DNA of 41,456 nt. Origin: Bacillota bacterium (GTDB taxonomy: Bacteria; Bacillota; Dethiobacteria; DTU022). Below the pieces are notes generated by a model. That model was not told the DNA's origin. It worked only from the letters and a program-made list of their open reading frames with translations, and did not search any database. The first letter of the stretch is position 1, and each line of letters opens with the position of its first letter. Position numbers and translations under genes: made by a program. Location: NCBI GenBank assembly GCA_018400435.1, contig JAGYMW010000010.1, forward strand, positions 1 to 41,456, written 5' to 3'. This document shows positions 1-41,456 of this stretch, piece by piece.

Positions 1-107
1 TGCAGATTATTACACAGTCTGCAACTTCATCTATAACATATAAATCTAAATAATATGTGCATAGAATAATCTCTTTAAAAATAATCATTGAAAGGAGTTT
101 CTTCATA

Positions 108-1217
108 ATGCGTATCACCGCAGACACAGCGGCACTGGCTTCCTGTTTGGACATTATTGAAAAAGCTCTCCCTCTTCGGACTACTATACCGATCATCGGT
201 AATATTTTCTTGGAAGCAACTGAAGATAATCTGTCCTTTTCAACCACTAATCTTGAAATGTTTATAAATTGCAGTATTCCCAATAAAAATGATCAGTCCG
301 GTAAAATCTTACTTCCCCCAAAGATTATAGATATTGTCCGTTATTTTCCAACAGAAGAAATTAAAATAGATATAAATTGGGACAATTATCGCCTGGATAT
401 ATCCGGCGGTTCATCTCATTTTAATCTCTACGGCGCAGATTACCATGATTATCCTGTTTTTACTCTTCCTGATCATACAGAAAATGAAAGCCTTGTGGTT
501 GAACAAAATGTTTTCAAAAAAAATATGCGCAAGGTTGTTTTTGCTGCTTCCAATGAGGAAACCAGACCCGCTTTTAATGGTATTCTTTTCCAATTTAACA
601 ATCAACATTTAATCTTAACTGCTTCTGATACCTATCGGTTGGTCGTAAAAGAGATATCAAATGACAGCTGGACAATAAATAATAAAAAATGTTTGGTTCC
701 GGCAAAAGCGATGCGAGAACTTCTCAGGATTCTAGGAGATCAAAATCAAAATATGTCTCTTTCAGTAACCGATGATCTACTGTTATTCGAGTTTGGACAG
801 GTCCAATTATCAGCCAGGCTGCTTGACGAAAAATACCCTGATGTCAGCGGTGTGATTCCTAAAGAGTACAAAAGCAGGATCACAATTGACAGAAAGGTTC
901 TTGAAGATACAATCAGCAGAGCTTCCCTTCTGGCGGAGGGAAAGAATCAGGCTGTTAATCTTTTGTTAAAGGAGCAAAAACTCGAAGTTAAGGTTTCTTC
1001 ACAGCAGGGTAGCATGGAAGATTTTGTCCCTGTTGAACATGAAGGAGAAAATTTAGAGCTCTATGTTAACAGTCGTTTCATTCTTGATTTTTTAAAAATG
1101 GTTGATGACAATCGCATTATCATAGACTTTCACGGCGATGGTGGACCGCTTGTTTTCAGGCTTCCAAAAGATGAAGGTTACCTTTATCTGGTTTTGCCAA
1201 TCAAGAAAATGAACTAA
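108..1217 (+). CDS. dnaN: DNA polymerase III subunit beta (sliding clamp)
   Basis: This is the ring-shaped clamp that tethers the replicative polymerase to DNA. The ATG at 108 (MRITADTAAL...) is chosen because AAAGGAG lies 11 bases upstream; an in-frame upstream extension would add an AT-rich leader unlike any clamp. The product is 369 residues, the normal family length, and reads as three successive clamp domains of about 120 residues. The C-terminus LVLPIKKMN matches the usual end of the third domain. recF follows after 25 bases, the standard dnaA-dnaN-recF order, so dnaA is expected just upstream of the window. The family call is secure from the sequence and the context. Confidence 0.97.
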   Translation: MRITADTAALASCLDIIEKALPLRTTIPIIGNIFLEATEDNLSFSTTNLEMFINCSIPNKNDQSGKILLPPKIIDIVRYFPTEEIKIDINWDNYRLDISGGSSHFNLYGADYHDYPVFTLPDHTENESLVVEQNVFKKNMRKVVFAASNEETRPAFNGILFQFNNQHLILTASDTYRLVVKEISNDSWTINNKKCLVPAKAMRELLRILGDQNQNMSLSVTDDLLLFEFGQVQLSARLLDEKYPDVSGVIPKEYKSRITIDRKVLEDTISRASLLAEGKNQAVNLLLKEQKLEVKVSSQQGSMEDFVPVEHEGENLELYVNSRFILDFLKMVDDNRIIIDFHGDGGPLVFRLPKDEGYLYLVLPIKKMN

Positions 1218-1242
1218 TCATAAACCGGAGGAACCTGAATAC

Positions 1243-2376
1243 TTGTATTATCTGACCAATTTAACCCTCAAGAAGTTTAGGAATTATGAAAGTCAATATG
1301 TTGAATTCAATCGCGGACTTAACATTTTCGTTGGTAGTAATGCACAGGGAAAAACAAATATTCTTGAAGCAATTTATTATTTGTCTGTAACCCGTTCTTT
1401 TCGTACCAGGCGTGATCAAGAACTGACTCAAATTGGTGATCAACTATTTTTTTTAAAAGGGGTTTTTTTGAAAGACGAGTTTTATCATGTTGTCCAAATA
1501 AGTTATCATAGGAACAGTCCTCTTAAGATTCTTTCAAACAATGAAAAGGTGGAAAGATTTCTTCATATTCAAAGCTTTCCTGTGGTTGTTTTTAGCCCGG
1601 ATGATTTAATGATTATCCGTGACAGCCCGGCCATACGCAGAAGATTCTTAAACCTGGAAATTTCGAAATTTAAAGGTACATATTTCCAAAACCTTAAAGA
1701 ATATCAAAGAGTTCTTCTTCAACGGAACAGATTGTTGAAAGAAAACAGATACAATTCTCATCTCAACAAAATGCTGGATCCATGGAATCAGGCACTGGTC
1801 AGCGTGGGAACAAAAATAATCCATGATCGCATTGAGATGGTTGAAGACCTGGGAAAAAAGGCACAGTTTTTCTTTAACCAGATGTACGGGGAAAAGGCAA
1901 ACCTTACTTTAAATTATCGATGCAGTGTTGGCTGCTTTGAGCAACCCGATGAAACCAGAACAAAGTTTCACGGAGCCTTATCAGAGGGCAGGCGGATTGA
2001 ACTAAAAAGAGGATCGACCATGTACGGGCCTCACCTTGATGACCTTAAGATCGCCATCAATGGAAACAATACAAGATATTATTCTTCACAGGGGCAAAAA
2101 AGAGCTGCAGCCCTCTCTTTAAAAATGGCCGAAGCAATGATGTTGAAAGAGAAAACGGGATTGAACCCTGTTATATTACTTGACGATGTCTTTTCGGAAT
2201 TTGACAGAGTGCGTAAAGAATACCTGCTCCTTTTTTTGAAGGAAAATGGAGGGCAGTGTTTTTTAACTTCTGCTGTTGCCATTGAGGATTTACTAAAAAA
2301 AACGGAAAAAGATTATAAAGTAATGTCTGTTGAACAGGGGAGGATTGTCAGTGAAACAGGTGGGTTCTCTTGTTGA
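1243..2376 (+). CDS. recF: DNA replication and repair protein RecF
   Basis: RecF is an SMC/ABC-like ATPase that helps load RecA at gapped DNA through the RecFOR pathway. Translation starts at a TTG at 1243, preceded by GGAGGAA at a good distance; the N-terminus (MYYLTNLTLKKFRNYES) is typical. A Walker A motif GSNAQGKT is at residues 31-38, an ABC-type signature YSSQGQKR lies near residue 280, and Walker B VILLDDVFSEFD is near residue 308. Length is 377 residues, normal for the family. The 3' end overlaps the next gene by 26 bases, so the two are translationally linked. Confidence 0.97.
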   Translation: MYYLTNLTLKKFRNYESQYVEFNRGLNIFVGSNAQGKTNILEAIYYLSVTRSFRTRRDQELTQIGDQLFFLKGVFLKDEFYHVVQISYHRNSPLKILSNNEKVERFLHIQSFPVVVFSPDDLMIIRDSPAIRRRFLNLEISKFKGTYFQNLKEYQRVLLQRNRLLKENRYNSHLNKMLDPWNQALVSVGTKIIHDRIEMVEDLGKKAQFFFNQMYGEKANLTLNYRCSVGCFEQPDETRTKFHGALSEGRRIELKRGSTMYGPHLDDLKIAINGNNTRYYSSQGQKRAAALSLKMAEAMMLKEKTGLNPVILLDDVFSEFDRVRKEYLLLFLKENGGQCFLTSAVAIEDLLKKTEKDYKVMSVEQGRIVSETGGFSC

Positions 2377-2653
2377 AAAGATGTTGAAAAATTGTGGATT
2401 ATGGCAAGGGTACCAGCAGCATCTGCTCATTGAGAACTGGGAACAGATAATGGGCCCAGCTTTATCCGAGGTGACCAGAGCGGAAAAATTGGACCATGGT
2501 ATAATATGGGTTTCAGTGAAAGATTCAGTATGGTCTTATCATCTGTCATTGATGAAAACTCAGTTAATTGATAAACTAAACAGGTATGCCGGAAATAAAA
2601 TGGTCCGTGATATTTTTTTTGTTATTGATGAACCGGATCAGAAGGAATCGTAA
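2351..2653 (+). CDS. DUF721 / DciA-like protein
   Basis: A 100-residue protein of the DUF721 family, located between recF and remB/gyrB as in many Bacillota. DciA, a DUF721 member, loads the replicative helicase in many bacteria, so a DNA-replication role is plausible, but members in Bacillota that also possess a DnaI-type loader are not characterised. The GTG at 2351 is preferred: GGGGAGGA sits six bases upstream, inside the 3' end of recF. The conserved core around LLIENWEQIMGPALSEVTRAEKL and the segment ending in WSYHLSLMK are the recognisable family parts. Confidence 0.8.
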   Translation: MKQVGSLVEKMLKNCGLWQGYQQHLLIENWEQIMGPALSEVTRAEKLDHGIIWVSVKDSVWSYHLSLMKTQLIDKLNRYAGNKMVRDIFFVIDEPDQKES

Positions 2654-2754
2654 ACAATCAGTGTAATTATATTATCCAGAGCCTGTCCTTTATCATAGAA
2701 TACAACAATTACCCCCTAAAAGTGGGACTGTTGCGCAGCGCAAGGAGTAAACTA

Positions 2755-2994
2755 ATGTATTTGCACATAGGAGATGCCCAAATTGTTTTCAGCCGCGAGT
2801 TGATCGGTATTTTTAAATCTGATCAAAATGACAATACAACCAATAAAGAATTTCTCGAATCTTTACCTGAAGGAGAGATAAAGGTTATTGCAAAAGCAGA
2901 AAGGCCTAAATCTTTCATTGTTACCGATAAAAGGGTTTTTATATCCCCTATTTCTCCTCTTACACTGGGCAGGCGTCTGAAATATTCTCGCTAA
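2755..2994 (+). CDS. remB: Extracellular matrix regulator RemB-like (DUF370, YaaB)
   Basis: A 79-residue DUF370 protein. In Bacillus subtilis the family members RemA and RemB affect biofilm matrix expression; RemA binds DNA directly. The ATG at 2755 follows AAGGAG at 2741-2746, so the longer upstream in-frame start is not needed. Family landmarks are the opening MYLHIGDAQIVFSRELIGIF and the ending FIVTDKRVFISPISPLTLGRR. It lies between the DUF721 gene and gyrB, the same place as yaaB in Bacillus. Regulatory targets cannot be inferred from this window. Confidence 0.88.
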   Translation: MYLHIGDAQIVFSRELIGIFKSDQNDNTTNKEFLESLPEGEIKVIAKAERPKSFIVTDKRVFISPISPLTLGRRLKYSR

Positions 2995-3026
2995 AAATGC
3001 CTGCGTGTAAATGTCTGTAAAAAGAA

Positions 3027-3035
3027 TGATATAAT
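3027..3035 (+). promoter_or_regulatory. Probable extended -10 promoter for gyrB
   Basis: TGATATAAT fits an extended -10 element (TGnTATAAT) perfectly. It sits about 50 bases upstream of the gyrB start, in the 92-base gap after remB. No convincing -35 element is seen at 17 bases, which extended -10 promoters tolerate. A second TATAAT at 3063-3068 has only a 14-base spacing to a TTGTAC and is less likely. Confidence 0.45.
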
Positions 3036-3083
3036 ACTATTGTTGTACAGATTTATCTTAATTATAATTTTGTCCAGAGGTGA

Positions 3084-5009
<1,926 letters not shown>

Positions 5010-5102
5010 CAGCAGATGATCTTCGTGATGGATCATTATAACCTGCACTATTCCGGACCTGCCGGTCAAACAGTGAATGAAATGGTCGGAAACTAGATAA
5101 TA

Positions 5103-5142
5103 AAAAAGCCTCTCCGGTTTTCTCTGCCGGGTGAGGCTTTTT
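5103..5142 (+). terminator. Rho-independent terminator after gyrB (bidirectional)
   Basis: A ten-base stem AAAAAGCCTC / GAGGCTTTTT encloses an inner CCGG / CCGG stem, with a T run at its 3' end. Because the stem has A and T runs at opposite ends, it can stop transcription from gyrB and from the convergent lipoprotein gene. Confidence 0.85.
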
Positions 5143-5173
5143 GTTCATTGGTGTTATGGTTAATGAGTCTCTG

Positions 5174-5797
5174 TTAATTGTTGATTCTATGAAGATCAAA
5201 AATTAACCCTTCAGTTTCTCCGCCGGGAAGATATCTAAACATGATTGTATCCTCGGGCTGCAGTTCCATCTGGTCCAGAACTATCTTGGCCTCATCCTTG
5301 AGAGTAAAGATCCTTGTCGGCAGTTCTTCCGGAACGCCGCTTATTTTTATCCCAATCTGGTCCTCTGCAACCCGGTTCATGTATCTACCCGAGTCAGTGC
5401 GGCATTCTTCCGTTTCTGTATTTTCAACAATGCTTATTGTGATTGCTTTGCCCTGTTCGGGATATGATTCTGCTAAAAATCCTTCATGCCAGACATCAAC
5501 CTTTTGTCCTCGCGCCAGCTTATCCTGCCCCAGCTGTTCACCATCAAGCTCAATGACCGTGTCTTCATCTACCGCAAAATAAACGGCTCTTTTACCTCCT
5601 TCAAACCAGAGCTGTCGTGGAATGTTGACATCCTCGATTTCGCTCACTACCAGGATCTTACTTTCATCAATTTCATAAATCAAGCCGCTGATGGGTATCA
5701 TTTCTTCCGTATCATTCTCTGGTTGTTCCGCCGTGCAGCCGGTGGCCATAATGAACAGGATCAGAAAGGTCAGCGAAAATAAAGTCTGTTTTTTCAT
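5174..5797 (-). CDS. Lipoprotein with DUF3221-like domain
   Basis: A 207-residue exported lipoprotein of unknown function. The first 20 residues form a signal peptide (MKK then a hydrophobic stretch) ending in the lipobox MATGC, so Cys21 should be lipidated and the protein anchored outside the membrane. The mature part contains ISGLIYEIDESKILVVS, KVDVWHEGFLAESYPEQG and AKIVLDQM, which resemble DUF3221 (YobA-type) domains; a second, weaker copy may lie near residues 150-205. The ATG is preceded by GAGGAGTG. It is convergent with gyrB and separates gyrB from gyrA, which are often adjacent. The domain name is from memory of the family pattern. Confidence 0.72.
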   Translation of the reverse strand: MKKQTLFSLTFLILFIMATGCTAEQPENDTEEMIPISGLIYEIDESKILVVSEIEDVNIPRQLWFEGGKRAVYFAVDEDTVIELDGEQLGQDKLARGQKVDVWHEGFLAESYPEQGKAITISIVENTETEECRTDSGRYMNRVAEDQIGIKISGVPEELPTRIFTLKDEAKIVLDQMELQPEDTIMFRYLPGGETEGLIFDLHRINN

Positions 5798-6035
5798 GCC
5801 GATTCACTCCTCACATCTCTTTTAAATTAATAGACACTTAAAAACAGGAATAGTTCCCTGCACGTTGGGAAACATTCTCCGGAACCCTTTACCCCGATCA
5901 TATTTCATGTTTTAATTAAGCTTAAGTAGCAGTATTTCTGCTATAACAAGCTGAATGAAGAACTATTTAAGCTGATTCACAGTCCAGCTTGGCTGCGTAG
6001 TTTATATCTCATGGGTTGTCAAGGAGGCCAGTACA

Positions 6036-6566
6036 ATGACAATGATCTTGCAACTTCTTATTCCTTACTTTATTCTGGCAGCAGTGATTTTTGGGTACAT
6101 TTACTACCGTTACCTCAAGCTCGGACCTGTCCTGTACAGGGTTAATAGGGCTCTTTTCGTGAAGCAAAACTTCGATTCATTGGTGCTTATTATTATTCTT
6201 GCCGTGGCATCATACTTTTTGATCCGCTATGAGCTGAATAATATAAAAGTTGTAGAAGAAGAACTGCCTTTCTCTTTCTACTTTAATATGATCTTTTACA
6301 TTGTTCTGCTCATTGCTGTTGTGGCCAGGGAGGTTGAGAAACCTACACTGCGTGAAAAAGGTATTGCCTCTTCCCGCGGTTTGTGGAACTGGCAGGAGAT
6401 AGGATCTTATCGCTGGTCCGGCCGTAACTTGATTGTCAATATCAAGCGTGGCAATAAAACCCGCTCTGAAATATGGTTGGTTGGTCCGATTGAAAAAAAG
6501 AATATTGCCCTGATCTTGAAAGATAAGTGCCCCCTCCGGTCGAAACGATCACGAAAGAAGATTTAA
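6036..6566 (+). CDS. Small membrane protein, possibly DUF5673
   Basis: A 176-residue protein with three predicted membrane segments at roughly residues 7-27, 46-66 and 80-97, followed by a soluble C-terminal part of about 75 residues. That part contains GLWNWQEIGSYRW and NLIVNIKRGNKTRSEIW, resembling the cytosolic PH-like portion of DUF5673 proteins; the assignment is tentative. The C-terminus is very basic (RSKRSRKKI). The ATG at 6036 follows AAGGAGG. It sits alone between the lipoprotein gene and gyrA. No function is proposed. Confidence 0.7.
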   Translation: MTMILQLLIPYFILAAVIFGYIYYRYLKLGPVLYRVNRALFVKQNFDSLVLIIILAVASYFLIRYELNNIKVVEEELPFSFYFNMIFYIVLLIAVVAREVEKPTLREKGIASSRGLWNWQEIGSYRWSGRNLIVNIKRGNKTRSEIWLVGPIEKKNIALILKDKCPLRSKRSRKKI

Positions 6567-6748
6567 TGTATTACGTAATTGGGAGGATCTTTTCCGGGCT
6601 GTGAATTTGTGATAAACTTAATAATGTTATCCATTCCAGATGCTAAGTGAATGAATGACCTTGCTTTGTCAAATTGACTGTTAGCCCGGGTATTATGGGA
6701 CGGATTTTCCGGGTAGCGGTTTAGCACGTTTTTAATAAAGGAGATATT

Positions 6749-9166
6749 ATGTCCGAAAGAGAAAATATTGTGCCCGTAAATATCTATGATGAGGTTAAAG
6801 TGTCGTTTCTTGACTATGCCATGAGCGTCATCGTCAGCAGAGCCTTGCCGGATGTACGTGACGGGTTAAAGCCGGTCCACAGGCGTATTTTATTCGCCAT
6901 GTCGGAAATGGGCTCAACTCATGATAAACCGCATCGTAAATCGGCCCGTATAGTTGGTGAAGTGCTTGGTAAATACCATCCACACGGCGATGTGGCGATT
7001 TACGATACGCTGGTCAGGCTGGCCCAGAATTTCTCCATCCGTTATCTGCTTGTCGATGGGCATGGTAATTTTGGTTCCCAGGATGGCGACTCTGCAGCAG
7101 CGATGCGTTATACCGAAGCACGGCTTTCAGGAATTGCCGGGTCGATGCTGTCTGATCTGGAAAAAGAAACAGTCGGTTTCCGTCCTAATTTCGACGAGAG
7201 TCTTGATGAACCGGTAGTCCTTCCTTCGCGATTCCCCAATTTGCTGGCGAACGGATCTTCAGGTATTGCCGTAGGTATGGCTACAAATATTCCGCCGCAT
7301 AATCTTACTGAACTTATTGACGCTCTTAACTATCTTATCAAACACCCTGAAGCATCAATCCGTGATTTGATGAGAATAGTACAAGGGCCCGACTTTCCCA
7401 CTGGTGGTATCATTGTTGGGCATGAGGGCATTTATTCTGCCTATCAGACCGGCAGAGGGATTATCAAACTGCGTGGCCAGGCCCAGATCGAGAAAAAAGA
7501 CAAAGGGCGTTGCCAGATAGTGGTTACTGAACTTCCATATCAGCAGAACAAGGCCAAACTGGTTGAAAAAATTGCCGATCTGGTCAAGGAGCAGAAGATA
7601 GCCGGGATTACCGACCTGCGGGACGAGTCGGACCGCTCCGGTGTCAGGGTAGTGATGGAGATTAAAAAAGATTATGATCCGCAGGTCATAATCAATCAGC
7701 TTTATAAATTCTCGCCCCTGCAGCAGACTTACGGGATTATAATGCTAGCCTTGGTAGACGGTCAGCCGAGGGTGCTCACCCTGAAACAGATGATGGCCTA
7801 CTATTTGGAACATCAAAAAGAAGTTATCAGGCGGCGTTCACAGTATGACTTAAAAAAAGCTGAAGACAGGCTGCATATTGTTGAAGGTCTTCTTACTGCT
7901 CTTGATATGCTCGATGAAGTCATCGCCCTGATCCGGGCTTCACAGGATGTACAGGCTGCCAGAGAAGGATTAATAGGACTACTTTCTATAACTGAAAAGC
8001 AGGCTCAGTCTATCCTTGATATGAGGCTGCAGCGATTAACCCAACTGGAAATAACAAAGCTGACGGAAGAACGCGGGCAGTTACTGAATACAATCAATTA
8101 TCTCCAGCGAATCCTGGCGGAAGAATCCCTGGTTCTCAATATTATCAGTGAAGAACTGGCAGCTATCCAGAAAAAATACGGTGACGAAAGACGTACGCAA
8201 ATCGTTGCCGATGAAGGCGAAGTTATCCTCACTGACCTGATTTTCCAGGAAGATGTTGTGGTAACCTTAACGAATCGCGGCTATATCAAGCGACTGCCAC
8301 TGACCACCTATCACAGCCAGCACCGTGGTGGACGAGGAGTAAAAGGCATGCAAACCCGAGAAAATGACCGGGTGGAACAATGCCACGTGGCTTCTACGCA
8401 TGACAGGATGCTCTGCTTCAGCAACAGGGGCAAGGTTTATCTCCTTCATGTTCATGAAATACCGGAATCGGGCCGTCAGTCAAGAGGTACTGCCCTGGTC
8501 AATTTGCTGCCGCTGGAAGAAAAGGAATTCATTACGGCTACTCTGCCCATTGCTGAATTTGAAGCAGACCGCTTTCTCCTGATGGTTACAGTCAGAGGAG
8601 TGATTAAGAAAACGGCTCTGACGGAATATAGAAATACACGGAAAACCGGCCTGATTGCCCTTAACCTTGCTCCTGACGATGAGCTGATGACCGTTAAGCT
8701 TACTGATGGGTACAAAGAGGTCATAGTGGGAACCAGCGCAGGCCTTTTTGTTAGATTCCCCGAATCTGATGTCCGGCCTATGGGCCGGGCGGCCAGGGGC
8801 GTTAAGGCGGTTTCCCTGGGTGCTGATGACAGGGTCATTGGTGCTGATCTTGTCACTGCCGAATCGCGACTGCTCATTGCCTCAGCGAGAGGATACGGCA
8901 AGAGGGTCAAGGTCAGTGATTTTAGCGTTCATCACCGCGGTGGCAAGGGTATGCTGGGAATGAAGCTCACAACACAGAGCGGGCCGCTGGCGATATTTGT
9001 TGTTCTGCAGGGTGAGGAAGAAGAATTTATGATAATTACCGCTCATGGTGTGGTCAACCGCCAGAAAATGGAACAGGTTTCTTTACTGGGCCGTTATGCT
9101 CGCGGTGTAACCCTGATTCGACTTGATAAAAATGACCGGGTTGTCAATCTGATAGCCCTTGATTAG
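6749..9166 (+). CDS. gyrA: DNA gyrase subunit A
   Basis: The DNA-cleaving and wrapping subunit of gyrase, 805 residues. The catalytic tyrosine is Tyr121 in [10 protein letters not shown]. The C-terminal beta-pinwheel has a GyrA box QHRGGRG at residues 524-530, which marks gyrase rather than topoisomerase IV, plus repeated pinwheel motifs such as [11 protein letters not shown]. The quinolone-resistance-determining region reads [10 protein letters not shown]: the residue matching E. coli Ser83 is Val82, while the acidic residue matching Asp87 is kept. The start at 6749 follows AAAGGAGA. The carboxyltransferase gene follows after 29 bases with no terminator. Confidence 0.98.
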
Positions 9167-9195
9167 AAAAATTCTTATTTAAAGCGGGTGGATAG

Positions 9196-10695
9196 ATGAC
9201 AGAAAAGAAAAAAATTGGTATAACCGATACATCTTTACGCGACGCTCACCAATCGCTGCTGGCTACCCGGATGCGTTTGGTAGAGATGTTGCCGATCCTT
9301 GAATTTATGGACCAGATTGGATATCATTCCCTGGAAGTGTGGGGTGGAGCTACCTTTGATACTTGTATGAGGTTTTTGGATGAAGATCCCTGGGAGCGTC
9401 TGAGGCAGCTGCGTAAGGGACTGCCCAATACAAAACTGCAAATGCTTTTACGTGGTCAGAATATAGTCGGTTACCGTCACTATCCCGATGATGTCCTTGC
9501 TGAGTTTGTCAAGAAAGCTGTTACTAACGGTATAGATATTATAAGAATTTTTGATGCGCTAAATGATCTGCGCAATATGGAACAGGCTATCAAGTACACG
9601 AAGGCGGAAGGAGCACATGCTCAGGGAACGATCAGTTATACAATCAGTCCCCTCCATAACAATGATCATTTTGTAAAAATGGGATCCGATCTGAAAAACG
9701 TGGGAGCTGATTCAATTTGTATTAAGGATATGGCTGGCTTGATCGCTCCCTATGATGCCTATGAACTGGTCAGTCGACTCAAACAGGAAGTCGCCCTGCC
9801 TGTTCAGTTGCACTGCCACTATACCAGTGGGATGGCCTCCATGTCGTATTTAAAGGCAGTGGAAGCGGGAGTCGATGTTATTGACACAGCTAATGCAGCA
9901 CTGGCTATGGGCGCCAGCCAACCGGCAACGGATAGCATGGTTGCCGCTTTGCAGGGAACGCGCTATGATACCGGTCTCGATCTTGAAATGCTGGCAATAG
10001 TTAGCCAGCATTTCAAGGAAATCAGCTGTGACTATGAAATACCGCGGGACGTTCTGGCGGTCGATACAAATGTCCTCAGCTACCAGATACCGGGCGGGAT
10101 GATTTCCAACCTTGCTTCCCAACTTGCGGAACAGAAGGCTACTCATCTTTTAAAGGAAGTTCTTGCCGAAGTTCCTAAAGTTCGCGCTGATCTTGGTTAC
10201 CCTCCCCTGGTAACACCGAGCAGTCAGATAGTAGGGACACAGGCGGTAGTCAATGTCCTTACAGGCGAGCGCTATAAAATGGTTTCAACTGAAATTAAGA
10301 ACTACCTGCGCGGTCTTTACGGCAGGCCTCCCGGTGAAATAAACCCGGATGTCCTGGAAAAAGTGCTCAAAGACGAACAACCCATCAGCGGACGGCCGGC
10401 CGATCAGCTCAAACCACAGCTGGAAGAAGCCAAAAAAGAAATAGCCGAATATATTGAACAGGAAGAAGATGTCTTGTCTTACGTTATTTTCCCCAATGTA
10501 GCCATCGATTTTTTCAAGCGACGCAGGGGCATACTCCCTCCGTTGGAGCTTAAAAATAGCTGTGACAGTGGTACAGTAATCAATGCAGCAAAGGATCCGA
10601 AGAGCGAAACGGAAAATCCGGCCCTGGCTGATCTGCAGGCGGTAGACGAATCGCTGATTGGCAGTGATGAAAGGAATGTCATTTACCCCGCTTAA
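9196..10695 (+). CDS. Biotin-dependent carboxyltransferase subunit (PycB / OadA type)
   Basis: A 499-residue carboxyltransferase-domain protein of the pyruvate carboxylase subunit B / oxaloacetate decarboxylase alpha / transcarboxylase 5S family. Landmarks are TDTSLRDAHQSLLATRMR at the N-terminus, RIFDALNDLRN, the lysine of CIKDMAGL (carbamylated lysine in the family) and the metal-binding HCHYTSGMA. A conserved carboxylase domain extends to about residue 460. The biotinyl domain with its AMKM motif is absent; the last 45 residues are a low-complexity tail. The enzyme should therefore work with a separate biotin carrier and either a biotin carboxylase or a decarboxylase membrane complex, none of which is in the window. 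Pyruvate/oxaloacetate interconversion is the most likely role. Confidence 0.88.
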   Translation: MTEKKKIGITDTSLRDAHQSLLATRMRLVEMLPILEFMDQIGYHSLEVWGGATFDTCMRFLDEDPWERLRQLRKGLPNTKLQMLLRGQNIVGYRHYPDDVLAEFVKKAVTNGIDIIRIFDALNDLRNMEQAIKYTKAEGAHAQGTISYTISPLHNNDHFVKMGSDLKNVGADSICIKDMAGLIAPYDAYELVSRLKQEVALPVQLHCHYTSGMASMSYLKAVEAGVDVIDTANAALAMGASQPATDSMVAALQGTRYDTGLDLEMLAIVSQHFKEISCDYEIPRDVLAVDTNVLSYQIPGGMISNLASQLAEQKATHLLKEVLAEVPKVRADLGYPPLVTPSSQIVGTQAVVNVLTGERYKMVSTEIKNYLRGLYGRPPGEINPDVLEKVLKDEQPISGRPADQLKPQLEEAKKEIAEYIEQEEDVLSYVIFPNVAIDFFKRRRGILPPLELKNSCDSGTVINAAKDPKSETENPALADLQAVDESLIGSDERNVIYPA

Positions 10696-10783
10696 AAAAT
10701 AACCTTAACAGAAACCCTGCAGGATAAAACAGCCATGAAAACAGTAAAAATTTGGTTACCGAAAAAAAATAGTGCGTTTCTTG

Positions 10784-10812
10784 TTGACACCCCCGGGTGG
10801 TGGATCTATAAT
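10784..10812 (+). promoter_or_regulatory. Consensus sigma-A promoter of the ilv-leu operon
   Basis: A perfect TTGACA at 10784-10789 and a perfect TATAAT at 10807-10812 are separated by exactly 17 bases. Transcription should begin near 10819 and enter the T-box leader. Such a strong promoter is consistent with control by termination rather than by initiation. Confidence 0.92.
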
Positions 10813-10818
10813 AAAAAG

Positions 10819-11072
10819 CAATCTCTCATTGAAAGGCCATGATGGGCAGGAGTAAGCGGCGGTGTTTTTTTCAGAGAGCCGGGGCAGGTGCAAACCGGTA
10901 AAACATGTCGTTGAAGGTCGGTCCGGAGCTGTTCGGCTGAATTACAGTAAGCCGAACCGGGTTGATACCGTTACCATGATCAGCAAGAAGCATTATCCTG
11001 AAAAAATAATGCTGAAAAAGGGTGGTACCGCGGAGGAAACCCTTCGCCCCTTTGGGCGGAGGGTATTTTTAT
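10819..11072 (+). promoter_or_regulatory. T-box leader controlling ilvE-ilvD-ilvB-ilvN-leuC-leuD
   Basis: A tRNA-sensing leader. The T-box sequence AGGGTGGTACCGCGG is at 11019-11033. It is followed by an 11-bp terminator stem (11039-11049 with 11054-11064; one G-U pair) and a T-rich tract. Stem I features are visible upstream: GGAGTAAG near 10850 and AGAGAGCCGG at 10873-10882 pairing with a later CCGG. Uncharged tRNA would stabilise the antiterminator and allow read-through. The specifier is probably GTC (valine) at 10917-10919 in the context GAAGGTCG, by analogy with the usual position; a different branched-chain codon cannot be excluded without folding. Confidence 0.93.
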
Positions 11073-11107
11073 ATATTGATATATATTATGGGAGGAGAGA
11101 GTGGAAG

Positions 11108-11983
11108 GTGAACCGGAAAATTTTTATGAACGGGCGGCTGGTTCCGGAAGAAGAAGCGGTAGTATCTGTTTTTGATCATGGTTATCTCTATGGCGACGGT
11201 GTTTTTGAAGGCATCAGAGCTTATAACGGCAGGGTCTTTCGATTGGAGGAACATACCTGCAGGCTTTTTGATTCAGCAAAATCGATCATGTTAAATATCC
11301 CCTACAGCAAGCAGGAGATGAACAGGGCCATTATTGATACAATCAAGGCAAACAATTTGCAGGATGCATACATACGAGTGGTAGTTTCAAGAGGAACAGG
11401 CGATCTCGGTCTTGACCCGAGGAAATGCAAAGAAGCGCAAGTTGTGATCATTGCCGATAAAATAACGCTTTACCCGGAAGAACTTTATGAAAAAGGACTT
11501 AATGTAGTGACAGTAGCCACCCGCAGAAATATGGCGGATGCTCTCGATCCCAAAATCAAGTCTCTTAATTATTTAAATAATATCCTGGCCAAAATTGAAG
11601 CTAACCGGGCCGGGGTCCTGGAGGCGCTGATGATCAGCGGTCAGGGATATATTTGCGAAGGGACGGGAGACAACATCTTTATCCATCGCAAAGGGAAACT
11701 GATTACTCCGCCACCTTATCTTGGAATCCTTGAGGGAGTGACAAGGGCGGTTATTTTAGAAATTGCAGAGGAAGAAAATATTCCTTTCCAGGAAGCACCC
11801 TTTACAAGACACGATCTTTATACTGCCGACGAATGTTTCTTAAGTGGTACTGCCGCAGAACTGATCCCGGTTATTGAGGCTGACATGCGGGTTATCGGTA
11901 CCGGCGAACCGGGTCCGGTAACCGGGCGCCTGATAAAAAGGTTTCGGGAACGCACCAGCAGCGAAGGAACGCCTGTCGCTTAA
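11108..11983 (+). CDS. ilvE: Branched-chain amino acid aminotransferase
   Basis: A class IV, PLP-dependent aminotransferase that interconverts Leu, Ile and Val with their 2-oxo acids. The start is taken as GTG 11108 (read [17 protein letters not shown]), giving 291 residues; GGGAGG lies 12 bases upstream. An in-frame ATG at 11126 would cut into the conserved first strand, and the longer open frame upstream is the T-box leader, not protein. Landmarks are [20 protein letters not shown], the PLP-lysine context [16 protein letters not shown], and [11 protein letters not shown]-alanine aminotransferase is a related alternative, but the operon supports IlvE. Confidence 0.94.
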
Positions 11984-12093
11984 TTAACGGGCTATTCTTT
12001 TTAGTTGACCATTGTAATGCAGACAATTTTCAAGGCAGACAGGATCATGGACAGTTAATAAATAAGCGGAATGAACCTGAAGGAGGTTTTATT

Positions 12094-13779
12094 ATGCGCA
12101 GTCATAAAGCAACCCGCGGTGTCGACCGAGCACCTCACCGTTCCCTGTTTTTGGCGGCAGGTTTTCACCCTGCTGAACTGGAGCGGCCCCTGGTGGGGGT
12201 GGCCAGTTCAGCTAACGATATTGTGCCGGGTCATGTTCACCTGGAGAAAATAGCCGAAGCGGTCAAGGCGGGGGTGAGAATGGGCGGCGGAACGCCAATT
12301 GAATTTACGACCATCGGTGTTTGTGACGGTATTGCCATGAATCATGCCGGCATGCATTACTCCCTGGCCAGTCGGGAACTGATTGCCGACAGCATTGAAG
12401 TGATGGTCGAAGCACACTGTTTTGATGCCCTGGTCCTGGTAACAAACTGCGATAAGATTACACCGGGGATGATGATAGCCGCGGCCAGGCTGAAGCTGCC
12501 CACAATAATGATCAGCGGAGGGCCTATGCTTGCCGGAGAAATTGACGGCAAAAAGATAGATTTAAGCAGTGTATTTGAAGCAGTTGGTTCTTTTCATGCC
12601 GGACGTATGACCAAAGATGAACTGGAATATATTGCTAATAATGCCTGTCCCGGTTGCGGTTCCTGTGCCGGTATGTTTACAGCTAACTCCATGAACTGCA
12701 TGGCGGAAGCGCTGGGATTGGCCCTGCCCGGCAACGGGACCATACCGGCAATCAGTGCCAAGCGTTTGCACCTCGCCAAAGAAGCCGGCATGCGGATTAT
12801 GGAGTTGCTTGAGAAAAATATCAAAGCTTCAGATATTCTCGTCCCTGATGCTTTTGAAAATGCCCTGGCAGTCGACATGGCTCTGGGTTGTTCAACCAAT
12901 ACATTGCTTCATCTGACAGCGCTGGCCTACGAATGCGGACTGAAAATAGATTTCAACCGCGTCAATGAGATCAGCAGGCAAACACCGCAGCTTTGCCTTC
13001 TCAGCCCCGCCGGTCAGAACAGGATTGAAGATTTGGACCGAGCCGGCGGAATTAAGGCGGTGATGAAAGAACTGCTGCAGGCCGACCTGCTGAAAAAAGA
13101 ACTCATTACCGTGACCGGTAAAACTGTTGCCGAGAATTTGGCAGATGTAGACGGCGCAGACGGTAAAGTCATCAGACCTATAGACGATCCCTATCGGCCG
13201 GAAGGAGGCCTGGCGGTTCTCTTTGGCACACTCTCTCCGGACGGTTCTGTGGTCAAGCAGGGAGCGGTTGCCGCTTCAATGCAGCGTTTTGAAGGGAAAG
13301 CGCGTGTGTTTAACAGTGAGGAGAGCGTCAGTGCGGCGATTAATCGGGGCGAAATAACCGAGGGCAGCGTGGTGGTAATTCGTTACGAGGGGCCCCGCGG
13401 TGGACCGGGTATGAGAGAGATGCTCTCACCAACTGCTGCGCTTGCTGGAATGGGTCTGGACGAGAAAGTAGCTCTGATTACCGACGGACGTTTTTCCGGT
13501 GCGACAAGAGGTGCCTCGATTGGTCATGTTTCACCGGAAGCTGCTGCTGGTGGACCCATTGCCCTGGTTAAAGACGGCGATCTGATATCTATAGATCTTC
13601 CGAAAAGAAGGCTTGACTTGAAGGTCCCCGAAGAAGAACTGCAGCGAAGGAGGGCTTCCTGGAAACGACCTGAACCGAAAATCAACCATGGTTACCTGAA
13701 AAGGTATGCCAGGCAGGTTTCATCCGCCAGCAGCGGGGCAGTATTCTATGCCGACAATGGCGAGGGGAAGGATCAGTAA
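12094..13779 (+). CDS. ilvD: Dihydroxy-acid dehydratase
   Basis: An Fe-S dehydratase that forms 2-oxo acids from dihydroxy acids in valine and isoleucine synthesis. The product is 561 residues, typical length. Cluster and active-site motifs are present: [29 protein letters not shown] and, near the C-terminus, [24 protein letters not shown]. The ATG at 12094 is preceded by GAAGGAGG. It overlaps the start of ilvB by one base (TAATG), implying translational coupling. Confidence 0.97.
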
Positions 13780-15476
13780 TGAAGAGGAAAAGAATAATTA
13801 AGGGCTCGCAGATGATCCTGTCAGCCCTGGAAAAGGAAGGGGTCGAAGTTATTTTCGGTTTCCCCGGGGGTGCGGTCCTGCCGCTTTATGATCAACTCTA
13901 TGATGCGCCCTTTAATCACATCCTGACCAGGCACGAACAGGCAGCCGTCCATGCTGCCGACAGTTATGCCCGCGTAACAGGCAAGCCGGGGGTGGTCTTT
14001 GCCACATCCGGTCCCGGGGCGACGAACCTGGTGACGGGGATTACCAATGCCTACATGGATTCTGTACCACTGGTTTTAATTACCGGTCAGGTTGTGCGGA
14101 GCCTTATCGGGACCGATGCTTTCCAGGAAGCGGATATTACCGGTATTACCATGCCCATCACTAAGCACAATTACCTGGTAAAATCAATAGAAGAACTGCC
14201 CACAGTGATGTCCGAAGCTTTTTATATAGCTTCCACGGGCAGGAAAGGTCCTGTTTTAATCGACGTGCCGAAGGATATATTTGATCTCGAAGGGCCCTTT
14301 CAATATGAGCAGAAATGCCATATCCACGGCTACAACCCGACGTATAAGGGTCATATCGGTCAGATTAACCGGGCGGTTAAAGCAATTCGGGACGCAAAAA
14401 AACCGGTCATTTTCGGTGGAGGGGGGTTAATTCGGTCCGGGGCTTCGTCAGTCCTGGGAGAACTTGCTGAAAAAGCCCGGATCCCGGTGATTCTGTCACT
14501 GATGGGCCTTGGCGCTTATCCCGGAGACGGTGAGTTATTTCTCGGCATGCCCGGAATGCACGGCTGCGTAACGGCTAATTATGCCCTGACGGAAGCTGAT
14601 TTAATAATTGGTGCCGGGGTGCGTTTTGACGACCGGGTTACCGGCAAGCTGGATACCTTTGCCCGGCAGGCTAAAATTATTCATATTGACATCGATCCCG
14701 CGGAAATCGGGAAAAATGTAATGATCGACGTGCCCATCGTCGGCGATGTGCGGCTGATCCTGGAAGAGCTGATGCAGAGGTTAAAGCCCGGTAATACTGC
14801 CAAATGGTTAAAGCAGATTAAAACGTGGCAGGATCAGTACCCCATGCCCATGGGTAGGGAAGACAAAGTGGGGAAACTTAGACCCCAGTATGTAATCCGG
14901 GAACTGAGCCGGCTCAGTGATGAAAACACCATTGTTGTTACTGATGTGGGGCAGCACCAGATGTGGACTGCTCAGCATTTCGTGATCCGCAAACCCAACA
15001 CGTTTATCACTTCCGGAGGATTGGGGACGATGGGTTTTGGCTTTCCCGCTGCTATTGGGGCCAAGTTTGCCGCTCCAGATTCACGGGTAATCTGTATAAC
15101 CGGTGATGGTGGCTTCCAGATGAATATTCAGGAGCTGGCCACGGTGGTCAAAAACCAGGTTGATTTGACTATTGCCCTGATCAATAACAGCTATCTGGGC
15201 ATGGTCCGCCAGTGGCAGGAAATGTTTTATGACCGTCGTTATTCCCATACCGGCCTGCAGGACGGCCCCGATTTTGTCAATGTCGCTGAGGCTTTTGGCG
15301 CCAGGGCATTGCGTGCAAGCACTGAAGATGAGGCCACAGAGGTGATAAAGCAGGCCTTTGCCATGAAGGGCCCTGTTTTGATCGACTTTGTTGTTGAAAA
15401 GGAAGAAAATGTCTATCCCATGGTAGCTCCAAACCGGGCGATCAATGATATCATTATCGGGGGTGATGAGCAGTGA
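13779..15476 (+). CDS. ilvB: Acetolactate synthase large subunit
   Basis: A thiamine-diphosphate enzyme that makes acetolactate or acetohydroxybutyrate from pyruvate. It has 565 residues in three domains: an N-terminal pyrimidine-binding domain with the catalytic Glu in TRHEQAAVHAADSYAR, a central domain, and a C-terminal ThDP/Mg site (GDGGFQMNIQEL, followed by NNSYLGMVRQWQEMFYDRR). GFPGGAVLPLYD at the start is diagnostic. It is coupled to ilvD upstream, and its stop codon overlaps the GTG start of the regulatory subunit downstream. The biosynthetic type is favoured because the small subunit gene follows. Confidence 0.97.
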   Translation: MKRKRIIKGSQMILSALEKEGVEVIFGFPGGAVLPLYDQLYDAPFNHILTRHEQAAVHAADSYARVTGKPGVVFATSGPGATNLVTGITNAYMDSVPLVLITGQVVRSLIGTDAFQEADITGITMPITKHNYLVKSIEELPTVMSEAFYIASTGRKGPVLIDVPKDIFDLEGPFQYEQKCHIHGYNPTYKGHIGQINRAVKAIRDAKKPVIFGGGGLIRSGASSVLGELAEKARIPVILSLMGLGAYPGDGELFLGMPGMHGCVTANYALTEADLIIGAGVRFDDRVTGKLDTFARQAKIIHIDIDPAEIGKNVMIDVPIVGDVRLILEELMQRLKPGNTAKWLKQIKTWQDQYPMPMGREDKVGKLRPQYVIRELSRLSDENTIVVTDVGQHQMWTAQHFVIRKPNTFITSGGLGTMGFGFPAAIGAKFAAPDSRVICITGDGGFQMNIQELATVVKNQVDLTIALINNSYLGMVRQWQEMFYDRRYSHTGLQDGPDFVNVAEAFGARALRASTEDEATEVIKQAFAMKGPVLIDFVVEKEENVYPMVAPNRAINDIIIGGDEQ

Positions 15477-15967
15477 AACATGTGCTGGCAATTATTGTAG
15501 AGAACAAGCCGGGAGTTTTGACCCGTGTTTCAGGCCTCTTCAGCCGCCGCGGGTTCAACATCGAGAATATCGCCGTCGGTGAGACGGTTACTCCCGGTAT
15601 TTCCCGCATGACCGTAACCGTCGAAGGCAATGAAAGGACCATTGAGCAGGTTGTCAAGCAGCTCCATAAACTGATCAATGTTATCAAGGTGAGCAACCTG
15701 GCCAGTGAGCCGACGGTCATGCGTGAGCTCATGTTAATAAAGGTGAGGGCTGAAACAGGCAGCCGCAGCGATATTCAGCAGATCGTTGAAACATTTCGCG
15801 GAAAAGTAGTTGATGTTTCTCCTGATTCAATGATCATCGAAGTAACAGGCAATGATGAAAAACTGGAAGCGATCAAACTGCTCCTTCAGCATTTTGGGAT
15901 CAAGGAAATTGTCCGTACCGGCAAAGTAGCCCTGCTGCGCGGTTCTAAAGTAACCCGGGAAAGCTGA
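15473..15967 (+). CDS. ilvN: Acetolactate synthase small (regulatory) subunit
   Basis: The regulatory partner of the large subunit; it stimulates activity and confers feedback inhibition by valine in this family. The 164-residue product has an N-terminal ACT domain (HVLAIIVENKPGVLTRVSGLFSRR; GFNIENIAVG) and a C-terminal domain beginning near RELMLIKVRAE. The GTG start at 15473 lies inside the end of ilvB. In nomenclature ilvN and ilvH are used interchangeably for this type. Confidence 0.95.
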   Translation: MKHVLAIIVENKPGVLTRVSGLFSRRGFNIENIAVGETVTPGISRMTVTVEGNERTIEQVVKQLHKLINVIKVSNLASEPTVMRELMLIKVRAETGSRSDIQQIVETFRGKVVDVSPDSMIIEVTGNDEKLEAIKLLLQHFGIKEIVRTGKVALLRGSKVTRES

Positions 15968-16017
15968 TTTAAAGAGCGATGAATTGAACTGCAAGAACCT
16001 GACAGGGGGGACATACT

Positions 16018-17301
16018 ATGGATAAAAAACATCCACCAACCGGATCTACCATGGTGGAAAAGATTCTGGCTGCCAGAGCAGGCCAGGAGAAAGTCAAACC
16101 AGGCGAGCTGGTCAATGTGACCGTTGATCTGGCGCTTGGCAATGATGTAACAGCACCCGTAGCGATCAAGGAATTCAGCCGTTTTGCATTGGATCAAGTT
16201 TTTGACCCCGACAAGATTGTCCTGGTGCCGGACCACTTTACCCCGAATAAAGACATTGCTTCAGCTGAGCAGGCGATGGTTGTCCGTCGTTTTGCCGAAA
16301 AATATAGCATTAATAATTATTTTGAAATAGGGAGAATGGGCATCGAACACGCTTTACTGCCCGAACAGGGGCTGGTATGGCCCGGTGCGGTGATTATCGG
16401 GGCTGATTCCCATACCTGTACTTATGGGGCTCTCGGAGCATTTGCCACTGGCGTCGGCAGTACCGATCTGGCGGCGGCAATGGCTACTGGTGAAGCATGG
16501 TTCAAAGTGCCTCCGACGCTGCAGTTTATCTTCAGCGGTACTCTGCCCGAATGGGTCAGCGGAAAAGACCTGATCCTTCATACAATTGGGCAAATTGGTG
16601 TTGACGGGGCTCGCTACAAGGCAATGGAATTTACCGGCCCGGTGATTGACAATCTATCTATGGACGGACGCCTGACTATGTGCAACATGGCCATCGAGGC
16701 GGGCGGCAAATGTGGTTATGTCCAGCCCGACGGGATTACTTTTCAGTACCTGGAAGGAAGGGTAACAAAATTATATCAGTCAGTTTACAGCGACAGTGAT
16801 GTCGAATACGAAAAAGTATTTCACTTTGATATCAGCAATCTTGAACCGCAGATAGCTTTTCCTCCGTCACCGGATAATGTGCGGCCTGTTTCCGAAGCAG
16901 GCAATATCAAGATCGACCAGGTGGTGATCGGTTCATGCACCAACGGAAGGATCGAAGATCTTCGCATAGCAGCCCGGGTCTTGCAAAATAAAAAGGTTCA
17001 TCCCCGGGTCAGGTTGATCGTGTTTCCGGCAACCCAGCACATTTACCGGCAGGCCATTGAAGAAGGCTTGATCAGCATTTTTGTTGAAGCGGAAGCGGCA
17101 ATCAGCACACCGACATGCGGACCCTGTCTCGGCGGACACATGGGGATCCTGGCCCGCGGGGAAAAAGCTCTTTCAACAACCAACCGCAACTTTGTCGGGC
17201 GGATGGGTCACCCGGAAAGCGAGGTTTATCTTTGCAACCCGGCGGTGGCTGCCGCATCGGCAGTAGTAGGCAGAATCGTGCACCCCAGGGAGGTTGTCTA
17301 A
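16018..17301 (+). CDS. leuC: 3-isopropylmalate dehydratase large subunit (LeuC/HacA family)
   Basis: The [4Fe-4S] large subunit of an aconitase-family isomerase. The 427-residue length fits the shorter LeuC/homoaconitase-type class rather than the roughly 465-residue E. coli type. Iron-sulfur ligands are in VIGSCTNGR and [33 protein letters not shown] is a further signature. The ATG at 16018 follows a strong GGGGGG purine tract. The gene ends with a one-base overlap into leuD. Position in a T-box-controlled ilv operon supports leucine synthesis, but homoaconitase or another hydroxyacid isomerase cannot be excluded from sequence alone. Confidence 0.92.
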
Positions 17302-17798
17302 TGATACTTGAAGGCAGGATCTGGATTTTTGGTGATAACATTGACACTGATGCAATAATCGCTGCCCGTTACCTGAATACAAGCGAACCGCAGGAACTGG
17401 CTGCGCATTTGATGGAAGACATTCATCCTGAATTCCCCGGCCTTGTGGAACCCGGCGACATTATCGTTGCCGGTCAAAATTTTGGCTGCGGAAGCTCCAG
17501 GGAACATGCTCCCCTGGCGATTAAAGGAGCGGGCATCTCCTGCGTAATCGCCCGCAGCTTTGCCCGTATCTTTTACCGTAATGCCATCAACATCGGCTTG
17601 CCAATCCTGGAATGCCCGGATGATTTGTCAATGCTTCAGGAGGGCCGTGACAGACTGCAGGTTGATCTTGATGAGGGCAAGATCACTGCCCCTGGGAGCG
17701 GGCTGGTCTACAGAGCGATTCCCTTTCCGCCATTTATGCAAGAATTGATTGGCCGCGGAGGCCTGATTGAATATGTTAAATCCCGTTTGCAAAAGTAG
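17301..17798 (+). CDS. leuD: 3-isopropylmalate dehydratase small subunit
   Basis: The swivel-domain partner of the LeuC protein, 165 residues, a normal length. Diagnostic motifs are [15 protein letters not shown] near the start and [19 protein letters not shown], followed by [18 protein letters not shown]. The ATG at 17301 shares a base with the leuC stop codon. It is the last gene of the operon; no leuA, leuB or ilvC follows. A longer open frame beginning at 17115 in the same reading frame runs inside leuC and is not part of the protein. Confidence 0.94.
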
Positions 17799-17871
17799 CC
17801 CATCCTTTTTGATGCTTACCTGCGTCGGATTCTCAGTAGAAATCTATATTCAGGCAGATCAAAAAGAACCA

Positions 17872-17900
17872 TTTACTATTTGCATTTTATAAGCGATAAT
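17872..17900 (+). promoter_or_regulatory. Probable promoter of the EF-G paralogue
   Basis: TTTACT (17872-17877) and GATAAT (17895-17900) are separated by 17 bases and match consensus at 4/6 and 5/6 positions. The start of transcription would fall near 17906, right at the 5' arm of the hairpin described next. Confidence 0.55.
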
Positions 17901-17904
17901 GTTA

Positions 17905-17952
17905 GGGTGTAACCGGAAGGAATATGCCTGTGAACAGGTAACCGATACACCC
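17905..17952 (+). promoter_or_regulatory. 5'-terminal hairpin in the leader of the EF-G paralogue
   Basis: GGGTGTA (17905-17911) pairs perfectly with TACACCC (17946-17952). An inner hairpin CCTGT/ACAGG (loop GA) lies inside, with internal loops AACCGGAAGG... and TAACCGA. A T-rich stretch follows, so the element could act as an attenuator, or it may protect the 5' end of the mRNA. I do not recognise it as a known riboswitch class. Confidence 0.45.
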
Positions 17953-18026
17953 CCATTATTTTATTTTTGGCATTAATATTTGCTCTGATCAGCGCTGCGA
18001 TCGGGCGATTTTGAGGAGGCTGCTAT

Positions 18027-20117
18027 ATGAAAAAGTACACCAGCGAAAATATTCGCAACGTTGCCCTGATTTCCCACGGCGGTGCTGGCAAGACTTCTCT
18101 TGCTGAAGCGCTGCTTTTTACATCGGGGGCAATTAACCGCCTTGGGAAAATTGAATCGGGTAACACAACTACCGATTATGACCCCGATGAAATTAGAAAG
18201 CAGGTAACCATCAATGTCGGCCTCGCCCCACTCGAATGGGACGAAGTTAAAATTAACCTGCTTGATACACCGGGCTATTTTGATTTTATCGGAGATGTTC
18301 TCGGTGCCTTAAGGGTGGCCGACAGCGTGATTACTGTTGTCTGTGCTGTATCCGGTGTTGAAGTGGGAACTGAGAAAGTATGGAGCTATGCCGATGAATT
18401 TAATCTGCCCCGATTTGTGGTGATCAATAAATTGGACCGTGAGAATGCCAATTTTGAAGGCACCCTGGAACAGTTAAGAGATCATTTCGGTCTCAATGTA
18501 GCTCCTCTCCAGATGCCCATTGGTAAAGAAGCCGCATTCAAAGGGGTTGTCGATCTGATCGGCCAAAAGGCCCTGCTCTTTTCTGAAGAGGGTATGAAAG
18601 TTTCCGAGGAAGCCATTCCGGCGGAACTGGAAGCTGCGTCCGGTGAGATGCGTGAACGGCTTATTGAAGCTGTTGCCGAAGCTGATGATTCCCTGCTTGA
18701 AAAGTATCTCGAAGGGGAAGGGCTCAGTGATGAAGAGGTTTACAGTGGCCTGCGCCAGGGGGTGCTGGATGGTAAAATTATCCCAGTTCTCTGTGCCGCT
18801 GCGACAAAGAATTTTGGCTCGCAGCCTCTCCTGGATATCATTAAACGCTTTTTGCCATCCCCACTTGATCAAAAAGAGGTAAAAGGTCATTTACCCGGTA
18901 GCGAGGAGGAAGTGACCAGGAAAACCAGCCCTGATGAACCCCTGTCGGCTTTTGTCTTTAAAACCCTGGCTGACCCCTATGTAGGCCGGATTAATTATTT
19001 CCGTGTTTATTCCGGTTCTATAAAGCCGGACAGCCAGATTTACAACTCAAGCAAAGAAACCGTGGAACGTTTCGGCCAGGTTTTCTCCATGAGAGGGAAA
19101 AATCAGCTAAACATGGACGAAATAGTTACAGGAGACATTGCCTGCGTAGCCAAGCTGCAGGAAACGGCAACCGGAGACACCCTTTGTGACCGCAGCAATC
19201 TAATTGTATTCCCGCAGCTCAATTTCCCCGAGCCGGTTATTTCCTTTGCCGTTGAACCGAAGACAAAAGGTGACGAAGAAAAAGTGAGCACCGGTCTGAG
19301 CAGGTTTCTGGAAGAAGATCCGACTTTCAAGCTGGAAAGACGGGCGGAAACCAAGCAGACAGTCATTTCCGGCCTTGGTGAACTTCATCTGGAGATTATC
19401 GTAAGCCGCCTTGCCCAGAAATTTGGGGTTAATGTTGACTTATTCACCCCCAAAATTCCCTACAAAGAAACCATTCGCAATCAGGCCAAAGTGGAAGGTA
19501 AACATAAAAAACAGTCCGGAGGCAGGGGGCAGTACGGCCATGTGTTCCTGGAACTGGAACCGGCTGAAAGCGGACAGGGCCTGATCTTCGAAGATAAGAT
19601 TTTCGGTGGATCTGTACCCCGCCAGTATATCCCTGCTGTGGAAAAAGGAGTGCGGGAAGCAATGGAGGAGGGTGTTGTGGCCAGCTACCCGGTGGTCGAT
19701 ATAATCGTCAGGCTGGTCGACGGTTCTTATCACACGGTTGACTCTTCTGAAATGGCTTTTAAAATTGCCGCTGCCCAGGCTTTCCGCAAAGGGATGGAAC
19801 AGGCCGGGGCTATCCTGCTTGAACCGATTGTTGACGTTGAAGTGATTGTCCCGGAAACTTTTATGGGAGATATCATGGGTGATCTAAACAGTAAACGGGG
19901 CCGCATCCAGGGGATGGAACCGGAAGGCGGTCTGCAAAAGATCAAAGCCCAGGTGCCCATGTCGGAGATGTTTAAATACTCCATTGATCTTCGATCAATG
20001 ACTCAGGGACGGGGATTCTTTACCATGGCATTTTCACATTATGAAGAAGTTCCCGCACAGGCTGCCGATCAGGTTATCGCCGCTGCCAGAGCAGCCAGGG
20101 AAGAAGAGTCTTCATAG
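18027..20117 (+). CDS. Elongation factor G paralogue (EF-G2 / FusA2-like GTPase)
   Basis: A 696-residue translational GTPase with the five-domain layout of EF-G. G1 is SHGGAGKTS (Gly21-Lys22-Thr23), G4 is NKLD, and domain IV contains SGGRGQYGHVFLELEP. The G3 motif reads DTPGYFDF: Tyr84 replaces the histidine that is catalytic in canonical EF-G and EF-Tu (DTPGH). This substitution is typical of the EF-G2 paralogue group rather than the housekeeping fusA, which normally lies with rpsL-rpsG-tuf. The ATG at 18027 follows GAGGAGG. The gene is monocistronic, with its own promoter and a hairpin after it. The exact cellular role (translocation, recycling or stress) is not decided by sequence. Confidence 0.9.
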   Translation: MKKYTSENIRNVALISHGGAGKTSLAEALLFTSGAINRLGKIESGNTTTDYDPDEIRKQVTINVGLAPLEWDEVKINLLDTPGYFDFIGDVLGALRVADSVITVVCAVSGVEVGTEKVWSYADEFNLPRFVVINKLDRENANFEGTLEQLRDHFGLNVAPLQMPIGKEAAFKGVVDLIGQKALLFSEEGMKVSEEAIPAELEAASGEMRERLIEAVAEADDSLLEKYLEGEGLSDEEVYSGLRQGVLDGKIIPVLCAAATKNFGSQPLLDIIKRFLPSPLDQKEVKGHLPGSEEEVTRKTSPDEPLSAFVFKTLADPYVGRINYFRVYSGSIKPDSQIYNSSKETVERFGQVFSMRGKNQLNMDEIVTGDIACVAKLQETATGDTLCDRSNLIVFPQLNFPEPVISFAVEPKTKGDEEKVSTGLSRFLEEDPTFKLERRAETKQTVISGLGELHLEIIVSRLAQKFGVNVDLFTPKIPYKETIRNQAKVEGKHKKQSGGRGQYGHVFLELEPAESGQGLIFEDKIFGGSVPRQYIPAVEKGVREAMEEGVVASYPVVDIIVRLVDGSYHTVDSSEMAFKIAAAQAFRKGMEQAGAILLEPIVDVEVIVPETFMGDIMGDLNSKRGRIQGMEPEGGLQKIKAQVPMSEMFKYSIDLRSMTQGRGFFTMAFSHYEEVPAQAADQVIAAARAAREEESS

Positions 20118-20143
20118 AAATAAGATAAACAAACATTACACTG

Positions 20144-20177
20144 AACAGGAGGCTACCCTAGCGGGCCGCCTCCTGTT
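20144..20177 (+). terminator. Hairpin between convergent EF-G paralogue and ATP-grasp gene
   Basis: AACAGGAGGC (20144-20153) pairs perfectly with GCCTCCTGTT (20168-20177). It lies 27 bases after the EF-G stop and overlaps the end of the convergent ligase gene. The T run is short, so it is a probable rather than certain terminator. Confidence 0.55.
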
Positions 20178-21372
20178 TGCTAAAAAGACGCCGAAGCCTC
20201 TTTTCTATTTTGCTCAGGATCAGACGGGCGAAAGCAAAAAGAGGTTTGATATCATCGCCAGCCCATATGGCATGCGCTTTTCGATGCTCAAACCACGGTT
20301 TCAGAACCTCGTAGATGGTGAGCTGTTTTGTCTTGAGATAGCTGAAAATGCTGATTGAATCTTCATAGGCGTGCCAGAAGGCCCAGGGCATATTTTCTGT
20401 TAGATGTTTTTCCGGTAAAGGATCGCCGATCAAATCCCGGTACATAATATAAGTAAATTCAATTCCGCATTTGTCAAAGAGGACATTAAGGGTGCTCAGG
20501 CGGGCATTGATTTCGATGAGATAATATTTTTCGTTGCGCGGATCTTTTTTAAATTCAATTTCGCCGTAACCCCGGTAACCAAGGCGTTCCATGTACTCCC
20601 TGCCCAAAGTGATCAATGCGGGATCGTAATACTGGTGGGTGAAGGTCGACGATCCAAAATTGATTGGGAACTGCCGCAGTTTCTGGGCGCTGAAAGTATG
20701 GGTTGTTTTTCCATGGTTGTCAATATAAGCATCAAAGACATACATGCGGTCATCAAAACCGGGTATTACCTCCTGGACCATTACTTCCAGCCCGCTTGTA
20801 GAGGCTGTATTTAAAGCTTCCATTAGTTTTTCCCGGTCGGTGGCATAGAGGCATTTTTGGCGAAAAACCCTGACAAATTTATGAGAGAGGGCCGGTTTGA
20901 TTATGCAGGGGTAGTTGATATTTCCGGCGATGTGATCACTATCGCTGCCGGGCATGACTGTATAGGTAATTGGTATACGCAGCTGAAGATCGCGGGCCAA
21001 CTCACTGAGTCCTTTTTTATCTATTATTTTTTCAAGCAGCCCGGTGGGCATTGCGGGAAACCGAAAATAAGGAGCCAGTTCCTCCGCGTAACGTGAAATC
21101 ATAAGCGCATAATTATCAGCGGCTGCCATCAAGACCGGCTTTACGGAAAAGCCTTTGCCGAAGGATATTAAAAAGTCGGCCAGCTCTTTTTCATTGTGGT
21201 TTATGTCCGGGCAGAGCACTTTTTCGGTAACATAACGGGAAGAAAGAGCGTAAGCGGTTGGAAAATGATAGTCCAGAGCATAAACCGGGACACCCCTCCT
21301 GCCAAGAGTCCGGATCGCTCCTAGTGCGTTGTAAAAGTTAGCCCCGAGTATGACTGAAGGTATATTATGCAA
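20158..21372 (-). CDS. ATP-grasp carboxylate-amine ligase family protein
   Basis: An ATP-grasp enzyme of unassigned substrate, 404 residues from the TTG at 21372. That start is preferred because TTAAAGGAGAG lies 11 bases upstream; the ATG at 21399 has no ribosome-binding site and would put the SD inside the gene. The N-terminal Rossmann-like part (IPSVILGANFYNALGAIRTLGRRGVPVYALD) is followed by the ATP-grasp fold with INYPCIIKPALSHKF and a metal-binding end YLIEINARLSTLN. The opening resembles D-aspartate ligase-type and related carboxylate-amine ligases. The next gene, divergent, is D-Ala-D-Ala ligase, so a cell-wall peptide role is possible but inferred. Peptide or secondary-metabolite ligation is an alternative. 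Confidence 0.8.
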   Translation of the reverse strand: MHNIPSVILGANFYNALGAIRTLGRRGVPVYALDYHFPTAYALSSRYVTEKVLCPDINHNEKELADFLISFGKGFSVKPVLMAAADNYALMISRYAEELAPYFRFPAMPTGLLEKIIDKKGLSELARDLQLRIPITYTVMPGSDSDHIAGNINYPCIIKPALSHKFVRVFRQKCLYATDREKLMEALNTASTSGLEVMVQEVIPGFDDRMYVFDAYIDNHGKTTHTFSAQKLRQFPINFGSSTFTHQYYDPALITLGREYMERLGYRGYGEIEFKKDPRNEKYYLIEINARLSTLNVLFDKCGIEFTYIMYRDLIGDPLPEKHLTENMPWAFWHAYEDSISIFSYLKTKQLTIYEVLKPWFEHRKAHAIWAGDDIKPLFAFARLILSKIEKRLRRLFSKQEAAR

Positions 21373-21399
21373 GTTTGTTTTCTCTCCTTTAATAACCAT

Positions 21400-21718
21400 A
21401 TAATTGAGAGGGATGTTAGTTAAGACAGACAGTCTTTAAAGATTTCACAATGTAAACTTTACAGCTACTGGTCGTAATTTGCAAGTGAATATGAATAGGT
21501 TCCCTTCGGATGATCATATCTCTATTTGGGTCGGCATGTCACCTAGTAATAATGAAAGTGCAGGTAGCTGCTGGTTCTGTTCCCCGCAGTGATATAGGGC
21601 TTTCTCCTTTTAACAAGGTTATTTTAGGGTAGAAGTAGAGACGGTATTTTAACTTAATATGTTATACTCTTTATATCCTAAGCTTGGAAACAGTAGATGG
21701 AACTGGAGCTGATTTTAT
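21400..21718. other. 319-base divergent intergenic region
   Basis: No protein-coding signal is seen. The region separates the two divergent ATP-grasp genes and should hold both promoters; TATACT at 21663-21668 is a candidate -10 for ddl but lacks a good -35. The middle (about 21500-21620) is less AT-rich and contains short complementary segments, such as GCAG/CTGC, GGTGA/TCACC-like and ATATC/GATAT pairs, so a small structured RNA on either strand is possible. I could not match it to 6S RNA, SRP RNA, T-box or a known riboswitch. Confidence 0.4.
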
Positions 21719-22825
21719 ATGAGACGCAAAAAGGTTGCACTAATTTTTGGCGGTCGTTCGGGAGAGCATATGGCATCACTCAGGTCAGCGGCCTCCATAA
21801 TGGAAGCTATTGATAAAGATATTTATGAAGTTGTGTTAGTAGGCATCACCAGAGAAGGCCGTTGGTTTTCCGGGTCGGACATTTGGTCCGCTCTTTGGGA
21901 TAACCGTTCACCTCGGCATTCTGCAAGAGCCGCATTGCTCATCGATCCCACTTCCCCCGGGCTGTTACTGCAAAAGACAAATACTTTAACGGAATGGTCG
22001 TTTCAACCGCTTGATCTTGCCTTTCCCATTCTGCATGGCACCTATGGGGAAGATGGGACAATTCAGGGACTGTTGGAGATGGCCGGTCTCCCTTATGTCG
22101 GCTCAGATGTGCTTGCATCTAGCGTTGCTATGGATAAAGTGGTAATGAAAATTCTTTTTCAACAGCATGGGCTGCCGGTTACTCCTTATCTGTATTTCAA
22201 TCGGGCTGAGTGGGAAAGCGATAATCAAGTCTGGTTGGAAAGAATTAAGGGAGAGATCGGATTTCCTTGTTTTGTCAAACCTGCCAATCTCGGTTCCAGT
22301 GTGGGTATAAACAAAGTACATCGCGCTGCTTATCTGGTAGAAGCTGTTAAAGAGGCTTTACTCTACGATGATAAAATTATTGTCGAAGCCCATATTGATG
22401 GGAGGGAACTTGAATGCAGTGTAATTGGTGATATTGATATACATGTTTCATGCCCTGGTGAAATTGTCCCCTGTAATGAATTTTACGACTATAAGGCAAA
22501 ATACTTGGATAGTCGCACGAGATTAATTATACCTGCAGAAATTGAGAATGCTTTTGTAAAGCAACTTAAGAAATTATCTATCCAGGCTTTTCGTACAGTT
22601 GAAGCCTGCGGTCTGGCACGGGTTGATTTCTTCCTGCGATTGCGGGATAGGCAAATTCTTGTCAACGAGATTAATACAATGCCCGGTTTTACGTATACTA
22701 GCATGTATCCCAAGTTATGGGAAGCCAGCGGGATCAAATACAGCGAACTGATTGACCGCCTGCTTAAAATAGCCGAAGAACGTTTCCAACGTAGGCAATC
22801 TCTGCTCTTCTCACCTCCGGAGTAA
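21719..22825 (+). CDS. ddl: D-alanine--D-alanine ligase
   Basis: Makes the D-Ala-D-Ala dipeptide for peptidoglycan precursors, using ATP. It has 368 residues and all main ATP-grasp features: LHGTYGEDGTIQGLLE, FPCFVKPANLGSSVGI, the omega-loop EFYDYKAKYLD (the Tyr-Lys type associated with D-Ala rather than D-lactate specificity), and VNEINTMPGFT. The first substrate motif is unusual: GGRSGEHMASLRSA where most family members have an acidic residue and Val (EHEVS). Glu16, matching E. coli DdlB Glu15, is kept. The ATG at 21719 has GGAGCT upstream. It diverges from another ATP-grasp gene. Confidence 0.93.
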   Translation: MRRKKVALIFGGRSGEHMASLRSAASIMEAIDKDIYEVVLVGITREGRWFSGSDIWSALWDNRSPRHSARAALLIDPTSPGLLLQKTNTLTEWSFQPLDLAFPILHGTYGEDGTIQGLLEMAGLPYVGSDVLASSVAMDKVVMKILFQQHGLPVTPYLYFNRAEWESDNQVWLERIKGEIGFPCFVKPANLGSSVGINKVHRAAYLVEAVKEALLYDDKIIVEAHIDGRELECSVIGDIDIHVSCPGEIVPCNEFYDYKAKYLDSRTRLIIPAEIENAFVKQLKKLSIQAFRTVEACGLARVDFFLRLRDRQILVNEINTMPGFTYTSMYPKLWEASGIKYSELIDRLLKIAEERFQRRQSLLFSPPE

Positions 22826-22951
22826 TGGCTGATCTGCCAATGATCAGACTGGCTATCTTGGTGCTGAGAACCGGTAAGGGAGGAAATAAAAACGGCAATG
22901 TTGAAGTAATCAGGCAGTTTCCCGATAGTTCTTTAGATACCTGTTAGCGGG

Positions 22952-23608
22952 GTGATTACTATTACTGAGGAACAGCAGTCCCTTTTTGAAATTCTGAACA
23001 GCGGCGGAGAAAAAACGGATGACAACACAGATCCTGTTACCAGGTTGCAAGAACTGGAAAAGACCTGCCTGGAATGCCAGAAATGCGACTTAAGAAAAGG
23101 TTGCCGTCAGGTAGTTTTTGGTGGGGGTCATCCACAGGCTCGTCTTATGCTGGTCGGGGAAGCCCCCGGAGCGGATGAAGACAGACTGGGCACTCCTTTT
23201 GTCGGCCGCGCTGGACAGCTTCTTGATCGCATACTCAATGCAGCGGAAATTGACCGGGCTGATGTGTACATAACAAACATTGCAAAATGCCGCCCGCCCG
23301 GCAATCGCCTTCCCCTTCAGCCGGAAGTAGATGCTTGTCTGCCTTATTTGTTCGAACAGTTGGAACTGATCAATCCAGACATAGTGGTTTGTCTGGGAGC
23401 GCTGGCAACCCGGACATTAATTGATAAAAAGGCTTCTATCACCAGGATGCGCGGAACCTGGCATGAAAAAGATAAACGGCGTTATATGGCCACTTTTCAT
23501 CCTGCTGCCCTGCTGCGTGATCCCAGTAAGAAAAAGCAAGTATGGGAAGATTTTAAAGAATTAACACTTTACTACCACCATCTTGGGGAGGTTCAGCAGG
23601 ATCGATGA
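22952..23608 (+). CDS. Family 4 uracil-DNA glycosylase (Fe-S)
   Basis: Removes uracil from DNA, the first step of base excision repair. The 218-residue protein has a CLECQKCDLRKGC cluster-binding segment near residues 36-48, the family motif GEAPGADEDRLGTPFVGRAGQLLD, YITNIAKCRPPGNR and the downstream C-terminal motif TFHPAALLRDPSKK. Further Cys residues needed for the [4Fe-4S] site are in AKCRPP and DACLPYL. The start is GTG 22952, preceded by a weak GCGGGG; the exact N-terminus is less certain. The last four bases overlap the response regulator start (ATGA). Confidence 0.93.
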   Translation: MITITEEQQSLFEILNSGGEKTDDNTDPVTRLQELEKTCLECQKCDLRKGCRQVVFGGGHPQARLMLVGEAPGADEDRLGTPFVGRAGQLLDRILNAAEIDRADVYITNIAKCRPPGNRLPLQPEVDACLPYLFEQLELINPDIVVCLGALATRTLIDKKASITRMRGTWHEKDKRRYMATFHPAALLRDPSKKKQVWEDFKELTLYYHHLGEVQQDR

Positions 23609-24297
23609 ATAAAGATCTGGTCCTACTTGTTGATGATGAAAAAACCCTGGTCAAAGCTCTTACCTTTAACCTGGAAAAAGAAAATTTCAGGGTAGAGCAG
23701 GCTTATGACGGCGAGGAAGCCCTGCAAAAAGTTTTTACCCTTGCCCCAGATATCGTGGTCCTTGACCTGATGCTGCCGGGCCTGGACGGATTCGAAGTGT
23801 GCCGTCGCATTCGAAAAAAACTTGATGTGCCCATTATCATGCTAACCGCCAGGAGCGAGGATATTGACAAAGTCCTGGGTCTTGAACTGGGAGCGGATGA
23901 TTATCTGACCAAACCTTTTAATGCAAGAGAACTGGTTGCCCGTATCAAGGCAATTTTACGACGCAGTGTCGTTCGTAATGAAAGTACCAAAAAATTGATC
24001 CAGATTGGCGATCTGCAGGTGGATCTCCTCCAGCACCGGGTTCGCCTCAGGGAGCAAGAAATCAGTCTTACTTCCAAAGAATTTGCCCTGCTCAGTTTTC
24101 TGGTAGCAAATGCCGGAAACGTTTATTCACGGGAGCAACTTCTCGAACAGGTGTGGGGTTACGATTATTACGGTGATGTGAGGACTGTCGATGTTCACAT
24201 CAGGCATCTCAGGGAAAAGCTGGAAAGGGATCCGGGCAACCCTGATTACATTTTGACCGTTTGGGGAACCGGTTACAAGATCAGGGAGGACCGTTAA
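23605..24297 (+). CDS. OmpR/PhoB-family response regulator
   Basis: A 230-residue DNA-binding response regulator. The receiver domain (residues 1-120) carries DDEKT at the acidic pocket, the phosphoacceptor Asp54 in VVLDLMLPGLDGFEV, and the switch Thr and Lys in MLTARSE and YLTKPFN. The winged-helix output domain (about 130-228) ends with RTVDVHIRHLREKLERDP and ILTVWGTGYKI. It is of the PhoP/WalR/MtrA type. It is translationally coupled to the glycosylase upstream (4-base overlap) and to the kinase downstream (TAATG). Confidence 0.95.
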   Translation: MNKDLVLLVDDEKTLVKALTFNLEKENFRVEQAYDGEEALQKVFTLAPDIVVLDLMLPGLDGFEVCRRIRKKLDVPIIMLTARSEDIDKVLGLELGADDYLTKPFNARELVARIKAILRRSVVRNESTKKLIQIGDLQVDLLQHRVRLREQEISLTSKEFALLSFLVANAGNVYSREQLLEQVWGYDYYGDVRTVDVHIRHLREKLERDPGNPDYILTVWGTGYKIREDR

Positions 24298-25709
24298 TGG
24301 CCTGGTTTTACAGTATTCGTTTCCGTCTTACCGCCACATTCCTGGCCATTATTCTGGCCGTGATGATTATTATCAGCCTCTTTTTATATAACACCCTTGA
24401 ACATTATTATTTGAACAATCAGCGAGAAAGTCTTGAAATGTCCGGCTTTCTTGCTTCTGATTTTTTGATCGGCCATCTCAGTGGGCAGATCGATTCAGTG
24501 AGACTGAGTACTCTTGCTGAAAATATGAGCCGGCAGGCTCAGGCAAGAGTTATTTTCACCAACCAGCAGGGAGTGGTGGTCGGAGATTCAATCAGGGTTG
24601 GCGGTTTGCTCAACCAGACCCTTGATCACGAGGACATCAGGAAAGCACTCACAGGAGAAACAAGCAGCAGTGTCAGCTACAGTGAAACTACTGGATATCA
24701 GGTTATGCAGGTGTCCATTCCGGTCAAAGACGAGAATGACAGCATCGTCGGCATAATTTTACTTTCTACTTCCCTGGAGGATTTATATAAAACTCTGGAT
24801 GATATTCGTTCTTTTCTTCTACTGGCCACCGTCCTGGCTATGGCCATTGTCGGAGGAGGGGCAGTGGCACTGGCCCACCGGTTTACCGGACCCCTGGAAG
24901 AACTGACTACGGCAGCCAAAAGAATGGCCGAGGGCAAACTTAACCAGCATATAGAGTTTTCTTCTGATGATGAAATTGGCAGGTTGGCCGATCAGTTCAA
25001 CATCATGGCCAAACGGCTCGATTATTACACCAGCAATCTGAAAAAATTTGCTGCGGATGTGGCGCATGAAATACGCACACCGCTGACAACAATGAGCCTG
25101 CTGACAGGATCGCTGAAGGAGCATGACATGGAGCCCCAACAGCAAAAAGAATTTATTGAAGATCTGGATAACGAGCTTGAAAGGCTGATCGCTCTGGTTA
25201 ATGATCTGCTGACCCTGTCAAGGTTGGAAAAAAATCAAATTGGAAAAGAGAGTATTTCTCTCAATGTTTTGATGAGGGAAATTATCAGTGAGAACCAGTA
25301 CCGTTTTGCCAGGGCCGGCCTGGAGCTGAGTGGTGAAATGCCCGATGAGGAATTAACCGTGCAGGCCACCACCCTGCAGCTGCGTCAGGTAATCGGCAAT
25401 TTGCTGGACAATGCTTTAAATTATACGACTCCGGGGGGCACGGTCAGGGTCCTGCTTTATAAAGAAGATAGGGAAGTAGTGGTTGCGGTGGAAGACACAG
25501 GTTGCGGCATACCGGAAGAAGACATTGATTATATATTTGAGCGTTTTTTCCGTGTGGACCGGGCTCGTTCCCGGGAAGCCGGCGGTACCGGTTTGGGGTT
25601 GGCCATAGTAAGTGAAATCATCACCAAGCATGAAGGGCGAGTCTGGGTGGAAAGCGAAGAAGGAGTTGGCAGCCGTATCTATTTTGCTTTGCCTCTTGTG
25701 GAAGAATGA
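24297..25709 (+). CDS. Membrane sensor histidine kinase
   Basis: The partner of the preceding regulator, 470 residues. The ATG at 24297 overlaps the regulator's stop. Topology: TM1 at about residues 8-32, an external sensor region of about 130 residues, TM2 at about 165-188, a HAMP domain, a HisKA domain with phosphoacceptor His257 in VAHEIRTPLTT, and a HATPase domain with NLLDNALNYT, EDTGCGIPEEDI and GGTGLGLAIV boxes. It resembles the PhoR/WalK/MtrB group. The signal sensed is not evident. The GerMN protein 106 bases downstream may be its accessory factor. Confidence 0.95.
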   Translation: MAWFYSIRFRLTATFLAIILAVMIIISLFLYNTLEHYYLNNQRESLEMSGFLASDFLIGHLSGQIDSVRLSTLAENMSRQAQARVIFTNQQGVVVGDSIRVGGLLNQTLDHEDIRKALTGETSSSVSYSETTGYQVMQVSIPVKDENDSIVGIILLSTSLEDLYKTLDDIRSFLLLATVLAMAIVGGGAVALAHRFTGPLEELTTAAKRMAEGKLNQHIEFSSDDEIGRLADQFNIMAKRLDYYTSNLKKFAADVAHEIRTPLTTMSLLTGSLKEHDMEPQQQKEFIEDLDNELERLIALVNDLLTLSRLEKNQIGKESISLNVLMREIISENQYRFARAGLELSGEMPDEELTVQATTLQLRQVIGNLLDNALNYTTPGGTVRVLLYKEDREVVVAVEDTGCGIPEEDIDYIFERFFRVDRARSREAGGTGLGLAIVSEIITKHEGRVWVESEEGVGSRIYFALPLVEE

Positions 25710-25777
25710 ACTTGTTAGAAAATCTTAACCTTATTTTAAAGTGTATGCAATAAAATGAGATTTTGTTGTGTTAGAAT

Positions 25778-25786
25778 TGTTATACT
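25778..25786 (+). promoter_or_regulatory. Possible extended -10 promoter of the GerMN protein gene
   Basis: TGTTATACT fits TGnTATAAT with one mismatch, 30 bases upstream of the start codon. No matching -35 is seen. The gene may also be read from the two-component operon, because no terminator lies between. Confidence 0.35.
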
Positions 25787-25815
25787 CTGGCTTTATAGCC
25801 CGGAGGTGTTGGGAT

Positions 25816-27864
25816 ATGAAAAAAATTCAACCATTTTATTATATAATCATCCTCACCGGTCTCTTTATCATTGCCGGATTGGCTGTTTACATAATTCAGC
25901 TTTTGCCCGGCGCTGAGACTTCTGAAATTACCATTGAGCCACAGGGAGAGAATCAGGGAGAAGCTCTCTATGATCTCTGGTTTAGCAGCGTGAACGTATA
26001 TGATTTGACCGTTGATCATGCCCTCAACAGGATTTTATTCAGCGCTGACAACAATACTATCAGCCTTCTCGACCGGGACAGGAAGTTGCTCTGGGATAAG
26101 ACATTTTCCACTGCCCCCGGTCAGGCGAAAATATCCTCTTGCGGCAGTTATGTGGCCGTTGGCACCGCCGGGGGAAGACTCCACTTTACCTCCACCGATC
26201 AAAGTTATAGCTGGGATAACGAGGGGGATCCCGTTGAACATATTGCTCTTTCGCCCACTGCCTCCTGGATCGCCGCTGCTCGTTCTGAGCCGACATATAA
26301 CCTTCACCACCTCGATCTTTTCAATCGAGAAGGAGAATTGCTCTGGACGGTTGCAACGGGACCGATTGTCAACATCTTTCTGTCCAGTGAATACCTGGAG
26401 CAGGCCAATGTGTTTTATACCCACATGGAACAGGAGGAGCCCGCCATAGCAGTTGTTAATATGGAGGGTAAAGAACTATGGCATTATCAGGGGCAGTCGC
26501 TGGCTGATGTTTCCAAGCATGGCAGCCATCTTGCCGCAGTAGCGGGCAATAAACTGATTGTTTATGATTCGCTTGGCTACACCCTCTGGGAAACCGAACT
26601 GCCTTTTGAACCGGAAACGGTAATTTTTAACCCCCAGAATTATAACCGCCTGCTGGTATACGGGAATCGGGAAGGAGTGGGAGAAAATCTTTATTATTTT
26701 GACCTGGCTGAAGATTTGCTCTGGATGAAACGTATACCCGACGGTTCACTTATTGCCTTCACTGTCGGCGGCCAGCATATTGTAACTGCTTCCTGGCGGC
26801 ATTACCGGGAAGATTATACCCAGATGATTCTCATGGGCCAGGACGGTAATGAAATTAACAGTTGGGAAGTGGCGATGCGAGTAAATAAATTGACCATATC
26901 AGGGCATCCTTATCTAGTAGTGGTTTGCGGAGAAGACGGCTATATTGATCTGATTGATCTGCGCCCGCTATTGGATAACAACGGTGAACAGAAAACTGCC
27001 GCCGAATCTGTTTATAATCCCGTCAGAACTGCTCCTCAGAATGGCGAAAGCAGGGTGACACTATATTTTATCGATGAAAACACCAATCTGGTCCCGGTTA
27101 GCCGAACGGTGGGCAATACTGATAATCCCTACCAGACGGCACTCGATGAATTGATTCGCGGACCTTCCCGCGGTAGTGCTCTTTACCGGACTATCCCCGA
27201 TAAGAATATCTATATTGAGGCTCTCTTTGATCCTGCCTCCGGGCAACTGACCCTTGATCTGTCCCCGGAACTGGCCCAAATGTCCGGATTAGCCCGGAGC
27301 ACCGCAGCGCTTGAGTCGATTCTCTATACAGTCGGCGCCTTTCCTGAAGTGCAAGAAGTTTACCTGACTTTGAATGGTCAGGAACTTGCCGTCTTCGGGG
27401 AAGGGATTACCCTCAACCAGCCTCTTGAGCCGAAAAGGCGGCAATCTCCGGTATACATACCGGTAAACAGCGGGAACAGGTATTACCTGATCAGCAGGGA
27501 AGGGGTTCTGGAAGATATTTCTTCTCCAACCCTGGTTTCACTGGTTGAACAATCTCTGCAGGCCTGCCGTTCCCTGCCCTTTGTTTCTTCCGACCTGGTC
27601 CTGAATGATATCGAGGTATCGCCGGAAAAAGTGCAAGTTGATGTTTGCAGTGCTTTGCAAGAGCTGTTTCCCGCCGAAAAGGCAGAACAGAAGAGGTTAA
27701 GAGTTACCCTGGTTCTCGACGCTCTGTTTATGACTGTTTTTGCCAATACCGACACACAGCGAGTGGAGATAACGGTCAACGGAGAGAGCTGGGTCCCGCC
27801 GGCCGGTTATCCTTCTCTAACTCGTTTTTACGGGCAGCCTTTTTTTGTCAATCCCGAGCCATAA
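25816..27864 (+). CDS. Membrane-anchored beta-propeller and double GerMN-domain protein
   Basis: A 682-residue protein with one N-terminal membrane anchor (about residues 8-30, no lipobox Cys). A repetitive region (about 60-385) with WD40/PQQ-like strands (DRDRKLLWDKTF, NREGELLWTV, NMEGKELWHYQGQ, YDSLGYTLWETELP) should form a beta-propeller. Two GerMN domains follow: the first begins near residue 411 (RVTLYFIDENTNLVPVSR ... LDELIRGP), the second near 550. GerMN domains occur in sporulation GerM and in actinobacterial LpqB. ATG 25816 follows CGGAGG; the frame extends further upstream without need. The gene follows a regulator-kinase pair, as lpqB follows mtrAB, though the domain order here is reversed. 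Confidence 0.85.
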   Translation: MKKIQPFYYIIILTGLFIIAGLAVYIIQLLPGAETSEITIEPQGENQGEALYDLWFSSVNVYDLTVDHALNRILFSADNNTISLLDRDRKLLWDKTFSTAPGQAKISSCGSYVAVGTAGGRLHFTSTDQSYSWDNEGDPVEHIALSPTASWIAAARSEPTYNLHHLDLFNREGELLWTVATGPIVNIFLSSEYLEQANVFYTHMEQEEPAIAVVNMEGKELWHYQGQSLADVSKHGSHLAAVAGNKLIVYDSLGYTLWETELPFEPETVIFNPQNYNRLLVYGNREGVGENLYYFDLAEDLLWMKRIPDGSLIAFTVGGQHIVTASWRHYREDYTQMILMGQDGNEINSWEVAMRVNKLTISGHPYLVVVCGEDGYIDLIDLRPLLDNNGEQKTAAESVYNPVRTAPQNGESRVTLYFIDENTNLVPVSRTVGNTDNPYQTALDELIRGPSRGSALYRTIPDKNIYIEALFDPASGQLTLDLSPELAQMSGLARSTAALESILYTVGAFPEVQEVYLTLNGQELAVFGEGITLNQPLEPKRRQSPVYIPVNSGNRYYLISREGVLEDISSPTLVSLVEQSLQACRSLPFVSSDLVLNDIEVSPEKVQVDVCSALQELFPAEKAEQKRLRVTLVLDALFMTVFANTDTQRVEITVNGESWVPPAGYPSLTRFYGQPFFVNPEP

Positions 27865-27942
27865 GATCCGTAATGAGCAAATTATTTGTCAACCCTCCTT
27901 CTTTAAGCTAAAATATACGAAAAAGCGTCGAGGAGACAAACA

Positions 27943-29652
27943 ATGCAAAAGCTTAAAGAAGAAATCGGTCAGGTCCTTGCACCGCTGGTCGACCTTGATC
28001 CGTCTGAAGTAATTAACCTGCTGGAAGTTCCTCCGGAACCGGAATTTGGTGATCTCGCTTTCCCATGCTATGTCCTGTCGAAAAAACTGAAGAAGGCCCC
28101 TCCGTTGATTGCCCGTGAGCTGAGTGAAAAATTGGCTGATGAAGAAGGCCATTTTTGGGGAAAAGCTGAGCCAAGAGGGCCGTACATTAATTTTTACATT
28201 GCCCCGCAGTCATTCAGTCAGGAAATCTTAAACCAGATCTGGCGGCAGGGTTCAGAATACGGCCATACCAATATCGGAAATGGTGGCAATTTGCCTATAG
28301 ATTATTCCTCGCCTAACATTGCCAAACCTTTCGGAGTTGGACATATTCGTTCCACGGTTATCGGTCATGCTCTCTATCTTATCTACAGGGCTATCGGCTA
28401 TAACAGCATTGGCGTAAACCACCTCGGTGACTGGGGGACCCAGTTCGGGAAGCTGATTGTTGCTTTTGAGCGATGGGGTGATCAGGAAAAACTGGAATCT
28501 GATCCAGTGAACTATCTCTATCATCTCTATGTCCGCTTTCACCAGGAAGCAGACAAGGACCCCGCTCTGGATGATGAAGCCCGCCTGTGGTTCAAGAAGC
28601 TGGAAGCGGGCGAAGAAGAAGCGACTGCTTACTGGAAGAGCTTCAGGCAGCTCAGCCTCGATAATTATGCAGTTATTTATGATCTGCTGGGGATCAAATT
28701 CGAGCACTTCCACGGGGAAAGCCACTACAATGAAATGCTTGACGATGTAATCGAACTGGCTCTCGAGAAAGGCATAGCCAAAGAAAGTGAAGGGGCCTTG
28801 ATGGTTGACCTTGAACCGCATGGCCTGCCCCCGGTTATGCTGCGGAAAAAAGACGGCGCCACCCTTTATATCACCCGTGATCTGGCGGCGGCCATCTATC
28901 GTCATGAGCGGTTTCATTTTGCCCGTTCTCTTTATGTGGTCGGGGCTGAACAGACACTTCACTTCCAGCAGTTGTTCAAGGTTCTGGAACTGCTTGGTTT
29001 TGAATGGGCTCGGAATTGTGTGCACGTGCCCTTCGGTTTAATTCGTTTCAAAGAGGGGCGTATGTCGACCCGGGCAGGGAAAATAATCCTGCTGGACGAA
29101 GTTTTGCAGCGGTCTATCAATCTGGCCCGCCAAATCATTGAGGAAAAAAACCCTGATCTCGAGGATAAGGAACATGCCGCCAGGGCTGTCGGAATAGGGG
29201 CAGTCCGGTTTGGCGATCTCAGCAACGATCGTATCAAAAACATTGAATTTGACTGGGATAAAGTGCTTGATTTTTCAGGTGAAACAGCAGCCTATATTCA
29301 ATATGCTCACGCCCGGATCTGCAGTATCCTACGCAAAGCAGAACCGGATTACCGGCAGTGGGACGACAGGGCAGTTGCCCTGCTGACCGAAGAGGAAGAG
29401 GTTACTCTCATTAAAACACTTGCCCTTCTGCCCGATAAAATTATTGCCTCTGCTGAAAATTACCGGCCTTCTATCCTGGCTCGCTATCTCATTGATGTGG
29501 CCCGGGAGTTTAACCGGTTTTACCATCACTGCCCGGTATTGAACAGCAGCAACGATTTAAAACACGGCAGGCTGCTGCTCATAGATGCCGCCGGGCAGGT
29601 TATTACCAACGGGCTGGGTTTACTGGGCATCATTGCACCAGAAGAAATGTAG
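27943..29652 (+). CDS. argS: Arginyl-tRNA synthetase
   Basis: Class I synthetase that charges tRNA-Arg. It has 569 residues with an N-terminal Arg-S-specific domain (residues 1-90), the HIGH-type motif VGHIRSTVIGHAL (HIRS form), the KMSKS-equivalent GRMSTRAGKII, and a C-terminal anticodon-binding DALR domain from about residue 440 to MLLGIIAPEEM-like end. The ATG at 27943 follows GAGGAG. serS follows after 48 bases, and a tRNA-Arg gene lies about 5 kb further on. Confidence 0.97.
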   Translation: MQKLKEEIGQVLAPLVDLDPSEVINLLEVPPEPEFGDLAFPCYVLSKKLKKAPPLIARELSEKLADEEGHFWGKAEPRGPYINFYIAPQSFSQEILNQIWRQGSEYGHTNIGNGGNLPIDYSSPNIAKPFGVGHIRSTVIGHALYLIYRAIGYNSIGVNHLGDWGTQFGKLIVAFERWGDQEKLESDPVNYLYHLYVRFHQEADKDPALDDEARLWFKKLEAGEEEATAYWKSFRQLSLDNYAVIYDLLGIKFEHFHGESHYNEMLDDVIELALEKGIAKESEGALMVDLEPHGLPPVMLRKKDGATLYITRDLAAAIYRHERFHFARSLYVVGAEQTLHFQQLFKVLELLGFEWARNCVHVPFGLIRFKEGRMSTRAGKIILLDEVLQRSINLARQIIEEKNPDLEDKEHAARAVGIGAVRFGDLSNDRIKNIEFDWDKVLDFSGETAAYIQYAHARICSILRKAEPDYRQWDDRAVALLTEEEEVTLIKTLALLPDKIIASAENYRPSILARYLIDVAREFNRFYHHCPVLNSSNDLKHGRLLLIDAAGQVITNGLGLLGIIAPEEM

Positions 29653-29700
29653 ACATGCAACATTACCGGTAGGCAGCGCAGCAACAGGGAGGAACACTAA

Positions 29701-30978
<1,278 letters not shown>

Positions 30979-31046
30979 TTCAAGAAAATCAAAAAAGGTT
31001 GATGCTGGGACAGATACCGCGGTGAGTGGTACCTGTTTAACTGCAG

Positions 31047-31075
31047 AGCCAATCCTGCTGACAGCAGGATTGGCT
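31047..31075 (+). terminator. Perfect 13-bp hairpin after serS
   Basis: AGCCAATCCTGCT (31047-31059) and its exact complement (31063-31075) flank a three-base loop GAC. No T run follows, so intrinsic termination would be inefficient. It may be a terminator, an RNA-stability stem or a binding site. An imperfect hairpin (31009-31038 region, ACAGATACC/GGTACCTGT) precedes it. Confidence 0.5.
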
Positions 31076-31196
31076 GTACCAATAAAGCCGGGAAGAAGTT
31101 GTCTGCAATTTCTAGTTGTATTCGAGCGGCCATCAGTATGAGGATTTTTATAATATCAGTAAAAGAAGCCAATTGAGAAAAGGGAGGCACTATTTT

Positions 31197-31448
31197 ATGG
31201 CCAGAAAGATAACGGCGGGTATACTAGGCGGGTTGCTCGGCTTCATTGCCGGTTTAATAGGCGGAGCTTTTCTTGGTCTGGTTATTGGCGGAACGTTCTT
31301 TGGATGGCTTGAAATTCCCGGCTACCCTCTTATGCCGGCATATGAATTGGCAGCATATATAGGCTCTGCCCTCGGTATCCTGATTGTTACACCTCTGGGG
31401 ATTAAACTTGCCTTGAAAATAGCCGGCCGTAAAGGTAACCAGAATTAA
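31197..31448 (+). CDS. Small glycine-rich membrane protein
   Basis: An 83-residue hydrophobic protein with two membrane-spanning segments: roughly residues 5-38 (ITAGILGGLLGFIAGLIGG and on) and 52-75 (AYIGSALGILIVTPLGIKLAL), separated by a short GWLEIPGYPL loop. The C-terminus is basic (AGRKGNQN). The ATG at 31197 follows AAGGGAGG. I do not recognise a family; glycine-zipper-like GxxxG spacings are visible. It lies between the serS hairpin and a convergent LUD-domain gene. Confidence 0.7.
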   Translation: MARKITAGILGGLLGFIAGLIGGAFLGLVIGGTFFGWLEIPGYPLMPAYELAAYIGSALGILIVTPLGIKLALKIAGRKGNQN

Positions 31449-31545
31449 AGCCTGCAATTAATTGTTGATACAGTTGATGGCTAAGGTAAAGTTTCACAAA
31501 GATTATAATCACGTCAATCTCCGCAGGGAGCAGCCAACCTGCTTT

Positions 31546-32160
31546 TTAAAACCCCATGTTTTCTCCCACAATAAGAACATGCATATCCACGCCAGATGGT
31601 TTGCCTTCTATGATTGTTGTAACATTACATATTCTATGAGGCGAATTACAATCATGGCATTTACCTGTTTTAGCACAGGGGGTGTTTAATCCAAGACGGC
31701 GGGCATTTAAAGGGCAGGCAACATCTTTCACCCGTTGCAGGGCAGCATCAAGGTTTTCGGCAATTTTATTAATTCCTGCTACGACCAATACTTTCTTCGG
31801 ACCAAAGACCATCGAAGCGACTCGATTGCCGGTGCCATCAATGTTGACCAGCCTCCCATCCTCAGAAATTGCATTGCTGCTGCACAGGTATGTATCTGCA
31901 TTCATTGCTTTGTGACGGATCACGGCAGCTTCTTCCGGGTTTTTAGCATGCCAGTGCCAGTAAACTGTGCATCCTTTCTCCTTGAGCAGTAATTCTATCT
32001 TAAGTTCGTTAATTGTTTCTGACCCGCCGATTCCTACGGTGCTGTGGGGCTGGATATGGGACAGCACCCACTTTGCAGCCTCTCCTCGATTTTTAACATA
32101 AGAACAGGGGATCTTTCTTTTACTGAACGCTGCCAGTAACTTTTTGATTTGATCATTCAC
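31546..32160 (-). CDS. LUD-domain protein (LutC/DUF162 family)
   Basis: A 204-residue protein of the LUD domain family. Members include LutB and LutC of lactate utilisation and many stand-alone proteins of unknown function in anaerobes. Landmarks are TVGIGGSETINELKI, ADTYLCSSNAISEDGRLVNIDGTGNRVA and VLVVAGINKIAENLDAAL. The C-terminal segment has a cysteine cluster (NTPCAKTGKCHDCNSPHRIC) that could bind a metal or cluster; it is common in stand-alone members. The start is GTG 32160 with AAAGGTGG upstream on this strand. It is alone; no lutA or lutB is nearby, so a lactate role is not claimed. Confidence 0.88.
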   Translation of the reverse strand: MNDQIKKLLAAFSKRKIPCSYVKNRGEAAKWVLSHIQPHSTVGIGGSETINELKIELLLKEKGCTVYWHWHAKNPEEAAVIRHKAMNADTYLCSSNAISEDGRLVNIDGTGNRVASMVFGPKKVLVVAGINKIAENLDAALQRVKDVACPLNARRLGLNTPCAKTGKCHDCNSPHRICNVTTIIEGKPSGVDMHVLIVGENMGF

Positions 32161-32418
32161 TGCTTATCATGGCCACCTTTCTTTTGCATGGCTGCTGCCT
32201 CAGTATTTTATCAGCATTTGATGGATCATCTTCAACGAGAACGGCATGAATAGTTGCTGTAATTATACAGTATTTTATTGTTTTTGTTCCCTTCTTCCCA
32301 GTAGCTAACCTTGGTTAAGTAAAACCACTTTACAAAATAGCAAAGCTTTGTAATAATCATTATAAATATTGTAAAAATAAAGAGGTACACTTTTCCTACT
32401 TTTCTTGATACAGTAAAT

Positions 32419-32646
32419 TTGTCAATGGTAGATAATCAAGTTGCAAGGTGGGTTAATAATAATTATTTGAGGCATAACATTGGAAAAAAGAATAAATTAA
32501 CATCTTTTAATATGAACTTTACTTTTCTTAGAGTTAATGATTTTGGAAATTATTTGTACTGGATATCTTGGTGTAAAGAAATGAGCCATCTATTAACTGA
32601 AAAAACCGAATCAGAATGGAGATCTCGTGTGGTAAAAAACCATTAA
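32419..32646 (+). CDS. Hypothetical small ORF (doubtful)
   Basis: A 75-codon frame in AT-rich DNA beginning with TTG 32419 or ATG 32425. No clear ribosome-binding site is seen, and the protein (aromatic and Asn-rich, one hydrophobic patch NYLYWISW) matches no family I know. It could be a fragment of a decayed gene. It is listed only because it fills most of an otherwise empty stretch. Confidence 0.25.
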   Translation: MSMVDNQVARWVNNNYLRHNIGKKNKLTSFNMNFTFLRVNDFGNYLYWISWCKEMSHLLTEKTESEWRSRVVKNH

Positions 32647-32681
32647 ATCCGATTGTTTAAGAATGCCAAAACCTTTATTTT

Positions 32682-32903
32682 ATGCCGGAAATCAAATTCG
32701 AGATTATCAAAAACATAGGAATCTTATCAGAATTATCAAATGTTTGGACAAAAGAGCTTAATCTGGTCAGCTGGAATAATCGAGAGCCGAAATATTACCT
32801 TAAAGATTGTAATCCTGAGCATGAGAAGTACAGTAAAGTTGTTACATTGACAGAAAAAGAGTTAATGAAGTTGAAAGAGGTATTGAGTGAGATGTATAAA
32901 TAA
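32682..32903 (+). CDS. PC4/YdbC-like ssDNA-binding protein
   Basis: A 73-residue protein of the bacterial PC4-like (YdbC) family, related to the eukaryotic coactivator PC4, which binds single-stranded DNA as a dimer. The pattern EIKFEIIKNIGILSELSNVW, then TKELNLVSWNNREPKY and a C-terminal helix LTEKELMKLKEVLSEMYK, matches the four-strand plus helix fold. No strong Shine-Dalgarno sequence is visible at ATG 32682. It is AT-rich like its surroundings and lacks operon partners. The cellular role is unknown. Confidence 0.78.
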   Translation: MPEIKFEIIKNIGILSELSNVWTKELNLVSWNNREPKYYLKDCNPEHEKYSKVVTLTEKELMKLKEVLSEMYK

Positions 32904-33171
32904 CATTGAATATTTGTCGATAGTCGGTTTCCTTGTCTACTTTAATGGGGCAAGATCAGTCGATCAGGATGGGCGGTTATGGATGTCAATCTTTGAGGGA
33001 GTTTTGCGATGCGAACGATATTGCATATAGGTTTTTCTCATGTTAACGGTGCTATCAACCTACACCGAAATGGTTGTAAGATAGAAGAATGCGTTTATTA
33101 AATTTTTCTTGAAAATAAATTAAGAAAACGCTACAGGAGTAGCTCTTAATAATAAAATAGAAGGTGAAACA

Positions 33172-33552
33172 ATGAAAGTTGACTTTTTAGATCATCTTGT
33201 TTTAACAGTATTAAATTTGGAAAGAACAATTGATTTTTATAAACGACTATTAGGAATGCATGAGATAACTTTTGGGAATAACAGGAAAGCTTTGGTGTTC
33301 GGTGACCAAAAAATCAATTTACATGAATATGGGAATGAATATGAGCCAAAGGCAAAAATAACTTATCCTGGTTCAGCTGATTTATGTTTTATAACAACTA
33401 CGCCAATTAACAAATACAAGAAATATTTGATAAGCCATGGTGTTTCGGTTGAAGAAGGCCCTGTGAAGAAAATGGGAGCTAAAGGGGATATGCTTTCAAT
33501 TTATATTCGAGATCCAGATGAAAATTTAATTGAAATATCAAATTACAAATAA
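33172..33552 (+). CDS. VOC-superfamily (glyoxalase/dioxygenase-like) protein
   Basis: A single-module vicinal-oxygen-chelate protein, 126 residues. It starts LDHLVLTVLNLERTIDFYKRLLGM, where His9 (DHLVL) is the usual first metal ligand, and ends DPDENLIEISNYK, where Glu near the C-terminus is the last ligand; INLHEYG supplies a middle histidine. This gives the two beta-alpha-beta-beta-beta halves of the fold. Members include glyoxalase I, fosfomycin-resistance enzymes and dioxygenases; the substrate cannot be assigned. AAGGTGA precedes ATG 33172. It is followed after 18 bases by a transposase remnant. Confidence 0.87.
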   Translation: MKVDFLDHLVLTVLNLERTIDFYKRLLGMHEITFGNNRKALVFGDQKINLHEYGNEYEPKAKITYPGSADLCFITTTPINKYKKYLISHGVSVEEGPVKKMGAKGDMLSIYIRDPDENLIEISNYK

Positions 33553-33570
33553 ACATTTATTTTCACCTTA

Positions 33571-33735
33571 ATGCGCGAAAACAATCTCTATCGCGATTAT
33601 TCCCTGCAGGAGTTACTTGATGAACTCGATATTATTGAGCGCTTTGAACACCCTGGCAAAAAGCACCACCTGGGCGAGGCAACTAAAAAGCAGATCGAGC
33701 TTTACCGGTTACTTGAGATGGAGCCTTCGGCATAG
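33571..33735 (+). pseudogene. C-terminal remnant of an IS1634-like transposase
   Basis: An in-frame 54-residue stretch beginning MRENNLYRDYSLQELLDELD and containing IIERFEHPGKKHHLGEATKKQ, ending in a stop at 33733-33735. This matches the C-terminal tail I associate with IS1634/IS4-type transposases. The rest of the transposase, including the catalytic DDE residues, is absent. GC content is higher than in the flanking sequence, supporting a foreign fragment. Confidence 0.65.
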
Positions 33736-34128
33736 GTATAAAACACTGGGAATTCAGGTAGAAACGTCATCTATGTCACCAAGTGATCTACACGTATTCA
33801 AAAATAATTGTTTGTTTAATGTAGCGATTTATATTTTTTTGCTGGAACAGAAATTTATATTATAAGTGACTGATGAACTGCCCCAAAATAGTTTCTAACC
33901 CCAAATCTCCAAAGTTAGCTATAGAGTTTTTCATATTGAAGGAAAGTTTAAAGTTTAATGTCTTGGTACATGATTTCTGAAAACATACTAATTTTATCAG
34001 AGCTTCATGATGGTTAGTAATGCAAATATTTAAAACTAGCGCTCTTAAAAACAAAAACATTCATACCATGAGGGTAGTAATAAATAATTTTAGGTGAAGC
34101 ACTATTTTAAATATCTCGAGAGTATCGA
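33736..34128. other. Gene-free AT-rich stretch before the tRNA cluster
   Basis: About 390 bases with no convincing gene. A 66-codon reverse frame (33860-34060) has no ribosome-binding site and no recognisable protein pattern. No repeat or terminator is evident. The tRNA promoter begins at its right edge. Confidence 0.5.
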
Positions 34129-34157
34129 TTGACACTACCTTTTTCCTTTGTTATACT
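34129..34157 (+). promoter_or_regulatory. Strong promoter of the tRNA cluster
   Basis: TTGACA (34129-34134) and TATACT (34152-34157) are spaced by 17 bases; the only deviation from consensus is one base in the -10. The first tRNA begins 23 bases downstream. Confidence 0.9.
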
Positions 34158-34179
34158 GAAAAATGCCAATCCGCCTTTG

Positions 34180-34266
34180 GGAGGGGTGTCCGAGCGGTTT
34201 AAGGAGCTAGTCTTGAAAACTAGTGACCCGAAAGGGCCGTGGGTTCGAATCCCACCCCCTCCGCCA
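34180..34266 (+). tRNA. tRNA-Ser(UGA)
   Basis: An 87-base cloverleaf with encoded CCA. The acceptor stem GGAGGGG pairs with CCCCTCC, the discriminator is G, and the anticodon arm CTAGT-CTTGAAA-ACTAG gives anticodon TGA. A long variable arm (GACCCGAAAGGGCC) marks a class II tRNA as expected for serine. The T arm GTGGG-TTCGAAT-CCCAC is perfect. Confidence 0.96.
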
Positions 34267-34277
34267 GAAGAGAGTAC

Positions 34278-34371
34278 GGAGAGATGGCCGAGAGGTCGAA
34301 GGCGGTCGCCTGCTAAGCGATTAAGTGGGTAAAAGCCTGCTTCGAGGGTTCGAATCCCTCTCTCTCCGCCA
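34278..34371 (+). tRNA. tRNA-Ser(GCU)
   Basis: A 94-base class II tRNA with encoded CCA. The acceptor stem GGAGAGA pairs with TCTCTCC, with G as discriminator. The anticodon arm GTCGC-CTGCTAA-GCGAT gives anticodon GCT (one G-U pair), and a long variable arm follows. The T arm is GAGGG-TTCGAAT-CCCTC. It lies 11 bases after tRNA-Ser(UGA). Confidence 0.96.
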
Positions 34372-34374
34372 TAT

Positions 34375-34452
34375 GCGCCCGTAGCTCAGTCCGGATAGAG
34401 TAACTGACTACGAATCAGGAGGTCGCAGGTTCAAATCCTGCCGGGCGCACCA
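34375..34452 (+). tRNA. tRNA-Arg(ACG)
   Basis: A 78-base tRNA with encoded CCA. The acceptor stem GCGCCCG pairs with CGGGCGC; the T arm GCAGG-TTCAAAT-CCTGC is perfect. The anticodon loop CTACGAA gives ACG, to be deaminated to ICG. The top pair of the anticodon stem is an A-G mismatch (base 29 with 45 of the gene); D-stem has one G-U pair. The 3' part from the third anticodon base (34412) is duplicated at 41191, so this gene is the probable integration site of the downstream segment. Confidence 0.93.
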
Positions 34453-34512
34453 GTAGAATAAGGGGTTTTGAGCTTCCACGAAGAGTAAGAAGGAGCCAAA
34501 ACCCCTTTTGTA
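34412..34512 (+). repeat. Left copy of a 101-bp direct repeat (putative attL)
   Basis: Starts at the third anticodon base of tRNA-Arg, includes the tRNA 3' half, CCA and the tRNA-operon terminator, and ends with TTTTGTA. The copy at 41191-41291 has the same length and direction and differs at only two positions: GTAGAA versus GTAAAA, and TAAGAAGG versus TAAGTAGG. Flanking bases on both sides differ, so the boundaries are sharp. Confidence 0.9.
34460..34510 (+). terminator. Terminator of the tRNA cluster
   Basis: AAGGGGTTTTG (34460-34470) pairs with CAAAACCCCTT (34497-34507), extended by GCTTCC with GGAGC, followed by TTTT. An exact structural copy sits at 41239-41289 in the right repeat. Confidence 0.88.
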
Positions 34513-34585
34513 CACACTTTAAATAAACTAACAAGCATTAGAATTTAAAACTCCTTGTCATGGCAAGAAAAACTATAGGTGATAT

Positions 34586-34774
34586 ATGGCGAATAATGAA
34601 CACGAAAGAATGATAGAAATTCCATATAAATGGGTGAAAGAATATAATAGCTTAATGTATGACTATATAAAATCATTAGATACTAGTAAACTGTCAACTC
34701 TTAAACTGTGGGTAAAGTTTTTTCAATTTTATTCTGGCAGAATCAGTGGTAAATTGCCAGTCTATTGTTTTTAA
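34586..34774 (+). CDS. Small hypothetical ORF, possibly a truncated gene 5' end
   Basis: A 62-codon frame starting at ATG 34586 with AGGTGA upstream. The product (MANNEHERMIEIPYKWVKEYNSLM...) looks like a folded N-terminus, with LSTLKLWVKFFQFYSG in the middle, but matches no family I know. It stops 21 bases before the transposase remnant. It may be the 5' part of a gene interrupted by the IS insertion; another + strand fragment lies on the other side of the remnant (35499-35684). Confidence 0.4.
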   Translation: MANNEHERMIEIPYKWVKEYNSLMYDYIKSLDTSKLSTLKLWVKFFQFYSGRISGKLPVYCF

Positions 34775-34795
34775 ATTATCATTATGGTTAATCTC

Positions 34796-35498
34796 TCAAG
34801 CTGATAGTTCAGCACGAAGAGAAGTGATCGTTGCAATTCTGCGCCCCAAGCACTGCCTGGTCATGGCGCTCAGTTCTATCTCAGCGATATTTAAAAAGCT
34901 GCCATGTTTAGGCTTATAGTGTATCTCCAGTCGCTTAACTAGACTGCGTGCTATTTCTGGCGGAAAAGTTTCATAGAGAGACGAGATTGAATAGGTATTT
35001 AAGTTGTCCATCACCAACCGGATCTTTTTAGCTTCCGGATAATGAATATCCAGTAGTTCTCGAATTTGATTAGCCCAGTCAATTTTAGTTCTGCGTTCAC
35101 TTACACTCACATGTCACCAGCTGGACAGTAGTTCGGTAAAAACAAAGATACTGCAGGTTTCCTTGCGCACGTAGTCTCCATCTTGTTTTTCAGGAATTCC
35201 GGGCTTCATCGGAAGGGGAGACCTGAGGTCATCGAGCAGCTGATACTGCTTTTCATCCATGCAAACGACTGGATAGTTACCATCATAAGGTTGCTGATAT
35301 AGGTCAAGGACATCTGCCATACATGCGACAAAAGCAGCATTCTGCTTGGGTGGGATACACCAGCATTTACGTAGATGAGGCTTGAGTTCGCTTTTTTAAA
35401 AGGCGGCCCACCGTCTCATGGGAGATGCTTTCAATGAAATTTAGCTCTACGGCTTTATCAGCCAGAAGCCTTAGTGACCATCTAGACCTACCTTCAGG
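34796..35498 (-). pseudogene. Degenerate IS630-family transposase
   Basis: The reverse strand encodes most of an IS630-type DDE transposase in three pieces. The first piece (35498 downward: PEGRSRWSLRLLADKAVEL, then FIESISHETVGRLLKK) ends at a one-base frame change in an A6 run (forward 35392-35397). The second includes the first catalytic Asp in PVVCMDEKQ and ends at an in-frame TGA (35116-35114) after FVFTELLSSW. The third holds the second Asp (IRLVMDNLNTYSI) and the Glu (KHGSFLNIAEIELS). The N-terminal helix-turn-helix region and the last roughly 40 residues are missing. It cannot make an active enzyme. Confidence 0.85.
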
Positions 35499-35684
35499 GG
35501 GCAAGAGCATGAAGGAAAATTTGGAAAGTGGTTATCTGAACCTATTGAACCCTATTATACATTGCGAATTATGCCGGCGATATATTTGAGCTACGACCTG
35601 CCTGGTAATTATCCCACAGAGAAGCAGGCTGCAGAATATGTGGCAAAAATAGCTAAAGAAAAAGAAATTAAAGCAAGCAAATGA
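35499..35684 (+). pseudogene. C-terminal gene fragment abutting the IS630 remnant
   Basis: A + strand open frame without a start codon begins exactly where transposase similarity ends and runs 61 codons to TGA at 35682-35684. It reads GQEHEGKFGKWLSEPIEPYY and continues through TLRIMPAIYLSYDLPGNYPT to a lysine-rich helical end (AKIAKEKEIKASK). It has the look of real coding sequence but I do not recognise the family. It may be the 3' part of the gene whose 5' part lies at 34586-34774, split by the insertion. Confidence 0.5.
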
Positions 35685-35691
35685 GATAGAA

Positions 35692-35720
35692 TAGACTTAA
35701 TAGCACAACATTGTTATAAT
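35692..35720 (+). promoter_or_regulatory. Probable promoter upstream of the first c-di-GMP gene
   Basis: TAGACT (35692-35697) and a perfect TATAAT (35715-35720) with 17-base spacing; the -10 is preceded by TG at the extended position. The transcript would have a leader of about 180 bases before the ATG at 35907, containing the palindrome pair listed next. Confidence 0.6.
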
Positions 35721-35818
35721 TTAGATAGTTAACATAGTCCCTTAAGAACCCGAAGCACAAATCGGTGTATAGTTGTTCTGAGATTTTGACCTTGACGTCC
35801 ATACTACTGGAATGGTCA

Positions 35819-35852
35819 AAAAACGTTTCGGTTCCCGGATATAAACGTTTTT
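35819..35852 (+). promoter_or_regulatory. Paired AAACGTTT palindromes in the leader of the first c-di-GMP gene
   Basis: Two copies of the self-complementary octamer AAACGTTT (35821-35828 and 35843-35850) are 22 bases apart, about two helical turns. Together they also form a ten-base stem (AAAAACGTTT / AAACGTTTTT) that ends in a T run. The element may be an operator for a dimeric repressor or a weak attenuator hairpin; sequence alone does not decide. Confidence 0.4.
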
Positions 35853-35906
35853 AATAATTGTTGTAAAATAAAAATGTTTGAAGTCTCAAATTAGGAGGCA
35901 AACGGC

Positions 35907-38228
35907 ATGGGAAACGGAAAAGACAAATACCGCCTGCTGGTAGAGAACCTGCCCGACGCCTTTGCCTATCATCAACTGGTGGTAGATGAAAATGATAACC
36001 CAGTAGACTACATTTTTACAAAGGTAAATCCTTTCTTTGAAGAGATAACCGGGCTGAAAAAAGAAGATATCCTGGGCAAAAAGATTACCGAGGTCCTGCC
36101 TGACCTTAAGTTTTTTGATTTTGACTGGATTGGTGCTTACGAAAAGGTAGTGCGTACCGGGAAGAGCGTTCATTTCGAAGCTTTTTCAGAGCCGTTGGGC
36201 CGCTGGCACGAAGTTGTTGCCTTTAGTGACGGAAAAGGTTATTTCATTACAGTGTTCAAAGATGTGAATGAATTAATAATAGAAAACGAGACGACAAAAA
36301 AAATAATAGGTTATGTCAATAAATGCCAGGAATATTCAACTGATACATTGGATTACAACTTTTTCACAGATACTATTATGGAATTATCCGGAGCAATATT
36401 TGTTATTTTAAATTTAATTTCAGAAAAGGAGAAAAGCAAAACCGTTACCCAGGCCGTTTCCGGTTCTAATGGCAATCTTTCCTGGGTGAGAGAGCTGCTG
36501 GGTTTTGACCTGGAGGGAGCTGTGTGGGAAACAGACCATGAAAAAATGGGTGTTAGCAGTAAAAACGGTCTGGTTTATTACCCCTCCTTTTCCGATATCG
36601 ATAATTACAATTATTCTGCCCTGATACCGGTGCTAAAGAAGATAGAAAAATCCATGCGGCCCGTCAGCCTGTATGTTATGGAGATAAAATACCTGGGGGA
36701 ACCCTTTGGTGTTGTGACTTTGATTATGCCCAAAAACAAGGACATGGAAAATAAGGAGATGCTCGAGCTTTATATTAATTATTTAGCAACAACCATTAAG
36801 CGTCTTTGGTCAGAAAAATCGTTGAGGAAGTCGGAGGAACGTTACCAGGATCTGGTGGATAACATAAACGAAGCTATAATAGTTACCCAGGAAGGGATAA
36901 TAAAATATGTTAATTCCCAGGCAACCGAGCTTTCCGGTTATTCCAAAGAGAAAATGCTATATTCTTCCATAAACGATTATATTCATTCCCATGACCGGGA
37001 TATGGTTTTGACGAAACACCACCGGAGGATAGAAGGGGAAGAATTCGAAGCTCGCTACCAGTCCCGTGTAGTTAAAAAAAATGGGGATATCAGGTGGGTG
37101 GAGATAAGCGTGATGGCGACCGAATGGAACAACCAACTCGCTACCCTCAACCTGCTTTTGGATATTACCGAGCGAAAACAGGCAGAAGAAAAAATTCTTT
37201 TCTTGAGTTATTATGACCAGCTTACTGGTCTTTATAAACGTACTTTCATGGAAGTAGAGTTGCATCGGCTGGATAACAAGAAGCAGCTGCCCATCAGTAT
37301 CATAATGCTCGATCTCAACGGGCTGAAATTGGCAAACGAGACATATGGGAACGCTGTAGGAGATGACATGCTGAAGGGCACAGCAGATATTTTAAGAAAA
37401 TTCTCCAGGAAGGAAGATATTATCGCCCGCTGGGGTGGTGACGAGTTTGTTATTGTTTTACCACAAACCAAAGGAAAAGATGTAGCAGCTATAACCAAAA
37501 ATATAACTAAAATGTGTCGCGAGAATTTTATAAAAAATATCCCCCTTTCCGTAACAGCAGGTGCTGCTACGAAAAACAGAACGGACATTGCCCTGGCAGA
37601 AATTATAAAAGAAGCCGAAGGCGATATGTATAAAAACAAGCTTGTTGAGAGACAAAGTGAAAAATACAGGCTTCTGGGCGGTTTTTTAAAAACACTGGCC
37701 GAGAAAAGTTTTGAAACCGAAGCTCATGTGCAAAACATGCAAAGGGTAGCTATAAAAATTGGAGAGAAACTAAGACTCCCCGAAACCGAGCTTAGCCGTT
37801 TAAAATTACTGATAATGCTGCACGATATAGGCAAGATAAATATACCCGGAGAAATTTTAAAAAAGGAAAGTTCTTTATCGCCAGAGGAATGGGTGCTTGT
37901 GAAGCAACACCCGAAAACAGGTTACAAAATTGCACGCGCCGCAGAAGAGTTTGCCCACGTGGCTGAAGATATTCTTGCTCATCATGAACGCTGGGACGGA
38001 ACCGGCTACCCAAATGGATTAAAAGAGGAAGAGATACCTCTACTGGCAAGGATCACAGCTGTTGCCGATGCTTACGAGGTGATGACCAACGGCAGGCCTT
38101 ACAAAGAGGCCATGACCAAAGAAGAAATTGTTAAAGAGTTTAAAAGATGTGCCGGTAAACAGTTTGATCCGGAGCTGGTGAAAATTTTTTTATCGATTTT
38201 GGAGACAGAGATATTGTCAAAAGAATAA
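35907..38228 (+). CDS. PAS/GAF-like/PAS-GGDEF-HD-GYP bifunctional c-di-GMP protein
   Basis: A 773-residue soluble signalling protein with both synthesis and breakdown modules for cyclic di-GMP. Order: PAS (about 8-120), a divergent GAF-like sensor (about 135-310), a second PAS (about 315-430, ending LDITERKQAEEK), GGDEF (about 440-595) and HD-GYP (about 605-765). The cyclase has GGDEF at 510-514 and an RKED inhibitory-site motif five residues before it; the usual GH in the substrate loop is GN (TYGNAVGDD). The phosphodiesterase keeps HD at 639-640 and HHERWDGTGYPNGL (GYP 700-702). There are no membrane segments. AGGAGG precedes ATG 35907. Which activity dominates is unknown. Confidence 0.93.
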   Translation: MGNGKDKYRLLVENLPDAFAYHQLVVDENDNPVDYIFTKVNPFFEEITGLKKEDILGKKITEVLPDLKFFDFDWIGAYEKVVRTGKSVHFEAFSEPLGRWHEVVAFSDGKGYFITVFKDVNELIIENETTKKIIGYVNKCQEYSTDTLDYNFFTDTIMELSGAIFVILNLISEKEKSKTVTQAVSGSNGNLSWVRELLGFDLEGAVWETDHEKMGVSSKNGLVYYPSFSDIDNYNYSALIPVLKKIEKSMRPVSLYVMEIKYLGEPFGVVTLIMPKNKDMENKEMLELYINYLATTIKRLWSEKSLRKSEERYQDLVDNINEAIIVTQEGIIKYVNSQATELSGYSKEKMLYSSINDYIHSHDRDMVLTKHHRRIEGEEFEARYQSRVVKKNGDIRWVEISVMATEWNNQLATLNLLLDITERKQAEEKILFLSYYDQLTGLYKRTFMEVELHRLDNKKQLPISIIMLDLNGLKLANETYGNAVGDDMLKGTADILRKFSRKEDIIARWGGDEFVIVLPQTKGKDVAAITKNITKMCRENFIKNIPLSVTAGAATKNRTDIALAEIIKEAEGDMYKNKLVERQSEKYRLLGGFLKTLAEKSFETEAHVQNMQRVAIKIGEKLRLPETELSRLKLLIMLHDIGKINIPGEILKKESSLSPEEWVLVKQHPKTGYKIARAAEEFAHVAEDILAHHERWDGTGYPNGLKEEEIPLLARITAVADAYEVMTNGRPYKEAMTKEEIVKEFKRCAGKQFDPELVKIFLSILETEILSKE

Positions 38229-38305
38229 AGGTTATTATCTTTATCTTGTATTTACTTTAACAGGAACTACTTTGTTTCAGGGATTATCAATAAAAATAAT
38301 ACTCC

Positions 38306-38341
38306 ATGATATACCCTATGATATACCCTATGCCATACCCC
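38306..38341 (+). repeat. Three tandem 12-bp repeats between the two c-di-GMP genes
   Basis: Two perfect copies of ATGATATACCCT (38306-38317, 38318-38329) are followed by a degenerate third (ATGCCATACCCC). They lie 93 bases upstream of the second gene's start, in its likely promoter region, and could be a regulator-binding array. Confidence 0.65.
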
Positions 38342-38433
38342 ACCGAAGATCAGTAAATGGTAAGAAAGCCCCACTTTAAACCTTTTAATTGGGGGAAATT
38401 CATAGACTGTTTTTTAATCGGAGGTCGTCTGTT

Positions 38434-41118
38434 ATGTCCCACGATGAAAACCAAGTCGAATCCCAAAAAGAAGAGATTGCTACACTTAAAAATCTCTTAA
38501 GTGTCTCGGGAAAATTACTCCACATGTCGGCAGAATCAATTGACTACCAGGTAATAACCGATGGAATGAAGGAACTATCGGGTGCCTGGGTTGTCGGCAT
38601 AAACACTTATGAAGAAGGCGGTACTAAGAGCATTACCAGGGCCTTTAGCGGTTTTCCCTCTGCAATCAAGCAGGCATCAAAATTTCTCGGTTTTTCGCTT
38701 ACGGGCAAAAAATGGGATGTCATCCCTGAACGGGTGCGCAGTTTACAGGGAGGCAAACTTGTTCAATATAACAACCTCAATGAAACATCCATGGGTGCAA
38801 TATCCAAAAATGTAGCCCAAATACTGGAGCGCACCTTTAATATCGGCTATGTTTATGTTATTGATCTTTCCTACGAAGGAAGGGAATCGCTCGGTGATAT
38901 AATTTTCTTCATAAAAAAGGGTGAGAAGATCAAAAACAGGGAAGCAGTTGAAGTTTACGCTGGCTTGATCGGCAGCATATTAATGCGGGTTCGAACTGAA
39001 AAAGCATTACAGGAAAGCGAAGCCAAGTTCAGGACTTACATGGAAAAAGCTCCTCTCGGTGTTTTTGTGGCAAATATGGAAGGGCATTACCTGGAAGTAA
39101 ACCGGACAGCATGCCAGATGAGCGGTTACACAGAAGAAGAACTGTTGAACATGAGCATCCCAGACTTTCTTGCTCCGGAATTCCTGGAAAAAGGCATGAA
39201 CATGTTTAAAAATTTGCTGACAGAGGGTTATTTAGAAGATGAAATTATGGCACGCAAGAAGAACGGGCAAACTTATTGGATCAATTTAGCTACAGTAATA
39301 GTTGATAGCAATAGAATTATCGGTTATTGTCAGGACATCACCGAGCGCAAAGAAAATGAAGAGCGAATCAAGGAACTAAACTGCCTTCATAATTTTTCGC
39401 GACTGCTGCGCAAAGAAAAAATCAACCTGGAAAAAATACTGGAGGGAACCGTTAAGCTTTTGCCCTCCGCTTTTCAGTATCCCGAAGATGCGGGTGCTCA
39501 TATTACCTTTAAAGAACGTGAATTCAAAACACAGAACTACGAACAGACCCCCTGGATAATAGCTTCGACCTTGGAATTATACGGCAAACAAATTGGAAAC
39601 ATAGAAGTCTGTTACTATAAACCGCCTCTTCATGAGAAGGATCCTTTTATCAAAGAAGAGAAAATGGTGCTGGAAACATTAGCAGAGCATTTAAGTCGTG
39701 TTATTGAACAAATACAGATTGAAGAAAGCCTGCAAAAAAGCAATAATCAGCTCTCTATTACCTTACATTCTATCGGTGATGGTGTTGTTGTTACCGATGC
39801 CAGCGGGAAGATTACTCGCCTGAATCCCCGGGCAGAAAAACTCACCGGTTGGTCAGCAGAAGAGGCATTAGGCCGGGCCTTAACTGAAGTGCTTCATATT
39901 GTAAGTGCAAAAACCGGTGAACCGGTGCCTAACCCTGTGTACAGTGTGATTAAAACAGGAAGAACACAGGATCTGGCAAATGATACTATTCTTGTAGCTC
40001 GTGATGGCACGAGGCACCATATCGCCGACAGTGCAGCCCCCATTCGAGATCATGAAGATAAAATGTTCGGTGTGATCATGGTCTTTTCTGATATAACCAA
40101 GCGCAAAGATGCAGAAGATTCCTTGAAATACCAACTTAGATTTGAAAAGATGCTTGCCGAAATATCCAGCATTTTTGCAAGTTTGCCTTCAGATCAATTA
40201 GAACAAATTATTAACCATACCCTGGAACAGATCAGCGAGTTCTTTCAGGTTGAACGCAGCTATGTATTTCAGTTTTCTGATGATGGCAAGCAAATGAGCA
40301 ACACTTACGAATGGTGTGCAGATGGAATTAAACCGCAAATGGATAGGTTACAAGGATTACCTGTAGATATATTCCCCTGGTGGATAGAGCATATCAGAAA
40401 CAAAAAATATTTAAATATTCCTGATGTGGACAGCCTTCCACCCGAAGCAGAAACAGAAAAGAAAGAATTAAAGTCCCAGGATATACGTTCTCTTTTATCC
40501 ATATCATTGATGAAAAACGGCATTGTTTTTGGATTTCTTGGCCTTGACTCGATGAAGAAGAAAAAAGTGTGGACAGAAAATGATGTAATGCTTTTAAAAA
40601 TTGTAGCAGAATTATTATCAAATGCCTATACAAAAAACATTGCAGAAGAAAAGATACGATACCTGAGTTTTCACGACAGTCTCACAGGGCTTTACAACCG
40701 GGCCTACCTGGAAAAAGAAATGCAAAGGCTGGATACTGAAAGACAGCTGCCCATTGGGATTATTATGGCTGATTTAAACGGTCTTAAAAAGATTAACGAT
40801 ACTCTCGGACACTTAGTGGGAGACGATATGTTAAGGCAAACAGCCGAAATATTAAGAAGCTCTTGCCGCGGTGAGGATGTTATTTCCCGCTGGGGAGGGG
40901 ATGAATTTGTTATCTTTCTGCCGCAAACTACAGAAGAAGATGTAAAAACTATATGCCATAGAATAGATGAGAATTGCGATGCAACTTATACCAAAGACAT
41001 CCCTGTTTCCATGGCCTTGGGATATGCTATCAAGAACAGCTCCAAAAATGATCTTCTAGAAATATTTAAAGAGGCTGAAGAGAACATGTACATAGATAAA
41101 CTTGCTGACAGACAGTAG
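38434..41118 (+). CDS. Multi-sensor GGDEF diguanylate cyclase
   Basis: An 894-residue protein. ATG 38434 is chosen because CGGAGG lies just upstream; an earlier in-frame ATG has no such site. Order: a GAF-like sensor of the same type as in the preceding gene (about 15-190), PAS (about 195-310), GAF (about 315-430), PAS (about 435-560), GAF (about 565-720) and GGDEF (about 730-894). The cyclase looks active: DLNGLKKINDTLGHLVGDD, GGDEF at 821-825 and an RGED inhibitory-site motif. The protein stops at MYIDKLADRQ, precisely where the preceding homologue (MYKNKLVERQ) continues into HD-GYP. Its stop is 73 bases before the right direct repeat. Confidence 0.92.
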   Translation: MSHDENQVESQKEEIATLKNLLSVSGKLLHMSAESIDYQVITDGMKELSGAWVVGINTYEEGGTKSITRAFSGFPSAIKQASKFLGFSLTGKKWDVIPERVRSLQGGKLVQYNNLNETSMGAISKNVAQILERTFNIGYVYVIDLSYEGRESLGDIIFFIKKGEKIKNREAVEVYAGLIGSILMRVRTEKALQESEAKFRTYMEKAPLGVFVANMEGHYLEVNRTACQMSGYTEEELLNMSIPDFLAPEFLEKGMNMFKNLLTEGYLEDEIMARKKNGQTYWINLATVIVDSNRIIGYCQDITERKENEERIKELNCLHNFSRLLRKEKINLEKILEGTVKLLPSAFQYPEDAGAHITFKEREFKTQNYEQTPWIIASTLELYGKQIGNIEVCYYKPPLHEKDPFIKEEKMVLETLAEHLSRVIEQIQIEESLQKSNNQLSITLHSIGDGVVVTDASGKITRLNPRAEKLTGWSAEEALGRALTEVLHIVSAKTGEPVPNPVYSVIKTGRTQDLANDTILVARDGTRHHIADSAAPIRDHEDKMFGVIMVFSDITKRKDAEDSLKYQLRFEKMLAEISSIFASLPSDQLEQIINHTLEQISEFFQVERSYVFQFSDDGKQMSNTYEWCADGIKPQMDRLQGLPVDIFPWWIEHIRNKKYLNIPDVDSLPPEAETEKKELKSQDIRSLLSISLMKNGIVFGFLGLDSMKKKKVWTENDVMLLKIVAELLSNAYTKNIAEEKIRYLSFHDSLTGLYNRAYLEKEMQRLDTERQLPIGIIMADLNGLKKINDTLGHLVGDDMLRQTAEILRSSCRGEDVISRWGGDEFVIFLPQTTEEDVKTICHRIDENCDATYTKDIPVSMALGYAIKNSSKNDLLEIFKEAEENMYIDKLADRQ

Positions 41119-41190
41119 GCATATAGTTATTTGACATCGGGCTGATGGAATTATTTTCTCCATTTGTCCAGATTTAAAAGCAATAATACT

Positions 41191-41291
41191 GAATCAGGAG
41201 GTCGCAGGTTCAAATCCTGCCGGGCGCACCAGTAAAATAAGGGGTTTTGAGCTTCCACGAAGAGTAAGTAGGAGCCAAAACCCCTTTTGTA
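41191..41291 (+). repeat. Right copy of the 101-bp direct repeat (putative attR)
   Basis: An orphan 3' half of tRNA-Arg (GAATCAGGAGG through GCGCACCA) plus the tRNA terminator, 99 of 101 bases identical to 34412-34512. The 5' half of a tRNA is missing: the bases before 41191 do not pair with the acceptor or anticodon strands. After 41291 the sequence diverges from the left copy. Confidence 0.9.
41239..41289 (+). terminator. Second copy of the tRNA terminator
   Basis: The stem AAGGGGTTTTG / CAAAACCCCTT with a T tail, inside the right repeat. It probably terminates transcription of the upstream diguanylate cyclase gene. The remaining sequence to the window end (41292-41456) is AT-rich with no gene seen. 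Confidence 0.85.
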
Positions 41292-41456
41292 TTTTAGATA
41301 CACAATTTATGAATTTGAACCTCTACACAATTTGTATTCGAAAGCTCTAAAACATTTTTCCATTGCAGGTTTAAAAATGCTTAAAGTACACCCGGAATTA
41401 AGATAGTTCTTTACCATAAGCTATTTTCCCCTATCGATAACTTGATGTAGTCTTTT

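Follow-up and report, generated by a model that had tools for sequence, protein, structure and literature searches.

CIMEs are cis-mobilizable units which have lost the genes for integration and transfer, have kept their att sites and stack by accretion; they were first described around ICESt1 of Streptococcus thermophilus (PMC5704250). Among the ssrA islands of Dehalococcoides, 15 of 31 tandem islands have no integration module, and cis-mobilization has been proposed for these (PMC3146451). For islands in tRNA genes, crossover within the anticodon loop is among the common subsites of tDNA integrases, as catalogued with Islander (PMC4383910). Furthermore, SXT/R391 ICEs and the Vibrio trmA island VPII are known to carry diguanylate cyclases (PMC10672970), and the original prediction for the present locus, which had called a c-di-GMP cargo unusual, went too far in this respect.

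The window analysed here comprises 41,456 bases and is an entire contig (C2) of a draft metagenome assembly (1.97 Mb, 137 contigs, 87% complete). We consider it likely that positions 34412-41190 represent an integrase-less cis-mobilizable (CIME-like) unit at an anticodon-loop accretion hotspot, the tRNA-Arg(ACG) gene, in a Bacillota family known from drafts. The unit starts with its own tRNA 3′ half and terminator, which leaves the tRNA gene whole, and it ends at a second half. The features of the locus are listed below by position in the window.

34180-34266 and 34278-34371, plus strand: tRNA-Ser(TGA) and tRNA-Ser(GCT), found by ARAGORN; conserved backbone left of the site, in a cluster present in most relatives
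34375-34452, plus strand: tRNA-Arg(ACG), 3′ half restored by the left repeat; the tRNA is identical or nearly identical in relatives
34412-34512, plus strand: left repeat, attL-like; tRNA 3′ half from the third anticodon base, with terminator
34796-35320, minus strand: broken relic of an IS630-like transposase; DDE_3 part at 34796-35110 (Pfam, E=1.3e-13) and a further piece at 35114-35320
35499-35684, plus strand: short open fragment with no Pfam match, ending just before the cdg1 upstream region
35692-35906, plus strand: cdg1 upstream region, common to relatives G027 (86% over 212 bp) and G004 (72%); the transferred cdg1 block has its left edge here
35907-38228, plus strand: cdg1, intact gene for a PAS-GGDEF-HD-GYP protein of 773 aa; motifs GGDEF and HHERWDGTGYP present
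38434-41118, plus strand: cdg2, intact gene for a PAS/PAS/GAF/GGDEF protein of 894 aa counted from the ATG at 38434; the open reading frame opens at a TTG at 38389
41191-41231, plus strand: orphan tRNA-Arg 3′ half of the right repeat; attR-like, or attL of a neighbouring unit
41232-41291, plus strand: right-repeat terminator, with 97% identity to its left counterpart
41292-41456, no strand: right flank, distinct from the family backbone and reaching the contig end; its last 60 bp (41397-41456) match G005:C35:43539-43598, which adjoins a decayed tRNA-Arg half

The closest precedents are the streptococcal CIMEs and the Dehalococcoides ssrA islands. With the former the unit shares two att-like ends (at the sequence level, repeats 98% identical from the anticodon loop on), the lack of integration and transfer genes, a site in a conserved gene and tandem structures in relatives. 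In contrast to CIMEs, no related ICE occupies the same site in the genome of the window, units are as small as 1.7 kb, cassettes occur across genera and mobilisation is putative. The Dehalococcoides islands are likewise tandem islands bounded by repeats of the 3′ end of an RNA gene; however, the breakpoint lies there in the T loop of ssrA and here in the anticodon loop of tRNA-Arg, the cargo differs, and their integrase is a serine recombinase whereas a tyrosine recombinase is the only candidate here. As in the tDNA islands defined by Islander, a restored, intact tRNA stands at one end and a displaced 3′ fragment in the same orientation at the other. The Islander definition also demands a tyrosine integrase gene inside the island (PMC4383910), and none lies within the interval. 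The SXT/R391 ICEs and VPII resemble the unit in their c-di-GMP cargo; they are elements of unrelated types in unrelated hosts, and here two such genes make up nearly the whole unit. Integron gene cassettes are defined by attC sites and an IntI integrase, and the boundaries of the window unit are tRNA halves. Overall, the unit fits the known cis-mobilizable pattern, and what sets it apart is the tRNA-Arg site, the very small size of the units and their spread across genera. By itself, it is not the new minimal island type which had been envisaged as one option.

The two ends of the unit are defined by a 101-bp direct repeat (34412-34512 and 41191-41291). Its copies are 98% identical, with two mismatches (34456 G/A and 34490 A/T), which is far beyond chance, and the 1.97-Mb draft genome has no further copy. 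ARAGORN and Rfam place the anticodon of tRNA-Arg(ACG) at 34410-34412, so that the repeat sets in at its third base and extends through the terminator. The right copy holds only tRNA positions 38-78 and a terminator. Both terminators form much stronger folds than their shuffles (z = -6.1 and -5.3), and the family of the left one is also present in G009 (87%), there beside different cargo. In sequence terms, the right end of the unit reads ...AATACT, and its left end consists of GAATCAGG and the left terminator. The coordinates, the tRNA assignments and the terminator folds confirm the original prediction as to the repeat, its two mismatches, its start within the anticodon and the orphan nature of the right copy.

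The 6.8-kb interval 34412-41190 contains the IS630-like relic, of which related copies occur in G052 and G020, small fragments, a 62-aa open reading frame without a family and, as intact genes, cdg1 and cdg2 for c-di-GMP signalling. Contig C2, and thus the whole window, has no hit for Phage_integrase. Neither the integration and transfer genes missing from CIMEs nor the integrase and mobilisation genes which an ICE or IME carries are seen in the unit; c-di-GMP genes, a transposase relic and short fragments are its only contents. The predicted Pfam domains agree with the earlier reading of the locus as a recombinase-free interval with two c-di-GMP genes as its intact cargo. One predicted synthase and one predicted synthase/phosphodiesterase fusion, both with sensor domains, probably alter c-di-GMP levels, and such changes would probably tune attachment or motility.

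The tRNA-Arg site was compared in 59 relatives, all apparently represented by draft assemblies. Most of them retain the tRNA-Ser/tRNA-Ser/tRNA-Arg cluster; to its right, the native backbone carries genes for a lipoprotein and a zinc-ribbon protein, then tadA and tRNA-Ser(CGA). Contigs of several relatives end at tRNA-Arg. Empty sites, which the original prediction had proposed to look for, exist in G012 and G016, where tadA follows tRNA-Arg after ~0.1-0.3 kb, an arrangement that qualifies as an empty site by the Islander definition. An occupied site with an integrase is provided by G007: a 9.9-kb element lies between tRNA-Arg and an orphan half with a breakpoint identical to that in the window, and it encodes a tyrosine integrase, an HTH_17 excisionase-like protein and restriction-modification-type proteins. 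The order in G007 is tRNA-Arg, integrase element, orphan half and the native lipoprotein/zinc-ribbon/tadA genes. The ends of this element are flanked by AGTGCAACA arm repeats.

Eight clear orphan halves were collected (one each in G000, G002, G007 and G020, two each in G003 and G005), and all are broken at tRNA positions 32-39, i.e. in the anticodon loop. The original prediction had also proposed to look for such boundaries around other cargo, and they exist: tRNA-Arg 3′ halves broken within this loop bracket different genes in at least four more genomes, nearly all without an integrase. The cdg1-cdg2 pair is absent from the tRNA-Arg of every relative with a readable site, so the case of all relatives carrying the pair there with no empty site did not arise, and nor did the tRNA half prove to be an unrelated dispersed repeat. 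In viral contigs, the exact 37-bp tRNA half had no match. Integration at tRNA-Arg is thus well supported by the empty sites, the shared breakpoint and the intact integrase element which G007 carries at this very position.

The right end of the unit calls for a modified picture. The window genome has its native backbone on contig C76, which is not joined to the window, and the 165 bp right of the second repeat gave no match to native backbone. Of the claim that an element is bounded by the two repeats, the integration stands, and the right copy as a junction with the native chromosome probably does not. As these 165 bp are not family backbone, the window unit probably belongs to a tandem array, and the right copy would then open an older adjacent unit of like kind and would not be the native tRNA end. 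Tandem accretion of the CIME type is clear in G005. For the window, it is simplest to assume a further unit of this kind beyond the right repeat; the near-identical terminators of both repeats, and a terminator of that family ahead of other cargo in G009, are in line with this.

Integrase-free cassettes at this site form a family-wide set of very small units, which is more unusual than the window unit itself. In G005, three further halves (one partial) are stacked behind tRNA-Arg with no integrase; the cargo of this stack includes a DcuC transporter, an amidohydrolase and a TRAP/PaaK block. G003 contains a 1.7-kb cassette in which an EncFtn-encapsulin pair is framed by two halves. The same pair directly follows tRNA-Arg in G028, a member of the same genus, with the same terminator as in G003. 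The two encapsulin cassettes are 93.5% identical over 1385 bp; in G003 the homology stops 11 bp short of the half, and in G028 it runs precisely to where the contig ends. G005 and G002, which belong to different genera, have the TRAP/PaaK cassette in common (89% over 5 kb; gyrB 75.9%). Thus two cargoes, encapsulin and TRAP/PaaK, recur in a second species. In G005, G020 and G003 the regions upstream of halves have a sequence in common, which was examined as a candidate element end and rejected: a second copy in G020 precedes a chromosomal gene where a contig begins, so the sequence may rather represent a promoter region.

The cargo of the window has its own history. The DNA identity of cdg1 is 90.6% to G004 and 89.2% to G027, both of these copies being at contig edges, and that of cdg2 is 86.4% (G005), 82.9% (G020) and 78.7% (G008). 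Core genes of the window are only 66-79% identical to those of G004, G005, G020 and G009 (they differ by 21-34%). Cargo identity to other genera exceeds that of every core gene tested except ilvN (79%), which is level with cdg2 of G008, the most distant of the cargo comparisons. Because the cargo reaches 78-91% DNA identity against 66-79% for the core, we conclude that cdg1 and cdg2 moved horizontally between genera. Their copies in other genera do not stand beside tRNA-Arg halves, so the two genes may have spread by some other route before coming together at tRNA-Arg.

The only recombinase candidate for the site is a tyrosine recombinase. The original prediction had proposed to search the genome for a tyrosine recombinase with a matching att site; among the integrases of the 87%-complete draft, none fits tRNA-Arg(ACG). 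The candidate helpers were discarded as follows: two are Xer-like and have housekeeping genes as neighbours, one is next to leuA and one is associated with a phage-like attP matching tRNA-Arg(CCT). The window unit does not belong to the G007 integrase type, as AGTGCAACA has no copy in the window versus four flanking the ends in L042. Unlike in G007, no arm-type repeats above shuffles were detected at the ends of the window unit. Relatives of the G007 integrase adjoin several different tRNAs, and none is beside integrase-free units.

For the CIME-like unit which we favour, a tyrosine recombinase that was once encoded in cis, and has since been lost or is provided by a co-resident element, would join two tRNA-Arg halves by exchange within the anticodon loop. 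Such an exchange would allow units to insert, to stack in tandem and to leave together or singly. Each unit seems to bring a tRNA 3′ half and its own terminator, which would keep tRNA-Arg whole on insertion. The window unit could be an immobile remnant or could still be mobile with help. The first of these states borders on a fixed decayed island, in which deletion and IS activity stripped an integrase-bearing element of its integrase and mobility genes and left an immobile scar with two surviving genes. We regard this as a real but less likely possibility: the IS630-like relic and the gene fragments that separate the left repeat from cdg1, the missing arm repeats, the two repeat mismatches and the lack of an integrase for the site all agree with it. 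However, the repeats are still 98% identical and both cargo genes are intact. Repeated independent decay also fits less easily with an integrase-free state that recurs with different cargo in several genera, and with cassettes common to different species or genera at 89-93%. A duplication at the locus by unequal recombination, or a misjoin of contigs at the repeat, could also account for the right half, and the draft nature of the metagenome assembly, the breaks of several relatives' contigs at tRNA-Arg and the contig end 165 bp past the repeat could be read in this way. Yet the same breakpoint occurs in other genera, on long contigs and with native backbone after the half (G007, G020), and the junction sequences differ as expected from separate insertions, which makes such an origin very improbable. 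It is extremely improbable that the c-di-GMP genes are ancestral at the locus, with the tRNA half alone as a later arrival; the family has many such genes, but the pair is missing there from all relatives with a readable site, and its identity to other genera stands above all core genes tested except ilvN (79%).

In a satellite-like or integron-like system, the cassettes would never have carried an integrase, the tRNA-Arg half would be their recombination site and one recombinase would act in trans family-wide. Units of ~1.7 to 7 kb with mostly complete metabolic or signalling genes and no integrase, cassettes common to different species and genera, the tandem stack of G005 and the common sequence upstream of halves in G005, G020 and G003 point in this direction. 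We nevertheless judge it unlikely, as no dedicated trans recombinase was identified, the relatives of the G007 integrase are never beside integrase-free units and the window unit is without the arm sites of that integrase. Its fullest form, in which tRNA-Arg(ACG) 3′ halves serve as the recombination site of integrase-free cassettes that are stacked and exchanged between genera by a trans recombinase, as an integron-like system on a tRNA gene, is in our view rather doubtful. The cassette cargo would then comprise c-di-GMP signalling, encapsulin, TRAP/PaaK uptake and transporters, each with a tRNA half and terminator. If true, a tRNA-based cassette system would stand beside integrons; if false, the locus is a clear case of cis-mobilizable islands with c-di-GMP genes and defined ends in a little-studied lineage. 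Either way, an anonymous two-gene block is tied to a family-wide landing site, at which signalling, metabolic and storage genes appear as small passenger units.

Two minor observations concern the cargo genes elsewhere. The gene pair of G008 lies near tmRNA and was considered as an ssrA island; this was rejected, as no repeat of the tmRNA end was found. Among named genomes, the search with cdg2 returned a single close relative, the Bacillota MAG KA22.

Other cargo is found at tRNA-Arg(ACG) or beside tRNA-Arg halves in the genomes of relatives. In G007, the tRNA-Arg(ACG) site holds a complete integrase element with restriction-modification-type genes (L042:2306-12155), and AGTGCAACA arm repeats are located at both of its ends. 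A 5-kb cassette comprising a TRAP transporter, a PaaK-type ligase and a small gene is present in G005 (L041:3100-8497) and G002 (L045:11888-17150); it shows 89% identity between these genera and is adjoined by tRNA-Arg halves, the 3′ parts broken in the anticodon loop. A shorter cassette of ~1.7 kb, encoding EncFtn and encapsulin, is 93.5% identical between G003 (L046:3835-5571) and G028 (L057). It is flanked by tRNA-Arg halves on both sides in G003 and immediately follows tRNA-Arg in G028.

In three genomes, the sequence immediately ahead of tRNA-Arg halves is conserved and one of its ends resembles a promoter; a further copy, in G020, has no half next to it. The copies are located at:

L043:1-127
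L043:6144-6288
L041:9927-10230
L046:3686-3835

In G002, the two tRNA-Ser genes are not followed by a complete tRNA-Arg(ACG) gene (L153, G002:C17:1-400). A search of this 97% complete assembly did not find one either, and only an orphan half was observed.

A second tRNA-Arg island is located at tRNA-Arg(CCT) in G020 (L127:884-3115). Downstream of this tRNA gene lie a broken integrase gene, whose product is a relative of the G007 enzyme, and a 3′ fragment of a tRNA. In the draft genome to which the window belongs, the phage-like contig C125 carries an integrase and repeats around a tRNA-Arg(CCT)-like 5′ half (L121:90-375); this site looks like an attP with the tRNA 5′ half, not the 3′ half.

Another contig of the same genome, C76, which carries the native backbone, stops ~95 bp short of the lipoprotein gene (L084, high-coordinate end). 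The terminal sequence there contains an inverted repeat and is possibly an IS end.
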